64,000 nt of DNA from an uncultured Ruminococcus sp. (GTDB lineage: Bacteria > Bacillota > Clostridia > Oscillospirales > Ruminococcaceae): NCBI GenBank assembly GCA_902780505.1, contig CACZFN010000003.1:1-64000 (forward strand), written 5' to 3'. Position 1 is the first letter of the stretch. The number at the start of each line of letters is the position of its first letter. Made by a program: the position numbers and the translations under genes. Positions 1-64,000 of the stretch are shown piece after piece. A model generated the notes under the pieces. That model saw only the letters and a list, made by a program, of their open reading frames with translations, did no database searches and was not told where the DNA came from.

Positions 1-39
1 GTCATGTAGGATCACCGCCTTTAATATGTTGTTGATACT

Positions 40-68
40 ATTATACCATATCATGGCGGGTTAATCAA
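40..68 (-). promoter_or_regulatory. Promoter of a divergent gene that leaves the window
   Basis: On the minus strand a TTGATT box (63-68) and a TATAAT box (40-45) are 17 nt apart. They are followed by an AAGGCGGTGAT-type ribosome site and an ATG at bases 5-3. The gene itself lies outside the window to the left. A complete promoter here, directly next to a truncated kinase gene, marks a rearrangement junction. Confidence 0.7.
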
Positions 69-124
69 GTAAATATACGGAATTTTGAGGGAGAACCTTT
101 GAAAGCAACGGTGATCCGCAGGAA

Positions 125-1177
125 ATGCCAAATCACCTTGACCGCCCCGAGATCAGGTCGGCTATCGAAAAAGGAACGGGTACAGACACGCGGTTTTCCG
201 ACACCATAGGAACAGAGGACTATTACTATGCCCTGCGCCTCAGTGACGGAAATATACTCAGAGTGTCCATTCAGGCGGATTCGATATTTTCGCTGTTTGA
301 GCGTTCCCTTGTTATAATACTTATCATCGTGTTGGGCATCGTTGTTGTTTCTCTGCTCGTTTCCGTAAAGCTGACAAACAATCTGATAGCGCCCTTTCGC
401 AGGATACCTAAGCTTATCCGGACAAATGCTCCGCCCGAAGAAAGCGGTTTATACCCCGAAGTGATACCGCTTGTGGAGGAGATACAAAGTGCCAGAAATG
501 CACAGAGCGAAATGCGGCAGGAGTTTACTGCAAATGTTTCTCACGAGCTGAAAACACCGCTGACCTCTATTTCGGGCTATGCAGAGCTGATCGAATCGGG
601 AATGGCGCAGGGTGAGGACAGCGTAAAATTTGCAGGAAAGATCAGAAAAGAGTCTGACCGTATGCTTGTACTTATCGGCGATATACTTCGGCTTTCCGAA
701 CTTGACAGCATCGGTGACACGCCCCTTGATGACGAGGTAGACCTGAAAGCCGTTGCTGAGGATTGCAAAGAAAGGCTCTCACAGCAGGCGCAAAAGCGTG
801 GTATCAGGATAACTGTCAGCGGAGAAAGCTCGGTCATCACCGGCAGCAGGACGGAGATCGGTGAGCTTGTCTACAACCTTGTGGACAATGCGATAAAATA
901 TAACCGTGAAAACGGCAATATCGAAATAAAGACCGCTGACAAAATGCTGACCGTGACCGACACGGGGCTTGGCATACCGCAGGAGAGTATCCCCCGGATA
1001 TTCGAGCGCTTTTACCGAATTGATAAAAGCCGCAGCCGTGCAAAGGGCGGCACAGGGCTTGGGCTGTCAATAGTCAAGCATATCGCAGAGCGTCACGGGG
1101 CAAAGATAGATGTGGAAAGCACAGTGGGTGTCGGAACAAGCATCACTGTCAGATTTCAGATAAGGAGAATAAAATGA
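125..1177 (+). CDS. PhoR-type sensor histidine kinase, 5'-truncated
   Basis: Membrane histidine kinase of the PhoR type, which autophosphorylates and passes phosphate to a response regulator. Visible parts are the tail of an extracytoplasmic sensor (about residues 1-60), one membrane segment (about 61-83), HisKA with NVSHELKTPL (His140), an N box (NLVDNAIKYN), G1 (DTGLGIP) and G2 (GGTGLGLSIVKH). The usual first membrane helix and most of the sensor are missing. The reading frame stays open upstream only to a TGA at 86-88, and codons from about 101 (ESNGDPQE) still look like kinase sequence, so the gene was cut near base 90. The ATG at 125 has only a poor ribosome site. The TGA overlaps the start of the Na/Pi symporter (ATGA), which fits phosphate-related function. 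It is probably a remnant that is non-functional or constitutive. No response regulator gene is in view. Confidence 0.8.
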   Translation: MPNHLDRPEIRSAIEKGTGTDTRFSDTIGTEDYYYALRLSDGNILRVSIQADSIFSLFERSLVIILIIVLGIVVVSLLVSVKLTNNLIAPFRRIPKLIRTNAPPEESGLYPEVIPLVEEIQSARNAQSEMRQEFTANVSHELKTPLTSISGYAELIESGMAQGEDSVKFAGKIRKESDRMLVLIGDILRLSELDSIGDTPLDDEVDLKAVAEDCKERLSQQAQKRGIRITVSGESSVITGSRTEIGELVYNLVDNAIKYNRENGNIEIKTADKMLTVTDTGLGIPQESIPRIFERFYRIDKSRSRAKGGTGLGLSIVKHIAERHGAKIDVESTVGVGTSITVRFQIRRIK

Positions 1178-2928
1178 ATATCTTTTCAATATGCACCCTA
1201 TGCGGAGGACTTGCTTTCTTCCTGTTCGGTATGCACGTTATGTCACAGAGTTTGGAGAAGATCGCAGGCGGCAAGCTGGAATCGACTCTCAAAAAAATGA
1301 CCTCCAATCCCTTCAAGAGCCTTGCCCTCGGTGCAGGGATCACCATTGCTGTTCAGTCCTCGTCAGCTATGACGGTCATGCTCGTCGGACTTGTCAATTC
1401 GGGTATCATGCAGCTTGAACAGACCGTCGGCGTTATCATGGGTTCAAACATCGGCACAACGCTGACGGCGTGGCTGCTAAGTACAGCCGGTATCAAGAGC
1501 GATAACATACTTATCTCAATGCTCAAGCCCGAAAACTTTGCCCCGATAATTGCCCTGATCGGCATTATCATGATAATGATGAGCAAAAAGAAAAAGCGTC
1601 AGGACGTAGGCACTATCATGGTGGGCTTTGCGGTGCTGATGTTCGGTATGGAGCTGATGAAAAACGCTGTATCGCCCCTTGCAGAAATGGAAGGCTTCAG
1701 CAAACTGCTTGTAGCATTCAAAAATCCGCTTCTCAGCGTTCTTTTCGGCGCTGTGTTTACAGGTGTGATCCAGTCCTCGGCTGCATCTGTTGGCATCTTG
1801 CAGGCACTTTCCCTTACAGGTACTATCTCCTACAGAATGGCTATCCCGATCATCATGGGACAGAACATCGGCACCTGTGTGACAGCTCTGCTTTCGTCGA
1901 TCGGTGTCAACAAAAACGCAAAGCGTGTAACTGTGGTGCATATGTCATTCAATATCATAGGCACTGTTGTTTGCCTTGCTGTATTCTACGGGCTTGATGC
2001 GGTCATTCATTTCAGCTTTGTGGATAAGTCCATAGGTGCGGTAGAAATAGCCGCTGTTCACTCCATTTTCAATATCGTCACTACACTTATACTTCTGCCG
2101 TTCTCCTCTCAGCTTGTAAAACTCGCCAAAAAGCTGATACCCGATTCCAAAGAAGCCGAAGTGTCTGTCATGCTTGACAAACGCCTTATCGCAACACCTC
2201 CTCTTGCTGTTTCACAGTGCAGAGAAAAGACGGTGGAAATGGCACAGGGTGCAAAGGAAGCACTCCACGAAGCACTTCGGACAATGTTTGATTATTCGGA
2301 CAAGGCTGCTATCAAGGTCGAAGAAAAGGAACAGCTTCTTGATGAAATGGAAGACCAGCTCTCCACCTTCCTGCTTGAATTATCCGCAGTCAGCCTGACC
2401 GACGAGGACAGCCGTACCGTCACCGAACTTCTTCACACGATAAGCGACTTTGAACGTATCAGCGACCATGCTATCAATATTATAGGTATTACACAGGAAA
2501 TGGAACGTGACAGCCGCAGCTTTTCAGAAGGCGCAAAGGCGGATTTCTCAACACTTTTTGCCGCACTGACAGAGATTTCCGGCCTTACAGTCAAGGCGTT
2601 TGAGAATAATGATACCGAACTCGCAATGAATATCGAACCGCTGGAGGAGGTCATTGACGACCTGACCGCTGAGATCAGGGATAAGCATATCGACAGACTT
2701 CGTAAAGGTGAATGCAGCCCCGAACTTGGTGTTTATCTGTCCGACCTGCTCATAAACTGTGAGAGAGTGTCCGACCATTGCTCCAATATCGCAGTGTCTA
2801 TCATACAGATCTCAAAATCAAGTATGAACAGCCATGATTACCTTCACGGGCTGAAAGCAGAACGCTCTCCGAGGTTTTTGGAAAGCTATTCTGCATACGG
2901 TCAGAAGTACAGACTGTCAGCCGAATAA
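1174..2928 (+). CDS. Na+/phosphate cotransporter family protein with PhoU domain
   Basis: Sodium-dependent inorganic phosphate transporter of the NptA/YjbB class in the cytoplasmic membrane. Two inverted Na/Pi cotransport repeats are visible, each with the QSS signature: QSSSAMTVMLVGLVNSG (about residues 50-66) and QSSAASVGILQALSLTG (about 200-216), each followed by a GxNIGT motif. About eight hydrophobic segments fill residues 1-315. A helical PhoU-like domain with ISDFERISDHAINI and INCERVSDHCSNI (about 350-550) forms the cytoplasmic C-terminus. The length of 584 aa is normal for the family. The ATG overlaps the kinase stop and has an AAGGAG site 5-6 nt upstream. Pairing with a PhoR-type kinase points to phosphate homeostasis. 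Confidence 0.93.
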   Translation: MNIFSICTLCGGLAFFLFGMHVMSQSLEKIAGGKLESTLKKMTSNPFKSLALGAGITIAVQSSSAMTVMLVGLVNSGIMQLEQTVGVIMGSNIGTTLTAWLLSTAGIKSDNILISMLKPENFAPIIALIGIIMIMMSKKKKRQDVGTIMVGFAVLMFGMELMKNAVSPLAEMEGFSKLLVAFKNPLLSVLFGAVFTGVIQSSAASVGILQALSLTGTISYRMAIPIIMGQNIGTCVTALLSSIGVNKNAKRVTVVHMSFNIIGTVVCLAVFYGLDAVIHFSFVDKSIGAVEIAAVHSIFNIVTTLILLPFSSQLVKLAKKLIPDSKEAEVSVMLDKRLIATPPLAVSQCREKTVEMAQGAKEALHEALRTMFDYSDKAAIKVEEKEQLLDEMEDQLSTFLLELSAVSLTDEDSRTVTELLHTISDFERISDHAINIIGITQEMERDSRSFSEGAKADFSTLFAALTEISGLTVKAFENNDTELAMNIEPLEEVIDDLTAEIRDKHIDRLRKGECSPELGVYLSDLLINCERVSDHCSNIAVSIIQISKSSMNSHDYLHGLKAERSPRFLESYSAYGQKYRLSAE

Positions 2929-2960
2929 TAATGCTTTATACCGCTGTTATCAGCCACAGA

Positions 2961-3146
2961 TCAGTGTTCCTTGCAGGTAAGAAAGCCAAGGTGCAGCCCG
3001 TCAACTGTGAGCATACGCTTATCCTTGTTTAAGCCCTTAATGCCTATCCAGTATTTTGTCAGCTTGTCATTTTTGTTGCGGTATTCTATCGTCAGCCACT
3101 TGCCTTCGTGCAGGGCTTTGAATATTTCACGGCATATGCTTGTCAA
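2961..3146 (-). CDS. Small WYL-like protein or orphan N-terminal domain
   Basis: A 61-aa ORF, best started at a TTG with GGAGG 8 nt upstream. An alternative GTG at 3155 lies on top of that ribosome site. The sequence EIFKALHEGKWLTIEYRN...TKYWIGIKGL...LTVDGLHL resembles the WYL-like beta-barrel found at the N-terminus of large clostridial helicase/ATPase proteins. Here it stops at TGA right after the barrel, and no helicase follows on the minus strand. It begins 16 nt after the AAA_13 gene ends and is probably co-transcribed with it. It could be a stand-alone nucleic-acid or ligand-binding domain, or the stump of a deleted defence gene. The family call is from memory of similar sequences and is moderate at best. 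Confidence 0.55.
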   Translation of the reverse strand: MTSICREIFKALHEGKWLTIEYRNKNDKLTKYWIGIKGLNKDKRMLTVDGLHLGFLTCKEH

Positions 3147-3162
3147 TGGGGGCACCTCCTTT

Positions 3163-4956
3163 TTATATTGTATTTATAATTGATGTACAAGCATTTTGCT
3201 TTATAAGGCTGAATTTTGATATGCAGTCATTATATCCGTTGAGGGAAACTGATAGTTCGTTATATCGCTGCTTGTCATGTGTCAGGAAGAATAACTGAGT
3301 GATCTTACTATTGTTTTCAGTACATGATAATACAAGCTTTTGTATCAGCGCTTTTACAATATCGGCAGCCTCGCTGTCAAGCCCTGTAAATGCATCATCG
3401 ATCACAAGTATTTTATCATTGTCACCTGCATTTGAAAGTGTATAGAAATACAAAAACGCAAGAAAGCGCTGCTCACCTTCGCTAAGAGCTGTAACGTTTT
3501 CTCCGTTGCTGCGAATGACCTCATATGCGTGGTCTATATGTGTGCTTTGGCGAAGCATAAAGTCGTTAAAGCCTGCATTGTTCAATAGCTCGTTTATTTG
3601 CAGCACGGCAGTTTTGGTATCGCAAATACTGTTACTAAGCTCCGTTATCTGTTGAGCTGTTATATCTGCATTTTTGTTACAGCTTTGTATTTTTTGAGTA
3701 AGCTCATCAGCTTGCAGCTGAAGCTCGGCCTGTTGTTTTTTAAAGCGAATAATATCAGCCTGGAGCATAAAGGAAATATGCTCAAGCACATATCCTTTGC
3801 AGTCATTCTGGCATTTCTTTCTGTTTGATACGATACTGTTTTTACTGTTGATTATTTTGTTTATCGCAAAAACATCATCATTTATCTGTTCCATTATCGG
3901 GCAGGTAAAATCAAGCACTACTGATATAGAGGGCGTATCAAGCTTTTTCTTTATCAATTCAAGGTTGTATTTTATTATTTGTTTTAATTGTTTCATATGA
4001 GAGATATATTCATTCTCATTCACAGCATTATAGCCCGACTTTAGATTATCTTGCAGTGGGATATACATTGAATTGGCAGTATTACGATATTCCTCATAGA
4101 ATGCTTTTAGTCTTTCTATATCATCAAGATATTCTCTGTCAAAGCATTCGGAGAGCTTGCTTTCAAAATCATCGGGCAGACGCTGCTGGCAGTATGGACA
4201 GGTACCATTAGCAGAATGAGAAAACATATTGTGCCCGCTTTTTACCCAATCAACAGCGCCGAGCTTTTTCATAAATTCAGAAAAAGCCGAATCAGAACTG
4301 CTGATAATAGGCTTTGACATTAGCTCTTTTGCTTTTAGTGCATCAAGACAATTTGTCATAGGGATATTTTTATACAAAGGATAAACACTGTCATCAGAAA
4401 GGAATGCACTGTTATATAGTGATTCAAGCTCCTCAATGTTGTGATATACAGGCGTTGTCTGAAATACTGATGTGAACAGCTTTTGCTTTGTCTTGTTGCC
4501 GCCAAGTGCCTTGTCAAAGGTTTTTCTGATCTGCTTTGTTTCGTTCCAGCAGGTTTCCTGCAAGCCCTTGGAAATATCTACAGCTCTTTGCTCGGTATCT
4601 GCAAGCTTAGTTTGATACATAACAGACTGTGTGGACAAGTCTTCATATTGCTGTTTTAAGTAAGCTATTTTTTTCTGAACATCTATATTTTGTTCGCTTA
4701 CAGTGACCACACCGGGCATTGAGCTATACTGCTCAATATTTCTTTTCACAAAGTGATCGTCAAAAGTCATTATATCAGCATTTTTATGTGTTTCCGATAT
4801 TGACACGGCCATCATATCACGAAAGCACTTTGCAATAGTTGACTTGCCTGTTCCGTTTCTGCCGAAGAACAGATTTATCTTATTTGGAGTAAGGCTGTCT
4901 GTTGAAAACACCTCATTTGGCAGCTTAATAAAGCTTATACGGTTATCAGAACTCAT
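3163..4956 (-). CDS. AAA_13 family ATPase, RloC/PrrC-like (COG4694)
   Basis: 597-aa SMC/ABC-type ATPase. Walker A is FFGRNGTGKSTIAK near the N-terminus. The ABC signature is ALSEGEQRFLAFL and Walker B is ILVIDDAFTGLDSE near the C-terminus. A long helical, coiled-coil-prone middle carries a CPYC motif (in NGTCPYCQQRL) that fits a RloC-type zinc hook. This architecture belongs to the AAA_13/COG4694 group, whose known members PrrC and RloC cut the wobble position of tRNAs to block phage. I cannot identify the anticodon-nuclease residues in the C-terminal 60 aa, so tRNase activity is inference. The start chosen has TCAGGAGG 7-8 nt upstream; a longer frame to 5022 has no ribosome site and overlaps the promoter. 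It has its own promoter downstream of the helicase terminator. Confidence 0.82.
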   Translation of the reverse strand: MSSDNRISFIKLPNEVFSTDSLTPNKINLFFGRNGTGKSTIAKCFRDMMAVSISETHKNADIMTFDDHFVKRNIEQYSSMPGVVTVSEQNIDVQKKIAYLKQQYEDLSTQSVMYQTKLADTEQRAVDISKGLQETCWNETKQIRKTFDKALGGNKTKQKLFTSVFQTTPVYHNIEELESLYNSAFLSDDSVYPLYKNIPMTNCLDALKAKELMSKPIISSSDSAFSEFMKKLGAVDWVKSGHNMFSHSANGTCPYCQQRLPDDFESKLSECFDREYLDDIERLKAFYEEYRNTANSMYIPLQDNLKSGYNAVNENEYISHMKQLKQIIKYNLELIKKKLDTPSISVVLDFTCPIMEQINDDVFAINKIINSKNSIVSNRKKCQNDCKGYVLEHISFMLQADIIRFKKQQAELQLQADELTQKIQSCNKNADITAQQITELSNSICDTKTAVLQINELLNNAGFNDFMLRQSTHIDHAYEVIRSNGENVTALSEGEQRFLAFLYFYTLSNAGDNDKILVIDDAFTGLDSEAADIVKALIQKLVLSCTENNSKITQLFFLTHDKQRYNELSVSLNGYNDCISKFSLIKQNACTSIINTI

Positions 4957-4993
4957 TTGTACACCTCCTGAATTATCTGTTTTAGCTGTAAAT

Positions 4994-5022
4994 ATTATAT
5001 CATAGTGCCAATAAAAATGCAA
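4994..5022 (-). promoter_or_regulatory. Promoter of the AAA_13 ATPase gene
   Basis: TTGCAT (5017-5022), 17-nt spacer and TATAAT (4994-4999) on the minus strand, 38 nt before the chosen start codon. Its -35 box abuts the hairpin that ends the upstream helicase gene. Confidence 0.7.
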
Positions 5023-5024
5023 CA

Positions 5025-5044
5025 GGCGGGGATAACGCCCCGCC
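5025..5044 (-). terminator. Probable terminator of the DUF4011 helicase gene
   Basis: Perfect 7-bp GGCGGGG/CCCCGCC arms with a 6-nt loop lie about 45 nt after the helicase stop. On the minus strand the hairpin is followed by TGTTGCATTTTTA, a modest U-rich tract. Confidence 0.65.
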
Positions 5045-5086
5045 CGGCAGTTATTATATGATCCTTAGATAAACCTTCTTCATTCA

Positions 5087-8000
5087 TCAACTGATGATCA
5101 TTACCATTCCGTCTTTGATCACCGCAAGCCCTTTTTCTTGAGCCGATCTGGCGGCCATCATTACACGTTCTTCTACAGCGGATACTCTTGAATAGCCGAA
5201 TATCCTTGCTACTGCGAGTATCAGGTCGCTTTGCGGCAGACTTATCTGTGCTTTTAATACATATATCACGGCAGCACATATTTCCTCTAAACATATATCT
5301 TCTATCTTACGCTTGCTGTCGCTGCTGCCGGAACGGAAATCGCAGTATTCTTCAGGTGTCTGGTCTATCCTCCAGATAAAGCTGCCATTATCTGTAGTCT
5401 TGTGTTCTATTACGGTGAATGCTCTGTCTATCACAGATAGAATAAGCTTGCTTTTTCGTGTTATGCCCCAGGCAGACAATACCTTCTTTATCAAAGCATT
5501 TCGGCTCACGGGAGCTTCCGCTTCAATAACCTTTCGTATTGCAGAGATGACCTTGCCTATGTTGCTTTCATCCGTAAAATCATCAGGCTGACCAAAGATC
5601 GGCAAAACACACGGCGTGAATGCGGGTATCTGTAACTCATCACCTGCTGTTTGTTCGGTCTCAAATTCTGATACATCATAAGCAGGTCTTGTATGTTCAT
5701 CTTCTTCGGTATGCTCTGACTTTGCCTGCTTTGCAAGCTTGAACTGCTCCTCTATTTTTGCTAAAACACTTGCAGGATTGTCGAACCAGTCAAGTATATG
5801 AACATTCATAACGCTCCAACCAAGCCCTTTGAGAACACCGGGTTGAGTTATTCTCATATCATCGACCGAAGAACCCGAAAACCTTGTGAAACTATCAAGA
5901 ATAATACCAAGTATAAACTCGCCGTTGCTTTCATTGTCAGATATCGCTATATCCACCTTGAAGCCCGAGCAACCTATCTCGCATTTTGCATCATAACCAC
6001 GTTTTATCAGTTCATCAGCGATTATGCCTGCAAGCTCATCATGCTCATAAACCAGATCGTTTGAGTTTCTTGCAAGCGCCTGCGTTCCTCTTTCTGCAAA
6101 TTCAAGAAAGCTTTTAAGCTCTGCAACACCGGCAGCTCGTGTACGTGTCAGGTCTATTTGGTCAGGTCTGAGTACAGAATAAACTATCATTTCCTGCCTT
6201 GCACGGGATACGGCAACATTGAGCCTTCGCCAGCCGCCGTCCTGGTTGATAGGGCCGAAGTTCATAGATACCTTTCCGTTTTGATCTGGCCCGTAGCCTA
6301 TGCTGAAAAGAATAACATCACGTTCATCGCCCTGAACATTTTCAAGGTTTTTGATGAATATGGGCTCATACATTTTATCAGCCCATTCTTCAAGCTTGGG
6401 GTTCTTAACAAAGCTTTCAGAAAGCAGATCGTCTATCAGGTTTTGCTGTACAGAGCTGAATGTGACAACACCTATAGACAGCCTCCTGAGCTTTTCGTCA
6501 GACAGCCTGCGAACTATTTCTGAAACTACAGCTTCTGCCTCGGCAAGGTTCTGGCGGGTGCGGCTCTTATCATAAAAACCGTTGACCTGTACTCTCGTGA
6601 CCTTTTTTATCCTGTCATCAGGTGACGGGAAGGTCAGCAGCTTGTTTTCATAGAATCTTGCATTACTGAAAGCTATAAGGCTTTCGTGCCTTGAACGGTA
6701 ATGCCATAGCAGATGCTTTTGCGGCATAGACAGCGCAAGGCAGTCATCAAGTACACTTTCAAGATCTTCCTTATCAAAGTTTTCTTCATCTGTGTTTTGT
6801 GCGGTGAAGAAGGAGGTCGGCGGGAGCTGCTTCGGGTCACCGACTACAACAACGCTCTCACCTCTTGCAATAGCGCCTACTGCTTCGCTTGTCGGCATCT
6901 GTGATGCCTCATCAAATATTACAATATCAAATTTCGGGAAACCGGGATCGATATATTGTGCTACCGATATCGGGCTCATAAGCATACAAGGGCATATTCG
7001 TCTGAGCAGCGTAGGTATGCTGTCAAATAGAGACCTGATAGAGAGCATTCGTCCGCCGCTTTTTATTGCTCGCTGAAGTATAGAAAGCTCTGAATTGCCT
7101 TGACGCAGCCCGTCCGACGAAGTCGGGATCTTAGCGCTGAGCTTTGATATAAGCTCTTGTACGGTAAGCTTTCTGAATCGCTCTGTCAGTTCTTTGTATT
7201 GCTTGATCGACTCATCAAACTGCGCTCCCTGGAAAGAGGACAGTCTTTTATCTTCAGACATAGCAAGCCTTGCTGCTGCCATTGATACAGAGCATTCAAA
7301 TGCGTTTTTCATAGTATCTTCATCTACAGCACCGCATCTGTACATATCAGTCATATTACCGAGCGATAAGCTGTCAAGCTCACAAAGCAGGTTTTCAAGA
7401 ACTACTCTTTCACGCAGGTGGTCTGCATTGTCTGTAAAGCCTTTAGAAAGTTCTTTTAATGCTTCAAAGCTGTCATCAGCTTTTTGCACATAAGCCATAT
7501 CGACAGAAAAACGATCATTCACATTTTTTATACTGTCGCAAAGCACTTTGTAGTCTTTTATTGCCTCCTGTGCGCTACCGAGGTGTGTATCGGCGCTGCG
7601 GACAGCATTTGTGACAGCGTCGTCATTAAGCATAACGATCAGATCTCGCATTTTGGCTGTATTATCTATGCAAACCGCCAAATGATCAAGATCTGTATCC
7701 TCACCCTGCCATACTTTGCCTAAGAACGGGGCAAATCTTGTTTCAAGTTCGTCTGTCAGACCTTTGAGCTTTTGGTATTGCTCGACCTTTTCGCAAATAT
7801 CAATGAAGTTGTCATGGCTTACACTTTCCGCAGATCTGGAATATGCTCTTAGTGTTCTTAATAGTCGTTTTCTTCCGAATGCTCTTGAAAGAAACCATTT
7901 TTGCTCATTTGTTTTCCATTCGAGCTTTAGGCTGTTTATATCATATGTCAATAGGCTTTCATCAAAGCCGGTGAGAAGTGTGACTTTGAGCTCATGCATT

Positions 8001-10849
8001 TCCTTTTCCATATTTACGAGCTTGTCAAGCTGTTCGGGATCGTCTGTTACAGGTGTTTGTGCATATACCGCATCAGGCAGATAGGAACCGCTGTCTGCAA
8101 GCTCAAAAAGCTCCATAATGCTCCGGTAGGAGAGCTGTTCCTTTTTTGCCTTGAAGCCCGACTCTGCTGCAAGCTTATCATACGAGCGTTCAGCATTTTT
8201 CGCTGCTTCATAAAGTGCGTTTGACGCTCGAAAAAAATCATCTCTTATATCAAAGGAGTATTCCTTTAAGCGGCAGTATTTCAGCGGCGAATCTGCAAAG
8301 CCGTTAAGTTCCCTGCCTGCAATGCTTATTCTGTCTATAAGCTCTATTGCTTTATTATAGCTGTCCTCTGCTGCCCTTTTGTTGAAATCGTCTGCTAATG
8401 TGATTTTTCCGCTATATTCTTTGGTCTGTTCATATTTTATTATAGCGCTGTAAAGCGACATTCCAACAGGCATTTTTTTGTGCATGGCAGCGACAGTTTC
8501 GCTTAATTGTCTGCGTTTTTCTTTAAGACTTTGGGCAGATGCCGTGTACTCGTCGGCGCTTTTGATATGTCCTAATGAAAGTGTGCTTTCAAGCTGATCT
8601 AAAACAGCACGCTTTTGTGCCTTGTTTGAGTGGAGCTCTAAGCAGAACGGATCAAGCCCGATCGTCTTTAATCTGTTTTGTACTACAGATAGTGCTGCCA
8701 TTTTTTCGGCAACGAATAAAACAGACTTTCCATGATACAGGGCATTGGCTATCATGTTGGTTATTGTCTGGGATTTTCCTGTTCCGGGAGGGCCGTGAAG
8801 AACAAAGCTTTCCCCTTCACTCGCTGCATATACTGCGGAAAGCTGAGAAGAATCGATATTTGTCGGAATTGCCAACTGATCGGGTGAAAGCTTTTCATCA
8901 AGCTCTCTCGGGGAAATGTCTATACCCTTTGGCTGCCATTCCATTTTGCCGCTGATAAGTGACTGCACTACTTTGTTTTCACGCAGCTGATCACTTCTTG
9001 TGTGAATATCGTTCCACATTATAAAACGCCCGAAGGAAAACTGCCCCAGGAATGCTATTTCTTCAATATCCCACCGCTTATGCGGCAGTACAGCCCGGCG
9101 CATCGTATTGAATACAAGCTGAAGATCAACACCGCTTTCGTCCTCGGGCAAAGGGTCAAGTCCGCCGATATTTATCCCGAAATCCTGCCTCAGCATTTCA
9201 AGCAATGTCACGTTCATCTGTGTGTCTTCATTTCGTATTCTTACAGAATATGCTTTGTCAGAAATCTTTCTTATTATATCTACAGGAACAAGTACAAGCG
9301 GTGCATATCTGCGTTTTACGCTCTTATCAGTTTCATACCAGCACAAAAAGCCAAGTGCAAGATAAAGTGTATTTGCGCCGTTTTCTTCGAGTGATAGCTT
9401 GGCTTTTCTGTGCAGTTTTTTTAGTGATGCTTCAAGCTCCGCTTCCTTTAAAAATGTTCTTAATCTGCCCACCTTGAATTCAGCCTCGGCTATAGTCATA
9501 ATAAGATCCTTTGCAGTCTCGATCTCATATATTTTTGAATCCGATATCGCAAGGCTAAGCTCGGAGGGGGCAGGCATTATTTTAAAGCTTTCACCTCTTG
9601 CAAGCTCATCTTCAAGTCTTCCGAGATCTGCCGCAACGATCTGTATGCTCGAAGCGCCCGGTCTGAAATTGATAAGCCCGTTTCTTAGCGAAAGATCAAG
9701 CAGCTTTCTTTCCCAGATGTCCTGCTTGGCAACTGTTTTGACTGCATCTGTATTGGCAGTCCTCAGATCGCTCAGGTCTATCTGTGCAGGGGTAGAGGTT
9801 ATATCACCCTCTTTTCTCTCACCGAATCCTGCAAAGGAGTATTTACCGTCTGCCTGTATCGGCAGTGGCCTTATTCCGTTTCCTCTGCACCTATGTATAT
9901 CAACTGCAAGAGAAAAGCTTTTTTCATCAAGCAGGTTGTCATTTGCGTGTTTTACTGCCCTGTCAAAATCAACAGCTTTGCCTGCTACAAAATCAGTACA
10001 CTCGACAAGGCATATCGAGCTTATGCCTTCCGCAGTTCTCTTGGTCAGGGAAGAAAGGTCATCTGTTGCACAGTCGGCAAAGGTCTCGTTTTCAAGCCAG
10101 CACCCCGAAAAAGCGTGGCCTTTGATAAACACGATCAGCGGGTGAAGCCCCACAGCCTCGGCGCACGCTGAATACAATAATGACAGATCTAAGCAGGTCC
10201 CGCATTTTTGTTCAATAACACTGTGCGGCATACGAACACGCTGACCTGTCAGCTCATAGCTTGCAGGGGGCATTGTGTAGGCGATATTCTCCTCTTGCAA
10301 TGCAGCATAGATAGCAGCCATTTGCAGTTTAACTGCATTGGGGTCTTGTGTTTGGTACCCTGTAAAAGAAGGGTCATTATTCCACTTCATCAAATAATGA
10401 GCAGCCTTATTTATTATCTGCATCACAACAGGATGATTTGGGGTTATGTATGCAGCGGTAAGCTCCGGCATAATGTTTATACCCAGCCATTGGTCGGCAG
10501 CAAGTAGTGAGATCTCAGCTCTGTCGGAAATTATAGTTTCTCCATCGCAGCTTACATCGATACTTATTACACCCTCAAGCCTTTCGGTAAGGCTTGAAAG
10601 CGTTTCGGGGGATATAATTATCCTGACCGGCGAGATCTCAGCAGTTTCTTCAGGTGCGATGATAGCTATATCCGCTTCATATGATGCAGCAAATTCAGGT
10701 GAGAAGGATATTTTTATATGGATCTTCTCCGCTGCATTTTCACCTTGGTTTTCTATTCTGATGCTCCTTATAAGCGGAATATAGTTTTGCTGCATAGCAA
10801 GATTTATCTGAGCTTTGCAGTCAAGCTTTACTTTTAGCGAGTGTTCCAT
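5087..10849 (-). CDS. Giant DUF4011/SF1 helicase/Vsr-like nuclease/DUF3320 protein (Hhe-like)
   Basis: 1920-aa cytoplasmic protein. Order of parts: an N-terminal beta-sandwich-like region; a transglutaminase-like segment with GTCLDLSLLY (Cys about 219) and GHAFSGCW (His about 246); the DUF4011 signature WERKLLDLSLRNGLINFRP (about 380-398); an SF1 helicase with Walker A LHGPPGTGKSQTITNM (about 683), Walker B VIFDEASQM (about 1311), GDPKQLPP and motif VI VAVSRARQEM (about 1547); a Vsr/MTES_1575-like endonuclease fold (about 1597-1703, with FKVDIAI and LGWSVMNVHILDW); and a DUF3320-like block (PVSRNALIKKVLSAWG). This order matches Hhe, a single-gene anti-phage system reported from defence-gene surveys. 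The start has AAGGAGGG 6 nt upstream; an 11-residue-longer frame lacks a site. Long antisense frames across it are shadows. It sits beside a RloC-like ATPase, which supports a defence role. Confidence 0.88.
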   Translation of the reverse strand: MEHSLKVKLDCKAQINLAMQQNYIPLIRSIRIENQGENAAEKIHIKISFSPEFAASYEADIAIIAPEETAEISPVRIIISPETLSSLTERLEGVISIDVSCDGETIISDRAEISLLAADQWLGINIMPELTAAYITPNHPVVMQIINKAAHYLMKWNNDPSFTGYQTQDPNAVKLQMAAIYAALQEENIAYTMPPASYELTGQRVRMPHSVIEQKCGTCLDLSLLYSACAEAVGLHPLIVFIKGHAFSGCWLENETFADCATDDLSSLTKRTAEGISSICLVECTDFVAGKAVDFDRAVKHANDNLLDEKSFSLAVDIHRCRGNGIRPLPIQADGKYSFAGFGERKEGDITSTPAQIDLSDLRTANTDAVKTVAKQDIWERKLLDLSLRNGLINFRPGASSIQIVAADLGRLEDELARGESFKIMPAPSELSLAISDSKIYEIETAKDLIMTIAEAEFKVGRLRTFLKEAELEASLKKLHRKAKLSLEENGANTLYLALGFLCWYETDKSVKRRYAPLVLVPVDIIRKISDKAYSVRIRNEDTQMNVTLLEMLRQDFGINIGGLDPLPEDESGVDLQLVFNTMRRAVLPHKRWDIEEIAFLGQFSFGRFIMWNDIHTRSDQLRENKVVQSLISGKMEWQPKGIDISPRELDEKLSPDQLAIPTNIDSSQLSAVYAASEGESFVLHGPPGTGKSQTITNMIANALYHGKSVLFVAEKMAALSVVQNRLKTIGLDPFCLELHSNKAQKRAVLDQLESTLSLGHIKSADEYTASAQSLKEKRRQLSETVAAMHKKMPVGMSLYSAIIKYEQTKEYSGKITLADDFNKRAAEDSYNKAIELIDRISIAGRELNGFADSPLKYCRLKEYSFDIRDDFFRASNALYEAAKNAERSYDKLAAESGFKAKKEQLSYRSIMELFELADSGSYLPDAVYAQTPVTDDPEQLDKLVNMEKEMHELKVTLLTGFDESLLTYDINSLKLEWKTNEQKWFLSRAFGRKRLLRTLRAYSRSAESVSHDNFIDICEKVEQYQKLKGLTDELETRFAPFLGKVWQGEDTDLDHLAVCIDNTAKMRDLIVMLNDDAVTNAVRSADTHLGSAQEAIKDYKVLCDSIKNVNDRFSVDMAYVQKADDSFEALKELSKGFTDNADHLRERVVLENLLCELDSLSLGNMTDMYRCGAVDEDTMKNAFECSVSMAAARLAMSEDKRLSSFQGAQFDESIKQYKELTERFRKLTVQELISKLSAKIPTSSDGLRQGNSELSILQRAIKSGGRMLSIRSLFDSIPTLLRRICPCMLMSPISVAQYIDPGFPKFDIVIFDEASQMPTSEAVGAIARGESVVVVGDPKQLPPTSFFTAQNTDEENFDKEDLESVLDDCLALSMPQKHLLWHYRSRHESLIAFSNARFYENKLLTFPSPDDRIKKVTRVQVNGFYDKSRTRQNLAEAEAVVSEIVRRLSDEKLRRLSIGVVTFSSVQQNLIDDLLSESFVKNPKLEEWADKMYEPIFIKNLENVQGDERDVILFSIGYGPDQNGKVSMNFGPINQDGGWRRLNVAVSRARQEMIVYSVLRPDQIDLTRTRAAGVAELKSFLEFAERGTQALARNSNDLVYEHDELAGIIADELIKRGYDAKCEIGCSGFKVDIAISDNESNGEFILGIILDSFTRFSGSSVDDMRITQPGVLKGLGWSVMNVHILDWFDNPASVLAKIEEQFKLAKQAKSEHTEEDEHTRPAYDVSEFETEQTAGDELQIPAFTPCVLPIFGQPDDFTDESNIGKVISAIRKVIEAEAPVSRNALIKKVLSAWGITRKSKLILSVIDRAFTVIEHKTTDNGSFIWRIDQTPEEYCDFRSGSSDSKRKIEDICLEEICAAVIYVLKAQISLPQSDLILAVARIFGYSRVSAVEERVMMAARSAQEKGLAVIKDGMVMIIS

Positions 10850-10882
10850 AGTTGCCCTCCTTGAAGAGACGGTTTTTACCAT

Positions 10883-10911
10883 ATTATATCATATTTTGTA
10901 TAAAAAGTCTA
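10883..10911 (-). promoter_or_regulatory. Promoter of the Hhe-like gene
   Basis: TAGACT (10906-10911), 17-nt spacer and TATAAT (10883-10888) on the minus strand, 34 nt before the start codon. The -35 box is weak (4 of 6). Confidence 0.55.
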
Positions 10912-10946
10912 TATCAAAATGGTTATGAAATACGGATTATTATTTA

Positions 10947-10986
10947 AAACAGGCAGATATCTCACTTTAGAGATATCTGCCTGTTT
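10947..10986. terminator. Strong bidirectional hairpin
   Basis: Perfect 17-bp inverted repeat: AAACAGGCAGATATCTC, a 6-nt loop, then its complement ending in GTTT. A-tract and T-tract edges on both sides make it work either way. It separates the helicase promoter from the channel remnant and would stop transcripts arriving from the right on the minus strand. Confidence 0.75.
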
Positions 10987-11000
10987 GCTTTAAAAGCATT

Positions 11001-11117
11001 CTATTCTTCTTTATTTTCTCTTTTCTGATTTCTGCTGTTTATCTCATTCAAATACCCTCCGGTAATTATGCCTGAGGGAAGTGCAATAATAGCTATGCCG
11101 AACAGCGAAGATATCAT
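11001..11117 (-). pseudogene. C-terminal remnant of a voltage-gated K+ channel-type ion transporter
   Basis: The frame reads MISSLFGIAIIALPSGII and then TGGYLNEINSRN before a stop. This is the inner (S6-like) helix and tail of Kch-type ion transporters. Upstream only KELVTM remains in frame before a TGA, and no selectivity filter or voltage sensor is present. It therefore cannot make a working channel. It lies between a strong hairpin and the toxin-antitoxin genes, in a stretch that looks like genomic debris. Confidence 0.7.
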
Positions 11118-11410
11118 GGTCACTAATTCTTTGTTTCATCTATGTTTGAAGATGTTTTGTTATTAGAATTACCATTTGCTCTTTCCTAATTTGGTGAGTA
11201 TAACAAATCAAGAGTTATGGTATCTCCAGATTTCAATATCTCATGTGATCTTTCTTTAGATTTATTAGAAAGTTGATGAAAAGGCTATAAATGATGCTTT
11301 GAAAATGGCACATTAGAAATAAGATAAAAGGGCTATTGCAGATCGCAGTAGTCCTTTTTCTTTTAAATATTGTATACATCTTTTCTATCTACGAAATATT
11401 ATCTGAAAAT
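11118..11410. other. Gene-poor stretch with ORF debris and a terminator
   Basis: No intact gene is seen. A short plus-strand frame ending KVDEKAINDALKMAH before a TAG at about 11313 looks like the tail of a lost gene. A 14-bp hairpin with two G-U pairs (arms 11326-11339 and 11345-11358, AAAAGGGCTATTGC) followed by TTTTT is a plausible terminator for that lost gene. Confidence 0.5.
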
Positions 11411-11413
11411 GTA

Positions 11414-11442
11414 TTGTAATTTGCAATACAATGTGATATAAT
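11414..11442 (+). promoter_or_regulatory. Promoter and likely operator of the toxin-antitoxin pair
   Basis: TTGTAA, 17 nt, TATAAT. The stretch from 11412 to 11432 contains ATTGTA and TACAAT as inverted arms around ATTTGCAA, placed between the -35 and -10 boxes. Antitoxins of this class usually bind such a palindrome to repress their own operon; that this one does so is inference. Confidence 0.65.
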
Positions 11443-11466
11443 AGTATCAGAAAGGTGGTCGATACT

Positions 11467-11778
11467 ATGGCAGCAAGAACTGCAAATGTAACCGCAAGAG
11501 TCGAACCCGAGATCAAGGAGCAAGCCGAGGCTGTAATGGCAAAGCTGGGGATCCCCGTATCTACGGCTATAAATATGTTTTACCGTGAGATCATTCTCTG
11601 GAACGGTCTGCCGTTTAGACCGTCTGTGCCGGTAAACGAGCCGAAAGCAAGGGACGAACTGACCAAAGAAGAGTTTGATCAGAGAATGGCTGTGGGTCTT
11701 GCTCAGGCTAAAGATGGGATGTATACTCCTGCCGGAAAGGTCTATGAGAGATTGATGGGAGAGCTTGGCGATGACTAA
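11467..11778 (+). CDS. RelB/DinJ family antitoxin
   Basis: 103-aa antitoxin. The N-terminus (ARTANVTARVEPEIKEQAEAV) is the ribbon-helix-helix DNA-binding fold of the RelB/DinJ family, with the typical LGIPVSTAINMFYREI following. The acidic C-terminal half should wrap the toxin. The ATG is chosen over an in-frame GTG at 11455 because that GTG forms part of the AGGTGG ribosome site. It overlaps the toxin gene by 8 bp, so the two are translationally coupled. Confidence 0.9.
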   Translation: MAARTANVTARVEPEIKEQAEAVMAKLGIPVSTAINMFYREIILWNGLPFRPSVPVNEPKARDELTKEEFDQRMAVGLAQAKDGMYTPAGKVYERLMGELGDD

Positions 11779-12103
11779 ATACGAAGTTGAGGTCACAGCC
11801 TTTGCCGAAGCGTCAATAAGAGGGATCGCTTTCTACATCAGGAACAAGCTGAAAGCTCCGCAAGCTGCCCGAAACACAGTCAAAATGATCTTTGACGCTA
11901 TATTCGGGCTTGACACATTTCCTAACAAGGTGAAGCTGACCGAGGACGAACCTTGGCGCACCGAGGGCATACACCAGCTAATTGTCGGCAACTATTACGT
12001 TTATTTCTGGATCAACGAGCCTGAGCACAAGGTTATAGTGACCGATGTGATCTACGCCCGCAGAGACCAGATGAAGGCTATGGCTGATATGCCGATGAAC
12101 TAA
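11771..12103 (+). CDS. RelE/ParE superfamily toxin
   Basis: 110-aa toxin of the RelE/ParE fold. Typical elements are the N-terminal helices with RGIAFYIRNKLKAPQAA, the EDEPWRTEGIHQLIVGNYYVYFW strand region and the C-terminal VTDVIYARRDQ. RelE members cut mRNA on the ribosome while ParE members poison gyrase, and the sequence alone does not separate these here. The ATG follows GGGAGAGC; a TTG two codons earlier is less likely. The antitoxin stop lies within its first three codons. The pair may stabilise this debris-rich interval. Confidence 0.88.
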   Translation: MTKYEVEVTAFAEASIRGIAFYIRNKLKAPQAARNTVKMIFDAIFGLDTFPNKVKLTEDEPWRTEGIHQLIVGNYYVYFWINEPEHKVIVTDVIYARRDQMKAMADMPMN

Positions 12104-12113
12104 AAAACGGCTG

Positions 12114-12135
12114 TAGTCCACAAATAGTCCACAAA
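12114..12135. repeat. Tandem 11-bp direct repeat beside tRNA-fMet
   Basis: TAGTCCACAAA occurs twice with no spacer, about 60 bp from the 3' end of the initiator tRNA gene. Tandem short repeats next to a tRNA 3' end resemble recombinase arm sites, but no integrase is present in the window, so the role is open. Confidence 0.5.
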
Positions 12136-12149
12136 ACCACTTTTAGAGA

Positions 12150-12185
12150 CAAAAATAACGCCGCTTGGATTTCTCCAAACGGCGT
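12150..12185 (-). terminator. Rho-independent terminator of tRNA-fMet
   Basis: On the minus strand ACGCCGTTTGGA, loop GAAA, TCCAAGCGGCGT, then TATTTTTG. The stem lies 8 nt past the tRNA CCA end. Confidence 0.85.
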
Positions 12186-12192
12186 ATTTGCG

Positions 12193-12269
<77 letters not shown>

Positions 12270-12293
12270 ATATCTGTTTTTTGGTACTTATAT

Positions 12294-12322
12294 ATTATAT
12301 CACTTTTCATATGACTTGTCAA
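12294..12322 (-). promoter_or_regulatory. Promoter of tRNA-fMet
   Basis: Consensus TTGACA (12317-12322), 17 nt, TATAAT (12294-12299), about 25 nt before the mature 5' end. Confidence 0.88.
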
Positions 12323-12398
12323 TAGCAAAACGTAATTTTTTTATTTTGTTAATAATTTCAGTGCCGATTTCGTATAATCCGCACCTTTTATCCTTCAT

Positions 12399-12427
12399 TT
12401 GACACATAACTGCAAATGTGTTATACT
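12399..12427 (+). promoter_or_regulatory. Promoter of the APH-like kinase/LrgAB operon
   Basis: TTGACA, 17 nt, TATACT, ending 34 nt before the kinase ATG. Confidence 0.82.
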
Positions 12428-12461
12428 TTTAATAATGCTTAAAAGAAGGGTAAGTGACTAT

Positions 12462-13499
12462 ATGGATATCCGCAGCGCACTGTCATGGCTGACCTCTCAG
12501 CCGCCTGTGCAGATAAAAAAGCTTGAGATCAAAAACGTTCAAAAAGATTTTCGCGCAGCATTTGCCGTTACACTTCTTTCGGGTGAAAAGTATGTCCTGA
12601 AGCTTGCAGAAAATGCATTTACTGACCGTGAGCACATTAAAATGTGGCAGCGCACATCTGAGGAGTATTCTCGGCTCGGTGCATACTGCCCGAAAATACT
12701 TCTGCCCGGGGCCGGAAATGATAAACAGGAATATTTCGGGCATGATTGTTTTATGTGGGCTGAGGAATATTCCGTTTATCCGAATGTCGAACAGTTCAGC
12801 AAGGATAGGCTTACTGATGAAAACGGTTTTTTTACTTACATTGATGATGCGGTGACACTTAATGCAAGGGCTGCCGCAATGTATTTTGATCATACCGCCC
12901 TGCCTTCGGGGTATTGCCTGTTTGAACGCTTTTCATCAGATGATGATGACTGCGAAGTTTATGAAAACGCCTGTCAGTTCAAGGCTGCTGCCGATAAACT
13001 CCCCGCAAGGTACTGCGCCCGTGTAAACAGAATATGGAAGCGCTGGCAGTCGGACTTTGATAAGCTTAAAAAACTCTACCCGCAGCTTCCCCGTTCGGTG
13101 TTTCAGGCTGATATAAACTATACAAACTGCCTTGTCGATAAAAACGGCAAATTCATCGGGCTGTATGATTTTAATCTGTCGGGCAGAGATGTCTACTTAA
13201 ATCTCCTTTTTCGTGAACTGCCGTGGGTAATGTCACCCGATACACATGAAGATAAGGCGGACTATGAAATAAAATGCTTTATGCGTGGGTTAAGGACTTC
13301 GGCAAAGGTCTATAGCTTCAGCGATATCGAAGCACAGGCTGCACCGCTTATCTACCGTGTCGTCCGCCCTGTGTATGACTACTTCACCCTTATAGATGCG
13401 GGTGACGATGATAAAAAGATAACGCACTGCCTTGACTACAGTGAATATGTCCAATCAGCTTCGCATGACTTTGCTGATGCTATGGAAAGGAAAAAATAA
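12462..13499 (+). CDS. APH/choline kinase-like phosphotransferase
   Basis: 345-aa protein with a kinase-like fold of the aminoglycoside phosphotransferase family (PF01636 type). The N-lobe has GEKYVLKLAE, whose Lys should contact ATP. The catalytic loop reads VFQADINYTNCLV: the Asp and the Asn five residues later are kept, but the usual His of HxD is Gln. The metal-binding motif is YDFNLSG. Substrates in this family include antibiotics, choline and homoserine; nothing here identifies one. The start at the ATG after AGAAGGG avoids the promoter that overlaps a longer frame. Its stop overlaps the start of lrgA, so it leads a three-gene operon. An APH-like gene in front of LrgAB is unusual. Confidence 0.8.
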   Translation: MDIRSALSWLTSQPPVQIKKLEIKNVQKDFRAAFAVTLLSGEKYVLKLAENAFTDREHIKMWQRTSEEYSRLGAYCPKILLPGAGNDKQEYFGHDCFMWAEEYSVYPNVEQFSKDRLTDENGFFTYIDDAVTLNARAAAMYFDHTALPSGYCLFERFSSDDDDCEVYENACQFKAAADKLPARYCARVNRIWKRWQSDFDKLKKLYPQLPRSVFQADINYTNCLVDKNGKFIGLYDFNLSGRDVYLNLLFRELPWVMSPDTHEDKADYEIKCFMRGLRTSAKVYSFSDIEAQAAPLIYRVVRPVYDYFTLIDAGDDDKKITHCLDYSEYVQSASHDFADAMERKK

Positions 13500-13858
13500 T
13501 GAAATATATAAAGCAATTGTGCATAATCATTACTGTCACTTTTATAAGCGAGATACTCCATTCACTTATACATCTGCCCGTACCCGCAAGTATTTACGGG
13601 CTTGTGATAATGTTTGTCCTGCTTTGTACCCGTATAGTCAGGATCGATGACGTAAAGGAAACCTCTCAGTTCCTTATCGAGATCATGCCTGTGATGTTTA
13701 TTCCCGCAGGTGTCGGGCTTATGACAAGCTTTGATGTGCTAAAGCCCGTCCTGCTGCCTGTAAGCATTATAACCGTGGCTGTTACCGTTATAGTTATGGC
13801 GGTCACAGGGCGTGTGACACAGTATATTATAAGAAAGCGCTGTAATGACAATGACTGA
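13499..13858 (+). CDS. lrgA: CidA/LrgA family holin-like membrane protein
   Basis: 119-aa protein with four hydrophobic segments. The family core is EILHSLIHLPVPASIYGLVIMFVLL, followed by IMPVMFIPAGVGLM. LrgA/CidA proteins act with LrgB/CidB in murein hydrolase control, and in some firmicutes as a pyruvate or metabolite transporter. The ATG overlaps the kinase stop (TAATG) and the 3' end overlaps lrgB by 14 bp, so the three genes are co-translated. Confidence 0.9.
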   Translation: MKYIKQLCIIITVTFISEILHSLIHLPVPASIYGLVIMFVLLCTRIVRIDDVKETSQFLIEIMPVMFIPAGVGLMTSFDVLKPVLLPVSIITVAVTVIVMAVTGRVTQYIIRKRCNDND

Positions 13859-14543
13859 ACAAATGCTTGCTTCATCAGTTTTCGGGGTTTTTATAAGCCT
13901 TGTCGGGTACGGGCTCGGTGTGCTTGCAAAGAATAAAATACATAAAGGCCTTTGTAACCCACTGCTTATTTCTATCGTGTTTGTGATAGCCGTTTTAAAA
14001 CTTACAGATATCAGCTATGATACTTTCAACGCTTCCGCAAAAATGCTCAGCTTCCTGCTCACCCCCGCAACCGTTGCCCTTGCGATACCGCTTTACCTGC
14101 AAATAGAAAAGCTCAGGAAAAACCTGCTTGCTATACTGGTCGGTGTATTTTCGGGCGTTATAGCAAGTATGGGCTCGATAGCCGCAATGGCGGCACTTTT
14201 CAGCCTGTCCCATGAAGAATATGTCACACTTTTGCCAAAATCCATAACTACTGCGATCGGTATGGGCGTGTCGGAAGAACTTGGCGGTCATGTTACGATA
14301 TCGGTGGCTGTGATAGTTGTCACGGGTATTCTCGGCAACCTTATGGCAGAAGGTGTTCTCAGGCTTTTCAGGATAACCGATCCAATAGCCAAAGGCCTTG
14401 CACTCGGAACTTCCTCCCACGCAATAGGCACATCAAAAGCTATGGAGATAGGAGAGACCGAAGGTGCTATGTCAGGCCTTGCAATAGTAATAGCAGGACT
14501 TATGACTGTAATTGGCGCATCACTTTTTGCACAACTGATATAA
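13845..14543 (+). CDS. lrgB: LrgB/CidB family membrane protein
   Basis: 232-aa integral membrane partner of LrgA. Typical family sequences are FLLTPATVALAIPLYLQ, TTAIGMGVSEELGGH and LALGTSSHAIGTSKAMEIG. Six to seven hydrophobic segments are visible and the length is normal. The gene overlaps lrgA. Transcription probably ends before the tRNA-Pro promoter 37 nt downstream, though no hairpin is visible there. Confidence 0.93.
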   Translation: MTMTEQMLASSVFGVFISLVGYGLGVLAKNKIHKGLCNPLLISIVFVIAVLKLTDISYDTFNASAKMLSFLLTPATVALAIPLYLQIEKLRKNLLAILVGVFSGVIASMGSIAAMAALFSLSHEEYVTLLPKSITTAIGMGVSEELGGHVTISVAVIVVTGILGNLMAEGVLRLFRITDPIAKGLALGTSSHAIGTSKAMEIGETEGAMSGLAIVIAGLMTVIGASLFAQLI

Positions 14544-14579
14544 CGTTGTGAAAACCTTGCAAAAACCACCCCCGCGTAC

Positions 14580-14608
14580 TTGACAAAACAGAAAAAATGT
14601 AGTATAAT
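14580..14608 (+). promoter_or_regulatory. Promoter of tRNA-Pro
   Basis: TTGACA, 17 nt, TATAAT, with the mature tRNA starting 10 nt after the -10 box. Confidence 0.88.
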
Positions 14609-14617
14609 AATTGAGTT

Positions 14618-14694
14618 CGGGGCGTAACTCAGCTTGGTAGAGTGCTTGGTTTGGGACCAAGATGCCGCAGGTTCAAGTCCTGTCGCCCCGACCA
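14618..14694 (+). tRNA. tRNA-Pro (UGG)
   Basis: A 77-nt cloverleaf: acceptor CGGGGCG/CGCCCCG, D arm with GTAACTCAGCTTGGTAG, anticodon loop TTTGGGA (UGG) and T loop GGTTCAAGTCC. The CCA end is encoded. It stands alone with its own promoter and terminator. Confidence 0.96.
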
Positions 14695-14701
14695 GAACAA
14701 C

Positions 14702-14740
14702 AGCCCTTGCCGCTGAAGTGCGGCAGGGGCTTAGTTTTTT
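14702..14740 (+). terminator. Terminator of tRNA-Pro
   Basis: AGCCCTTGCCGC and GCGGCAGGGGCT arms with a 6-nt loop, then TAGTTTTTT. The T-run is also the upstream edge of the DUF3990 reading frame. Confidence 0.88.
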
Positions 14741-15328
14741 AAAAGGATCAGCATCAATATATCCGAAAAAATAACGCTTTACCACACATCACTTTATAAA
14801 CTCCCCTCGCCCGATATTCACTTCGGGCGTAAAAATGCCGACTTCGGGCAGGGGTTCTACCTGTCTGACAGCAGGATATTTTCAAAACGCTGGGCAGCCG
14901 AACGCAAAGGGTATGATACCTATATAAACCACTATATTCTTGATATGACATCACTTTCGGTCAGACGGTTTGAACGCTCACGCGAATGGTATGATTATAT
15001 ATTTGAAAACCGTTCCTTCCATAAAGATACCCTCCCGCAGTATGACCTTATTATCGGCCCCATTGCAAATGATACACTCTATGATACCTTCGGCATAACT
15101 GCAAGCGGACTGCTCTCCCCCGAACAGTCGCTCAAACTGCTTATGCTCGGCGGCGAGTATATGCAGTATGTTGTAAAAACCCCAAAGTGTGCTTCACAGC
15201 TTGAATTTATCTCGGCAGATGTCCTTGATAAAAGCGATATCGCTTCAAACAGACAGACTGTTCTTGCCGAAGAAGAACAGTTTCACAATGACTTCGCCGC
15301 GGAACTTGAAAGACTGACCGGCCAATAA
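14735..15328 (+). CDS. DUF3990 family protein without a canonical start codon
   Basis: The frame is open from a TAG at 14732-14734 and reads ITLYHTSLYKLPSPDIHFG, then NADFGQGFYLSDS, the N-terminal signature of DUF3990. This family has an ADP-ribosyltransferase-like fold and often accompanies DUF3791 in toxin-like operons. No ATG, GTG or TTG precedes the signature. An AAAAGG box is followed by ATC, ATA and ATC codons only. The first ATG (14945) would remove the signature. Either a rare start codon is used or the 5' end was lost when this gene came to lie against the tRNA-Pro terminator. No DUF3791 partner is present. The remaining 190 codons have no stop or frameshift, so decay is recent if it is decaying at all. 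Confidence 0.65.
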   Translation, partial: FFKRISINISEKITLYHTSLYKLPSPDIHFGRKNADFGQGFYLSDSRIFSKRWAAERKGYDTYINHYILDMTSLSVRRFERSREWYDYIFENRSFHKDTLPQYDLIIGPIANDTLYDTFGITASGLLSPEQSLKLLMLGGEYMQYVVKTPKCASQLEFISADVLDKSDIASNRQTVLAEEEQFHNDFAAELERLTGQ

Positions 15329-15349
15329 GACCTTTTTCGCCGCCAAATA

Positions 15350-15378
15350 TTGACAACCCCGAAAATATTGTGTATAAT
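15350..15378 (+). promoter_or_regulatory. Promoter of the Rrf2 regulator operon
   Basis: TTGACA, 17 nt, TATAAT. A 13-nt palindrome GTGTTTAAAACAC (15404-15416) lies in the leader 19 nt before the start codon and is a candidate autoregulatory operator. Confidence 0.82.
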
Positions 15379-15435
15379 ATAACAAAGCATAGTAAACCGA
15401 TAGGTGTTTAAAACACTTGTGAAAGGAGCTTTGGC

Positions 15436-15870
15436 ATGAAGGTTTCTACCAAAGGCAGATACGCATTAAGAATGATGTACGATATGGCTGTCAACGATAA
15501 CGGCAGTGCCATACCGCTTAAAGATATTGCCAACAGACAGAGTATATCTATTAAATATTTAGAACAGATAGTTATACTTTTAAACCGTGCAGGGTTTGTA
15601 AAAAGCGTGCGCGGGGCACAGGGCGGCTATAGGCTCGCACACCCTGCAAGCTACTATACAGTGGGTATGATCCTTCGCCTGACCGAAGGCAGTATGGCAC
15701 CCGTTGCCTGCCTTGATGACGAAGTGAACCAGTGCCCCCGCGTGAATGAATGTCCTACACTTTTTGTGTGGGAAAAGCTTGATGCGGCTGTAAAAGAGGT
15801 TATCGACGGCATTACTTTACAGGATATAATAGACCACAGCCGTGAAATGACTATTGACTATAATATATAA
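15436..15870 (+). CDS. Rrf2 family transcriptional regulator (IscR/CymR type)
   Basis: 144-aa winged-helix regulator. MKVSTKGRYALRMMYDMA is the classic Rrf2 N-terminus, followed by the recognition region SISIKYLEQIVILLNRAGFV and the wing VRGAQGGYRLA. Three cysteines (CLDDEVNQCPRVNEC, about residues 92, 101 and 107) are spaced as in iron-sulfur-binding members, so Fe-S or redox sensing is likely. No cysteine desulfurase or isc/suf gene follows; the next genes are a MaoC hydratase and a hydrolase. GAAAGGAG lies 9 nt before the ATG. Confidence 0.9.
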   Translation: MKVSTKGRYALRMMYDMAVNDNGSAIPLKDIANRQSISIKYLEQIVILLNRAGFVKSVRGAQGGYRLAHPASYYTVGMILRLTEGSMAPVACLDDEVNQCPRVNECPTLFVWEKLDAAVKEVIDGITLQDIIDHSREMTIDYNI

Positions 15871-15879
15871 GGGTGTATC

Positions 15880-16320
15880 ATGTATTTTGAAGATATCGCT
15901 GTCGGGCAGAAGCTTGCCCTCCCGCCCGCAGAGGTCAATAAGGCCGAAATGGTGGGCTTTGCAAAGGAATATAACCCTGCCCCTGTCCATACCGACGAAA
16001 GCTTCGCCATTACCACAAGGGCAGGCAGACTTACTTCGTCCGGGGTGTATACGTTCCTGCTTATGTGGCGGGAATATGTAATAAACGACTTCGGCGGTGA
16101 GCAGACTCTTGCCGGCACAGCTATGCGCCTTGAATTTCTGCACCCCGTGTTTGCGGGTGACGTTTTATCGGGCGAAGCCTGTGTAACAGGCAAAAAAACA
16201 AGAAATGACTATAACGGTCTTGTTACTGTGAGAATTGATGTTTATAACAGCGATAAAAAGCTTGTCCTGACCTGTGAAAGCGATACGGTGGTCAAAAGAA
16301 AGAAGAACGATAGTGTATGA
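15880..16320 (+). CDS. MaoC-like (R)-hydratase/dehydratase
   Basis: 146-aa single hot-dog-fold protein. The hydratase motif is seen as EYNPAPVHTDESFA with the catalytic Asp replaced near the start but the His kept, followed by GRLTSSGVYT. It would act on enoyl-CoA or enoyl-ACP-type substrates, which are not identified here. The start lies 10 nt after the Rrf2 stop, behind AAGGGTG. The stop overlaps the next gene (ATGA). Confidence 0.82.
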   Translation: MYFEDIAVGQKLALPPAEVNKAEMVGFAKEYNPAPVHTDESFAITTRAGRLTSSGVYTFLLMWREYVINDFGGEQTLAGTAMRLEFLHPVFAGDVLSGEACVTGKKTRNDYNGLVTVRIDVYNSDKKLVLTCESDTVVKRKKNDSV

Positions 16321-16862
16321 AAAAGCTTTGTATACTGTTTTCGGGGATAGGTTATAACTGCTCAAGGCCGCTTTTGTATTACTCTGCACGCCTTGCAGAG
16401 AAAAAAGGCTATGAAGTCATAAGGCTTGACCTTGACGGCTTTGAAAAAGATGCCTTCGGTGATAATGAAAAGATAAGAAAGTGTGCTTCCCACGCCCTTT
16501 CACAAAGCCTCGAAAGGCTTGAAAGCGTGAAAACGGGCGATTACGAAAAAACTGTTCTTATCGGCAAAAGTATCGGCACCTATGCCGCACTCGGCGTAAA
16601 CGATACACTCGGGCTTAATGCACAATGTATACTGCTCACCCCTCTGCCTGTAAGCCTTGAACTCCCCTGCACCGGCGCATATGCTTTCCACGGCACAAGT
16701 GATAAATGGGCAGATACTTCCTTAATTAAAGCAAAATGCAGTGAAAGGCATATTAAGCTTTTTACCTTTGAAAACGCAAACCACTCCCTTGAAACAGGCG
16801 ATACACTAAACGATATAAAAAACCTTGAAAGCATTATCACAGCTTTAGACAGCATAATGTAA
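16317..16862 (+). CDS. Small alpha/beta hydrolase
   Basis: 181-aa cytoplasmic protein with an alpha/beta hydrolase layout: a beta strand plus FSGIGYN near the start, nucleophile elbow GKSIGT (Ser about 84), the acid in FHGTSDKWAD and the histidine in NANHSLE. All three triad residues can be placed. No substrate is evident. Its ATGA overlap with the MaoC gene suggests a joint function on thioester or ester substrates under Rrf2 control. Confidence 0.78.
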   Translation: MKKLCILFSGIGYNCSRPLLYYSARLAEKKGYEVIRLDLDGFEKDAFGDNEKIRKCASHALSQSLERLESVKTGDYEKTVLIGKSIGTYAALGVNDTLGLNAQCILLTPLPVSLELPCTGAYAFHGTSDKWADTSLIKAKCSERHIKLFTFENANHSLETGDTLNDIKNLESIITALDSIM

Positions 16863-16896
16863 ACAGCAGGTGCAATCCGTTTTGCACCTGCTGTTT
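16861..16896. terminator. Bidirectional terminator between hydrolase and tex
   Basis: Perfect 15-bp arms AAACAGCAGGTGCAA/TTGCACCTGCTGTTT with a 6-nt loop and T-tracts on both strands. It serves the convergent Rrf2 operon and tex. Confidence 0.92.
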
Positions 16897-16906
16897 TTAT
16901 ATATTC

Positions 16907-19054
16907 TCACTGCGCTACATTTTTCATGGTAAGCGATATCCTGCCCTTTTGTAAATCGACAGAAAGTACCTTGACTTTTACGATCTGCCCCACCTTTACT
17001 ACATCAAGCGGGTGTCTGACATAGTGGTCTGCAAGCTGTGATATGTGCACAAGCCCGTCCTCGTGTACGCCGATATCGACAAATGCGCCGAAATCTATTA
17101 CATTTCTTACCGTCCCGACAAGTTCCATGCCTTCTTTAAGGTCTTTGAGTTCCATTATATCTGCACTTCGCATAAGCGGGGGCGGCAGCTCGTCACGGGG
17201 ATCGCGCCCCGGCTTGATAAGCTCGGATATTATGTCATTAAGTGTCGGTATGCCCGCACCTGTCTGCTCGGAGATCGCTTTAATGCCTATCCGCTTTGCC
17301 CTGTCAGGCAGCTCGTCAAGTGCCCCGATATCAGTCAGGCTGTAGCCGCATTTTTCAAGAAGCGCCTTTGCATGGTCATAGCTTTCAGGGTGTACGGCTG
17401 TGTTGTCAAGCGGGTTCTTACCGTTTCTTACCCGCAGAAAGCCCGCACACTGTTCATAAGCCTTAGGCCCTAATTTAGACACCTTCAGAAGCTGCCTGCG
17501 GTCTGTAAACGAGCCGTTTTCTTCCCTGTATGTAACTATATTCTTTGCAATAGTCCTGCTTATGCCCGCTATATATGAAAGCAGCGAGTATGAAGCCGTA
17601 TTAAGGTCAACACCTACCGAGTTCACACAGTCCTCAACTACGCCCGAAAGCGCCTCGTCCATTCTTGCCTTTGGCATATCGTGCTGATACTGACCAACAC
17701 CTATTGCCTTGGGATCTATCTTTACAAGTTCTGCAAGCGGATCCTGCAATCTTCTTGCTATAGACACAGCCGAACGAAGTGAAGCATCATATTCGGGGAA
17801 TTCCTCCGCCGCAAGCTTTGATGCCGAATACACCGAAGCCCCCGCTTCGGATACTACCATATAAGATACCTGCTGCGGTATCTTGCCTATAAGCTGTGCT
17901 GCAAACTGCTCCGTTTCCCTTGATGCGGTGCCGTTGCCGATAGCTATCGCAGTAACACCGTACTTGCTTATAAATCCCGATATTATGCGCTCTGCCTTCG
18001 GTATGTCCTTTCTCGGCGGGGTGATGTAAATTATAGTTGTATCAAGCACCTTGCCTGTTTCATCAACTACAGCACACTTGCAGCCGTGTGCATACCCCGG
18101 ATCAAGCCCGAGTGTCACCTTGCCCTTGACAGGCGGCTGCATAAGCAGCTGACGGAGATTAGATGAAAACACCTTTATAGCGCCCTCCTGTGCGGCTTCC
18201 GAAAGTGTATTCCTTATTTCTCGCTCTATCGACGGAAAGATAAGCCTTTTATAGCTGTCCCTCGCGGCAAGTTCTACAAGCTCTGCACACCTGCCCACGC
18301 CTTTTTTGAACCTGCTGACTACCGCACGCTCACCGGCGCCTTCGGGCAGAACTATGCTGACTTTCAGTTTGCCTTCCTTTTCTCCCCTGTCAATAGCAAG
18401 CACCCTGTGCCCCGCTATTTTTGAAACGCTTTCAGAAAACTCATAGTAATTATCATAGACCGTCTTTTCGCTTTCATCGACAGCTGCGCTTACTACTTTG
18501 CCAATATCCGTAAACAGTGTCCTTAAATACTTTCTCAGTTCTGCATTGTCGGAAATATCTTCGGCTATTATATCCATAGCCCCCTGCAATACTGCGGCAG
18601 TATCTGCAAGCTCTTTTTCCTCGTCGATATATTTTTCGGCTTCGGTGTCGGGTTCAGTGTTTTCCTGTGCCATTATAAGCTCTGCAAGCGGTTCAAGCCC
18701 CTTTTCCCTTGCAACGGACGCCCTTGTGCGCCGCTTCTGCTTATACGGCATATATATATCCTCTGCTTCGACAAGTGTCATAGCTTTATCGATTGCCGCC
18801 ATAAGTTCATCGGTCATCTTGCCCTGCTCGGTTATGGAATTTGTTATTTCCTCTTTCCTTTTTTCAAGATTGCGCAGATAACTGAGCCTGTCAGAAAGCT
18901 CTCTTAACTGCGTATCGTCAAGCGAGCCTGTTACTTCCTTGCGGTATCTTGCGATAAAAGGTATTGTTGCCCCTTCATCAAGCAGAGAAACAGCATTTAC
19001 TACCTGTTCCTCCTTCAATCCCTGCTCGGCGGCGATTATCTTATTGATCTCCAT
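16907..19054 (-). CDS. tex: Tex-type S1 RNA-binding transcription accessory protein
   Basis: 715-aa Tex homologue of normal length. It has the N-terminal helical domain (VNAVSLLDEGATIPFIARYR), the YqgF/RNase H-like core (VTLGLDPGYAHGCKCAVVD), helix-hairpin-helix repeats (LNTASYSLLSYIAGI) and a C-terminal S1 domain (VGTVRNVIDFGAFVDIGVH). Tex binds nucleic acids and influences transcription and RNA handling. AAGGAGAAGGAAT precedes the ATG. The leader carries a parS-like palindrome. Confidence 0.96.
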   Translation of the reverse strand: MEINKIIAAEQGLKEEQVVNAVSLLDEGATIPFIARYRKEVTGSLDDTQLRELSDRLSYLRNLEKRKEEITNSITEQGKMTDELMAAIDKAMTLVEAEDIYMPYKQKRRTRASVAREKGLEPLAELIMAQENTEPDTEAEKYIDEEKELADTAAVLQGAMDIIAEDISDNAELRKYLRTLFTDIGKVVSAAVDESEKTVYDNYYEFSESVSKIAGHRVLAIDRGEKEGKLKVSIVLPEGAGERAVVSRFKKGVGRCAELVELAARDSYKRLIFPSIEREIRNTLSEAAQEGAIKVFSSNLRQLLMQPPVKGKVTLGLDPGYAHGCKCAVVDETGKVLDTTIIYITPPRKDIPKAERIISGFISKYGVTAIAIGNGTASRETEQFAAQLIGKIPQQVSYMVVSEAGASVYSASKLAAEEFPEYDASLRSAVSIARRLQDPLAELVKIDPKAIGVGQYQHDMPKARMDEALSGVVEDCVNSVGVDLNTASYSLLSYIAGISRTIAKNIVTYREENGSFTDRRQLLKVSKLGPKAYEQCAGFLRVRNGKNPLDNTAVHPESYDHAKALLEKCGYSLTDIGALDELPDRAKRIGIKAISEQTGAGIPTLNDIISELIKPGRDPRDELPPPLMRSADIMELKDLKEGMELVGTVRNVIDFGAFVDIGVHEDGLVHISQLADHYVRHPLDVVKVGQIVKVKVLSVDLQKGRISLTMKNVAQ

Positions 19055-19094
19055 ATTCCTTCTCCTTTGCTGAGTGTCCGGCTTTCAGAACAAA

Positions 19095-19110
19095 TGTTCC
19101 ACGTGGAACA
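19095..19110. promoter_or_regulatory. parS-like ParB binding site
   Basis: TGTTCCACGTGGAACA is a perfect palindrome (the symmetry extends to 20 bp, 19093-19112). It fits the universal parS consensus TGTTYCACGTGRAACA bound by ParB/Spo0J. It sits in the tex leader, between promoter and start codon. parS sites usually cluster within the origin-proximal part of the chromosome, so this would place the window near oriC. The match is direct; function is inferred. Confidence 0.8.
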
Positions 19111-19133
19111 TTATACCCGAAAGCAGCATTACA

Positions 19134-19162
19134 ATTATACCACAACAGCACAAAAAAAGCAA
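19134..19162 (-). promoter_or_regulatory. Promoter of tex
   Basis: TTGCTT (19157-19162), 17 nt, TATAAT (19134-19139). A second TATAAT at about 19110-19115 borders the parS site but lacks a spaced -35 box. Confidence 0.65.
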
Positions 19163-19217
19163 GCCCGATCCGCGAAAGCACGCTGTTTACGTCTTAGTGC
19201 GGTGTTGCTTTAAGAGT

Positions 19218-19408
19218 TCAGAATATCTGAAAGCCCAACACACCTGCTATGGCAAGCACTCCGCCGAGTAAATTCGCATCAGAATGCTGCTCACGCCTGA
19301 TAAGCCCGATAACAAACAGCGTCACCAGTATCATAGGCTGTATCAGCGAGTAGTTTGCAAGGCTTATGGCTATGACAGCATTTTCTGTCAGCATTCCTGC
19401 GGTGTTGC
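19218..19408 (-). pseudogene. C-terminal fragment of an EamA/DMT-type transporter
   Basis: The frame GNTAGMLTENAVIAISLANY and then SLIQPMILVTLFVIGLIRRE ends in LLGGVLAIAGVLGFQIF. It matches the last two or three helices of drug/metabolite transporters (EamA type). About 80% of such a gene is missing, and the fragment joins unrelated coding debris at about 19409. It is not expected to be functional. Confidence 0.65.
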
Positions 19409-19579
19409 CTAAACAAACAACGTGCATACCCCTGTACTGCGGTAGTATTCTATCAGACGCCCGATATCTTGTCGGGTGCAGTGAAGCTTTTCTGCAAGAC
19501 AGTCAATGCAGAAAAATTCATCAGCGCCACGGTTTATCAGCTTGCGGTTATACGCCGAGATAGAAAAACCACGGCGAAG
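19409..19579 (-). pseudogene. Unrecognised 3' gene fragment with a CxxC motif
   Basis: In-frame text directly after the stop of the next gene: SAYNRKLINRGADEFFCIDC, then LAEKLHCTRQDIGRLIEYYR up to a TAG. The composition and the FFCIDCLAEKL motif look like real protein, perhaps a small zinc-binding or helix-turn-helix domain, but there is no start codon. It is spliced to the transporter fragment, so the interval records at least two deletions. Confidence 0.5.
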
Positions 19580-20365
19580 CTAAACTGTAAAATGAACTGT
19601 TTTGACCGGCAGGTGAATATCGTTCCCGTCTTCGGTCTGACAGTAAAACTCAAACTCCGCCCTGTACTCCCCCGCAAAGAAAACCGTGTGGTAAGCCTGC
19701 TCGTCAAGGGCGAGCACTTCGGGGGTTTCGGTGTAGTCAGCCCGGTCGTCCTCGGGGGATAGGATATCGTGCTCAGGCAATATTTTCAGTTCCACGGCAT
19801 CAGAACTGCCATAATAGAGCGTCGGCATACCTGACAGGTGCATAAACAGCGGTGCATTCTCTGTCAGGTATATTTCAAATTCCAGCCTGCCGCCGTTTTT
19901 GCCTTTATAATTTACTATTACCTGTTCGCTGTAATAACTGTAAAACTGCTTCTTGTATTCTTCACTTTTAAGGCGTTTATATGTCAATACACCCGCAAGA
20001 ATTATAAGGCCCGCTGCAATTGCTGCTGCCGCTGTACATTTCATATACTTAAAAAGAGCCCCGCCGCTTTTTATGTACGCACAAACCTTTTCCTCTACCC
20101 TTGCGCGTTCTTCACGGGTAAGCCTGTAGCTTTTAAGGTCATATGCCCCGCGCTTTAACCAGCCGCTGCGCCTTGCTATGCTCAGCATATACCTGTAAGC
20201 GCAGCTTCTGCCCTTTTTAAAGCGGCAGACATCACTGTATTTATCAAGCAGCACACAAAGCCTGTCTTCGCCCTCGCTGCGCCTGATGCCGCTGCACATA
20301 AGGGTAGAAAACAATTCATTTCCGCCGTAATCAAGGAATTCCTTTATCCTGCCTGCTTTGTCCAT
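19580..20365 (-). CDS. Hypothetical single-pass membrane protein
   Basis: 261 aa, not recognised. Residues 1-107 are basic and helical (cytoplasmic), one membrane helix spans about 108-128 (YMKCTAAAAIAAGLIILAGV), and residues 130-261 form a beta-rich extracytoplasmic domain. The layout resembles anti-sigma or regulatory membrane proteins, but no zinc motif or sigma gene is present. AGGAGGG stands 7 nt before the ATG, and the gene starts 3 nt after the MutS-like stop, so it is probably the second gene of that operon. Confidence 0.65.
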   Translation of the reverse strand: MDKAGRIKEFLDYGGNELFSTLMCSGIRRSEGEDRLCVLLDKYSDVCRFKKGRSCAYRYMLSIARRSGWLKRGAYDLKSYRLTREERARVEEKVCAYIKSGGALFKYMKCTAAAAIAAGLIILAGVLTYKRLKSEEYKKQFYSYYSEQVIVNYKGKNGGRLEFEIYLTENAPLFMHLSGMPTLYYGSSDAVELKILPEHDILSPEDDRADYTETPEVLALDEQAYHTVFFAGEYRAEFEFYCQTEDGNDIHLPVKTVHFTV

Positions 20366-20368
20366 ACG

Positions 20369-22006
20369 CTAAGCCCTCCTGATATCGTCAGCTGTTGCAC
20401 CGAACCGGCGGTATATCGTCATGGCAAGGCTTTCGCCCGACGGCGGCTGAGCAGTTATCCTGTAAAGCCTTTTTTCATTTTCATCTGTTTCACTGACAAG
20501 GCTTGCAAGAGTGCTCGGGTAGTTTTTGCGGTTTATTCTCTCAAATTCGTTATAAAGCCCTGTAAGGTGGGTAACATAGATGCCCCTTACCCCTGCCGCT
20601 GCAAAAAGTTCACAGTGTATAGCGGATATCTTCATACATTCTTCGGGGGTGGTGCTCTGGAGTGATTCATTAAGTATCACAAGGCTGTGGCTTGTCATAC
20701 TGACGGCTATTTTTTTCAGTTCCTTTATTTCCACTGTAAAGCGGCTTGTGTCTATGCCCGTCTGCTCGGACTTAGGGAAGTGTGTAAACACATTATCGCA
20801 CACTGACACTTCCGCATACTCCGCAGGAACAAAAAGCCCCGCCTGTGCGAGGACCTGACAAACAGCCGCCGCCCTTGCAAAAGTCGTCTTGCCGCCGTTG
20901 TTTGCGCCTGTAAGCATAAATATACGTGCTTTTTCATCAAGTGTAAGGTCATTTATCATAAGCCTGTTTTTAAGTGCCTGAGCAGGATATTTTAAGACAA
21001 GTTCTTTGTAAAGGCAAAGGTCAAACGCACCTTTGAGCTTTGTTTTTCTTTTTTCCATCGGCAGTAATTTCGGGCGGCAGAATTTCATTCCGCGAACTGA
21101 TGCATTTTTTACAAGCATAGCCGCACCCTCATAAAAATCAAGCTGGTGTTCAAGTTCGGATATATCCGAAAAGAAGCTTTTCTGATAGCCTGCCAGTGCT
21201 GATGATATCCTTTTGGCATAGGCGGCGGTATATTCACTGAGTTCTCTGAAAAGTGCGGTGTCGATATCTGCGGGGGCGTGTCTTGTAAGTGAACTTAAAT
21301 GTTCCTCACCCTCAAAGCATTCCTGCCCCATGACCTGCCCGAAGACAAGCCTTTCTATAACATTTCCCTTAGGATATATCTTATCATATGAAACCTCCAT
21401 CAGCCCTGCCGAATCGGGTATCATAGCCGCATCAAAGTTTATGCCGACTTTTACGCTTCTTATCGTTTTTGAAAAGATCTCTTTGAGCTCACTCAGATCC
21501 TTATCAATATTCTTGAATTCTTCACTTTGCGGCAATGCCTTAAAAAACTCAAACAGTCCCCTTACGGCTCCCGACTTTATATTTCCGCTTATACGGCTGT
21601 AGATATCATTTATCCTGCCTATCGCATCAAGGTATGACAGGAGAAAATCAGAACGTTCTTTGATCTCATAGAATGCATTTACATCTGTATCGCCGTGCCC
21701 GGTGAAATATGTATGTGAAAGTTCGTTTACCACCCTGCGCAGATTTTCACGAAGTTCGGGATTATTTATAAAATCCTCAAGACAGTCAAGGCGATAGTTT
21801 ATCGTGTCAATGTCTGTGCAGAGTTCCTCACAAAGCTTTAAAAGCATATCCCCGCCGGATAGCGAGAACAGGCTTTTTATACTTTCCATTTTCAGGTCTG
21901 ACATAAAGTCTGTGCCGCTATTTCTTATTTCTTCGCGCCTTTTCTGAGCCGACTGCCTTGCTTGGCGGTCAGGGTAGAAAAGGTCAATATGGTCTGTTAT
22001 CCGCAT
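20369..22006 (-). CDS. MutS-like ATPase lacking the mismatch-recognition domain
   Basis: 545-aa protein with MutS core helices and a C-terminal MutS ATPase: Walker A TGANNGGKTTFARA, an aromatic-rich N-loop region (NVFTHFPKSEQ) and a Walker B-like VILNESLQSTTPEE, where the usual Asp before Glu is Asn. The N-terminal mismatch-binding domain I is absent, as in MutS-related families that act on branched or recombining DNA rather than mismatches. The ATG at 22006 has AAAGGGGG upstream; a longer frame to 22090 overlaps the promoter. Function is inferred from family only. Confidence 0.82.
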   Translation of the reverse strand: MRITDHIDLFYPDRQARQSAQKRREEIRNSGTDFMSDLKMESIKSLFSLSGGDMLLKLCEELCTDIDTINYRLDCLEDFINNPELRENLRRVVNELSHTYFTGHGDTDVNAFYEIKERSDFLLSYLDAIGRINDIYSRISGNIKSGAVRGLFEFFKALPQSEEFKNIDKDLSELKEIFSKTIRSVKVGINFDAAMIPDSAGLMEVSYDKIYPKGNVIERLVFGQVMGQECFEGEEHLSSLTRHAPADIDTALFRELSEYTAAYAKRISSALAGYQKSFFSDISELEHQLDFYEGAAMLVKNASVRGMKFCRPKLLPMEKRKTKLKGAFDLCLYKELVLKYPAQALKNRLMINDLTLDEKARIFMLTGANNGGKTTFARAAAVCQVLAQAGLFVPAEYAEVSVCDNVFTHFPKSEQTGIDTSRFTVEIKELKKIAVSMTSHSLVILNESLQSTTPEECMKISAIHCELFAAAGVRGIYVTHLTGLYNEFERINRKNYPSTLASLVSETDENEKRLYRITAQPPSGESLAMTIYRRFGATADDIRRA

Positions 22007-22029
22007 AAAATTGCCCCCTTTTAAGACAG

Positions 22030-22060
22030 ATGATACACTCTGCCCTAAGGGAAGTGTCAA
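22030..22060 (-). promoter_or_regulatory. Possible promoter of the MutS-like gene
   Basis: TTGACA (22055-22060) and TATCAT (22030-22035) with a long 19-nt spacer. Confidence 0.4.
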
Positions 22061-22189
22061 GGGCATAAAGCAAAAATCAGCAAAGCGCACAAATCATGGC
22101 GAACGGATTTGTGAAAATCCACAACAAGGTGCTATCTCTCCGGATGTATGGCGTTTTATATAAAAATTATTAAAGTTTGACGCTCGCTC

Positions 22190-22218
22190 TTGACATATTT
22201 GTCAAACTGTGCTATAAT
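22190..22218 (+). promoter_or_regulatory. Promoter of the dockerin protein gene
   Basis: TTGACA, 17 nt, TATAAT, followed by GAAAGGA 11 nt before the preferred ATG. Confidence 0.88.
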
Positions 22219-22256
22219 ATAATTTGGTATAATATGTATGAAAGGATATGCTGTTT

Positions 22257-24020
22257 ATGAAAAAGATTATTTCCTGTGCTGCTGCACTGGCGGTCGTTTT
22301 AAGCTTTTCGGCAAATGCCCTGCCGCAGGGTGAAGGTGTAATTCCCGATATACAGACGGTTTTTGCGGCTTCGCCGACTATCAATGCCACCGAGGCTACT
22401 ATATACGGGATGAGCTCCGACTATGAAGACACGCTGACTATGCCGAGCAATACAACCTTTCAGATAAAGGTAAGCGGTGCCAAAAGTGTAAAATACAGCG
22501 TTAAAAGCGGCAGCACTGCATCAGTAGACAGCAGCGGTCTTGTCAGTGTAAGCTACACCACATGGTACTGGTATGGTAACAGGGCAACTACTGCCAAGCC
22601 TGATGATATGACAGGCATCACGGTGGAACGCTCTATGTACGAGGGCGATACCGTTATAAACGTCAATGCAGACGGGACTGTTTTTACCGTGACCGTACAC
22701 GTAAAGGACTATTCAAACGAATATGCAGACAAAGTGATAGATGACTACATAAAGAAAAACATCACAAGCGGTATGACAGATTATGAAAAGGTATGTGCAG
22801 CTGCAAAAATGGCGGCGGATTACAATTACGATTACCGTTATCAGTCATATCAGGATATGATAATCCACGGCGGCGGTGACTGCTGGGCAAGCACAAACCT
22901 TATCATAGCAGTTACAAAGAGGCTTGGCTTTGATGCGTGGATAAGAAACGGCAACCGGGACGCCGGTGCGGGCAGCGGTCACAGGAACGCACTTGTAGAG
23001 GGCAAGGACGGAAAGCTTTACGAAGCCGAAGCAGGATACGGCGTCGCAGCCCCGAGGCCTTATAATGTAAAAGAGCGCACAAGCCTTTTTTCAACAAGGA
23101 CAAACTACACATACGGCGGGCTGGAGGTTTACCAGTATGACGGCAAGGAAATCCCCGAAACGCTTGAAGTGCCGGCGGAGATAGACGGCAAGCCTGTAGT
23201 TTCTATCGGCAGCAAATTCCTTTACAGCGAGCATGACATAAAGAAGGTGATTTTACCCGAAAGCATAAAGAATATAGGCAATTATGCCTTCTTTGACATG
23301 AAAAAGCTTGAGGAGATAAACATCCCCGCATCACTTGAGCAGGCAGGCTATGAAATATTCACGCATGACGGTGAATTAAAGACGGTAAATGTCGGGAAGG
23401 GCTGCATATACACCTATGAAAACGGTTCGTTCTACAGTGAAAAGGCTAAAACTGCAAACGGGTGCTATTTAGCGCAAAGCTACAGTATCCCCGACAGCAT
23501 TACGACAATAATGAACTATGCATACTTTTACAACACTAAAGTCAAGACTGCTGTTATCAGCAAGAATGTCACCGACATACAGGAAGGCGGCTTTGCAAAC
23601 TGTTCTTCATTACGGTATGTAAAGATAAACGGTGCGGCTAAACTCGGGCAGTATGCTTTTGCAGGCAACAGCAAGCTTGCACGCATTGTTATACCAAAAG
23701 ACGTGACAGAAATAGGCACGGACGTTTTCCATTCTGATGAAAACCTTACGATATATACCGAAAAAGGCTCGGCTGCCGATACATATGCATCACAAAACAG
23801 CATAAAGGTAAAATACTTTGATGAACTTAAAGCAGGAGATGTAAACAACGACGGAAGTGTAAACATGAAAGACCTCACCCTTTTGCAGCAGTACCTCGCA
23901 CAGTGGGACGTAGATGCCGATGAATACACAGGCGACGTAAACAAGGACGACAGTATCACTATGTCAGACCTTACCCGTATGCAACAGTACCTTGCAGGGT
24001 GGGAAGTTACACTTGAATAA
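22257..24020 (+). CDS. Secreted transglutaminase-like/LRR protein with type I dockerin
   Basis: 587-aa exported protein. A signal peptide (MKKIISCAAALAVVLSFSAN) is followed by an Ig-like region (about 40-150), a transglutaminase/cysteine-protease-like domain with GGGDCWAST (Cys about 208) and GSGHRNALVEG (His about 242), BspA-type leucine-rich repeats (about 300-520, e.g. IKNIGNYAFFDMKKLEEINI) and a C-terminal dockerin (about 528-583) with the two repeats GDVNNDGSVNMKDLTLLQQY and GDVNKDDSITMSDLTRMQQY. Dockerins bind cohesins on scaffoldins, so it should be a cellulosome-type component. The ATG at 22257 is preferred to 22248 because of ribosome-site spacing. A dockerin-borne transglutaminase-like domain may cut or cross-link proteins rather than glycans. 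Confidence 0.9.
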   Translation: MKKIISCAAALAVVLSFSANALPQGEGVIPDIQTVFAASPTINATEATIYGMSSDYEDTLTMPSNTTFQIKVSGAKSVKYSVKSGSTASVDSSGLVSVSYTTWYWYGNRATTAKPDDMTGITVERSMYEGDTVINVNADGTVFTVTVHVKDYSNEYADKVIDDYIKKNITSGMTDYEKVCAAAKMAADYNYDYRYQSYQDMIIHGGGDCWASTNLIIAVTKRLGFDAWIRNGNRDAGAGSGHRNALVEGKDGKLYEAEAGYGVAAPRPYNVKERTSLFSTRTNYTYGGLEVYQYDGKEIPETLEVPAEIDGKPVVSIGSKFLYSEHDIKKVILPESIKNIGNYAFFDMKKLEEINIPASLEQAGYEIFTHDGELKTVNVGKGCIYTYENGSFYSEKAKTANGCYLAQSYSIPDSITTIMNYAYFYNTKVKTAVISKNVTDIQEGGFANCSSLRYVKINGAAKLGQYAFAGNSKLARIVIPKDVTEIGTDVFHSDENLTIYTEKGSAADTYASQNSIKVKYFDELKAGDVNNDGSVNMKDLTLLQQYLAQWDVDADEYTGDVNKDDSITMSDLTRMQQYLAGWEVTLE

Positions 24021-24283
24021 ATAACTCACAAACGCAATTGGCGCTTTTAAGAGATTTATGCGTTTTATCGGGGGAAACCTTTCTGAAGAAAGGTTCTCCC
24101 CCGAACCCCCTTCCAAAGACTTCTAATTTAATTTTTCCTAAAGGGCATATGCCCTTTAGGAAAAATTAGGTCAAAAGTTTTAGGAAAGGGGCCTGGGGGA
24201 GAACCCTTTTTCAAAAGGGTTTCCCCCAGTAGAACACGTAAGCCTTTTAAAAAGCGCCAATTGCGTTTGTGAGTTATTTATTC
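24015..24283. repeat. 269-bp element with 34-bp perfect inverted termini
   Basis: The arms (24015-24048 and 24250-24283) are exact inverted copies beginning GAATAAATAACTCACAAACG. The interior holds three further hairpins: GGGGGAAACCTTTCT/AGAAAGG-TCTCCCCC, a 34-nt palindrome centred on GGGCATATGCCC at about 24152, and GGGGGAGAACCC/GGGTTTCCCCC. The termini contain the stop codons of both flanking convergent genes, so GAA-TAA is shared by both proteins' ends. It could be a MITE-like insertion or an elaborate convergent terminator. Confidence 0.85.
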
Positions 24284-25075
24284 GCAGCTTACTGTAAGTG
24301 CAGCTTCTTCGGTATAGTCAAGGCGTTCGCCGTCCTTTATCCTGCCTATTTTTACTTCGTGCTTTTCTACCTTGCCTTTACTGCCGCGGTAAACAGTTTC
24401 TATCCTGTCATCGCCCGCGCCTGTAAACTGCTTATGGAAAAGAAAGCTCACGCTGTCATTCTTTACTTCGGTTATTGTAAACACACGTTCAAGGGCTTCA
24501 TCATAGTCCCACGGTTCAAGTTCGAGAAGCTGCATCTCGCCATACTTAAACTCGCCCACTTTAGCTGCGAACCTTAGCACAACCCTATGCCACGAGCCGT
24601 ATATCTTACACTCCTCCGTTATAGTGAGCACAGGGGTATCGGTGTCAGCTTTTTCTTCGGTCAGCTTACCGTTCTCGTAAGTCTGGACTATCACCCTGCC
24701 GTCGGAGCAGACATACCTGCCCTCGCCCTGCTTTATGCCGTTTTTAAAGACACCCTCAAAACGATCACCGCTTTGGTAGAACATAGTGCCCCTGCCGTTT
24801 ATGCCGCCCTTGTTCCACTCGCCTTCATAGGTATGGCCGTCAGAAAAGGACACCCGTCCATAACCTTCGGGAACTCCGCCGCGGAAATTCCCGATAAACT
24901 TATCGCCTTTTTCGTCGGTAAAGCTGCCCGCACCGTTAGGCTCGCCGTTTCTGAACTCACCGTCATAGACAGAACCGTTAATGTAAGTCATCACCCCGCG
25001 CCCGTTAGGGACAAACCTGCTGTTTACTTCGCCGACATATCTGTCGCCGTTTTTCAGCACGATAGAACGTTTCAT
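24278..25075 (-). CDS. MORN-repeat protein
   Basis: 265-aa cytoplasmic protein without a signal peptide. About six MORN repeats (YxGexxxGxxxGxGxxxxxxG) fill residues 1-135, e.g. YDGEFRNGEPNGAGSF and YEGEWNKGGINGRGTMFY. They are followed by an unassigned beta-rich C-terminal domain (about 150-265). MORN repeats often mediate protein or lipid contacts. AGGAGT lies 9-10 nt before the ATG; an 18-residue-longer frame has no site. Its stop codon lies inside the terminal inverted repeat of the neighbouring element. Confidence 0.82.
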   Translation of the reverse strand: MKRSIVLKNGDRYVGEVNSRFVPNGRGVMTYINGSVYDGEFRNGEPNGAGSFTDEKGDKFIGNFRGGVPEGYGRVSFSDGHTYEGEWNKGGINGRGTMFYQSGDRFEGVFKNGIKQGEGRYVCSDGRVIVQTYENGKLTEEKADTDTPVLTITEECKIYGSWHRVVLRFAAKVGEFKYGEMQLLELEPWDYDEALERVFTITEVKNDSVSFLFHKQFTGAGDDRIETVYRGSKGKVEKHEVKIGRIKDGERLDYTEEAALTVSCE

Positions 25076-25117
25076 AACCGCAGCACTCCTTTCTTTACAG
25101 CAAAGCTTACTGGGTTT

Positions 25118-25146
25118 ATTATACCACAACAGCAGTCAGGAGTCAA
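25118..25146 (-). promoter_or_regulatory. Promoter of the MORN gene
   Basis: TTGACT (25141-25146), 17 nt, TATAAT (25118-25123). Confidence 0.8.
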
Positions 25147-25159
25147 TTATTTATTTGGC

Positions 25160-25222
25160 TATCCCACGCAAAGCAGACAGATTTTTATTTACCGTGCCGC
25201 AGGCACTCCTTGTCTGACCTCT
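25160..25222. repeat. Copy of a short intergenic repeat (REP-like)
   Basis: Contains GTGCCGCAGGCAC, a small hairpin, inside the 23-nt block 25193-25215 that recurs exactly at 28494-28516. Flanks such as CGCAAAGC and GACCTCTGAC are also related to the other copy. Confidence 0.65.
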
Positions 25223-25295
25223 GACATCTTAAAAGCAAAGCGTTCTAACCTCCTTAAATCAAAAAAATGATTTTCGCAGCAAATGGATTTTTCTC

Positions 25296-25324
25296 TTGAT
25301 AATAATAAAAAAGTATGGTATAAT
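25296..25324 (+). promoter_or_regulatory. Promoter of the cellulase gene
   Basis: TTGATA, 17 nt, TATAAT; ACGGAGG then precedes the ATG by 8-9 nt. Confidence 0.85.
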
Positions 25325-25385
25325 TAATCCAAAGCATTTATAATAGATTTTAATTCTACACACTACTTAAACGGAGGATACTATT

Positions 25386-27548
25386 ATGGCTGATGAAGAA
25401 AAGAAAGTCACCCCCGAAGAAACCAAAGGCGAAGATACCGAAACAGCTGTGCAGGGTGAAGAAAGCAAGGCAGACGGGGAACAGGCAGAAAGCCCCGAAG
25501 AACAGCCTGCCGGCACTGCCCCCGCTGAGGAAACCGAAGCAGGCGGGTTTGACAAGCAGAAGAAAAAGCGGCTGTTGTCAGCATTTATTGCATTTGATGT
25601 ACTGGTGGCGGCGGTTATCGCAATAATTGCACTTGCACATTTTGCGTCTGATAAGGACGACAGCTCTGTAACCACGGCGGATGCTTCTTCTGCTTCGGAA
25701 AGCAGCGGACAGAAGTCTGACGACACATCAGGTGAGGTCAGCGCTGAGGGCTTACCTGTAGGCGGTGATGATACTTCATCGGAGAGTGAGAGTTCATCAC
25801 AACAGGAAAGCTCGTCGGCAGAGGACAGTAAGCCGCAGGAGGAAAGTTCTTCGCAGGCACCTGAAAGCAACGGGTACAGTGTCGTATACAGCGTAGGCAA
25901 CGGCTGGGAAAACAGCGGCGTACAAATGGCAGGGCTTGAACTAAAGATAGAAAACCACACATCTTCACCCGTTTCGGGGTGGACGCTGACACTTGATGTC
26001 GAGGGCCTCAAGAGTGCTGACGGCTGGAATGGCACGTGGACAGCAAGCGGTGACACACTTACCATAACCAATGCAGATTACAACGGTGATATAGGTGCGG
26101 GCGGCTCGGTCGTTATAGGGTGCAATATCGGAACTTCGGGGGCGCTTAACATAAAGAGTGCCAAACTAAACGGCACCGAATGCACCGTCACAGCAGGAAA
26201 GGTCGACCAGAACGCACAAGGCGGCAATAATAACAACAATGGAGGCAGCAATAACAATAACGGCGGCGGTAATAACACCACGACAGTTTCAGGCGACACA
26301 AAGACACTCCTGACAAGAAGCAAGAACGCCGTTCAGGGCGACGACTGGCTGCACACTGACGGCAACAGGATACTTGACAAGGACGGCAAACAGGTTTGGC
26401 TGACGGGCGTGAACTGGTTTGGCTACAACACCGGCACAAACACGTTTGACGGTTTATGGAACAGTCAACTGACGCCTACTGTAAAAGCGATAGCAGACCA
26501 CGGCTTTAATCTGATAAGGGTACCGATATCGGCACAGCTTATAAACCAGTGGGCATCAGGCGAATACCCGCAGGCAAATTACAACAACGCCTATAACGAA
26601 GAACTCAATCAGATGAACAGTCTGGAAATATTCGAGTATTTTCTTAAACTTGCCGAAGAAAACGGAATGAAGGTAATGCTTGATATACATTCCGCAGAAA
26701 CTGATGCTTCGGGACATAATGTGAACCTGTGGTACACGGACAAGGTTTCTGTTGACGATTTTTACAGTGCGCTTGAATGGGCGGCTGACAGGTACAAAAA
26801 CAATGACACGATAATAGCTTTTGACCTTAAAAACGAGCCGCACGGCAAGCCGAACGAGGGCGACAAGGCGGCTATATGGAACGATTCAAAGCAGGCAAAC
26901 AACTGGAAGTACACAGCTGAAGTTGCGGCAGGCAGGATACTTGCAAAAAACCCGAATGTACTTATTATGGTAGAGGGCACTGAGATATACCCTATGGACA
27001 TAAAGAAAAACGGTGACTTTAAATCGACAAACGAAAAGGATTATTACTTCAACTGGTGGGGCGGGAACCTCAGGGGTGTAAAGGACTTCCCCGTAGACCT
27101 CGGCAAGTATCAGGACAAGCTTGTATATTCCCCGCATGATTACGGCCCGACAGTTTACAAACAGCCGTGGTTTGAGGGTTCATACGACTTTGACAGCCTG
27201 ATGAAGGACTGCTGGAAGGACAACTGGTTCTATATTTTTGAAGACAAGACAGCACCTTTGCTTATAGGCGAATGGGGCGGTTTTATGAAGGAACCGAACC
27301 TTACCTGGATGACATATATGCGCCAGCTTATAAGCGAGAACCACCTGAACCACACCTTCTGGTGCTTTAATGCAAATTCGGGCGACACAGGCGGGCTTGT
27401 GCTTGATGACTTTACCACATGGGACGAGGAAAAGTACGGCTTTGTAAAGGAAGTGCTCTGGCAGGAGGGCGGCAAGTTCGTAGGACTTGACCATGCGATA
27501 GCTTTAGGCGAAAACGGTATAACGCTCAAAAGCGCAAAAGGTCTGTAA
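25386..27548 (+). CDS. Membrane-anchored GH5 endoglucanase with CBM2-like module
   Basis: 720-aa type II membrane protein. Residues 1-62 form a highly charged cytoplasmic tail and 63-86 a membrane anchor ([20 protein letters not shown]). Residues 90-158 are a Ser/Glu-rich linker, and 160-265 a CBM2-like cellulose-binding domain ([20 protein letters not shown]). After an Asn/Gly linker comes the GH5 catalytic domain (about 320-710) with acid/base Glu in FDLKNEPHG (about 481) and nucleophile Glu in LLIGEWGGF (about 627). It should cut beta-1,4-glucan outside the cell while staying attached. There is no cleavable signal peptide and no dockerin. The acidic 60-residue cytoplasmic tail is unusual for a cellulase and could have an intracellular contact. 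Confidence 0.93.
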
Positions 27549-27562
27549 GGGCTGAAGCATAA

Positions 27563-28420
27563 ATGGGGATAGAAAGATTATTTGAATATATCGGGAATGA
27601 TGAAAACAGATTTCACGGGGTATGCATAACCAAAGGCGGAAAAGAGATAGCGGCGCTTATACGCTCACCTGAGAGCAGGCGTTACCCGATATATTCCGCT
27701 GTCAAGACCATACTTGGCATGGGTGTCGGCTTCCTTGTACAAGAAGGCAGGATGGACACAGAAAAGCCGCTGTACCGTTACCTTTCCGAAAGACAGCGGC
27801 GGCTGATACCCGAAAACAGACGTGAGGATTTTTCAAAGCTCAGCGTTGAGCGTTTTCTGACAATGACTGTGGCGGGGTACCCGTTCAGGCCACAGGGTGA
27901 AAGCGGCTGGGAAGAACAGGCGCTTGGTGCAGACATAGCTTACGCCGGCTGCAACAGGTTTGAATATTCAAACTTCCCTGCCCTGCTTGTCAGCGCGGCG
28001 GCACAGAATGCGGCAGGGGAAGACTTTTACCTTTATCTTTGCAGCAGGCTTTTTGAACCGCTTGGCATTGACGCACCGCCATACAGGAAAACGCCGGAGG
28101 GGTATTTCTACGGGGCTTCGGGAATGGAACTCAGTGTAAGAGAGCTTGCACGTATCGGGCAGAGGCTGCTTGAACTGAGCCGCGGCGGCGGGTATTTTGA
28201 AAAAGCCGTATCGCCGGTAATAAACACAGGAAAATCAGGCTACGGGTACTTCACCTGGGCGGATAAGGACTATTTTTATATAAGCGGCAAGTGGGGGCAG
28301 AAATGCATCGCTTTCAGAAACAGCGGGGTGATAATCACCTATCTTTCCGACAGGCAGGAGGGCGACGAAGAAGCCTTCAGGCTTGCATCTGATCTCGGAA
28401 ATCAATTTTTACAAAATTAA
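27563..28420 (+). CDS. Beta-lactamase-fold serine hydrolase (class C-like)
   Basis: 285 aa without a signal peptide. Candidate active-site motifs of the beta-lactamase/DD-peptidase fold are SAVK (SxxK, about residue 52), YSN (about 139) and a C-terminal SGKWGQK in place of the usual HxG/KTG motif. The family includes esterases, peptidases and penicillin-binding proteins. It begins 14 nt after the cellulase stop and is probably in its transcript, but a cytoplasmic hydrolase behind an extracellular cellulase has no obvious joint role. Confidence 0.78.
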   Translation: MGIERLFEYIGNDENRFHGVCITKGGKEIAALIRSPESRRYPIYSAVKTILGMGVGFLVQEGRMDTEKPLYRYLSERQRRLIPENRREDFSKLSVERFLTMTVAGYPFRPQGESGWEEQALGADIAYAGCNRFEYSNFPALLVSAAAQNAAGEDFYLYLCSRLFEPLGIDAPPYRKTPEGYFYGASGMELSVRELARIGQRLLELSRGGGYFEKAVSPVINTGKSGYGYFTWADKDYFYISGKWGQKCIAFRNSGVIITYLSDRQEGDEEAFRLASDLGNQFLQN

Positions 28421-28429
28421 TTTCCGAGA

Positions 28430-28546
28430 GGTTAGAAATTAGAGGTCAGAAGTTAGATAATGAGTCCGCAAAGCGGACGAAAGCTTTAAAAATCGTGCCG
28501 CAGGCACTCCTTGTCTTGCTTCTTGCCTCTGATAATCTTGCATCTA
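28430..28546. repeat. Second copy of the REP-like intergenic repeat
   Basis: Contains GTCCGCAAAGCGGAC and GTGCCGCAGGCAC hairpins. AGAGGTCAGAAGTTAGA on the left is roughly inverted in TCTTGCTTCTTGCCTCT on the right. The 23-nt core 28494-28516 is identical to 25193-25215, so the repeat brackets the cellulase and beta-lactamase-like genes. Confidence 0.65.
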
Positions 28547-28558
28547 AGGAGGACAGAA

Positions 28559-29449
28559 ATGGTAAAACTACAGATACCCGCCACCAGCGCAAACCTCGGG
28601 GCGGGGTTTGACGCACTCGGGCTGGCGCTTTCATTCTACAACACAGCTGAAATGGAAGAAAACGATCATTTGGACATAAAGTCACTTGACAACACGAAAA
28701 TACCCGAGAACGAGAAAAACCTTATATATATTTCAGCCAAGGACCTGTACGAGGTATGCGGCAAAAAGCTTGAAGGGCTGACACTCAGGCAGACAAATGC
28801 TATACCTATGGCAAGGGGGCTCGGATCATCATCTGCGTGCATTATAGCAGGGCTTGTGGGGGCTAACAAGATGCTCGGCGATCCGCTTACAAAAGATGAC
28901 CTTGTTGACCTTGCCGCACAGATAGAAGGCCACCCCGACAACACAGCGCCCGCACTTTTAGGCGGTATAGTAACAGCGGTATTTGACGGCAGAAAGGTGC
29001 ACTGGGTAAAGCAGGAGGTTTACACGAACCTGAAATTTGCGGCCATCATACCCGATTTTGAGCTTAAAACAAATGATGCACGCGCCTGCCTGCCAAAAGA
29101 AGTAACATACAAAGATGCGGTCTACAACCTTTCCCGTGCGGCGTTGTTTTCGGCATCACTTCTGACAGGCAAATACGAAAACCTGCGGACAGGTGTTGAC
29201 GACAGACTGCACCAGCCTTACAGAATGAAGCTTATTCCGAATATAGACGAAGTTTTTGACATAGCCTACACCCACGGCGCATATGCCGCATACATATCAG
29301 GTGCAGGGCCGACAGTCATGGCGATAGCTGACGGCGGCAATGAATTCTTCGCGGGGAAGCTTCGCTTTTCACTTGAAAACGCCGGGCTTTCAAACTGGAG
29401 TGTTCACGAGCTTTCTATTGATAACGAGGGCACAAAAGTAGTGGTATGA
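28559..29449 (+). CDS. thrB: Homoserine kinase
   Basis: 296-aa GHMP-superfamily kinase that phosphorylates L-homoserine in threonine synthesis. Signatures are the N-terminal PATSANLGAGFDALGLAL, the ATP-binding PMARGLGSSSACIIAGL, EGHPDNTAPALLGG and the C-terminal ISGAGPTVMA. AAGGAGGAC precedes the chosen ATG; an upstream frame extension overlaps the repeat. No other threonine gene is adjacent. Confidence 0.95.
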   Translation: MVKLQIPATSANLGAGFDALGLALSFYNTAEMEENDHLDIKSLDNTKIPENEKNLIYISAKDLYEVCGKKLEGLTLRQTNAIPMARGLGSSSACIIAGLVGANKMLGDPLTKDDLVDLAAQIEGHPDNTAPALLGGIVTAVFDGRKVHWVKQEVYTNLKFAAIIPDFELKTNDARACLPKEVTYKDAVYNLSRAALFSASLLTGKYENLRTGVDDRLHQPYRMKLIPNIDEVFDIAYTHGAYAAYISGAGPTVMAIADGGNEFFAGKLRFSLENAGLSNWSVHELSIDNEGTKVVV

Positions 29450-29479
29450 CCTGAGTTATAAAGACAACAGCGCACAAAG

Positions 29480-29510
29480 ATCCCCCGACACCGTAAAGGT
29501 ATCGGGGGAT
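29480..29510. terminator. Hairpin between thrB and the DUF2325 gene
   Basis: ATCCCCCGACACC and GGTATCGGGGGAT form a 13-bp stem with one mismatch and a 5-nt loop. T-tracts are weak on both strands. It lies between convergent genes and probably serves both. Confidence 0.65.
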
Positions 29511-29550
29511 ATCAATTTCTGCATTACCCTTATGCCGGTAAGCAGAGTGG

Positions 29551-29829
29551 TCAGCTGTACTTAGCCAGAACGTTTTTGAGCGCATTTACACTGCCGCTTT
29601 TAACGTGCTCGACAGGTATACCATGCTTTGCGGAACTTGTTTTTACTGTACCGAGCATTTTGTGGGAACAGGTGCCGGTGAAAACAAGTATCAGGTCAGG
29701 TCTTCCTATTTTGCCCGCAAAGTCAGAAGGCATCTGGGTAAAAACCTTTGCCTTGCAGCCTGCGCCTTCGCAGATATCCTTATATCTGCCTGCCATTCTG
29801 TCATTACCGCCTACTACAACTACACTCAC
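29551..29829 (-). CDS. DUF2325 family protein
   Basis: 92 aa. VSVVVVGGNDRMAGRYKDI and VFTGTCSHKMLGTVK are the core of DUF2325, a small Rossmann-like family of unknown function. A GTG start with GAAAGGAA 6 nt upstream is chosen because it begins exactly at the conserved VSVVVVGG strand. Longer frames run into the permease gene. It follows the ABC permease on the same strand and may be co-transcribed. Confidence 0.8.
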   Translation of the reverse strand: MSVVVVGGNDRMAGRYKDICEGAGCKAKVFTQMPSDFAGKIGRPDLILVFTGTCSHKMLGTVKTSSAKHGIPVEHVKSGSVNALKNVLAKYS

Positions 29830-29909
29830 TGTCTTTTCCTTTCTATATGTGCAGGGCCAAAAGTGTATGGTATATCTTCCCTTTTTAAAGGGCGGATATC
29901 GGAAAGTTA

Positions 29910-32180
29910 TCACTCGACGTTTTTAAGTGCCTCGTCGAGGGGGATACGGCTCACCTTAGCTCTCAGTATCAGCACGACCAACAGGTAAGTCGCCACACCA
30001 AGCCCGATAGTTTTGAAAACTACCGAGGGTACCAGTTTATACTCAAACCAGCCCGAATAGCCTTTGAACACTTCAAACATTACCACCGCAAGTGTTCTGT
30101 CACAAAGGATTATGCCTATGACAAGCGACAGGATAGTCACGATTGTCGTTGTGTGGATATAAAGACCGTTTATCTCGCCGCTGTTATAGCCGAGTATCTT
30201 CGTCATTGAGATCGACTGTGTGTTTTTCTCTATTATTATCTTTGCAAGGAGGTATATTACAAGAACGTAGATTATAGTACCGAAGAATGTGAAAATGAAC
30301 ATCATACTGCCCATTGAACGTATAAGCTGACGGGATGTCTTTGTAAGCTCTGTTTCGGTTATACGGGTAGCTATATATTTTTCTTCGATATCGGTGATCT
30401 CCTTATTTGAGAAGTAGGCGTTGAAATAGCCGTCTTCGTGGTCAAAGGTCTTATTCAGGTCGTCGATATCCATAAACACGGCGATTATTGCGGGGTAATC
30501 ATAAAGCCCGCCTATTTTAAAGGAGTAGGTCTTATCGCTGTACTTATCCTTCAGTTCAAGTGTATCGCCGACATCAAGCTTGTATTTTTTATGGAAAGCT
30601 GTTGATATCGACACCTCACCCTTCGATGAGCTGAGCTCAACATATTTACTGTCCTTATTTACGCCGTAGATAGTAACGTCCTCGTCCTTATTGCCTGTAT
30701 TTTCGCCTATCGTCTGCAAGCTTTCGCAGGCGTAGCTCTCGGCACCGTCTGTCTGTGTGGGCAGGGGGGCTTTAAGAACATACTGATACTCAGCAAGAAG
30801 GTTTGATGTTGTGCTGTCTTCAAAGCTTTGCAGCATAGGTTTAAAGATAAGGCTGAACATAAGTATGAATTCAGCAAACACTATACCTAAGAAGATAGTC
30901 ACATAGTTAGGCATATTCTGGAATATGACTCTTAGCCTGAACCTTGTCATTATCGGTATTTTGGTGTTGAGCTTAAATGCCTTTTTCTTCTGCCTTGTTT
31001 TAAGGTCATGGCGCAGGAAGCGCAGTGGCGGGAGTTTAAGCTTTACGTTAAGCATAACAAGGTTTATAACAAACATAAGCGCAAACGGGATAAGTGTTGT
31101 TCTCACAAAAGCATTGGGGGTGAAGACTATCTTATAGCTTACAAGCGAGTAGCTTGCAAGGTAGGCTTTAGCAAAAACATTATTCAGGACAGTATAGCCG
31201 AGAATATTGCCGACTACAGCACCCGCCGCAAGCGAAAGCATAGGAAGCACCATATAGTGCCTTACCATTTCGCCCCTTGTATAGCCTGATGCACGCAGAA
31301 CGCCTATTGTGCCCGCTTCCTTATTGATAGTATTGCTTATAGTTATAGAGAATACGAATGCAAGGATAATAACAACGATATAAAGGAACACGGTTATCAT
31401 TGCCTGGTCGCCGCTGAAATCATCTGCAGCAAATATTATCGCCTGGTTTGAAAAGGCAGGGATAAACTGTTCAAGTTCACCGTTTGCTGACAGTGTCTTT
31501 ATCAGTTCTTCAGCCATATCCTTATTTCTGATATCATCGTCCCTGTCGGGGCGGTCGTTATAGAAATAGCTGTAGCTGTAGTGGATATGGTCATCTCTTA
31601 AAGACTCAAAGCCCGCTTTTGTAACGACACCCACACCGAATTTATCATTATCAAACATCATATCCGAAGGACTCTGAAAAAGAGTTGAGTAATCGGAAAG
31701 GGCAACTATACCCGTTATTTTAAATTCCTTATCGGCAAACTTTATTGTCGAGCCTATTTTAAGGTCATGGTTCTGTGCAAAAAGCCTGTCGATACCGAGT
31801 TCGTCATCTTCAGTCGGTGCATCACCGTCTAAAACGTCGATAAGGTCTATCTGTTCCCTGTCTGCAAAAACACGGAAGGTGCTGTCTTCAAAGCTCTGGA
31901 CAGCTTCTTCTTTATAGAAGTTTTCAAAAACCTTTATCTTGCCGTCGGCTTCTATCTTAGCCAGAGTTTCAGCAGAGGGCATATCCTTATATTCAAAGTT
32001 GCCGTCCTCTATCTTATACTTTTCATAGCTTTCATCATTTGATTTTTGCAGGCTGTTATCGGACACAAGAAAGCCCGAGACCGCCGATATAGTAAGCACA
32101 AAGAACAGAAAGATTATAAAATACTTGGGGAATTCCTCTTTAAGTTCCCTCGGTAATCTTTTTCTAAGCGGATTTTTCAT
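29910..32180 (-). CDS. FtsX/MacB-type ABC transporter permease
   Basis: 756-aa membrane protein with two FtsX-like cassettes. The N-terminal helix (about 20-40) is followed by a large extracytoplasmic MacB-like region (about 45-255), three helices around 260-370 (including GTIGVLRASGYTRGEMVRHY), a second helix at about 430 with a second extracytoplasmic region, and three final helices (about 625-740, with ITMTKILGYNSGEINGLY-like text). Such permeases work with a MacB/LolD-type ATPase in export of peptides or lipids, or as mechanotransducers. Its start lies 15 nt after the ATPase stop. Confidence 0.88.
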   Translation of the reverse strand: MKNPLRKRLPRELKEEFPKYFIIFLFFVLTISAVSGFLVSDNSLQKSNDESYEKYKIEDGNFEYKDMPSAETLAKIEADGKIKVFENFYKEEAVQSFEDSTFRVFADREQIDLIDVLDGDAPTEDDELGIDRLFAQNHDLKIGSTIKFADKEFKITGIVALSDYSTLFQSPSDMMFDNDKFGVGVVTKAGFESLRDDHIHYSYSYFYNDRPDRDDDIRNKDMAEELIKTLSANGELEQFIPAFSNQAIIFAADDFSGDQAMITVFLYIVVIILAFVFSITISNTINKEAGTIGVLRASGYTRGEMVRHYMVLPMLSLAAGAVVGNILGYTVLNNVFAKAYLASYSLVSYKIVFTPNAFVRTTLIPFALMFVINLVMLNVKLKLPPLRFLRHDLKTRQKKKAFKLNTKIPIMTRFRLRVIFQNMPNYVTIFLGIVFAEFILMFSLIFKPMLQSFEDSTTSNLLAEYQYVLKAPLPTQTDGAESYACESLQTIGENTGNKDEDVTIYGVNKDSKYVELSSSKGEVSISTAFHKKYKLDVGDTLELKDKYSDKTYSFKIGGLYDYPAIIAVFMDIDDLNKTFDHEDGYFNAYFSNKEITDIEEKYIATRITETELTKTSRQLIRSMGSMMFIFTFFGTIIYVLVIYLLAKIIIEKNTQSISMTKILGYNSGEINGLYIHTTTIVTILSLVIGIILCDRTLAVVMFEVFKGYSGWFEYKLVPSVVFKTIGLGVATYLLVVLILRAKVSRIPLDEALKNVE

Positions 32181-32195
32181 AATAAGCCACCCGCC

Positions 32196-32894
32196 TTACC
32201 AGTCAAGCTCTTGTGCGGTGAGCTTGGATTCATTGAGGTAATCCTTCCTGATAGTACCGTCACGAAGCTTTATTACCCTGTCCGCCATAAGCTTGATAGC
32301 GTCATTATGTGTTACCATGACGACTGTTGAGCCATATTTCTGGTTCAGGTCACTTATAAGGGTGAGTATCTCCTTTGAGGTATTATAGTCAAGTGCGCCT
32401 GTAGGTTCATCACAAAGGAGGATATCGGGGTTCTTAACGACAGCCCTGCCTATAGCGGTCCTCTGCTGCTGACCGCCTGAAAGCTGATTGGGAAGCTTAT
32501 GCCTGTGCTCGTAAAGCCCCAGCGACCTGAGCAGGTCATCAACATCAAGGGGGTTATCCGACAGATATGCACCGACTTCGATATTTTCCTTGATATTCAG
32601 GTTAGGGATAAGGTTGTACATCTGGAAAATATAGCCTAAATGCTTTCTTCTGTAAAGGGTAAGTGCTTTTTCTGACATATCCTTTGTCTTTTCACCGTTT
32701 ATCGCGATATAGCCCTCGTCCGCAGAATCAATACCGCCGATAATATTGAGAAGTGTGGATTTACCCGAGCCTGATGCGCCGAGCAGTACACAGAACTCAC
32801 CCTTTTCTATCCCTGCATTGATGCCTTTCAGGACTTCGACACGGCTCTCGCCCTCGCCGTAGCTTTTTCTTATACCACTTATTTCAAGAAACAT
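32196..32894 (-). CDS. ABC transporter ATP-binding protein (MacB/LolD type)
   Basis: 232 aa. Walker A GASGSGKSTLLN, Q-loop FQMYNLIPNLN, signature LSGGQQQRTAIGRA, Walker B ILLCDEPTGALD and H-loop VTHND are all intact. It pairs with the FtsX-type permease downstream. The start has AAAGGAG 9 nt upstream. Two tandem promoters, each with a palindromic operator, control the pair. Confidence 0.93.
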   Translation of the reverse strand: MFLEISGIRKSYGEGESRVEVLKGINAGIEKGEFCVLLGASGSGKSTLLNIIGGIDSADEGYIAINGEKTKDMSEKALTLYRRKHLGYIFQMYNLIPNLNIKENIEVGAYLSDNPLDVDDLLRSLGLYEHRHKLPNQLSGGQQQRTAIGRAVVKNPDILLCDEPTGALDYNTSKEILTLISDLNQKYGSTVVMVTHNDAIKLMADRVIKLRDGTIRKDYLNESKLTAQELDW

Positions 32895-32909
32895 GATAGT
32901 AACTCCTTT

Positions 32910-32931
32910 CATATGAACGATTGTTCATATG
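32910..32931. promoter_or_regulatory. Palindromic operator (TetR-like) at the ABC start region
   Basis: CATATGAAC, GATT, GTTCATATG: 9-bp perfect arms placed just after the proximal -10 box and before the ribosome site. This is where a TetR-type repressor would block transcription. No TetR gene is in the window. Confidence 0.7.
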
Positions 32932-32934
32932 TTT

Positions 32935-32963
32935 ATTATAACATCAGCCATAAAATCTGTCAA
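32935..32963 (-). promoter_or_regulatory. Proximal promoter of the ABC operon
   Basis: TTGACA (32958-32963), 17 nt, TATAAT (32935-32940). Confidence 0.85.
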
Positions 32964-33004
32964 TATAGAATTCTTACAAAAAAAGGGGATTATTCGCGCA
33001 TCGG

Positions 33005-33062
33005 GTTAGTAAAAGCTAACATAAATGCAAAATCTATAGTTAGCATATACTAACTATAGATT
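33005..33062. promoter_or_regulatory. Two GTTAG-N6-CTAAC operators
   Basis: GTTAG-TAAAAG-CTAAC (33005-33020) and GTTAG-CATATA-CTAAC inside a 13-bp perfect inverted repeat (33031-33062, arms AATCTATAGTTAG). The second lies just after the distal -10 box. The half-sites resemble DtxR-family metal-regulator sites, which is only a suggestion. Confidence 0.65.
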
Positions 33063-33091
33063 ATTTTACCCTATTTACAAACATTTGTCAA
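33063..33091 (-). promoter_or_regulatory. Distal promoter of the ABC operon
   Basis: TTGACA (33086-33091), 17 nt, TAAAAT (33063-33068), directed at the ABC genes through the operators. Confidence 0.7.
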
Positions 33092-33109
33092 GGGGTTATG
33101 CAAAAAAAA

Positions 33110-33487
33110 TTACACCCCGAGGATATTTCTCACCACCCACCATATAAGAAGTGCCGCAAGGAAGATGATATTCAGCACACCAGGTCTGACAACAAGTTCA
33201 TACCGGCCTGTCTTTATATACCTATAGGTAATGTAAGCGCAGACATAGGCAGCATAGAGGGCTTCGGCAAAAATAAAAGCGTTGAATCTGACAGCTGACC
33301 TGACATCAAAATGCGCAAGCGCCATTACCGCACGGGAATTACCGCACCCCGGGCAGTTATGGTGTGTGAGCTTTTTAATAAGGCACGGCACGCCAAGCCC
33401 GCTTGCCCTCACAAAGAAGTAGTACGCAAGCAGCACGGCGGACACTGTCACATATACCCTTACAGTTTTTATTACACGAGATCTCAT
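33110..33487 (-). CDS. DUF2752 membrane protein
   Basis: 125 aa with three hydrophobic segments. The family motif HHNCPGCGNSRAVMALAHFD is present after the first helix. The CPGCG pair suggests metal or redox chemistry at the membrane face, but the function is not known. AGGGTGAT stands before the ATG. It often follows a DUF4234-type gene, as here. Confidence 0.85.
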   Translation of the reverse strand: MRSRVIKTVRVYVTVSAVLLAYYFFVRASGLGVPCLIKKLTHHNCPGCGNSRAVMALAHFDVRSAVRFNAFIFAEALYAAYVCAYITYRYIKTGRYELVVRPGVLNIIFLAALLIWWVVRNILGV

Positions 33488-33500
33488 ATTATCACCCTAT

Positions 33501-33531
33501 AAAAAAATACCGCCGCAGTATTGTGCGGCGG
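33501..33531 (-). terminator. Terminator or attenuator between the DUF4234 and DUF2752 genes
   Basis: CCGCCGC/GCGGCGG arms with an 8-nt loop, then TATTTTTTT on the minus strand. It is only 14 nt before the DUF2752 start, so it may set the ratio of the two products rather than end the operon. Confidence 0.8.
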
Positions 33532-33545
33532 ATCTGGTTTGCGGA

Positions 33546-33917
33546 TCAGAACTGCTGAGGGATAGAATTATATGTACCGGCATCAGCGAGCTGATTCATT
33601 TCGTTCTGTACGAGTGCCAGAACAGCGATAGGGAATACGAGTTCGAGCAGGATATATGCTATCTTCTGGTCTGAAGGAGAAATGCCCATTCTTGCCTTGA
33701 CTTCGTTAATATTATCATCAGCATTGATAGCAAATATAACGCCGCCGACATAGAAGAACAGAAGTACAAACTGGATTATAGGCGTAAGGTTCCCAAGACT
33801 CTTGCCGCCTGCGTTGTACATTTCCTCCATTGTTTTGTAGTACCAGTAAAGCCCATAAATACCGCAGGTTATGATAGTAAGGATAATTACTGTCACTACG
33901 CTTCTTTTAGTAAACAT
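33546..33917 (-). CDS. DUF4234-type small membrane protein
   Basis: 123 aa. The N-terminal VIILTIITCGIYGLYWYYKT, with two more helices at about 48-66 and 88-105, fits the DUF4234 family of unknown function. AGGAGGAGAG precedes the ATG. It has its own promoter and is followed by a strong hairpin and the DUF2752 gene. Confidence 0.78.
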   Translation of the reverse strand: MFTKRSVVTVIILTIITCGIYGLYWYYKTMEEMYNAGGKSLGNLTPIIQFVLLFFYVGGVIFAINADDNINEVKARMGISPSDQKIAYILLELVFPIAVLALVQNEMNQLADAGTYNSIPQQF

Positions 33918-33949
33918 ATTTACTCTCCTCCTATATATATTATAAACCC

Positions 33950-33978
33950 ATTATAATATATATTTTTAAAAAAGTCAA
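33950..33978 (-). promoter_or_regulatory. Promoter of the DUF4234 gene
   Basis: TTGACT (33973-33978), 17 nt, TATAAT (33950-33955). Confidence 0.75.
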
Positions 33979-34046
33979 TGATTATTTTATATTTTTATAA
34001 CATTTTCCACAAAGCAGCACCGCCTTAAAATAATTCTTTTGTTGTC

Positions 34047-34103
34047 TGCACCCATTTTATCCCTTCGGGGGTATTAATTACAGAAAGGCAAAAACATAGA
34101 TTA
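34047..34103 (+). promoter_or_regulatory. Bipartite CACCC-N16-GGTATTA element, copy A
   Basis: CACCC, exactly 16 nt, GGTATTA. The 16 nt end in the hairpin CCC-TTC-GGG abutting the second box, and CAAAAAC follows 12 nt later. Copies C (34264) and B (37028) keep the boxes and the spacing while the stem sequence changes. It is 290 nt upstream of the pilin gene with no ORF of its own. Orientation is taken from the downstream genes. Confidence 0.6.
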
Positions 34104-34125
34104 TTATTTTGGAAGAAATAAGCCG

Positions 34126-34187
34126 GACTGTTGATAAAGCAGTAATTTCTGAGGACAAAAACACGTGTTTTCAAAAAACAGCAGTCC
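34126..34187. repeat. Small inverted-repeat element, relic of the 43141 repeat family
   Basis: GGACTGTTGATAAAGCA on the left and AAAACAGCAGTCC on the right can pair. CTGTTGATAAAGCA recurs exactly at 43142-43155, and the AAAAACACGTGTTTT segment parallels AAAAACATAGTTTTT at the end of that element. It looks like a copy that lost its middle. Confidence 0.5.
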
Positions 34188-34216
34188 TTGACAAATCACT
34201 ATAAAAGTTGTCTAAT
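34188..34216 (+). promoter_or_regulatory. Promoter of the pilin/solenoid operon
   Basis: TTGACA, 17 nt, TCTAAT. Transcription would give a leader of about 110 nt containing element C. Confidence 0.75.
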
Positions 34217-34263
34217 ATAGGGATAGACGCAGGGGCTTAGGTGCCCGGGTATCTGTAATATTC

Positions 34264-34335
34264 ACCCGTATACCTGATTTCAGGGTATTACTGATAGACA
34301 AAACAAAAACACCCATTTTACAGGAGGAATCAATC
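34264..34335 (+). promoter_or_regulatory. Bipartite element copy C and ribosome site of the pilin gene
   Basis: CACCC, 16 nt, GGTATTA with the stem CCTG-ATTT-CAGG. It is followed by CAAAAAC, CCCAT and ACAGGAGG leading into the pilin ATG. Copy B has the same order of pieces before the 402-aa gene. Confidence 0.6.
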
Positions 34336-34749
34336 ATGAAGAATTCAGTTAAGAAAAAACTTATGCTTATGACAGCAAAGGCAATGGGCGCAGCTTGCGC
34401 AGCACAGATGGCAATGTTCACAGCATTTGCAGAAACAACAACAACAAAGAAGAAGAATAACCCCGATGCTGACCTTGATAAGGTTACAGAGCCTATTATC
34501 GGGCTTGTAAATCAGGTGCTCAACGTACTTATCCCGCTTGTTGCAGCTGTAGGCGGCGTGTTCTGTGTAAGCCTCGGCCTTAAATATGCAAAGGCAGAAG
34601 AACCCCAGGAAAGAGAAAAGGCAAAGCAGCATCTCAAGAGTGCTATCATAGGCTTCTCGCTTATCTTCATTCTTGTAGTTGTTCTCAGGATCGCTGAAAT
34701 AATGATCAACCCCTTTAACCCGAAAAAGGATCTTTATTATGAAATATAA
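34336..34749 (+). CDS. VirB2/TrbC-like pilin
   Basis: 137 aa. The N-terminus has a basic start and a weak signal peptide ending in FTAFA (about residue 32). The mature part has two long hydrophobic helices (about 58-84 with LIPLVAAVGGVFCVSLGL and 104-124 with AIIGFSLIFILVVVLRIA) joined by a short charged loop. This is the plan of type IV secretion VirB2/TrbC pilins and their Gram-positive conjugation relatives. No VirB4, VirB6, coupling protein or relaxase is in the window, so it is an orphan. The stop overlaps the start of the solenoid-like gene by 11 bp, so the two are co-translated. Confidence 0.75.
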   Translation: MKNSVKKKLMLMTAKAMGAACAAQMAMFTAFAETTTTKKKNNPDADLDKVTEPIIGLVNQVLNVLIPLVAAVGGVFCVSLGLKYAKAEEPQEREKAKQHLKSAIIGFSLIFILVVVLRIAEIMINPFNPKKDLYYEI

Positions 34750-36952
34750 ATCTTTAATAAGAAAAAAACGAATAGAGATACTTGCGCTTGCCGCCGCATT
34801 GGCTTTCACCTTTGCGGCTGACAGCCTTTTCAGGCCTTTTGACTTTTATGCATCCGCAGCTGCTGAATCTGATGACGATGAAAGTTCATCCGCAGAAGAT
34901 ACCGAAGCTGAGATCAAATCTGATATACTTGATGTAACTCACGGCAGCGTGGAATTCTGGCGCTGTGAAAGAGTCGGCAAGAATAATTACCCGCAGGACA
35001 GCGAGTGGACAATGTCGCTGTTTTTCTTCGGAGATTACTCTATGCCGTTCAGGGACGACAAGCTTTTTTCAGCCCTTGCGCCTAATGCCATTACAATAGG
35101 TCCTGAGGCCGATCCGATACCGGGTGTTTCAAATGTCATCACCAAGACACACGGCAGTGAGTATTATTCACGATTTGTGTCCGACAGCAGCGGTGCATGG
35201 GGCGATACTATAAGGGAACAGTATGCCCATTATATAGCCCTTGACACTACATACACCCAGCCTGCAAGCCAAAGATTGTTCGGCGCAGATACAAGCAAGG
35301 ACGTATTCTTTACAACCGCTGACATGAACCCTGTTTATGTAAAGTATACGGGGACAAACAGTAACGAAGGCTCCGGCGTTATAGGTTCCAAATGGCCGAT
35401 GTATAAGATCAGGCTCAAAAGCAGCAATGACAGGGAATACTACCTTGCACCTACAGACAAGAACAGTGAATCTCTGCCTAAGATAGTCACAAGCGAGAGC
35501 AGCGCCAAGAGTTTTACCTTCCGCCCGTTTGATATGAACAGCGGGAATGCACTGGACAACAATATGATGATGCTTGCATTCAACTCGATGCTGAGCAATC
35601 CTTCACAGGCAAATGTTCTTAAAGCTTTTTACGGCGTGAGCACTATAGAAGAACTTAAAGAGGTCAGCATCAGGAACGGCATAGTCTGGGTGCCTTATAT
35701 TTACGATAAAGGCAACGATGACGAAGTTCTCGTAACAAGAAACACAAGCTTCGTTTTCACTGCTGATGACGGCGACTACGGAAGAATGTCCGACAGGTGC
35801 AAATGGTATATAGGCAAAAAGTATTTGTTCTCGGCACTTGAAGGCACAACCACCATTAAGGAAGGTCAGATACTAAGCATTTCCGAAAAAGACTATATAA
35901 GGGCTGACGGCGGTCAGGACAGCCAGAACGGCGTTATATTAAGAAACGGCAATAAGGTAATAATCGAAAAGGGCGGTATTCTAAGTATCGAGGGCAACTT
36001 TATCAACAACGGTACTATAGAAAACCGCGGCGGCACTATAATTGTCAAAAAGGGCGGCGCTATATTCCCGTTCCAGCAGGGCTCTGATGTTTCTAAAAAC
36101 GGCTGCGGCTCTATCAAGTGCGTCGGCGGCGATATCATTATCCAGAAGGGCGGCGCTATCTATGGCGGGCTTTCGGATATAAAGGGTTCACCCTGCCCCT
36201 TTTGGCTTGATGACGGTTCTGTGCTTATGAATCAGGGCTTGCTCGTTTACGGCGGCCTTCGCCTTGGCAGCGACGCAAGAGTTGAGCTTTATGAAGACAG
36301 CGTTACATACGGCTCCTACGGCTCACAGAAAGATGCCACGGGCTGCGAATATCTGGTCAAGCCTTCCAATGGCGATGATAACGAATGGATGGTGTCTTAC
36401 GTTTATGATGACGGCACCACGGGAACGGATCAATCGCTTTCTCAGTTTATGTATGGGATAAGATATTCATGGGGTGATGTCCTGTATAATGATTATTTGA
36501 CCGAGTTTAGCTCTTATACCGACAGCGAAAAGCAGGCTTTTGCCGATAAGGTTGTCGAGGAAGCGAAAAAGAATGGCAGCAATATCGTAATAACTCACAG
36601 CGAAAACAGATACGAGAATGCTTACGGTAATGTTTATAACAGCAAGGAAGAGGCTATAGAGTATACCGAGGGCCTCGGCTATCAGTTCGTGGAAGAAGAC
36701 AGTGACGGCACTTTGCACTTTACACTCTATAACTTTGACGCAAACTTTAACGATCTTTTAAGCAAGAATAATACAGCGTTTTTAAACGGCACACTTACAA
36801 AGCTTGAATTTATTCAGGAGTGTAAGGGGCTTCAGGGTATGTACTATCAGGGAGTGCCCACACGTATGCCTACAATATCTAAGGCTTCAAGTGCTAAGTT
36901 CACGGATATAAGTAAAACTTCCAGCCTTAAACCTACCGATTTAACACTTTGA
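34739..36952 (+). CDS. Large secreted protein with beta-solenoid-like middle
   Basis: 737 aa, family not recognised. A signal-type helix (IEILALAAALAFTFAADSLF) is followed by an acidic Ser/Glu stretch, a region of about 330 aa rich in Tyr, Asp and Ser, and a run of short strands with regular Gly/Asn turns (about 395-520: VIIEKGGILSIEGNF, GTIENRGGTIIVKKGGAIFP, DIIIQKGGAIYGG, GLLVYGGLRLGSDARVEL) that fits a right-handed beta-helix. A charged C-terminus follows. There is no LPXTG, dockerin or S-layer motif. Translation overlaps the pilin gene, which suggests that the pilin and this protein work together, possibly as a surface appendage and adhesin; that is inference. Confidence 0.7.
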   Translation: MKYKSLIRKKRIEILALAAALAFTFAADSLFRPFDFYASAAAESDDDESSSAEDTEAEIKSDILDVTHGSVEFWRCERVGKNNYPQDSEWTMSLFFFGDYSMPFRDDKLFSALAPNAITIGPEADPIPGVSNVITKTHGSEYYSRFVSDSSGAWGDTIREQYAHYIALDTTYTQPASQRLFGADTSKDVFFTTADMNPVYVKYTGTNSNEGSGVIGSKWPMYKIRLKSSNDREYYLAPTDKNSESLPKIVTSESSAKSFTFRPFDMNSGNALDNNMMMLAFNSMLSNPSQANVLKAFYGVSTIEELKEVSIRNGIVWVPYIYDKGNDDEVLVTRNTSFVFTADDGDYGRMSDRCKWYIGKKYLFSALEGTTTIKEGQILSISEKDYIRADGGQDSQNGVILRNGNKVIIEKGGILSIEGNFINNGTIENRGGTIIVKKGGAIFPFQQGSDVSKNGCGSIKCVGGDIIIQKGGAIYGGLSDIKGSPCPFWLDDGSVLMNQGLLVYGGLRLGSDARVELYEDSVTYGSYGSQKDATGCEYLVKPSNGDDNEWMVSYVYDDGTTGTDQSLSQFMYGIRYSWGDVLYNDYLTEFSSYTDSEKQAFADKVVEEAKKNGSNIVITHSENRYENAYGNVYNSKEEAIEYTEGLGYQFVEEDSDGTLHFTLYNFDANFNDLLSKNNTAFLNGTLTKLEFIQECKGLQGMYYQGVPTRMPTISKASSAKFTDISKTSSLKPTDLTL

Positions 36953-36962
36953 TAGCTTTTAT

Positions 36963-36997
36963 CAAGCCCTCGGGTAAGCCCGGGGGCTTGTTTTTTT
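36963..36997 (+). terminator. Terminator of the pilin/solenoid operon
   Basis: CAAGCCCTCGGG, TAAG, CCCGGGGGCTTG, then seven T. Confidence 0.9.
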
Positions 36998-37026
36998 CCT
37001 ATTTTGCCTTATGTTTTTTAAAAAAA

Positions 37027-37103
37027 TGCACCCAAACCCGCCTGACGGGGGTATTACTTACGAAAGAACACAAAAACCCATATAAAACAGGAGAGGATAA
37101 GTT
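37027..37103 (+). promoter_or_regulatory. Bipartite element copy B and ribosome site of the 402-aa gene
   Basis: CACCC, 16 nt, GGTATTA with the stem CCCG-CCTGA-CGGG. It is followed by CAAAAAC, CCCAT and ACAGGAGAGGA before the ATG. No ordinary -35/-10 pair is visible between the terminator (36997) and this gene, so the element itself may be the promoter. Confidence 0.6.
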
Positions 37104-38312
37104 ATGCCAAAATATACTAAAGACCAGCTCAATGCTACAGCAAAAAGCAGATTGGAATATTATGAAAATCAGCTCGAAACAGAAAAGCTTCGTTATCAGA
37201 AAGTAAACGATCGCTTCGGTAAAAACGGTAAGATATCATCTGATCTTCTATCCGGCAAAAAGCCTTATAACGATGAAGACGTTGAAAAATATAATTCTAT
37301 AACCCTGCCTGATGTTCCGGGTATGGATGATGATATGATATCGCTTATAGGCGTTGGTGTGTCATTTGATAAAAAGTATGTAAGAAAAACCAGCTCCTCT
37401 GCGGGAAATCTGGGCCCTGAGGACTTCCACCGTGTATTTGTCACCAGCAATATCATCCCCGCCGATCCCAGAACGATAGATTATTCTGATGCAATGCCTA
37501 AAATACGTGAGGAAACAAAGAATGTCCTTGAAGAATACAACAAGGGTAATAAAGAGCCTGTAAAGAAAGCACTCAGAAATATCGCTGATCATATCAAAAA
37601 TGACAGCGGCACTTTAGAGTTCAACGCTAACCAGGCCGACGGCATCTATAATAAGGGCTTTTATAAAACAATAGGCGAGTTTATGAATGACAAGGATCTT
37701 GGCGTTGAAAAAATGTTCAGCGAAAAAGACCTTTTAAGGGTAAAGGCAAACGCTAAGAAGTTAGATGCATATGAAAAATCAAACAATGCCGCAAAAGAGC
37801 TTTTATTAAACCCCGCTGATGCAAACACCCCCGAGCGTGAACAGCAGGTGCTTGATTATATGCTTAATATGGCAACAGCTTCTGTGACATCCAAATCAGT
37901 CGTAAACGAGGAAGATTCATATAAAGACCTTGTAGATTCAATAGGCGACTTTATTGATAATGATCCCAGAATTATAGCTGATGAAGAAGGAATGTCAAAA
38001 ACCAACACTGATATCATAGTAGACCTTAACCAAACAATAGCCCAAAAAGTTGATGACAAAAAGGCAGCATCAGCTAAATACAAGTTCGCTTATGATAATG
38101 TTATAGGCAACAAGTCATCAAGCCTTCTGAGAGATATCTATCAGAAAGATAATGTAGCCCCTGAAGAAGCTATCCTCAGCGAAGAAAACGGCGAGGAAAA
38201 GCTAAAGGAACAGCTGAAGACCAAGATCAAGGAATCTGACCTGTATCAGAGCCTTATGAAAGCCGAAAGCCCAAATCAGATGGCTATGGCACTTAACAAG
38301 GCTGATCTGTAA
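37104..38312 (+). CDS. Unrecognised helical 402-aa protein
   Basis: No family recognised. No signal peptide or membrane helix; highly charged and mostly helical, with Lys/Glu-rich stretches (e.g. RLEYYENQLETEKLRYQKVN at residues 17-36) and short coiled-coil potential near both ends. The frame ends ...MAMALNKADL, but the -1 frame continues immediately with coding-like text for 50 codons (38309-38461). The annotated end may thus be an artefact of a one-base change. The gene has its own copy of the bipartite element and AGGAGAGGA before its ATG. Association with the pilin/solenoid pair is by shared leader and position only. Confidence 0.75.
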   Translation: MPKYTKDQLNATAKSRLEYYENQLETEKLRYQKVNDRFGKNGKISSDLLSGKKPYNDEDVEKYNSITLPDVPGMDDDMISLIGVGVSFDKKYVRKTSSSAGNLGPEDFHRVFVTSNIIPADPRTIDYSDAMPKIREETKNVLEEYNKGNKEPVKKALRNIADHIKNDSGTLEFNANQADGIYNKGFYKTIGEFMNDKDLGVEKMFSEKDLLRVKANAKKLDAYEKSNNAAKELLLNPADANTPEREQQVLDYMLNMATASVTSKSVVNEEDSYKDLVDSIGDFIDNDPRIIADEEGMSKTNTDIIVDLNQTIAQKVDDKKAASAKYKFAYDNVIGNKSSSLLRDIYQKDNVAPEEAILSEENGEEKLKEQLKTKIKESDLYQSLMKAESPNQMAMALNKADL

Positions 38313-38461
38313 AGGATCTCTATAATGCAGCAGTTGAGGAAGGCGGCAAAAGGCTTATCCCCAAGCTTGCAACCGCCAAGAGGTTAATGCCCAAGGTAAC
38401 AGAGGTAAAGAGAACAGAGCCTAAGCGTGAGCTCAATATGAATGGTCCTAAGTTGAATTAA
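38309..38461 (+). other. -1 frame continuation of the 402-aa protein
   Basis: Re-reading one base at CTG-TAA gives VKDLYNAAVEEGGKRLIPKL, then ATAKRLMPKVTEVKRTEPKR, ending NMNGPKLN before a TAA. Composition matches the upstream protein. There is no slippery heptamer near the junction, so a recent one-base deletion or a sequence error is more likely than programmed frameshifting. Confidence 0.6.
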
Positions 38462-38484
38462 GCAAAAGAAAGGCAGAAACTAAA

Positions 38485-38664
38485 ATGAATGAACAAAGGA
38501 TCTTTTCAGCACTCAGGGCACTTGCGGAATATACCCCCAAGACACCTGAAGCTGCCGAGCAGAATATGGCAAGGGCAGCAAGAATGCTGTCCGCCACGGT
38601 ACAGGAGGTAAAAACTCCCCTGCGTACCGCCATAACAAAAACAGCTGACCGGGTTTTGCTGTGA
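38485..38664 (+). CDS. Small 59-aa protein
   Basis: MNEQRIFSALRALAEYTPKT followed by an Ala/Met-rich helix (AAEQNMARAARMLSATVQEV) and a TGA. AGAAAGG lies 13 nt before the ATG, which is somewhat far. It lies 23 nt after the frameshifted extension and right before a good terminator, so it is probably the last gene of that transcript. No family is recognised. Confidence 0.55.
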   Translation: MNEQRIFSALRALAEYTPKTPEAAEQNMARAARMLSATVQEVKTPLRTAITKTADRVLL

Positions 38665-38679
38665 TACCCCGGATAAATA

Positions 38680-38718
38680 CCGCAGACAGTAAGCAAATAC
38701 TGCCTGCGGGTTTTATTT
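38680..38718 (+). terminator. Terminator after the 59-aa gene
   Basis: CCGCAGACAGTA and TACTGCCTGCGG arms with one mismatch and a 6-nt loop, then GTTTTATTT. Confidence 0.85.
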
Positions 38719-38750
38719 GCAGGTTTTGCGCAAACCATATTCTTCTAAAC

Positions 38751-38779
38751 TTGACTTGACTGTCTTTTTGTATTATAAT
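38751..38779 (+). promoter_or_regulatory. Promoter of the MATE fusion gene
   Basis: TTGACT, 17 nt, TATAAT; ACAGGTGA follows before the GTG start. Confidence 0.8.
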
Positions 38780-38845
38780 TAATTAGGTGTCAAAGCACCG
38801 TATAATAAGGCAATAAGCCCTAAAACAGATAACAGGTGATAAAAA

Positions 38846-40594
38846 GTGATAAAGAAACTATTTCGGCAAATGCTGCTTACACAGATACTTTCAGCAATGA
38901 CGGTAACGCTCTGTATGCTTATCGACAGCATTATGATCGGAAGATTTCTGGGGTTGGAGGCAATGGGCGCTTACGGCTATTCTACCCCTGTGCTGCTCGT
39001 ATTTGCGGCAGTGGGCAGTATGATCTCCGCAGGCGTTCAGGTAATGTGCGGCAAAACTATGGGTACAGGCGATAAGGAGGGTACTGACGCCTGCTTCTCC
39101 GTATCAGCGGCACTTGCTGTGGTGTTCTCTGTTGTCGGTATGGCAGCTGTGCTTATTTTTACCGATTCCCTCTGCACCCTCCTCGGCGCAGGTGAAAACT
39201 CCCCCGATAACCCGGTTTTCGGGCTTACAAGGGATTACCTCCGCGGATTTATAATCGGTGCCCCCGCATTTATGGCAGCGCAGATAATGGTGCCTTATAT
39301 GCAGATATCCGGCAGCCGTGTAAGGCTTGTCACAGCTGTTATAGCTATGACAGTCGGCGACGTTTTATTTGATATACTAAACGTCTTTGTCTTTAAAAAA
39401 GGTACCTTCGGCATGGGGCTTGCAAGCTCGCTTAGCTACTATATAGCATTCACTGTCGGCATTGTGTATTTCTTTAAAAAGGAATGTATCTTTAAATTCC
39501 GCATAGCACTTGTAAAACTAAAGACCTGCGCTAAACTTATGAAGAACGGTATCCCTACCCTTATCAATCAGGTAAGCCTTGTGCTGCTCACCTTCCTGCT
39601 CAACCAATTGCTCACAAGTCTTGGCGGCAGTACGGCGGTTGCGGCGTATTCTGTTATATCTTCCTGCGGCAATATCTGCTATTCATTCTCCTCGGGTGTC
39701 GCGGCTGTCGCACTTACTCTTTCCTCTATCTTCTATGCCGACGAGGATAAGACCTCTCTGCTCACCCTTGTAAGGGTAATGCTTTTCTATGCAGCAGTCA
39801 TATGTGCGGCGGTAACGCTTGTTGTCGTCCTTGCCGCAAGGCCGCTTGTAATGCTGTTTATTCAGGATATGTCTGCGATCGATATGGCAATACTCGGGCT
39901 CAGGCTGTTTGTGCTCTCACTTGTTCCGTGTGCACTTAATACAACACTTAAAAACTACTATCAGGGCGTTGACCGTGTCGGCATGACTATGACTGTATCA
40001 GTGCTGCAAAACTTCGCTCTTACGGCACTCGGCGCATATGTCATAAGCCGCTTTGCAGGGGTGACAGGCGTGTGGCTCGGCTTCCTTGCGGGTGAAAGCC
40101 TTACTTTTGCAGCGATATGTGTCTATGTTCTGCTTCGCCGCAGAAAGGAAGGCCTCAGCGCCCGCGGCTTCTCACTTATCGCTGATGACTTCGGCGCAGA
40201 TGATGATGACTGCTTTGACACTTCCATTTCCTCGGGGGAACAGGTGGTAGTTGTGTCGGAACAGGCATCAGCTTTCTGTGTGAGCCGCGGTGTAACCAAA
40301 AAGAAAAGTTCCCTGATCGCCCTTGCGATAGAGGAAATGTCAAATAATATAATCCACTATGGCTTTAAAGACGGTAAAGACCATAGTATAGATATCCGTA
40401 TAGTGATATGTGAAGATTCCATAATGCTTCGTATAAGGGATAACTGTGCATCTTTTGATCCGATAGATTACCTTGAACTGCATAAAGATGACGATCCCGT
40501 GGCACATATAGGAATAAAAATGGTAATGAAGCTTGTAAGTGATGCAAACTATGTAAACTCCCTCGGGCTTAATAACCTGCAATTGACACTGTAA
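38846..40594 (+). CDS. MATE-family transporter fused to an anti-sigma-type HATPase domain
   Basis: 582 aa with a GTG start. Residues 1-435 carry about twelve membrane helices of the MATE/polysaccharide-exporter-like fold (e.g. LCMLIDSIMIGRFLGLEAMG and GASSLSYYIA-type helices). Residues 460-582 form a cytoplasmic ATP-binding domain of the RsbW/SpoIIAB HATPase_c_2 type: N box LIALAIEEMSNNIIHYGF, G1-like IRDNCASFDP and G2-like HIGIKMVMKLV. There is no stop or linker break between the two parts. The kinase-like half could sense or gate transport, or phosphorylate an anti-sigma antagonist at the membrane. Neither substrate is known. Confidence 0.88.
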   Translation: MIKKLFRQMLLTQILSAMTVTLCMLIDSIMIGRFLGLEAMGAYGYSTPVLLVFAAVGSMISAGVQVMCGKTMGTGDKEGTDACFSVSAALAVVFSVVGMAAVLIFTDSLCTLLGAGENSPDNPVFGLTRDYLRGFIIGAPAFMAAQIMVPYMQISGSRVRLVTAVIAMTVGDVLFDILNVFVFKKGTFGMGLASSLSYYIAFTVGIVYFFKKECIFKFRIALVKLKTCAKLMKNGIPTLINQVSLVLLTFLLNQLLTSLGGSTAVAAYSVISSCGNICYSFSSGVAAVALTLSSIFYADEDKTSLLTLVRVMLFYAAVICAAVTLVVVLAARPLVMLFIQDMSAIDMAILGLRLFVLSLVPCALNTTLKNYYQGVDRVGMTMTVSVLQNFALTALGAYVISRFAGVTGVWLGFLAGESLTFAAICVYVLLRRRKEGLSARGFSLIADDFGADDDDCFDTSISSGEQVVVVSEQASAFCVSRGVTKKKSSLIALAIEEMSNNIIHYGFKDGKDHSIDIRIVICEDSIMLRIRDNCASFDPIDYLELHKDDDPVAHIGIKMVMKLVSDANYVNSLGLNNLQLTL

Positions 40595-40597
40595 AAT

Positions 40598-40636
40598 ACA
40601 AACCGACTGTAAGATCAGGCTTCGCAGTCGGTTTGT
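40598..40636 (+). terminator. Terminator of the MATE fusion gene
   Basis: ACAAACCGACTG and CAGTCGGTTTGT, 12-bp perfect arms with a 15-nt loop, then CTTACT. Confidence 0.75.
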
Positions 40637-40692
40637 CTTACTAATGGGGAATTTTTAATGGCTTTTTCGTGCTGTTTTTTATCTTAAATATG

Positions 40693-40721
40693 TTGCATTT
40701 TTAAGATGATTGTGGTATAAT
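40693..40721 (+). promoter_or_regulatory. Promoter of the 783-aa secreted protein gene
   Basis: TTGCAT, 17 nt, TATAAT, with AAAGGAAG before the ATG. Confidence 0.8.
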
Positions 40722-40755
40722 ACTTGTATACAAAATTTGTAAAGGAAGTGTTTTT

Positions 40756-43107
40756 ATGTTTAAAAAAACGTTATCCTGCGCAGCAGCGCTGTGCATGGTA
40801 TCGAGTATGACGGCTTATATCCCCGCAATGGCTGAAGATACTGACGACCTTCCATATGTTGAAGGCAAAGGCTATCTTGTACTCGAAGATTCATTTACCC
40901 ATACATTTGACTGTACGAAAGAAGATAGTTCTGCAAGATTCACCATAGCAGAAGGCGGTACATGGGATAAGCTTTATAAAATGGGCAATATCCATGTTGA
41001 AGCCGAGATCACGGGTGTTGAGAGCGACAGCCTTACAGATATTGACTTCGGCGGCCAGATATGGGCAATGGGCAGCGATACATATGGGTGGTATTGTCCC
41101 CCCGGCAGTGCTAAAAACTTCGGCCAGTATGATGAAGCGGGAACACTGACTATAGATGTCAATGCAAATGAACTGAACAAAAACGGTGATGAAAACCTTG
41201 CCAAAGCAGAACTTGAGTTTTACTGCTACCCGCATGATGTGGTATGGCCGGATACCCCTGATGTGTATGACACATCAACTGTAAGCATATCGTTTAAGGT
41301 GTATGCATCATATGATTCAAGCAGTGAAGGAGAATCATCTGGTGAAGAAGTATCATATGACGGCCCTTATGCAGAAGAATACTATCAGGCTTCCGGTGAA
41401 TGGGAAACAGAAATAAGCGCAAGTCAGCTTAAAGAAGCCATAGATAATGAATGCGCCATGTCGAGCGAGGGAGATGGTCTTTATACTATCGGGTTTATTA
41501 TTCAGACAGGCCACGTCAGAAATGCAAAATTCACATTAGAAGCATACTCCACAAAGAATAATATATATAACGGCGAAGGCAATAAACCTGTAAACCATAC
41601 CTATCTGTGGACAGTGGGTAATTCCTGGACTAATAACGCTCCTGCTGACAGTGAAGAACACGAAGTCAGGTATCAGTTTAATGAAGACGGCACTCCGCTG
41701 ATCAAAACAGGCGCAGTCGATCTTGATAATTGGGACAGCGGCCCTGACAAGTTCAACGGTCAGTGGGCACAGTTTATGATGACTGATGATGACCTTGACA
41801 GTATCACTCTCAAAGTAAAGCTTATCGCAGACGAAGACTCCACCTGGGAATATAATCCTTACCAGTCTGTTATTGATGTGCCGTACAGAGTTTTCAGCAT
41901 ATTTGCACAGCCCTGTAGTATTTACGAGAATGTCGATAAGGAATATATAAACTCACAGATAGAAGCGGCTTATGAAAGTCAAGAACCTTCCGATGGTGAA
42001 AATGAAGAACCTTCCGAAGATCAGGATTCGGGTTCAGATGATTCTGACGTAGATGCCGAAGAACCCTCCTCAGAAGGCGAAACCAGCTCTGACAGCAGTT
42101 CACACTCACACACATACACATCAGTAATCACTAAGGCGGCGACCTGCACTTCGACAGGCATTCGTACCTACACCTGTGAATGCGGCGACAGCTACACCGA
42201 ACCCATTGACAAGACCGCCCACCAGTATACCTCAAAGACAGTAGCCCCGACACTTGACGCACAAGGCTACACACTGCACACCTGCTCAGTATGCGGCGAC
42301 AGCTATAAGGATAACTACAAGGCAAAACTCGTAAACATTTCAAACCTTGACATTAAAGCCGACAAAACCGCTTTTGGGTACACAGGCAAGGCAAAAGTTC
42401 CCACAGTTACCATAAAGAACGGCTCTTACACCTTAAAGCAGGGTACAGACTATACATTAAGCTACAAAAACAACAAAAATATCGGCACAGGCACGATAAC
42501 CGTAACAGGCAAGGGTGATTATGCAGGCACAAAGAAGCTTTCGTTTACTATTATCCCCTCAAATGTCAGTGGGTTCAAGGCGGCTTCTACTTCGGTAAGT
42601 GCTGTTAAGCTTTCGTGGAACAAGGTCAGCGGTGCGGCGGGGTATTTTGTTTACCAGTATAACACCACCACTAAAAAATGGGTTCGCATAGCTAAAACGG
42701 GTAATGTGAATACATACACAGTCAAGTCACTCAAAGCTGGAACCACCTATAAATATGCGATAAAGGCATATAAGACAGTCAGCGGCAAGAATTATACTTC
42801 GGCTAAGTTTCCGACTGTTACTACCTCTACCAAGCCTGCAAAGGTAAGCTTCAAGGCAGCTGCGGCAAGCAAGGCTGTAAAGCTTAGCTGGAGCAAGGTG
42901 AAGGGTGCTACAAACTATATCGTATATTACAGAGTCAAGGGCACATCTTCGTGGAAGAGCGTCAAAGTAAAAAACAGCGTGACAGCAAAAACGATATCAG
43001 GTCTTGTTAAAGGCAAAACATATCAGGTTACAGTCAAAGCAGTACGCACAGTAAACAAGGTAAACTATAACGGCACATATAGTGTAAAAACAGTCAAAGT
43101 AAAATAA
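40756..43107 (+). CDS. Large secreted protein: Cys-motif repeats, Ig-like and Fn3 domains
   Basis: 783 aa. Signal peptide (TLSCAAALCMVSSMTAYIPA) to about residue 26; two beta-rich domains (about 30-195 and 210-395); an acidic Ser/Glu linker (about 410-450); two Cys-motif repeats (CTSTGIRTYTCECGDSYTEP and YTLHTCSVCGDSYKD); an Ig-like repeat (TGKAKVPTVTIKNGSYTLKQ); and two Fn3 domains at the end (about 615-783, VSAVKLSWNKVSGAAGYFVY and KAVKLSWSKVKGATNYIVYY). The end is Lys-rich without dockerin or LPXTG, so it may stick to the wall by charge. The 603-aa protein at 46496 has the same C-terminal plan. Possible roles are adhesion or glycan binding. Confidence 0.85.
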   Translation: MFKKTLSCAAALCMVSSMTAYIPAMAEDTDDLPYVEGKGYLVLEDSFTHTFDCTKEDSSARFTIAEGGTWDKLYKMGNIHVEAEITGVESDSLTDIDFGGQIWAMGSDTYGWYCPPGSAKNFGQYDEAGTLTIDVNANELNKNGDENLAKAELEFYCYPHDVVWPDTPDVYDTSTVSISFKVYASYDSSSEGESSGEEVSYDGPYAEEYYQASGEWETEISASQLKEAIDNECAMSSEGDGLYTIGFIIQTGHVRNAKFTLEAYSTKNNIYNGEGNKPVNHTYLWTVGNSWTNNAPADSEEHEVRYQFNEDGTPLIKTGAVDLDNWDSGPDKFNGQWAQFMMTDDDLDSITLKVKLIADEDSTWEYNPYQSVIDVPYRVFSIFAQPCSIYENVDKEYINSQIEAAYESQEPSDGENEEPSEDQDSGSDDSDVDAEEPSSEGETSSDSSSHSHTYTSVITKAATCTSTGIRTYTCECGDSYTEPIDKTAHQYTSKTVAPTLDAQGYTLHTCSVCGDSYKDNYKAKLVNISNLDIKADKTAFGYTGKAKVPTVTIKNGSYTLKQGTDYTLSYKNNKNIGTGTITVTGKGDYAGTKKLSFTIIPSNVSGFKAASTSVSAVKLSWNKVSGAAGYFVYQYNTTTKKWVRIAKTGNVNTYTVKSLKAGTTYKYAIKAYKTVSGKNYTSAKFPTVTTSTKPAKVSFKAAAASKAVKLSWSKVKGATNYIVYYRVKGTSSWKSVKVKNSVTAKTISGLVKGKTYQVTVKAVRTVNKVNYNGTYSVKTVKVK

Positions 43108-43114
43108 AGCATCA

Positions 43115-43139
43115 GACGGCAGGAGTTCTTCCTGCCGTC
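43115..43139 (+). terminator. Hairpin after the 783-aa gene, first copy
   Basis: GACGGCAGG/CCTGCCGTC with a 7-nt loop but no T-tract; AAACTGTTGA of the inserted repeat follows instead. The same hairpin recurs at 43306-43334 with its T-tract. Confidence 0.65.
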
Positions 43140-43140
43140 A

Positions 43141-43301
43141 AACTGTTGATAAAGCATGGACTTTCTGGAAATACATTTCCGAAGGGGTTCGGGGGGCACT
43201 TGTCTACTGCGTAGACAGGGAAAGCCCCCGAAATAGGGCGTGGACAGCCTTTGAGTTTTCAGTTCGTTTTGCGCGTATCACAAAAACATAGTTTTTCGAC
43301 A
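43141..43301. repeat. About 160-bp non-coding inserted repeat
   Basis: Starts ACTGTTGATAAAGCATGG and ends AACATAGTTTTTCGACAAGC. Inside are GGGGTTCGGGGGGC and GCCCCCGAA, with the hairpin TTGTCTACTGCGTAGACAG at 43201-43219. No ORF. It lies exactly between two near-identical terminator hairpins, and its left end also occurs at 34129-34142. Confidence 0.6.
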
Positions 43302-43305
43302 AGCA

Positions 43306-43334
43306 GACGGCAGGATTTCTTCCTGCCGTTTTTT
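43306..43334 (+). terminator. Terminator hairpin, second copy
   Basis: GACGGCAGG and CCTGCCGT with TTTTTT directly after. It repeats the hairpin at 43115 with one internal base change. Confidence 0.82.
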
Positions 43335-43387
43335 GCCTTGTCCGATATATAAAGAGCTGAGTTCATAAAAAATTAACACACTTCCCC

Positions 43388-43416
43388 TTGACAAATTATA
43401 TTTGATAAGATATAAT
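43388..43416 (+). promoter_or_regulatory. Promoter of the peroxidase/ohrR/CDF operon
   Basis: TTGACA, 17 nt, TATAAT. Confidence 0.88.
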
Positions 43417-43485
43417 TTAATCATACCGAATGAATAAAAACCGCATCTGACCACATTATAACTGCAAAACAGGAGGTATCTTACA

Positions 43486-44031
43486 ATGAAAAGCTTTTAT
43501 GATCTCACAGTAACAGACGCAAAGGGTGCAGAGGTTGCAATGAAGGATTTCAAAGGAAAAGTAGTGCTTGTAGTAAATACAGCAACAGGCTGCGGCTTCA
43601 CCCCGCAGTATAAACCGCTTGAAGAAATGTATGAAGCACTCCACGATAAGGGGCTTGAAATAGTCGATGTCCCCTGTAACCAGTTTGCAGGGCAGACACC
43701 CGGAACTGACGAGGAGATCCACGAATTCTGTACTTTAAAATATAACACACAGTTCCCGCAGATGAAAAAGAGTGACGTAAACGGCGAAACCGCAATAGAG
43801 CTTTTTAAGTACCTTAAATCACAGAAAGGCTTTGAGGGTTTCGGTAAGGGCGCTAAGGCTCTTGCAATGTCTGCCATGCTCAAAACTATAGATAAGGACT
43901 ATAAGAATAACCCCGAAATAAAATGGAACTTCACTAAATTCGTTATCGACAGACAGGGTAATGTCGTTGCCCGCTTTGAACCGACAGCAGATATGAAAAA
44001 GGTAAGGGAATTCGTTGAATCGCTTATCTGA
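43486..44031 (+). CDS. Glutathione peroxidase family (thiol peroxidase)
   Basis: 181 aa. NTATGCGFTPQYKPLEEMY holds the peroxidatic Cys (about 36) in place of selenocysteine; DVPCNQFAGQTPG and the later KWNFTKFVIDRQG supply the Gln, Trp and Asn of the catalytic tetrad. Cys-type bacterial members usually use thioredoxin. AGGAGG precedes the ATG. The next gene encodes an OhrR-like peroxide sensor, which fits a peroxide-response operon. Confidence 0.93.
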   Translation: MKSFYDLTVTDAKGAEVAMKDFKGKVVLVVNTATGCGFTPQYKPLEEMYEALHDKGLEIVDVPCNQFAGQTPGTDEEIHEFCTLKYNTQFPQMKKSDVNGETAIELFKYLKSQKGFEGFGKGAKALAMSAMLKTIDKDYKNNPEIKWNFTKFVIDRQGNVVARFEPTADMKKVREFVESLI

Positions 44032-44047
44032 TAAACAGGAGTTGTAT

Positions 44048-44494
44048 ATGGAAAGATTTGAAGCCTGCGAACAGCTTAAACTGCAAAATCAGCTCTGCTT
44101 TCCGCTATATGCGGCATCAAGGCAGATAGTAAATCTTTATACCCCGCACCTAAAACCGCTTGGCATAACCTATACACAGTACCTTGTTTTTCTTGTGCTC
44201 GGCGAAAGTGACGGAATGACAGTCGGCGATATCGGCAAAAAGCTCTACCTTGATAACGGTACGCTCTCCCCCCTGCTCAAAAAGCTTGAAAAGGAAGGCT
44301 ATATCAGGCGTGAGAGAAGCCATGAAGATGAAAGGATAGTGCATATCTTTCTGACCGGCGAGGGTAAAAGCTTCTACCTGTCACTTGCAGATATCCCGCA
44401 GAAAATAGGCGGGTGCGTAAGCCTTGCAGGTGATAAAGCAGGCAAACTTTATGCGCTTTTATACGAGCTTTTAAATAATATCCACGAGGAGTGA
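44048..44494 (+). CDS. ohrR: MarR family regulator, OhrR-like
   Basis: 148 aa. The N-terminal LKLQNQLCFPLYAASRQIV places a Cys at about residue 16, the position of the hydroperoxide-sensing Cys of OhrR. The winged helix contains TVGDIGKKLYLDNGTLSPLL and the wing RERSHEDERIVHI. The ATG has CAGGAG 7-8 nt upstream; an earlier in-frame start would overlap the peroxidase more. It probably represses the operon until oxidised. Confidence 0.88.
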   Translation: MERFEACEQLKLQNQLCFPLYAASRQIVNLYTPHLKPLGITYTQYLVFLVLGESDGMTVGDIGKKLYLDNGTLSPLLKKLEKEGYIRRERSHEDERIVHIFLTGEGKSFYLSLADIPQKIGGCVSLAGDKAGKLYALLYELLNNIHEE

Positions 44495-44499
44495 TCACA

Positions 44500-45627
44500 A
44501 TGAGCGAAGCAAAAGAGCTTATGGCATCACGTGAAAAAACAATAGTAAAGACAAGTGTGATCGGGATAGGCGCAAATATCCTGCTTGCGGCTTTCAAGGC
44601 AATAGTCGGCTTTGCCGCAAATTCTGTGGCTATTATTTCAGATGCTGTAAATAACCTGACAGATGCGCTGTCAAGTATAATAACAATAGTCGGCACACAC
44701 CTTGCCGCAAAAGCCCCCGATAAAAAACACCCGATGGGACACGGCAGGGTGGAATATATGAGCGCCCTTGTCGTTTCTGCAATAGTTTTCTATGCGGGCG
44801 CTACTACACTTATCGACTCGGTCAAAAAGATCATCCACCCCGAAAAGCCCGATTACGGCGCTTCGGCAATAATCCTGCTCGTTGCCGCTATAATAGTAAA
44901 GCTTCTCCTCGGCGCATATACAAAGTCCGTCGGCAAAAAGGTAAATTCAGGCTCGCTTGTCGCATCAGGTGAGGATGCTTCAAATGATGCCGTTCTTTCA
45001 GCGTCCGTACTCGCTTCGGCTGTGGTATTTCTTGTGTTTAAGGTAGACCTTGAAAGCTACGTCGGCGTTTTTATCTCACTTATGATAATCAAGGCATCCT
45101 ATGAAATGATATCCGAAGCTGTAAGTGAACTCCTCGGCGCAAGGGCGGATAAAGAACTTACTTCATCTATCAAACGTACCATAGCCAGGGACGAACAAGT
45201 CCACGGCGTGTATGACCTTATACTTAATAACTACGGCCCCGACAGGTACCTTGCATCTGTCCATGTCGAAGTCGATTCAAAGCTTACCGCTGCCGATATC
45301 GACGCCCTTACAAGGCGCCTTCAGGACAGTGTCTATAAAGAACATTCCGTTTTGCTTGCAGCAGTCGGTATCTATTCGTTTAATATGGGCGATGACAGGA
45401 TAGGCAAGCTAAGAAGTGATATAAGAAATATCGTTATGAGTTTCGACGGCGTTTTACAGCTTCACGGCTTCTATCTTGACGAGGAGAAAAAAAGTATCTC
45501 CTTTGATATGATAATAGACTTTTCAGTCGACAGAGAGGCTGTCTATGCCGAAGCAGTAAAGGCTGTCAGCGAAAAATTCCCCGGGTATTCCTTTGATGTG
45601 GCACTTGATACAGATTTCAGTGATTGA
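44500..45627 (+). CDS. Cation diffusion facilitator family efflux protein
   Basis: 375-aa membrane protein. Six helices in the N-terminal 220 residues carry the metal sites AIISDAVNNLTDALSS and HPMGHGRVEYM (helix II) and GEDASNDAVLS (helix V). The C-terminal cytoplasmic part contains two ferredoxin-like stretches, longer than the usual single domain. It exports divalent cations such as Mn, Fe or Zn. Its ATG, behind GAGGAG, lies 5 nt after the ohrR stop. Metal efflux next to a peroxide response is consistent with iron or manganese handling under oxidative stress. Confidence 0.92.
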   Translation: MSEAKELMASREKTIVKTSVIGIGANILLAAFKAIVGFAANSVAIISDAVNNLTDALSSIITIVGTHLAAKAPDKKHPMGHGRVEYMSALVVSAIVFYAGATTLIDSVKKIIHPEKPDYGASAIILLVAAIIVKLLLGAYTKSVGKKVNSGSLVASGEDASNDAVLSASVLASAVVFLVFKVDLESYVGVFISLMIIKASYEMISEAVSELLGARADKELTSSIKRTIARDEQVHGVYDLILNNYGPDRYLASVHVEVDSKLTAADIDALTRRLQDSVYKEHSVLLAAVGIYSFNMGDDRIGKLRSDIRNIVMSFDGVLQLHGFYLDEEKKSISFDMIIDFSVDREAVYAEAVKAVSEKFPGYSFDVALDTDFSD

Positions 45628-45635
45628 TATATAAA

Positions 45636-45671
45636 CCCTTGTATCGCCTTAATGCATACAAGGGCTTTTTT
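45636..45671 (+). terminator. Terminator of the peroxidase operon
   Basis: CCCTTGTAT and ATACAAGGG, 9-bp perfect arms, then six T. Confidence 0.88.
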
Positions 45672-45683
45672 ATGCCCGAAGGT

Positions 45684-45713
45684 TTGACAACACGCCTTTT
45701 TATGTGCTATACT
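45684..45713 (+). promoter_or_regulatory. Promoter of the HAD hydrolase gene
   Basis: TTGACA, 18 nt, TATACT; it overlaps a longer reading frame and so fixes the start at 45729. Confidence 0.78.
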
Positions 45714-45728
45714 GATAGTGGTGATGAT

Positions 45729-46385
45729 ATGGATATTTTTAAGTATAAAGGCTTTATATTTGACCTTGACGGTACACTTATCGACTCGGGATATGTGTGG
45801 AGTGAAGTCGATAAGAGGTTTTTAAGCAAACGCGGCTTTGATGTCCCTGATGATTACTGCAAAAGTGTGAGCGCTATGAACTTTATGCAGGCCGCCGAAT
45901 ATACCAAAGCCCGCTTTTGCCTTAAAGACAGCATTGATGATATCATAAAGGAATGGCACGCACAGGCTTTCGCTGAGTACCGCGATAACGTTGCGGCTAT
46001 CCCCTGTGCAAGGGATATGATTTCAAAACTTAAAACTATGGGTAAAAAGATCGCCCTTGCCACAGCTTCCGACGCTTCACTGTATGAACCTGCACTTAAA
46101 AGAAATAAAATGTATGAATATATCGACTTCTTTGCACAGACAAGTCAGGTCAGCCGCGGTAAGGGTTTCCCTGATGTGTACGAACTCGCCGCACAGGGTA
46201 TAGGCTGTGCCCCATGCGATTGTATAGTGTTTGAAGATATAGCTGAGGGTATCAGCGGCGCTAAGATGGGCGGCTTTGCTGCCTGCGCTGTGCTGAGTGG
46301 TCAGGAAAACGGCATTAGTGAACTCAAAAAGCTTGCCGATCTCGCCATCACCGACTATGGTGAGCTTTTAATGCCGAAAGAATAG
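45729..46385 (+). CDS. HAD-superfamily phosphatase (beta-phosphoglucomutase-like)
   Basis: 218 aa. HAD motif I FIFDLDGTLIDS with both Asp, motif II ALATASD (Thr/Ser), a Lys in RGKGFPDVY (motif III) and motif IV VFEDIAEGISGAKMGG. The helical cap is of the C1/beta-PGM type. Members dephosphorylate sugar phosphates or other small metabolites; no substrate is evident. The gene stands alone between a terminator and the next promoter. Confidence 0.9.
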   Translation: MDIFKYKGFIFDLDGTLIDSGYVWSEVDKRFLSKRGFDVPDDYCKSVSAMNFMQAAEYTKARFCLKDSIDDIIKEWHAQAFAEYRDNVAAIPCARDMISKLKTMGKKIALATASDASLYEPALKRNKMYEYIDFFAQTSQVSRGKGFPDVYELAAQGIGCAPCDCIVFEDIAEGISGAKMGGFAACAVLSGQENGISELKKLADLAITDYGELLMPKE

Positions 46386-46409
46386 GACAAAATCTGTGAA
46401 AAATCCCGA

Positions 46410-46439
46410 TTGACATATCCGGTGAAAGTATTGTATAAT
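46410..46439 (+). promoter_or_regulatory. Promoter of the 603-aa secreted protein gene
   Basis: TTGACA, 18 nt, TATAAT. Confidence 0.82.
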
Positions 46440-46495
46440 ATAAGATACAGGTTTTTTGTGTAATATCTATGTAAGGATATGGAGAGTGATAACAA

Positions 46496-48307
46496 ATGCT
46501 TAAAAGAAAGATAACAGCGTTTTTCTGTGCGGTGTCACTTGTGCTCACACAAGGGGCAATGGGCGTATTCGCACAGGACGATACAGATATTACTACCGAA
46601 CCGCAGGAAAGTGAGCATATACATAGCTATACTCAGGAGGTCACAAAGCCCGCCACCTGTGCCGAAGAAGGCATTATGACCTATACCTGCGAATGCGGCG
46701 ACAGCTACAGCGAACCGATAGATAAATCCACCGCCCATAAATACGGTGCCGGCGAAGTGATAAGTGAAGCTGACTGCACACATGAGGGCAAAACTGTATT
46801 CACCTGTAAGGTGTGCGGAAGTGAGTATACAAAAACCACACCTGCCCTTTCACATAACTTTGAAAAGGGTGAGGTCATAAAAGAACCTACCTGCTATGAA
46901 AAGGGCGAACAGACACTTGTCTGCACAAGGTGCGGCGAAACCACTACAGAGGAGATCGACGAGCTTTCCCATGTGTTTGATGACGGGCAGACAACTGTCC
47001 CCGCCACCTGTATGGATACAGGTACTAAGACATATACCTGTACACTTTGCGGTACAAGCTTTGATGAAGATATCCCCGTAAACGAAAATGCCCATGTGTG
47101 GGACGAGGGTACTGTCACAAAGGAAGCCAACTGTAAAAGCGAAGGTTCAGTCCTCTATACCTGTACGCTCTGCGGTGAAACCCGGGAAGAAGCTGTGCCC
47201 TCCTCCACAGCACATAAATACAATGAAGGTGTGATAACTAAAGCCCCCACCTGCGGTAAGGACGGTATTAAGACCTTCACCTGCACACTATGCGGTGACA
47301 CCTATGAAGAAACAATTCCCGCAACGGGTATGCACTATTTCGGTAAGGCGACAGTCATAAAAGAAGCCGACTGCACACATACAGGCATCAAGTATTATGT
47401 CTGCGCAGGCTGCGGGCTTGAAGTCGCAACAGTCACCCCGAAATCGGCAGTGCATAAGTTTGATAAGGGCAATGTCACAAAGGAAGCTACACTTACAAGC
47501 ACAGGCAGTATCACATATACCTGTACCGCCTGCGGCAAAAAACTTACAAAGGTAATACCAAAGCTTATTTCGGCTTCTGAGCTTGATATAACCCTTTCAT
47601 CGACTTCCTATACCTACTCCGGTGCGGCAAAGAAGCCCTCTGTCATAGTAAAGTATTCGGGCAGGACACTTAAATCGGGTACGGATTATACTGTCACATA
47701 CTACAATAATATAAACGCGGGCAAGGCCTGGGTTACTGTAAAGGGTACAGGTAAATATACCGGTACCGCAAGATCATATTATACGATCAAAGCACTCGCT
47801 ATATCAAAGGCAGCATTCAGCGGGATGAGCAAGAACTATGTATATACAGGCGGCGCACTTACCCCGCCTCCTACGGTAATATATAAATCAAAGCTGCTTA
47901 AAAAGAATACCGACTATACCCTCACCTATAGTGCTAATAAGGCGATAGGAACAGCTACATTGACAGTTTCCGGCAAGGGCAACTTCAGCGGCACGAAGAA
48001 GCTGACCTTCTATATCGTGCCTAAGCCTACTGCACTTGGCAAACTTACCTCGCCAAAGACAAAACAGCTTAAAGTCAAATGGACTAAAAACACAACAGGC
48101 GGCGGCTATCAGGTGGTTTACTCAACCTCATCAAGTTTCAAAAAGCTTTCACAAAAGACAGTAACAGGCAATACCAAAACCACCGTTACTCTTACAGGCC
48201 TTACCGCCAAGAAAACATATTACGTCAAAATACGTACATTCAAGATAGTAAACGGCTATAAGTATTACAGCTCCTATTCACTGGTCAAGGCAGTGTATGT
48301 AAAATAA
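46496..48307 (+). CDS. Secreted protein with eight Cys-motif repeats, Ig-like and Fn3 domains
   Basis: 603 aa. A signal peptide (ITAFFCAVSLVLTQGAMGVF) leads to eight tandem modules of about 38 aa (residues 42-358) on the pattern H-x-G-x-V-x-K-x-A-T-C-x-x-x-G-x-x-x-Y-T-C-x-x-C-G, e.g. KPATCAEEGIMTYTCECGDS and KEADCTHTGIKYYVCAGCG. The last module has lost its first Cys. Three conserved Cys and a His per module would suit a zinc site. Two Ig-like repeats (about 365-515, YTYSGAAKKPSVIVKYSGRT) and one Fn3 domain end the protein. The Lys-rich C-terminus resembles the 783-aa neighbour. Likely a cell-surface or matrix protein; no enzymatic motif. Confidence 0.86.
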   Translation: MLKRKITAFFCAVSLVLTQGAMGVFAQDDTDITTEPQESEHIHSYTQEVTKPATCAEEGIMTYTCECGDSYSEPIDKSTAHKYGAGEVISEADCTHEGKTVFTCKVCGSEYTKTTPALSHNFEKGEVIKEPTCYEKGEQTLVCTRCGETTTEEIDELSHVFDDGQTTVPATCMDTGTKTYTCTLCGTSFDEDIPVNENAHVWDEGTVTKEANCKSEGSVLYTCTLCGETREEAVPSSTAHKYNEGVITKAPTCGKDGIKTFTCTLCGDTYEETIPATGMHYFGKATVIKEADCTHTGIKYYVCAGCGLEVATVTPKSAVHKFDKGNVTKEATLTSTGSITYTCTACGKKLTKVIPKLISASELDITLSSTSYTYSGAAKKPSVIVKYSGRTLKSGTDYTVTYYNNINAGKAWVTVKGTGKYTGTARSYYTIKALAISKAAFSGMSKNYVYTGGALTPPPTVIYKSKLLKKNTDYTLTYSANKAIGTATLTVSGKGNFSGTKKLTFYIVPKPTALGKLTSPKTKQLKVKWTKNTTGGGYQVVYSTSSSFKKLSQKTVTGNTKTTVTLTGLTAKKTYYVKIRTFKIVNGYKYYSSYSLVKAVYVK

Positions 48308-48311
48308 TAAC

Positions 48312-48341
48312 AAAATCCCCTGAATATTTCGGGGGATTTTT
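48312..48341 (+). terminator. Terminator of the 603-aa gene
   Basis: AAAATCCCCTGAA, TAT, TTCGGGGGATTTT with a trailing T-tract. Confidence 0.85.
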
Positions 48342-48350
48342 ATTTAAAAA

Positions 48351-48418
48351 AATTTTTAAATACCTATTGACAACACTTTGTAAACGTGCTATAATCTGTT
48401 TAAAGAATTTTTTAAATA
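48351..48418 (+). promoter_or_regulatory. Promoter of the sdpR/sdpI pair flanked by two candidate operators
   Basis: TTGACA (48367-48372), 17 nt, TATAAT (48390-48395). AATTTTTAAATA (48351-48362) and AATTTTTTAAATA (48406-48418) bracket it as near-identical direct repeats, a natural place for the ArsR-type repressor to bind. Confidence 0.72.
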
Positions 48419-48429
48419 GGTGATGCGAT

Positions 48430-48738
48430 ATGTCAGATAATAATATCTTCAGAGTCCTTGCCGACTCTCAGCGCCGGCAGATACTTGAACTGCTCAAAGA
48501 CGGCGATCTTAACGCAGGTCAGATCTCGGAAAAACTCGGGATAACGCCCGCTGCACTTTCCTACCACTTAAAGCTGCTGAAAAATGCCGGCCTTACGCTT
48601 GAATATAAACAGGGCAATTTCGTGTTTTACAAGCTCAATATTTCCGTGTTTGATGAAATAATAATGTGGGTGAAAAAATTTTCCGAAGCAAAAAATAATA
48701 TCACCCCCGAAAACGCCGATAATAGCCTTGTTCAGTAA
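48430..48738 (+). CDS. ArsR/SdpR-type repressor
   Basis: 102-aa winged-helix protein: FRVLADSQRRQILELLKDGD, then the recognition helix ITPAALSYHLKLLKNAGL and the wing YKQGNFVFYKLN. No ArsR-type metal Cys cluster is present. Together with the SdpI-like gene 15 nt downstream it reproduces the sdpR-sdpI autoregulated pair of Bacillus, in which SdpI sequesters SdpR at the membrane. Confidence 0.87.
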   Translation: MSDNNIFRVLADSQRRQILELLKDGDLNAGQISEKLGITPAALSYHLKLLKNAGLTLEYKQGNFVFYKLNISVFDEIIMWVKKFSEAKNNITPENADNSLVQ

Positions 48739-48753
48739 ACAGGAGGTAATAGT

Positions 48754-49446
48754 ATGAAAAAACTGATAGTAATAACCGCCCTTGCCCCGCTTATAATAAC
48801 TGCCGCAGTAATACAGTTTCTCCCCGAAAAGGTCCCTATGCATTATGATATTCATGATAATGCCGACAGATATGGCTCACGGTATGAAATGTTTATCCTG
48901 CCTTTGTGCCTGCTTATTATAACGGCAGTGTTTATGATGATATCTCACCGCTTTTCAGTCAAAGGCAGGAACGGCGAAAGCAAACAAAACGCCGAAGCCT
49001 GTTCAAATGCAAGGGTGACCGATATCCTGACACTTGCACTTTCGATAATGCTCGGCGTTATGCAGTATTTCTTCCTGTATAGGGTAATGGTGAACTCAGG
49101 CGGCTCTGCTGCTGATGCAGAGTTTGATTCTTTAAAGCTGTCCGCCGTTTTGCTTTCATTATTGCTTATAGTCGCAGGGAATATAATGCCAAAAACAGGC
49201 TCAAACCACACTGTCGGCCTCAGGATAAAGTGGAGCCTTTATAATGACACCACATGGACAAAAAGCAACCGTTTCGCAGGCCATGTTCTCGCAGCGTCGG
49301 GCGTGTTATCACTGCTTACCTCACTTTTGTGTAAAAGCGGTGCTGCGGCAACCGTTATGCTGCTTGTGTATCTGACCGCCGCAATAGTAGTTTCCTCTGC
49401 CTATGCTAAAAAGGTCTATGACGAGGAAACGGCAAAAGCACAATGA
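48754..49446 (+). CDS. SdpI family immunity/signalling membrane protein
   Basis: 230 aa. It has the DUF1648-like N-terminus (APLIITAAVIQFLPEKVPMH, DIHDNADRYGS), six helices in total and the SdpI motif GNIMPKTGSNHTVGLRIKW, then NDTTWTKSNRFAGH. AGGAGG precedes the ATG. In Bacillus, SdpI protects against the SdpC killing factor. No SdpABC toxin genes are in the window, so this is likely protection against others' toxins or an envelope-stress sensor. Confidence 0.88.
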   Translation: MKKLIVITALAPLIITAAVIQFLPEKVPMHYDIHDNADRYGSRYEMFILPLCLLIITAVFMMISHRFSVKGRNGESKQNAEACSNARVTDILTLALSIMLGVMQYFFLYRVMVNSGGSAADAEFDSLKLSAVLLSLLLIVAGNIMPKTGSNHTVGLRIKWSLYNDTTWTKSNRFAGHVLAASGVLSLLTSLLCKSGAAATVMLLVYLTAAIVVSSAYAKKVYDEETAKAQ

Positions 49447-49451
49447 TCACA

Positions 49452-50930
49452 CTACCTATCGGATATGTAAGCTTCATACGCTGACATATCCGATTTTTGT
49501 ATCATCTTGTCCCCGAACTTTTCTTCAAGCTCTGTCACAATTGCCGTTATCTCCTTTTTTGGTACAGGCGCCGAATTAAATCTGCCTAACCAAAGGTCAT
49601 CAAAAACTTCGTACTTGCCGAATACCGATATCTCTATACATTCCTCACCTGTGTCATCAGCTTTGTAAGGCATATGTGTATATCCTAAAAACAACCGCCC
49701 CGTTATCTGTGATACCGTGTGCTGCCCGCTGCTGTGCGATCCTACTGTCTTTACCGCCTGCTCTATCTCCTCTCTTGTCATGTCTTTGAATGTAACGGTA
49801 GTGTTGTCATCTTCAAAATATATCACTACTTCATTTCCGTCAAAGTATTCAAGCCTGTCAGGCGCAGATGTGGTGTATAAGCCGTCCGTGTAAAAGCTGA
49901 ATACATAGAACACTAAAAACACAGCCACTGCACACCCGTATGTGATAAGCCCCTTTTTCAGTGCCGTAAGCCTTATGCTGCGGCGGTTTATAATAAACAC
50001 AAAAGCTATCATAATGCCAAGTGCTATCGTCGCCCCTGTAAGCCCTGCCCCCAACGCTACGAATATACTTATCATAGAAAATTCCGCAAATGCCGATATT
50101 GCTGACATAGCACGCTTTTCAGTGCGGCTTTCGCTTACGTTCACGGCACAGCGTTGAGCGTAAAGCCTGTATGCCGCAGCTGCCGCTGTGCAGGATAAAA
50201 GTATGTTCACACCGCACTCTGTAAGCCATAGGTCAAGTATTACCTTTGGTACACGGTCATTAAAATCGCTTTCAAAAAACAGCTGTAAATGCCCAAGCCC
50301 GAACATATTCACAGGAAGTATCGCCGTGCAGACCACCTCCCACCCCTGCGCCGTCTTTATGATATCTGCCAACGATAAGGGCAGAAGTGACACAACAGCA
50401 GTCAAAGCTGCCGTTAAAGCCGCGGCCGCCCCTTTTGAAGACGTGCATACACAGCATACCACAGCCGCACTGCATATAAAGACCACCGCCGTTATAAACG
50501 CCGCCGCATAAAGTGACAGCATAAACAGTTCTTGATTGCCATGCCACAGATCAAGCTTTTTTGATACTGCATATACCGACACAATACTTAAAAGAGAGCA
50601 TATCACCGACGGCAATATGCAGTATTCTGTTATAAGCAGTACCTTCGCTGTATACCTCTGCTTTGCCGTAAACGGCAGGGCAAGTATCGTGTCTGCCTTG
50701 TGCTGTGCGTGGTTTTCCCTGAAAAGCCTTATGATGAAAAATACACACGCAATAACAAACACGCCCGCTGTTATAAACGCCGCCTCAGGCATCCCAAAAT
50801 AAAAGTCGTAAGTCGAAATGCTCAGCACCAGTATAACAGGTATAAGTAAACTGCATATTATCATTACCGATATAAGCCTGCCGTTTAGTTTTCTCTCGGC
50901 ATTCATGTATGGTATAATTTGTTTTAGCAT
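49452..50930 (-). CDS. ABC-2-type permease of the GntR operon, second subunit
   Basis: 492 aa. Six or more helices in residues 20-350 (e.g. VMIICSLLIPVILVLSIS near the start) are followed by a beta-rich extracytoplasmic C-terminal domain of about 125 aa. The overall plan matches the neighbouring 572-aa permease. The ATG at 50930 is preferred to a TTG at 50939, which is too close to the GAAAGG site. The pair probably forms a heteromeric pore for export of, or defence against, cell-wall-active peptides. Confidence 0.78.
   Translation of the reverse strand: MLKQIIPYMNAERKLNGRLISVMIICSLLIPVILVLSISTYDFYFGMPEAAFITAGVFVIACVFFIIRLFRENHAQHKADTILALPFTAKQRYTAKVLLITEYCILPSVICSLLSIVSVYAVSKKLDLWHGNQELFMLSLYAAAFITAVVFICSAAVVCCVCTSSKGAAAALTAALTAVVSLLPLSLADIIKTAQGWEVVCTAILPVNMFGLGHLQLFFESDFNDRVPKVILDLWLTECGVNILLSCTAAAAAYRLYAQRCAVNVSESRTEKRAMSAISAFAEFSMISIFVALGAGLTGATIALGIMIAFVFIINRRSIRLTALKKGLITYGCAVAVFLVFYVFSFYTDGLYTTSAPDRLEYFDGNEVVIYFEDDNTTVTFKDMTREEIEQAVKTVGSHSSGQHTVSQITGRLFLGYTHMPYKADDTGEECIEISVFGKYEVFDDLWLGRFNSAPVPKKEITAIVTELEEKFGDKMIQKSDMSAYEAYISDR
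49459..49498 (+). terminator. Terminator after the SdpI-like gene
   Basis: TCGGATATGT and ACATATCCGA, 10-bp perfect arms with a 15-nt loop, then TTTTT. It lies inside the 3' end of the convergent permease gene. Confidence 0.7.
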
Positions 50931-50948
50931 TTGTTTCAAACCTTTCTG

Positions 50949-52667
50949 TTACTGTACTATCTCGCCCTGTTCGTCCGTTTCTACAGTTTCTTCGTCTTCA
51001 TCATCTCTGTCATTATAGTGGAACTCCTCTTTAACGCCGTCCTCGTCTATGTGGTAAACTACCTCACTCTGAAAATTCATATGGTAAATGCTGACTCTCG
51101 GGTTTATTGCCTTTACAGCCTCAATAAGTTTCGCTTCGTCTATCCCCTTTGTAAAACCGTAAACGCTGGTCGAGGATTCGGGTTCGTATTCGATCTCCCC
51201 TTCTTCCCCTTCTTCTCCGTCAGGTGTCAGCGCAGACTCCTTCATAACATTTGTCCTTATCAGGTATTCCTCTGTTCCGTCACTGAATATATGGTATCTG
51301 TCTTCCAGAAATGATGCCGACATAATGTCCTGATCATAGCTTCCGTTTTTATAAAGCCCCATAAAATCAAGGAACGTCGAAAAACTCTTGGGGTTTACAG
51401 TGTAGCCGTCCATAACGGAAAGTATCTTTTCATAATCCTCACGGCTTGCATCTCTTACACATATCTCTGTTTCCTCTTTAAACACTTCATCATCAGGCTC
51501 TATCCATTCGGGAAGTGTCGTGCATGGTGTGTGGATATTTATGTATATCTGTAGGCTGCCGTCAATGTACTTGGGCGCTTTGCTTATGTAAAGGCCGTCT
51601 GTAAAATACACTATCGCACAAAGGCCGATAAACACAACGGGCGCGGCAACAAACCCTATACCCCATTTTAACAGCCTCAATGTTTTGAAACCTCTGCGGC
51701 GTAAAAGCAGTACAAACCCCGCAAACCCCACGATCAGGAACCCGTACCCGATATAGGCAGTTGTCGGCGTGTTGATATTGTAAAGCCAGATGTCTATAAC
51801 CAAAAGCATTATTATACAGAATAAAAACGGCAGTGATATCCTGTTGTATGTAAGGGTGGCCTTGTCACGCTTTTTGTATATCTTCACCCCTATCGCCGTC
51901 ACTAAAAGCGATATTATGATATTTACAGCCATGCCAAGCAGCAGCGGTATCGTGTCAAGGTCCGGGCGGAAATAGTATTGGTCAAGATCTTCAAGACAGG
52001 TGACTATCGGTGTGAATGTCCATATGTCATACACAAAATAATTCTTGTGTGCAAACGTAAGATATGACGAACCGAGTAACAGATTGGAATAGCAAAATAT
52101 AGGCAGAAGTGTAGCAGCTGTACAGCTTATGGCCGACGTTATCACCGCTTCTATCGCATTTACCGAAAAGGACGAGCATACAAAGCTTACCGCCCCTATG
52201 AACATTATCCCCACTACCCCTGCATAGTATCTTGTCAGTACCGATATCACTATATACTTTACAGGTATCATCGAGTCCCATACTAATGAATTTGCAATCA
52301 AGATACCTGCTATACTCAGTATCGCCATAGCAATGTACGGCAAAACTATCAGCATGATAAAGCTTGCAAACTTTGAAAAATACCTCTGTGCCGCCGACAT
52401 CGGCAGTGACATTATTACATCAGCCTGTGTCGAAGAATGTACATCACGGAAAAGCTTTGCACAGTATATTATGATTATTACCGCAAGCGGCAGATGCAAA
52501 GCATAGGAAAACGCTGATAAAACATAGGACATTTCACCGAATTCCGAATACCATATGTTTTCATCGCCGCTTAAAAACGACGAAGTAAAAAGAATTATTA
52601 TAAGCAATATGTAATAAATATCCGTTATCTTTGAATTTATCCTGCGTTCCGATTTTACGTCACGCAT
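50949..52667 (-). CDS. ABC-2-type permease of the GntR operon, first subunit
   Basis: 572 aa. Helices occupy residues 20-365 (ITDIYYILLIIILFTSSFLS first). A large extracytoplasmic domain follows and the last 20 residues are strongly acidic (DDEDEETVETDEQGE). The ATG chosen overlaps the ATPase stop (ATGCGTGA) behind GAGGGT. A start eight codons earlier would overlap by 32 bp. Family as for its partner; closest known layout is the YtrC/YtrD/YtrE-type systems controlled by YtrA. Confidence 0.78.
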   Translation of the reverse strand: MRDVKSERRINSKITDIYYILLIIILFTSSFLSGDENIWYSEFGEMSYVLSAFSYALHLPLAVIIIIYCAKLFRDVHSSTQADVIMSLPMSAAQRYFSKFASFIMLIVLPYIAMAILSIAGILIANSLVWDSMIPVKYIVISVLTRYYAGVVGIMFIGAVSFVCSSFSVNAIEAVITSAISCTAATLLPIFCYSNLLLGSSYLTFAHKNYFVYDIWTFTPIVTCLEDLDQYYFRPDLDTIPLLLGMAVNIIISLLVTAIGVKIYKKRDKATLTYNRISLPFLFCIIMLLVIDIWLYNINTPTTAYIGYGFLIVGFAGFVLLLRRRGFKTLRLLKWGIGFVAAPVVFIGLCAIVYFTDGLYISKAPKYIDGSLQIYINIHTPCTTLPEWIEPDDEVFKEETEICVRDASREDYEKILSVMDGYTVNPKSFSTFLDFMGLYKNGSYDQDIMSASFLEDRYHIFSDGTEEYLIRTNVMKESALTPDGEEGEEGEIEYEPESSTSVYGFTKGIDEAKLIEAVKAINPRVSIYHMNFQSEVVYHIDEDGVKEEFHYNDRDDEDEETVETDEQGEIVQ

Positions 52668-53574
52668 TACCCTCGCTAAAGAACCCTGCATAGCCCCTCG
52701 CCTCCATTTCGTATATGAATATCTCCTCTAAGGTAAGCGGTACGGCTTCAACTATCTCGGGGCCAAGTGTCCATGCACGCTCCTTTGCCTCCTGCTCACC
52801 TGCATTTGCTACTATCTGTACTACACTTCCTGTTACTGTTATCATCAGCGCTTCAATCCCTGCGGCCCTTATCGCTTCCTCGTCGGGTGCATTGCCCCTG
52901 AAAACTATCTGCAGCTTTGAAAACCTGCTCGTTATGTCGTCTATCTCGTCGGAAAAGAGTATCTTTCCCTCGTGTATAAGCATGGCACTGTCGCATATCT
53001 CGCTTATCTCCGTTATGTTGTGTGAAGATACTATGACAGTCGCCCCGCGGTCTATTATCTCGTCGGTTATCATGCTCTTTACTGCCATTCTCATAGCGGG
53101 ATCAAGCCCGTCAAAGGCTTCGTCAAGGATAAGGTACGGCGTTTTGCAGGCAAGCGCTATTATCACTATCGCCTGCCTTTTCATACCCTTTGAGTATGAA
53201 CCGAGCTTGCTGTCCCTCGGCAGGTTCACACGGGAAAGCAGCTTTTCAAACGTCGCTTCATCAAAGTCAACATAATAGTTTTTGTAGTAATCTTTCAACT
53301 CCGTCAGTGTCATTGAGGTGTATTGTATTGTCTCGTCGTTTACAAAGAATATCTTTCCCTTTGCTCTGGCATTGTCAAAAACGTCTTCCCCGTCTATCTT
53401 TATGCTGCCCGACGTCGGCTTGTATACCCCGCAAATACACCGCATAAGTGTTGACTTGCCCGCACCGTTCGGCCCTAAAAACCCGAATATGCTGCCCTCT
53501 TTTATGTCGAGTTTCAAGTCATCAAGTATCGTCTTTTCGTTTATTTTAAGTGAAAGGGCATTTATTTCTATCAT
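52660..53574 (-). CDS. ABC transporter ATP-binding protein (YtrB/BcrA-like)
   Basis: 304 aa. Walker A FLGPNGAGKSTLMR, Q-loop NDETIQ, a signature reading GSYSKGMKRQAIV (SKGM instead of SGGQ, usual in this subfamily), Walker B YLILDEAFDGLDP and H-loop VSSHN. A C-terminal extension of about 90 aa is typical of the drug-export class. AAGGAGGA lies 8-9 nt before the ATG. The stop overlaps the permease start. Confidence 0.92.
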   Translation of the reverse strand: MIEINALSLKINEKTILDDLKLDIKEGSIFGFLGPNGAGKSTLMRCICGVYKPTSGSIKIDGEDVFDNARAKGKIFFVNDETIQYTSMTLTELKDYYKNYYVDFDEATFEKLLSRVNLPRDSKLGSYSKGMKRQAIVIIALACKTPYLILDEAFDGLDPAMRMAVKSMITDEIIDRGATVIVSSHNITEISEICDSAMLIHEGKILFSDEIDDITSRFSKLQIVFRGNAPDEEAIRAAGIEALMITVTGSVVQIVANAGEQEAKERAWTLGPEIVEAVPLTLEEIFIYEMEARGYAGFFSEGNA

Positions 53575-53588
53575 TGCCGGTTCCTCCT

Positions 53589-53945
53589 TTACAGCAGAGT
53601 TTCTGCTTTTTCTAAAAGTTCTGTTATTCTTTCCCTGTCTATTCCCGACTTCAGTGCTTCGGTGAGCTTTTCAAGCAGCTCGTCTTCAAGCCGCCTGTGG
53701 GCGTTTCCCTTTACAGGCGCAATAAAGCAACCCCTGCCCGACGAAGAATATATTATCCTGTCCCTTTCAAGCATTGAGTATGCCTTTGCCACTGTGTTCG
53801 GGTTAAGACCAAGCTCCTTTGCGAGCGTCCTCGCACCCGGGAGCCTGTCATCCTCTTTTAGTATCCCTCTTGCTATATCCGAGCATACGCATTTGTATAT
53901 CTGTTCGTATATCGGCACTCGGGAACGGTTGTCTATCGTTATCAA
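53589..53945 (-). CDS. GntR family regulator, YtrA subfamily
   Basis: 118 aa with a TTG start (GGAGG 8 nt upstream). It has the winged helix RVPIYEQIYKCVCSDIARGI, then LPGARTLAKELGLNPNTVAK with the recognition helix, and only a short C-terminal helical tail of about 45 aa, which defines the YtrA class rather than the large effector-binding GntR classes. It should repress its own operon through the palindrome in its leader. Confidence 0.92.
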   Translation of the reverse strand: MITIDNRSRVPIYEQIYKCVCSDIARGILKEDDRLPGARTLAKELGLNPNTVAKAYSMLERDRIIYSSSGRGCFIAPVKGNAHRRLEDELLEKLTEALKSGIDRERITELLEKAETLL

Positions 53946-54008
53946 GCGGGGGACCTCCTTATGTTTTTTTGTTGTCTGCTTACTTTTGTTTTACCTGCGC
54001 GCGTGTAT

Positions 54009-54037
54009 TAAGTGTACTATTTATCGTAGTACACTTA
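54009..54037. promoter_or_regulatory. Operator of the GntR/ABC operon
   Basis: TAAGTGTACTA, 7 nt, TAGTACACTTA: 11-bp perfect inverted repeat directly after the -10 box on the minus strand. Position and length fit a YtrA-type operator. Confidence 0.82.
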
Positions 54038-54038
54038 G

Positions 54039-54067
54039 AGTATACCACGCTTATTCCATTTTGTCAA
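54039..54067 (-). promoter_or_regulatory. Promoter of the GntR/ABC operon
   Basis: TTGACA (54062-54067), 17 nt, TATACT (54039-54044). Confidence 0.85.
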
Positions 54068-54090
54068 TAGGTTTATAAAATTTTTTTCCG

Positions 54091-54348
54091 TTACCACCTT
54101 GCCGGTATATCGGGGCAGTGCATCTTTGCCTTTGCCGCACGAAGCTGAGCAAAACACCCGCATAAAACACAAGTCCCGCTGATAAGGCTGTCACAGCATT
54201 TGCATATTTCAAGGCGGGCAAGGTATGTTTCACTGTCGGTTTTTATGCTCTCATCAAGGCTGTCAATGCGTTCCTTTACCGTCCTGTAGATCCCGTCAGG
54301 ATCAGCTTCATCAAGCAGACACCTCAAACATGGTTTCTGTACAGACAT
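54091..54348 (-). CDS. DUF6171-type Cys-rich small protein
   Basis: 85 aa. Three cysteine pairs (PCLRCLL near the start, ICKCCDS and TCVLCGCFAQLR) fit two small zinc sites, with a helical YRTVKERIDSLDESI between them. The family assignment is by resemblance. AAGGAG is 8 nt before the ATG. Single gene with its own promoter, ending before the GntR promoter. Confidence 0.72.
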   Translation of the reverse strand: MSVQKPCLRCLLDEADPDGIYRTVKERIDSLDESIKTDSETYLARLEICKCCDSLISGTCVLCGCFAQLRAAKAKMHCPDIPARW

Positions 54349-54382
54349 TCCTCTCACTCCTTATTTGTCACGCGTTATGACC

Positions 54383-54411
54383 ATTTTACCACTTGTCCGC
54401 CCCGCTGTCAA
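54383..54411 (-). promoter_or_regulatory. Promoter of the DUF6171-type gene
   Basis: TTGACA (54406-54411), 17 nt, TAAAAT (54383-54388). Confidence 0.78.
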
Positions 54412-54488
54412 GAATAAAGCACACCGCCCAAATTGGGTATTGTGCATAAATCAGGCTGAATCATAATAAAAATTATGTTCATAATTGC

Positions 54489-54517
54489 TTGACGATATGC
54501 TTCGTTTGTGCTATAAT
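54489..54517 (+). promoter_or_regulatory. Promoter of the first c-di-GMP gene
   Basis: TTGACG, 17 nt, TATAAT. It sits inside a longer reading frame and so supports the GTG start at 54548, which follows GAGGTGA. Confidence 0.82.
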
Positions 54518-54547
54518 CAGTATATAAATCTGTACGAGGTGAGTCTT

Positions 54548-56482
54548 GTGAATAAACGCAAAAAGATCGCCATGATAACCGCACTTGCCGAAACCACCCA
54601 TGTGATCAGAGTTATGAAGGGTGTTACAGCCCAGTGTGAAAAATACGGCTATGATGTCCTCCAGTTCGCTATGTCAGTAAGCCCCGATTTCTATGTAAAG
54701 CCATACGCTGCCGGTGAAAGGCGTATTTACGAAATAATAAATTCCTCAAAGCTTGACGGTGTCATAATAGATACCATAAGCCTAATGTACGGCAATAATT
54801 CCGAAATTGTCGACAGTATCTATGATACCATTGTTTCCAAGTCGGATATCCCTGCTGTGTGTATAGGTATCCCTTACAGGGATATCCCCGTTTCCGAAAG
54901 CAATAATGATGAAATGCTCCGCGCACTTGTAAGACACGCTGCCGAAGAACACGGCTGTAAGGATATCTGCGTGCTTACAGGTATGAAAGGCAACCATGAA
55001 GCCGAACACAGACTTGAAGTGATCGTAAAGGCTGTTGAAAGCTATGGCCTTTCAGTCAGCGAGGAACATAAAGTCTACGGTGATTTCTGGTATAAAAGCG
55101 GCGAAGAACTTGCAAGGGATATCGTTTCGGGTAAAGTTAAAAAGCCCGACTGCCTGATCGCCTCAAGTGACCATATGGCACTCGGCCTTATCGAAGAACT
55201 CACAAAACTCGGTAAAAATGTCCCCGAATATATGACAGTTCTCGGCTTTGAAGCCACCGCCGAAGCCGCCCTTGCAGATATCCCGCTTACATCAATTGAA
55301 TCGGGCTTTGCAAAATGTGCAGCACAGGCTGTTGATATGCTAAGACGCACTATCGATCCCGACCTCCCCGTTATCCCTTATGAAGACGACAGCGATAAAT
55401 CACTTCATAAGGGCGCAAGCTGCGGCTGTGTTCCCGATACACGCGGCACCCTCGAAGTAATAAAAAGTAAACTCTACTATACCGAACGCAACTATACCGC
55501 CGATGTCTTTGAAGATAATATAGATATCGGCCTTATGATGGAAAACTATATTCCCGAACAGCTCACCTCATCAGAAGATCCGAGTGCGTGTATAAAGAAT
55601 ATTTATTCATCGTCCTATATCATCTCACCGTATGTGAATTTCTTCCTGTGCCTGCGGCAGGACTGGCTCGATACTGATGCCGACCTTGATAACGGTGCAC
55701 CCGATAAAACAGATATCGTGCTTGCAAGATCACATATCGGCGGTGTTGATTTTGGTGATCCCTCGCAAAAAATCACGTTTGATACATCAGATATGATACC
55801 TGAGTTATACAATGAACACGATAAACCGTATATCTACTACTTCACACCTGTGCATTTTTCAGATAAGACACTCGGCTATGCAGTGCTTCAGAGAAAGCTT
55901 TCCGATTACCCTAAGTTTAACCTTGTATACAGAAACTGGATAAGGTTTGTGAATAACGCCCTTGAAATGGCAAGGACAAAAAACCGCTTTGTTATGCTCT
56001 CTGTCCGCGATAATATGACAGGGCTTTATAACAGGCGCGGAATGTATAAAATGCTTGATACCCTCACAAAAGGCTTCTCTGAGAAGACCGACCTTCTTGT
56101 AAGCGTAGTTGATATGGACGGCCTCAAATATATTAACGATACCTTCGGCCATAATGCAGGTGATGCAGGTATAAAGACCGTCAGCGATGCTGTGCTTGCC
56201 GTGTCACAAAGCGGTGATGTCTGCGCCCGTACAGGCGGTGACGAATTCTGTATCATAAGCCGGGCAAACGCATCATCAGCCGATATCACGGCTTTTGCAG
56301 ACAGCTTTTGTCAGAAGCTTTCGTCACTTTCTAAAAAGACGGGTAAGCCTTTCCCTATTTCGGCAAGTATCGGCTGTGCCGCCGGAACTGTAGGGTGCAT
56401 TGATGACTTTGAAACTCTCCTCTCACTTGCTGACGAGAATATGTATCGCTTCAAGATAATGCGTAAAAAACATAGAAGCTGA
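54548..56482 (+). CDS. Diguanylate cyclase with LacI/PBP-like cytoplasmic sensor
   Basis: 644 aa without signal peptide or membrane helix. Residues about 5-290 resemble the periplasmic-binding-protein fold of LacI-type regulators (ITALAETTHVIRVMKGVTAQ, KLDGVIIDT, KPDCLIASSDHMALGLIEEL, MTVLGFEAT) but lack a helix-turn-helix. A middle region (about 300-470) is unassigned. The GGDEF domain (about 475-640) has DNMTGLYNRRG and an intact CARTGGDEFCII, so it should make c-di-GMP. A soluble small-molecule sensor, perhaps for a sugar, fused to a cyclase is an uncommon input. No RxxD inhibitory site is obvious. Confidence 0.88.
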   Translation: MNKRKKIAMITALAETTHVIRVMKGVTAQCEKYGYDVLQFAMSVSPDFYVKPYAAGERRIYEIINSSKLDGVIIDTISLMYGNNSEIVDSIYDTIVSKSDIPAVCIGIPYRDIPVSESNNDEMLRALVRHAAEEHGCKDICVLTGMKGNHEAEHRLEVIVKAVESYGLSVSEEHKVYGDFWYKSGEELARDIVSGKVKKPDCLIASSDHMALGLIEELTKLGKNVPEYMTVLGFEATAEAALADIPLTSIESGFAKCAAQAVDMLRRTIDPDLPVIPYEDDSDKSLHKGASCGCVPDTRGTLEVIKSKLYYTERNYTADVFEDNIDIGLMMENYIPEQLTSSEDPSACIKNIYSSSYIISPYVNFFLCLRQDWLDTDADLDNGAPDKTDIVLARSHIGGVDFGDPSQKITFDTSDMIPELYNEHDKPYIYYFTPVHFSDKTLGYAVLQRKLSDYPKFNLVYRNWIRFVNNALEMARTKNRFVMLSVRDNMTGLYNRRGMYKMLDTLTKGFSEKTDLLVSVVDMDGLKYINDTFGHNAGDAGIKTVSDAVLAVSQSGDVCARTGGDEFCIISRANASSADITAFADSFCQKLSSLSKKTGKPFPISASIGCAAGTVGCIDDFETLLSLADENMYRFKIMRKKHRS

Positions 56483-56587
56483 TATGCTGTTGATTTTAGT
56501 CAATTTTCGTTGGTCAAATATCATAATAAAGCGTCTTTATTTTTGTAATGGCGCTTTATTTATTCATAAAGTAATCATACATTCTGA

Positions 56588-56616
56588 TAGAATAATCGAC
56601 GAAATCATGCTATAAT
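56588..56616 (+). promoter_or_regulatory. Weak promoter of the EAL gene
   Basis: TAGAAT, 17 nt, TATAAT; TGGGGAG then lies 6-7 nt before the ATG. Confidence 0.5.
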
Positions 56617-56649
56617 TTTAGTAATAATTATCAATATGGGGAGATATGT

Positions 56650-58365
56650 ATGCAGAGTAATTTTGATATTTCGTATTACCTCGGCCTTGAAAAAATGCTT
56701 GCTGCAATGTCAAAGGCTGAAGGCTTCAGTATCGACGATATAAACAGCGCGCTGACTGACCTTTGTAAAACGCTAAGAATATCAAAGGGCGTAGCAGAGT
56801 ATTATAATAACGCCGCCTATGAAAAGCAGGGCAGGGGCGATGTCTTTGTGTGCTATGATGACGGCACTGAATGTAAACCCGTTATGCAAAGGCGTATCGT
56901 CACCCCCTCTATGACTGTCTGCAAATGTACTGTATATATGAACGATGATGCTGCCCCGCTTGATGAAACCGAGCGTGAGCGTGTTGATATGATAATGCGT
57001 ACTATTTTAAGCTTTATAAGCAGGAGCAGGCTTCAGGTCATAGTCGAACGCCTTACATTCTATGACGATAACGGCTATAGGAACCTGCGCTCGTTTATGC
57101 GCTTTATCGAACAGCTCGCTGAAAAAGGTGAACTTTCCGGTAATACCGCCGCACATTTCAATCTGCGCCATTTCACCCTTATCAATCAGGAAATAGGCCG
57201 AAGCGGCGGCGATATGGCTATCCGCAACTATTTCACACTCCTTGAAGAAGCTGTCGGGGAAAGCGGTATAGTATGCCGTGTCGGCGGCGATAACTTCGTG
57301 TGTGTGTTCGACTCCGGGCTTACCGACCGTGTTGTTGAGATCCTCAAAGGCGCACCTGTGGTTTACGATGTCGCTAAACAAAACCGTGTTATGGTGTCAT
57401 CAAGCGCAGGGCTTTTCAATATCACTGATGATTTTGAATATCAGCGCCCCGGCGATATTATGGATAGGATACTTTCCTCCTCACAGGCCGCAAGAACAGG
57501 CGGTAAGGATACTATTATGTTCTTTGACGACAGAATGATAATCGGCAAGGAAAAGATGATGAAGATACAGCAGCTCTTCCCGAAGGCACTTGAAAATAAT
57601 GAATTCAAAGTGTTCTATCAGCCGAAGATAGACGTCAAAACAGGTGAGCTTATAGGCGCCGAAGCCCTTTGCAGATGGGTGCGTGACGGTAAAATAGTCC
57701 CGCCTGTGGAATTTATCCCCGTACTTGAACAGAATACAGATATCTGCCTGCTCGATTTCTATATGCTTGACCACGTTTGTAAGGATATAGCAAGATGGCT
57801 AAAAGAGGGCAGAAAAGTCGTGCGTATCTCCGTGAACCTTTCAAGAAAACATATGATGGACGTTGACCTGCTCAAACATATAATGGATATAATAGATTCA
57901 AACTATATCCCCCATGAATATATCGAAATAGAACTTACCGAAACCACTACCGACGTTGAGTTCCGTGACCTTAAACGTGTCGTAAGCGGCTTGCAGCAGG
58001 AGGGTATATATACATCAGTTGATGACTTCGGTATGGGCTACTCCTCCCTTAACCTTATAAGGGAGATCCCGTGGAACGTGCTTAAAGTCGATAAAAGCTT
58101 CCTCCCTGTACAGGACGATACCGAAAACAGTACAAGAAGTATCATGTTCAAATACGTTGTTGCAATGGCTAAGGAACTCGGCCTTGAATGTATAGCCGAA
58201 GGCGTTGAAACAAGCGATCAGGTGCAGGTGCTCAGGGATAATGACTGCTTTTACGCTCAGGGCTTCTTCTTTGATAAGCCGCTTCCCCTTTCGGATTTTG
58301 AAGAAAGACTTGCGGCACATCACTATAATATCAATATTGATGATAAGGAAGGTAAAAAAGTATGA
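56650..58365 (+). CDS. c-di-GMP phosphodiesterase (degenerate GGDEF + EAL)
   Basis: 571 aa, soluble. The N-terminus (about 1-125) is unassigned and possibly GAF-like. The GGDEF-like domain (about 130-290) has VGGDNF in place of GGDEF, so cyclase activity is doubtful. The EAL domain (about 315-555) keeps the metal and catalytic residues: IGAEALCRW, EIELTETTTD, VDDFGMGYSSL, LKVDKSF and AEGVETSDQV. It should hydrolyse c-di-GMP. The stop overlaps the next gene (ATGA), so breakdown and synthesis enzymes are co-translated. Confidence 0.93.
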   Translation: MQSNFDISYYLGLEKMLAAMSKAEGFSIDDINSALTDLCKTLRISKGVAEYYNNAAYEKQGRGDVFVCYDDGTECKPVMQRRIVTPSMTVCKCTVYMNDDAAPLDETERERVDMIMRTILSFISRSRLQVIVERLTFYDDNGYRNLRSFMRFIEQLAEKGELSGNTAAHFNLRHFTLINQEIGRSGGDMAIRNYFTLLEEAVGESGIVCRVGGDNFVCVFDSGLTDRVVEILKGAPVVYDVAKQNRVMVSSSAGLFNITDDFEYQRPGDIMDRILSSSQAARTGGKDTIMFFDDRMIIGKEKMMKIQQLFPKALENNEFKVFYQPKIDVKTGELIGAEALCRWVRDGKIVPPVEFIPVLEQNTDICLLDFYMLDHVCKDIARWLKEGRKVVRISVNLSRKHMMDVDLLKHIMDIIDSNYIPHEYIEIELTETTTDVEFRDLKRVVSGLQQEGIYTSVDDFGMGYSSLNLIREIPWNVLKVDKSFLPVQDDTENSTRSIMFKYVVAMAKELGLECIAEGVETSDQVQVLRDNDCFYAQGFFFDKPLPLSDFEERLAAHHYNINIDDKEGKKV

Positions 58366-60137
58366 AGCATATAACCTTGAGATATGTAAGCGGGCTCGAC
58401 TTTAACGAAGAACTTGACGAGCTTTACAGCGAGTATAGTAATTATGGTTATAAGAGTATACTTTTCCATATCTATAGCGGTGTGCTTGATGAAGAACTTG
58501 TTTTAAGCGTTTCCCGTAAGCTTTCCGAAAGGTTTTCTACCGATCAGGTCATAGGCACAATATCAGCAGGTGAGATCAGAAACGGCAGACTGATGGACAG
58601 GGGCGTGCTTATTTCCGCTATGCTCTTTGAGAGCGCAGATGTGACTGTTCACAGATTTCCCGCCGCTTCTGGCAGAGAATCGGATATAGGTAAGGATATC
58701 TGTAACATCGCCGATTCAACGCCATACTGTAAGGCACTTGAACTTTTGCTCCCCGGGACAAACCTGCATACTAAGGCGCTTTTTGAAAAGATCAGTAATT
58801 GCAGACGCGATATTCAGGTGTTCGGCGGCTATGCAGGCGGGCATTCTATGGAATCCTCCGAGCACTTCGTGTTCGATATGAACGGCCTTTACAGCGATAT
58901 GATCTTCCTTGTGACATATGCGGGTGAGGATTTCCATATAAGCGTTGATAAATCCGTCGGCTGGCAGACGCTCGGTGTGCCGTTCAAGGTGACAAAAGCA
59001 GACGAAAACAGACTTATAACCGTTGATAACAGACCTGCGGTCGAACTTTATGAAAAATATATGCAGATAGAAGCCGATGAGAATTTTGCCGAGGAAACTT
59101 TTGAATTTCCCCTTATGGCTGAACTTGACGGCGAAGAACTTCTGCGCCATACCATAACTGTTGAGCCTGACGGCACTCTGCTTCTGGCAGGGTATGTTAC
59201 CGAGGGAATGAATATATACCTCTGCTACGGCGCACCTGCTGATATTGTCAAAAAAGTCGATAACCGGCTTGAAGAAATAAGTCAGTTCCGCCCCGAAGCT
59301 ATCCTGCTCTACTCATGCTCTGTAAGAAAGTCCTTCTGGGAGGATTTTGTAAATATTGAAATGATGCCCTTCCAGCAGGCTGCCCCGACGGCAGGCTTTC
59401 ATACCTGGGGTGAGGTAAACCGTGATAAGAATAACGGCAATGTTCTTGAATATAATATTACGCTTATGTCTATAGCAATGCGTGAGGGTGAACCAAAACC
59501 CGGCGAAAAGCTAAGGCTCCACGTTGATGACAGCGTGCTCAAAGGTCAGGCATCCCTTATAAAACGCCTGACCAAGCTCGTCTACGCCACCACGACTGAA
59601 CTTCATAAGGCCTATAAAGATCTGAGCGTCATGAACGATAAATTGCAGGATATGGCAGACCACGACGGTCTTACAGGTCTTTGCAACAGGCGAAGAACAG
59701 AACAGCTCGTCACCGAATGTTTTGAAAGCATAAAACATAACGGCGGCAAAGCCGGGCTTCTGATGCTTGATATCGACCACTTCAAAAAGGTAAATGATAC
59801 CTACGGCCATGAAGTCGGCGATAAGACTCTTATTGCCACCGCTGATGTCATGAACCGTTCACTTGAAGGTATTGAAGGCGCATTTGCAGGCAGATGGGGC
59901 GGCGAGGAATTTATAATACTCCTCCCTTCCTTTGATGCTGATGAAGCCTTTGCGTTTGCAGATAAACTGAGAAAGGATATCTCCCTTACAGACCTCGGCG
60001 AAGCAGGAAGGATAACCGTGAGCCTTGGAAGTATCTCCTTTGACAGCAAAAGCGATATCAAAACTGTCTACAGAAAACTTGACGATGCCCTCTACGCTGC
60101 CAAGGACAGCGGTAGAAACAGTGTGATCAAGGCATAA
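58362..60137 (+). CDS. FIST sensor-diguanylate cyclase
   Basis: 591 aa, soluble. FIST_N and FIST_C-like domains fill about residues 10-375 (VIGTISAGEIRNGRLMDRGV, VFGGYAGGHSME, LLYSCSVRKSFWED, FHTWGEVNRDKNN), a coiled coil lies at about 385-428, and a GGDEF domain runs from 430 to the end with DHDGLTGLCNRRR and an intact RWGGEEFIILL. FIST domains are thought to sense small ligands such as amino acids. It overlaps the EAL gene, giving a locus that both makes and destroys c-di-GMP. Confidence 0.93.
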   Translation: MKHITLRYVSGLDFNEELDELYSEYSNYGYKSILFHIYSGVLDEELVLSVSRKLSERFSTDQVIGTISAGEIRNGRLMDRGVLISAMLFESADVTVHRFPAASGRESDIGKDICNIADSTPYCKALELLLPGTNLHTKALFEKISNCRRDIQVFGGYAGGHSMESSEHFVFDMNGLYSDMIFLVTYAGEDFHISVDKSVGWQTLGVPFKVTKADENRLITVDNRPAVELYEKYMQIEADENFAEETFEFPLMAELDGEELLRHTITVEPDGTLLLAGYVTEGMNIYLCYGAPADIVKKVDNRLEEISQFRPEAILLYSCSVRKSFWEDFVNIEMMPFQQAAPTAGFHTWGEVNRDKNNGNVLEYNITLMSIAMREGEPKPGEKLRLHVDDSVLKGQASLIKRLTKLVYATTTELHKAYKDLSVMNDKLQDMADHDGLTGLCNRRRTEQLVTECFESIKHNGGKAGLLMLDIDHFKKVNDTYGHEVGDKTLIATADVMNRSLEGIEGAFAGRWGGEEFIILLPSFDADEAFAFADKLRKDISLTDLGEAGRITVSLGSISFDSKSDIKTVYRKLDDALYAAKDSGRNSVIKA

Positions 60138-60161
60138 AAAAACACCTGCGTGACACGCAGG
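60136..60161 (-). terminator. Terminator of the FtsX/LolD-type operon
   Basis: On the minus strand CCTGCGT, GTC, ACGCAGG, then TGTTTTTTT. The same hairpin may help end the convergent c-di-GMP genes, but without a T-tract on that strand. Confidence 0.8.
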
Positions 60162-60210
60162 CGCAAAATAGTTATTCAGGCACTTCTGTCTTTTATGGCA
60201 GGGGTGCTTT

Positions 60211-60888
60211 TTATGCTCTCTCTATCTTCCCGCTTTGCATGATAAGTACCCTGTCAGCATACTCCTTCGCATCACTCTCGTGGCTTACGATGAATACCCC
60301 GCTTCCCGCCTTTGCCCTTTCCTTTAAAAAGCTGAATACCAAAGCCGTGTTCTCATCGTCTAAGTCCCCTGTCGGCTCGTCTGCAAATATAAACCCGGGC
60401 TTTCCTATCAAAGCCCTCGCTATCGCCATTCGCCTGAGTTCTCCGCCCGAAAGCTCTGCGGGTGCGGCAGTCTCTAAATGCGCTATGTCAAGGCGCTCAA
60501 GCAGTTCTCTTGCAAAGCTTATGTCCTTGTCATCTGCCTTGCCGTAAAGTTTAAGCGGCAGTAAAATGTTTTCTATCACTTTTAAACTCTGTATCGCCGT
60601 CTGCCCCTGCGGTATAACACCAAAACTCCTGTTTCTTATAAGGCTCAGCTCTCTGTCGGAAAGCTCGTATAGATCCTTCCCGTCAAGCAATACACTCCCC
60701 CTCGTCGGCTTCAGCAGCCCCGAAAGAATGTTTAGCAGTGTCGTCTTTCCGCTGCCCGAACGCCCCATAAGTACACAAAGCTCTCCCGCTGATACGTTTA
60801 TGCTTATATCATTCACAGCTGTAAAACGGTTTGTATTTTTCGTTTCCCTGTAAAAATCCTTGCTTACATTCCTTGCTTCAAGCAGCAT
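60211..60888 (-). CDS. ABC transporter ATP-binding protein (LolD type)
   Basis: 225 aa. Walker A LMGRSGSGKTTLLNILSG, Q-loop VIPQGQTAIQSL, signature LSGGELRRMAIARAL, Walker B FIFADEPTGDLDDE and H-loop VSHES are intact. The ATG abuts the stop of the FtsX-type permease. Partner of that permease; the substrate is not known. Confidence 0.93.
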   Translation of the reverse strand: MLLEARNVSKDFYRETKNTNRFTAVNDISINVSAGELCVLMGRSGSGKTTLLNILSGLLKPTRGSVLLDGKDLYELSDRELSLIRNRSFGVIPQGQTAIQSLKVIENILLPLKLYGKADDKDISFARELLERLDIAHLETAAPAELSGGELRRMAIARALIGKPGFIFADEPTGDLDDENTALVFSFLKERAKAGSGVFIVSHESDAKEYADRVLIMQSGKIERA

Positions 60889-62084
60889 CAGTTGTCACCT
60901 CTCAGTATCACGCCTGTGTCTATCCTGCTTATCCTTGCAGCTACTGTCCCTGATGCCGCCACCGCCGATAACGCAGAAAGTATAACGGCAATGATAACGT
61001 ATTTTATTATGCTCACCGCATCCGGCAGTAAAAACGGCAGCCCGAGCATCTGCTCTATTATATCGTTAAACGGCAGTATTATCAGAATTCCCAGACATAT
61101 GCCTGCTGCCCCGCCCGAAAGACAGGCTATAAGCGCCTCACATATAACAGTCCTTCCAAGCCTTGCCCTTGTAGCACCGATGACTCTGAGCACCGCAAAT
61201 TCCTTCCTGCGTTCGTTTACACTTAGTGTAAAGGCAAGTAAAAGTATCACTATCCCAAGCACCCATATGGCTGTCATAAGTATCCGTATTATCCCCGATA
61301 CCCCCGAAAGGCTGTCCGATACCCCCGATATCATTTCCGCCGATTGTATCGCTTTTACCCTTTTAACGTGCAGGTTTATGTCATTTAATACTTCTTCGGC
61401 AGTGTACCCATCCGCTACATCTATCATAATGCATGATACACTGTTCTCGGGATCAATGTCTTTAAAGTCGTTCATCTTCTTTTCAAGTGATGACCGTATA
61501 AGTTCCTTAATGGTCTCCTCCGTCGTGAAAACTGCCGTGTCAAAACCTGTGCCCGTCTTGTCAAGCTTTGCCGCAACTTTGCACTTTACCCCGTAAAAGC
61601 TAAGCTCGTCCCCCACAAAGGCATTCAGGTCATTTCCTACTACCACATCAAGCTTTTCAAGGTCTTTCCCATAGCTTTTCTTGATCCACGGTGTCACAGT
61701 AAAATCCGTTTCAGGCTCAAACCCTATTATCTGTACAGCCACCGAACAGCAGCTTGAAGATGTTGAGGCCAGGAAAAACTGCGGCGATACCCTTTTTACA
61801 CCCTCGGTATTTTTTATCATTTCAAGCTTTGAGCTGTCCATGTAAAAATACCCTGTACTGCCCTGAAGTACCATATCCTCAAATTTTTTCTGCGTCGCCG
61901 CTTCGTATGGTACTACCATTATATCTGCGCCGAGCCTGTTTTCAAGCGACGCTAACCCCGTGTCAAGGCTTTCGACTATAACAGTCCCCCCGAACACAGT
62001 AAATGTAAGCAGCGCCGAAAGTATTACAAGCACCGCCGTCCTCAAAGGCTTGCCTTTAAGGTTTTTAGCTGCAAGACTTTTCAT
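60888..62084 (-). CDS. FtsX/MacB-type ABC permease
   Basis: 398 aa. The first helix (about 14-36, LRTAVLVILSALLTFTVFGG) is followed by a MacB-like extracytoplasmic domain (about 40-255) and three C-terminal helices (about 262-390) with FAVLRVIGATRARLGRTVI. The usual FtsX arrangement is complete. The extracytoplasmic domain includes SSSCCSVAVQIIGFE, a Cys pair. It is co-transcribed with a LolD-type ATPase and a DUF4418 protein, a trio also seen near iron-uptake genes in other firmicutes. Confidence 0.9.
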   Translation of the reverse strand: MKSLAAKNLKGKPLRTAVLVILSALLTFTVFGGTVIVESLDTGLASLENRLGADIMVVPYEAATQKKFEDMVLQGSTGYFYMDSSKLEMIKNTEGVKRVSPQFFLASTSSSCCSVAVQIIGFEPETDFTVTPWIKKSYGKDLEKLDVVVGNDLNAFVGDELSFYGVKCKVAAKLDKTGTGFDTAVFTTEETIKELIRSSLEKKMNDFKDIDPENSVSCIMIDVADGYTAEEVLNDINLHVKRVKAIQSAEMISGVSDSLSGVSGIIRILMTAIWVLGIVILLLAFTLSVNERRKEFAVLRVIGATRARLGRTVICEALIACLSGGAAGICLGILIILPFNDIIEQMLGLPFLLPDAVSIIKYVIIAVILSALSAVAASGTVAARISRIDTGVILRGDN

Positions 62085-62102
62085 TTTGTCCTCTCCGATT
62101 GT

Positions 62103-62516
62103 TTATTCCTTGTTTTTGTTTATAACTATGTATACGCATGAAACCGCCGCAATTAATATGCTTATAACTATAACTGCGGGCTTCATCACACTGTGGCAGC
62201 GCATCTCGCTTTTCATGCAAAGGTTTATAAGTGTGTTCGGTATAAACGCCGTCACGACAGCAAGTGTGATGTTTGCAAGTGCAAGCCCTGTCCTCTCTCT
62301 GCCCTTGAGTATCAGCATAAGCAGTGAATTTGCACAAAGCGCTGTACCTGCCCCGAATACCGCCTGCCCTGCCCAGTGGCAAGCCATCCACATTCCGCTG
62401 TCCGTCTTGTGCTCACATGGGCTGATAAATGTCTTTACCCCTGCTGTAAGCACTATGCTCAGTAAAAGCAGTATCACTTCGGTTATTATTTCGGCTGTTT
62501 TCTTGTTTTCTTTCAT
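62103..62516 (-). CDS. DUF4418 membrane protein
   Basis: 137 aa with four hydrophobic segments. The family motif FISPCEHKTDSGMWMACHWA, with conserved Cys and His facing outward after helix 1, and a later LCMKSEMRCHSVMKP are present. The Cys/His clusters suggest metal or redox binding at the outer membrane face. The start has GAAAGGAA 9-10 nt upstream and the stop is 18 nt before the FtsX gene. Function unknown; it accompanies FtsX/LolD pairs. Confidence 0.87.
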   Translation of the reverse strand: MKENKKTAEIITEVILLLLSIVLTAGVKTFISPCEHKTDSGMWMACHWAGQAVFGAGTALCANSLLMLILKGRERTGLALANITLAVVTAFIPNTLINLCMKSEMRCHSVMKPAVIVISILIAAVSCVYIVINKNKE

Positions 62517-62546
62517 TGTCTTTGTTCCTTTCTGTTGTGTGTAGTA

Positions 62547-63464
62547 TCACCATATGTATTTTGTCTGTGCCATCGGGTGGCTTTTCTCAAATTCTTTCGT
62601 CAGGTATTCCTCGTCCCTTGTGTGCCTTGCAAAATCCCTGCTTCCCATAAGAAAGAAGCTGTACTCCTCCCTGCCTGCGTCCCATGTGGCATCAAGCTCG
62701 TACCACTTATCCTGAAGCTTTGCTATGTTCCATGCATGGTATTCGTATTCGCCCGACTGCGCCCTGCACATTCCGCGTATTATCCTGCATTCTATCCCGG
62801 CTTCACGCATAAGCCTGTAAATCGCGTGTGCATACCCCTGACAGGTCGCACTGTGGTATATAAGCGCCGCAAACGCTGTCGACCTCAGATGTGAATGTTC
62901 ATTTTTTGCATTTACCAGATCATAGCTTACGTTTTTGCATATGTAGTCATATATAAGCCTTATTTTCTGCCCGTCAGCCTTTTCACTGTAAAGCCCAAGC
63001 TCGTGCGCTATCCGCCTGACCTCTGCATCTACCTTTTTCTCCTGCTTTTCATCAGTGTAGTATATAGGCTTTATGACTATCTCGTAATCATACCTGTCTG
63101 CACTTTTTGTGCAGCTGTAATCCACTTCATGCCCGCCTAAGGTGCAGTCAAGGTAATCCCCCTCATAAGGCCTGTCCGTTTCATATACCGCAAACCCCAT
63201 AAGTTCACTCACAATAGCAGAAATGTCATCAAGGTCATCACTTTCCGATGTGTAGCTGATCGTAATGTCACTGTGCCTTTCAACAAGCGCTTTTCTTATT
63301 TTTTCTATCACAACGTCTGCATTGGTAAAGTAAACACTTCTGTCACGGCTCACCTCGTAGTGATATCTTGCTTTCTCTGTCTTATCGGCGCGCCCTTCCG
63401 CAGTCATCGTGCAGCCAAGTGATGCACACAGTATAAATGTCAGTATTATCTTTGCTTTTGACAT
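62547..63464 (-). CDS. Transglutaminase-like secreted lipoprotein
   Basis: 305 aa from the preferred ATG. MSKAKIILTFILCASLGC looks like a lipoprotein signal with Cys18. Alternatives are an ATG seven codons earlier (63485), and no start has a convincing ribosome site. The transglutaminase triad is complete: Cys in ATCQGYAHAI, His in EYHAWNIA and Asp in YELDATWD. Bacterial members are mostly proteases or cross-linkers of surface proteins. It overlaps the end of the iron-sulfur subunit gene upstream and precedes DUF4418, so it may belong to the same transcript. Confidence 0.83.
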   Translation of the reverse strand: MSKAKIILTFILCASLGCTMTAEGRADKTEKARYHYEVSRDRSVYFTNADVVIEKIRKALVERHSDITISYTSESDDLDDISAIVSELMGFAVYETDRPYEGDYLDCTLGGHEVDYSCTKSADRYDYEIVIKPIYYTDEKQEKKVDAEVRRIAHELGLYSEKADGQKIRLIYDYICKNVSYDLVNAKNEHSHLRSTAFAALIYHSATCQGYAHAIYRLMREAGIECRIIRGMCRAQSGEYEYHAWNIAKLQDKWYELDATWDAGREEYSFFLMGSRDFARHTRDEEYLTKEFEKSHPMAQTKYIW

Positions 63465-64000
63465 CTTCCGAATATCCGCTTCCATACCGCCGCCGCATTT
63501 GACCTTGCAAGCATTCTGTCTGTTTCTATCCCCGCAGGGCATATGCTCTTGCAGGAAAGGCTTTTGCCGCAGCCTTCAAATATGTGCTTGTCGTAACCGC
63601 GTTTAAGCGCTTTTCCGTCATCCGGCGCAAGTTCCGCTATCAGCCTCGCCGCGGGAACGCCCGCCGCCATGCCGTAAAACTCCCCGCCCGCATAAAAGTT
63701 CGGGCAAACCTCCAGACAGCACCCGCATTGTAAACACCGTGACGCATCATAAGCAAGCTCTGCCTGCCTTTCGTTTATCTTCACCTGTGTCTGTAACCAC
63801 GCCTCAAGCTTTAACAGGTTGTCAAGCATGACCTGCCTGTCCACCATAAGGTCTGCTGTCACGGGGAATTTTCTAAGCGGCTCTATCCTTATCACACCGT
63901 TTTTGTTTATCTCAGAAAGCCTTGCACCACAGGCAAGCCCCGGTGTCCCGTTTATCACCATAGCACAGGCGCCGCATTTTTTCTGTAAACAGCTGTGCTC
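63446..64000 (-). CDS. sdhB: Succinate dehydrogenase/fumarate reductase iron-sulfur subunit (partial)
   Basis: The 5' part lies beyond the right edge. The visible 184 codons include a 2Fe-2S tail (EHSCLQKKCGACAMVINGTP), a 4Fe-4S binding CLQCGCCLEVCPN and a second cluster region CGKSLSCKSICPAGIETD. These belong to the SdhB/FrdB subunit that passes electrons between the flavoprotein and the membrane quinone site. For an anaerobic gut firmicute fumarate reduction is the likely direction. The TAA lies within the start region of the lipoprotein gene. Confidence 0.9.
   Translation of the reverse strand, partial: EHSCLQKKCGACAMVINGTPGLACGARLSEINKNGVIRIEPLRKFPVTADLMVDRQVMLDNLLKLEAWLQTQVKINERQAELAYDASRCLQCGCCLEVCPNFYAGGEFYGMAAGVPAARLIAELAPDDGKALKRGYDKHIFEGCGKSLSCKSICPAGIETDRMLARSNAAAVWKRIFGRCQKQR

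What the first reader, a model, noticed from the sequence alone, without database searches (positions are those of the whole stretch)
34047..37103. Three copies of a new bipartite element, CACCC-N16-GGTATTA, serving one gene cluster
The boxes at 34049, 34264 and 37029 are each separated by exactly 16 nt. The 16 nt always end in a small hairpin next to the second box, and the stem changes while pairing is kept (CCC/GGG, CCTG/CAGG, CCCG/CGGG). CAAAAAC follows 12-14 nt later, and two copies share CCCAT...ACAGGAG up to the start codon. Fixed spacing suggests an alternative-sigma or activator promoter; the compensating stem suggests an RNA element. I found no other copy in the window.
Basis: seen in the sequence. 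Interest (0 to 1): 0.8.

Follow-up and report, generated by a model that had tools for sequence, protein, structure and literature searches.

The report
ECF sigma promoter of secretion regulon
The repeated two-box element is most likely the promoter read by a dedicated sigma factor of rumen Ruminococcus bacteria, and it marks a genome-wide set of genes for a type IV secretion machine and a large family of unknown proteins that may be its cargo.

Summary
In detail: three exact CACCC-N16-GGTATTA copies (34049, 34263, 37029; the second start was given one base off). A matrix trained only on copies outside the window scores them 47.5, 41.2 and 29.6; the next best site scores -2.8. The window genome holds 10 exact copies. 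Five of six other genomes of the genus hold 6-18, and 54 genomes of other genera hold 0 or 1 each.

It is best explained as the -35/-10 promoter of one ECF sigma factor. The sigma gene, first in a chromosomal type IV secretion (T4SS) operon, carries the element exactly 3 nt before its ATG in 14 of 14 orthologues (2 end GGTATTC). Where that -35 box reads CAACC, the genome's other copies read CAACC too, and two columns of sigma region 4 differ with it.

Of 88 copies, 59 precede ORFs of one BLAST-linked, mosaic superfamily of large hydrophilic proteins; others precede the T4SS pilin or lie in virB4. The hairpin is not a general feature (27 of 88 against 20.3 expected), so the RNA reading fails. 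That the big proteins are T4SS cargo is inference.

The parts
34047..34085 (+). Promoter copy 1: TG + CACCC (-35, 34049-34053), 16-nt spacer, GGTATTA (-10, 34070-34076), then ATTACAGAA; 259 nt before the pilin ATG
   Evidence: matrix score 41.2
34261..34299 (+). Promoter copy 2: CACCC (34263-34267), 16-nt spacer, GGTATTA (34284-34290), then CTGATAGAC; 45 nt before the pilin ATG
   Evidence: matrix score 29.6
37027..37065 (+). Promoter copy 3: TG + CACCC (37029-37033), 16-nt spacer, GGTATTA (37050-37056), then CTTACGAAA; 47 nt before the ATG of the 402-aa gene
   Evidence: matrix score 47.5
34336..34749 (+). T4SS pilin-like (VirB2-type) membrane protein, 137 aa; near-copy of the pilin gene that follows the sigma gene on contig C17
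   Evidence: PF18895 E 5.3e-10, NF045849 E 5.3e-14; alignment to the C17 copy
34739..36952 (+). 737-aa protein with hydrophobic N terminus (by eye), no family over its cut-off; 33% identical over 580 columns to the protein between pilin and VirD4 in the FC2018 T4SS operon
36963..37000 (+). Terminator-like stem of 12 pairs plus T run, between the pilin unit and the third promoter
   Evidence: 7 terminator-like sites found in the region, 3.0 expected
37104..38312 (+). 402-aa hydrophilic protein, member of the regulon's superfamily; no Pfam family over its cut-off, no NCBIfam family; helical model without PDB match at E 0.001

Best explanation
The element is a DNA promoter. TGCACCC(A/G)(A/T)(A/T) is the -35 element and GGGTATTA the -10 element, 16 (sometimes 17) bp apart, recognised by an ECF sigma factor whose gene heads a chromosomal T4SS operon (in the window's genome on contig C17). 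The sigma factor drives its own gene; the element ends 3 nt before the sigma ATG, so that transcript is probably leaderless. It also drives the T4SS genes and scattered further genes, most of them for large hydrophilic proteins. In the window it drives a second copy of the pilin gene with its neighbour (two tandem promoters) and, separately, the 402-aa superfamily member. Shown by sequence: recurrence, position, autoregulatory placement, co-variation with the sigma factor, co-occurrence. Inferred: that RNA polymerase starts there, that this sigma is the one that reads it, and that the large proteins are exported by this T4SS.
For: 10 exact copies in the genome; 17, 14, 0, 6, 18 and 18 in the six other genomes of the genus, one copy in each of 3 of 54 genomes of other genera and none in the rest. 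56 of 88 copies are followed 28-75 nt on by a Shine-Dalgarno plus ATG opening an ORF of 240 aa or more, against 336 of 20000 random positions in the same loci. ECF identity: TIGR02937 E 4.8e-30, Sigma70_r2 and r4 over cut-off. Element 3 nt before the sigma ATG in 14 of 14 orthologues with diverged spacers, 2 of them ending GGTATTC. G003 has 0 CACCC but 4 CAACC copies; G064 has 7 and G071 2 CAACC copies with GGTATTA. The only two of 155 sigma columns that separate 3 CAACC from 10 CACCC orthologues, 137 and 145, both lie in sigma region 4. Aligned to M. tuberculosis SigH, 145 falls at a residue beside its -35 base readers. Conservation beyond the boxes reaches YTTATRRAA after the -10 and an A/T-rich stretch before the -35. 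A test blind to the element: protein search with the window protein found 9 places, one its own gene; of the 8 others, 4 carry the exact element in the 140 nt upstream, a fifth carries it before its true start, and 3 show altered versions by eye (one mismatch; gap 17 and one mismatch; three mismatches).
Against: No transcription start has been mapped. 5 of 88 copies lie in the virB4 3' region, in five genomes, but FC2018 has none there. G004 has 6 copies but no orthologous sigma was found (58% complete). G066 has CACCC...GGTATTC at its sigma gene, while its only GGTATTA copy reads CAACC; four orthologue-bearing genomes have only 2-4 matches. Seven of the 88 chosen ORFs are unlinked singles, several unconvincing, and some picks inside the superfamily are short. 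G000 has 15 ECF-like matches, any of which could in principle read the element. The region 133-148 in the column test was chosen after seeing the columns; 13 of 286 triples separate at two or more columns anywhere, 1 of 286 at two within 133-148. The tree gives 3 changes of box type, but starred branches force only 1.
Confidence: 0.9

Rival explanations
1. An RNA element in the leader: the stem next to box 2 and the two boxes act in the transcript (riboswitch, attenuator or processing site).
For: All three window copies have a 3-4 pair stem with changed sequence; over 88 copies stems of 3 or more (27 against 20.3, sd 3.4) and of 4 or more (8 against 4.5, sd 1.9) are in slight excess.
Against: 61 of 88 copies have no such stem of 3 pairs; sigma-gene copies such as that of L161 lack it by eye; the element ends 3 nt before the sigma ATG, leaving no leader; no Rfam family matched there at gathering score; the leader folds at z -1.4.
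Confidence: 0.03
2. A binding site for an activator or repressor that works with the housekeeping sigma, not a sigma-specific promoter.
For: Long conserved element; sequence alone cannot exclude it.
Against: Two boxes at -35/-10 spacing with an A/T-rich upstream part and a conserved start region, autoregulatory placement and co-variation with sigma region 4.
Confidence: 0.05
3. The promoter is real but another ECF or alternative sigma of these genomes reads it, the T4SS-linked sigma being only a target.
For: 15 ECF-like matches in G000; G004 has copies but no orthologue was found.
Against: This sigma's region 4 differs in step with CACCC/CAACC; the other sigmas were not tested for that. Eleven of eleven genomes reached through sigma orthologues have the element and the two reached through distant relatives have none.
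Confidence: 0.07
4. The T4SS is an ordinary conjugation apparatus of an integrated element, and the large proteins are accessory or unrelated cytosolic proteins, not cargo.
For: VirB4, VirB6-like and pilin best match conjugation (ICE) families NF045975, NF045848, NF045849; PF03432 relaxases occur in 5 of 7 genus genomes, in G005 one about 25 kb from the sigma gene.
Against: No PF03432 match within 35-95 kb of C17 around the operon of the window genome (the one on C17 is at 22.8 kb); sigma-first order kept in FC2018; targets scattered over many contigs.
Confidence: 0.4

Closest known systems
HrpL / hrp box regulon of plant-associated bacteria (sigma factor driving a type III secretion system and its effectors; only the starts of the abstracts of PMC2957411 and PMC3879358 were seen; its ECF nature is recalled)
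   Same: One alternative sigma, a promoter box before many scattered genes, a secretion machine in the regulon; the box can be used to list the regulon
   Different: Here a Gram-positive type IV system, different boxes, a sigma placed first in the T4SS operon with its own element, and cargo status untested
Canonical autoregulated ECF sigma promoters (AAC in the -35 box, CGT in the -10 box; passages of PMC8103513)
   Same: Autoregulatory placement, fixed boxes and spacer, protein of sigma regions 2 and 4
   Different: Boxes are CACCC/CAACC and GGGTATTA; no anti-sigma gene recognised next to it; a STAS protein follows VirB4
EcfK of Xanthomonas citri, which regulates a type VI secretion system (passage of PMC8103513)
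   Same: ECF sigma regulating a secretion system
   Different: Other machine; activation needs a neighbouring kinase; its promoter was not compared
Mbov_0395, MMCAP2_0566/Mbov_0396 and Mbov_0397 conjugal transfer families (NCBIfam)
   Same: Pilin, VirB6-like and VirB4 proteins of the window genome match these models
   Different: Headed by a sigma gene; no PF03432 relaxase next to it; VirB4 below the curated cut-off (533.9 of 590 bits)

Membership tests
ECF (group IV) sigma factor | Only sigma regions 2 and 4 in a protein of about 160 aa | tested here: met
   PF04542, PF08281 and PF04545 over cut-off, TIGR02937 E 4.8e-30; 156 aa from the MNDEEIV start
ECF (group IV) sigma factor | Autoregulated: own upstream region carries the regulon element | tested here: met
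   14 of 14 orthologues, always 3 nt before ATG; 3 with CAACC, 2 with GGTATTC; regulation itself not measured
ECF (group IV) sigma factor | Cognate anti-sigma factor co-transcribed | tested here: not met
   No anti-sigma domain recognised in the neighbouring genes scanned; next genes are pilin and VirD4. By the passages of PMC8103513 later definitions rest on regions 2 and 4 only
Canonical ECF promoter (AAC / CGT) | AAC in -35 and CGT in -10 | tested here: not met
   CACCC or CAACC, and GGGTATTA; CAACC variants do contain AAC
ECF promoter | Transcription by this sigma from the site | not testable with these tools
   needs in vitro transcription or 5' end mapping
Conserved RNA element | Kept, co-varying stem | tested here: not met
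   27 of 88 against 20.3 expected
T4SS, Mbov_0395/0396/0397 type | Pilin, VirB6-like, VirB4 and VirD4 in one operon | tested here: met
   window genome; FC2018: pilin, VirD4 and VirB4 by Pfam, VirB6-like there by place and size only
Conjugative element | Relaxase and integrase with the T4SS | tested here: inconclusive
   No PF03432 within 35-95 kb of C17, but one 25 kb from the sigma gene in G005; other relaxase families and integrases were not searched
T4SS effector | Export that needs VirD4/VirB4 | not testable with these tools
   only indirect: shared element; no hydrophobic run above 5 in the first 35 residues of 55 of 55 superfamily ORFs of 240 aa or more; P/Q/N-rich tails

The most novel reading that the evidence does not exclude
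Rumen Ruminococcus species carry a chromosomal type IV secretion system turned from conjugation to protein delivery, under its own autoregulated ECF sigma factor, which switches on the machine together with a rapidly diversifying arsenal of large effectors without known domains (up to about 14 under exact copies of the element in one genome, more with gap 17); the CACCC-N16-GGTATTA promoter is the tag by which the whole arsenal can be listed, and the sigma and its box have co-evolved between lineages.
Probability: 0.45. Interest if true: 0.9.

Novelty: new variant of a known kind. Interest (0 to 1): 0.74.

Why it matters
It turns a two-box pattern seen in one window into a dedicated regulon: a sigma factor, its promoter, a T4SS and a superfamily of large proteins, none of whose known-family hits recurs in more than 2 of 51 scanned proteins. 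If the large proteins are cargo, this is a protein-delivery system in Gram-positive rumen bacteria, with unknown partners (bacteria, protozoa, fungi or host). The natural CACCC/CAACC switch also gives a ready test of how ECF region 4 reads the -35 box.

Tried and rejected
RNA element: rejected (hairpin count; Rfam; fold z -1.4). Recent duplication of the leader: not supported, since blastn of the leaders found nothing at E 1e-3 in the other fetched loci and copies in other species share little but the boxes and their flanks. Chance: rejected. Fold comparison of the 402-aa window protein (mean pLDDT 75.3, 8 aligned sequences) and of the most shared domain (mean pLDDT 87.0, 17 sequences) with the PDB gave no match at E 0.001, so no function follows. 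Pfam and NCBIfam scans took 51 proteins: 50 of the 88 chosen ORFs, picked to drop short ORFs and close repeats and to stay under the residue limit, plus one neighbouring gene; they gave only families hit by one member (two for one NCBIfam model), fn3 at 1.6e-10 being the strongest. The distant sigma hit G021/L191 has no element before it and sits in another context; it and the far hits L168 and L169 were left out of the orthologue count. Literature: nine answered searches and one for HrpL listed no paper on this promoter, sigma or regulon that I recognised from titles and abstract starts; only open-licence papers are held, so absence from print is not shown. PMC6411747 was seen in passages and section 8, PMC8103513 in passages, the others in listings only. 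The match of sigma column 145 to SigH H185 is my own reading of the alignment with a two-residue offset deduced from the residue names.
Full report
What was checked. The three copies are exact and at the stated places, save that the second begins at 34263. A position matrix trained on 85 copies from outside the window gives the three window copies 47.5, 41.2 and 29.6; the next best of all window positions on both strands gives -2.8, and the best in three block-shuffled windows 10.8.

Recurrence. The exact pattern occurs 10 times in the window's genome, with 1 match of the reversed control. In 60 related genomes it occurs 17, 14, 0, 6, 18 and 18 times in the six of the same genus, and once in each of 3 of the 54 genomes of other genera; the reversed control occurs in 3 of the 61 genomes, the own one included. 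With the gap free between 13 and 21, 78 of 97 matches in the seven genus genomes have gap 16 and 13 have gap 17; the reversed control gave 3 (gaps counted by hand).

Shape. Over 88 collected copies (G000 10, G001 17, G002 14, G003 4, G004 6, G005 19, G006 18; the four of G003 and one of G005 are CAACC) the conserved part is TG-CA(C/A)CC-(A/G)(A/T)(A/T)-N10-(G/A)GGGTATTA-(C/T)TTAT(G/A)(G/A)AA, preceded by an A/T-rich stretch. The rest of the spacer is not conserved. A stem of 3 or more pairs beside box 2 is found in 27 of 88, 20.3 (sd 3.4) being expected from shuffled spacers; of 4 or more in 8, 4.5 (sd 1.9) expected. The hairpin is thus a weak excess at most, and the sigma-gene copies of several species lack it by eye.

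Place. 56 of 88 copies are followed at 28-75 nt by a Shine-Dalgarno and an ATG that opens at least 240 codons; of 20000 random positions in the same loci 336 are. In the window, copy 2 lies 45 nt and copy 3 47 nt before an ATG, and a terminator-like stem at 36963-37000 separates the two units. Copy 1 lies 259 nt before the pilin gene and looks like a second, tandem promoter.

The sigma factor. One copy, on contig C17, stands before a gene for an ECF sigma factor (TIGR02937, E 4.8e-30; Sigma70_r2 and r4). Orthologues at 70-100% identity are in 6 of the 7 genus genomes; G004, 58% complete, gave 36% at best. A pattern scan of the genome collection (84,980 species) gave 13 relatives: 11 orthologous loci in Ruminococcus or Oscillospiraceae records, 5 of whose titles name a rumen or omasum (the RUG-numbered ones and the isolate Ruminococcus sp. 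FC2018 are of rumen origin by recall), and two distant matches in other bacteria. In 297 genomes sampled from the family, 7 have an orthologue and one (G021) a distant relative without the element. Each of the 14 distinct orthologues has the element exactly 3 nt before its ATG, 11 with CACCC and 3 with CAACC, 2 of the 14 ending GGTATTC, with diverged spacers and flanks. That placement leaves almost no leader, so the sigma transcript is probably leaderless, the TTATG of the start region serving also as start codon; this is inference.

Co-variation. Three orthologues have CAACC instead of CACCC before them (L160, L166, L167). In those genomes the other copies also read CAACC: G003/G070 has 4 CAACC and 0 CACCC copies, G064 7 CAACC and no CACCC with GGTATTA (two with GGTATTC), G071 2 CAACC and no CACCC. 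The CACCC genomes searched have 0 or 1 CAACC copy with GGTATTA each; G066 is an awkward one, its sigma copy reading CACCC...GGTATTC and its only other copy CAACC...GGTATTA. The 11 orthologue-bearing genomes have 2 to 19 matches of the looser pattern, with 1 reversed-control match in each of three; the two genomes with distant sigma relatives have none. Of 155 sigma columns only 137 (A/A/E against V or T) and 145 (S/S/Y against L or R) separate the 3 from the 10 orthologues compared, and both lie in region 4. Of all 286 ways to pick three orthologues, 13 have two or more separating columns anywhere and 1 has two within 133-148, a range chosen after the columns were seen. By alignment to M. tuberculosis SigH column 145 falls on a residue that in that structure contacts the -35 backbone, beside the base-reading ones. 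The tree needs three changes of box type, though well supported branches force only one. I read this as a sigma factor and its promoter changing together.

The regulon. On C17 the order is sigma, pilin, VirD4, a 321-aa membrane protein, VirB6-like, VirB4, STAS, a 1774-aa protein. In FC2018 the order is the same by Pfam, place and size, with one more gene between pilin and VirD4, and that gene is the homologue (33%) of the 737-aa protein of the window. The window pilin and the C17 pilin are near-copies, the C17 one lacking 21 residues. So the window's pilin pair looks like a moved part of the T4SS operon that kept the sigma's promoter. In five genomes a copy of the element lies in the 3' region of virB4 (the whole virB4 ORF was displayed only for G000, the others are judged by the homologous end of the reading frame), where it could drive the genes beyond; FC2018 has none there.

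The other targets. Of the 88 chosen ORFs, 59 fall in one group linked by BLAST at E 1e-4 (single linkage, so a mosaic rather than one simple family, and a few picks are short or doubtful), 6 are the sigma itself, and 7 are unlinked singles. Superfamily members under exact copies number 4, 11, 12, 2, 4, 12 and 14 in G000-G006. Of the 59, 55 have 240 aa or more; 46 of the 55 begin Met-Pro, and none has a hydrophobic run above 5 in its first 35 residues. Their last 25 residues, some cut at contig ends, are rich in P, Q and N and poor in D, F and Y. Three further targets are exported-type proteins of 521-530 aa with a hydrophobic N terminus. Scans of 51 regulon proteins against Pfam and NCBIfam gave no family shared by more than two. 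The most shared domain (about 320 aa, in 20 of the 88 ORFs) occurs in 7 of 7 genus genomes and in 0 of 54 others. Models of the window protein and of that domain are helical and match no solved structure at E 0.001. The window protein's 8 homologues found by protein search alone were checked upstream: 4 have the exact element in the stretch scanned, one has it before its true start, and three have altered versions, which also shows that exact matching undercounts the regulon.

How it most likely works. When the unknown signal frees or induces the sigma factor, it directs RNA polymerase to TGCACCC/GGGTATTA, at its own gene and T4SS operon (positive feedback) and at the scattered targets. Membrane machine and large soluble proteins appear together. 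The simplest use for that is export of those proteins by the T4SS, in the way that HrpL runs a type III system and its effectors; no tool here can test export. No relaxase of family PF03432 lies within 35-95 kb of C17 around the operon, though relaxases exist in 5 of 7 genomes and one lies about 25 kb from the sigma gene in G005, so a conjugative role is not excluded.

Judgement. ECF regulons that run secretion systems are known; this one differs in boxes, machine, lineage and targets.

Noticed in passing
L011 8849-8876 (contig C17), and L134 678, L149 13433, L113 13634, L105 7685: A copy of the promoter lies in the 3' region of virB4 in five genomes, so protein and promoter seem to be kept in the same bases; FC2018 has none there.
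   Followed up: partly
L012 1167-1511 and window 34336-34749: The pilin gene after the sigma gene lacks 21 residues, while the near-identical window copy has them: a decayed original and a moved copy.
   Followed up: partly
L118 971 and L126 1022 (G005): Two copies reading AAAGGTATTA precede small ORFs with EAVSGG or GVAGG, which recall (from memory) Nif11-type peptide leaders; possibly chance copies.
   Followed up: no
L012 2478-3800, L011 7801-8100 and L172 (contig C17): An HD-domain protein and a STAS protein and, by eye, PP2C-like and kinase-like ORFs lie near the T4SS; a partner-switch type of control of the sigma is conceivable.
   Followed up: no
L015 4899-4926, L101 725, L132 5098: The element also precedes a short protein of about 67-75 aa (MNE.TIDAALR.L.QNVPR-like, by eye) in three genomes.
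   Followed up: no
window 34125-34193: Between the two tandem promoters lies an inverted repeat (GGACTGTTG...CAGCAGTCC, by eye) followed by TTGACA; the leader holding it matched none of the other fetched loci.
   Followed up: partly
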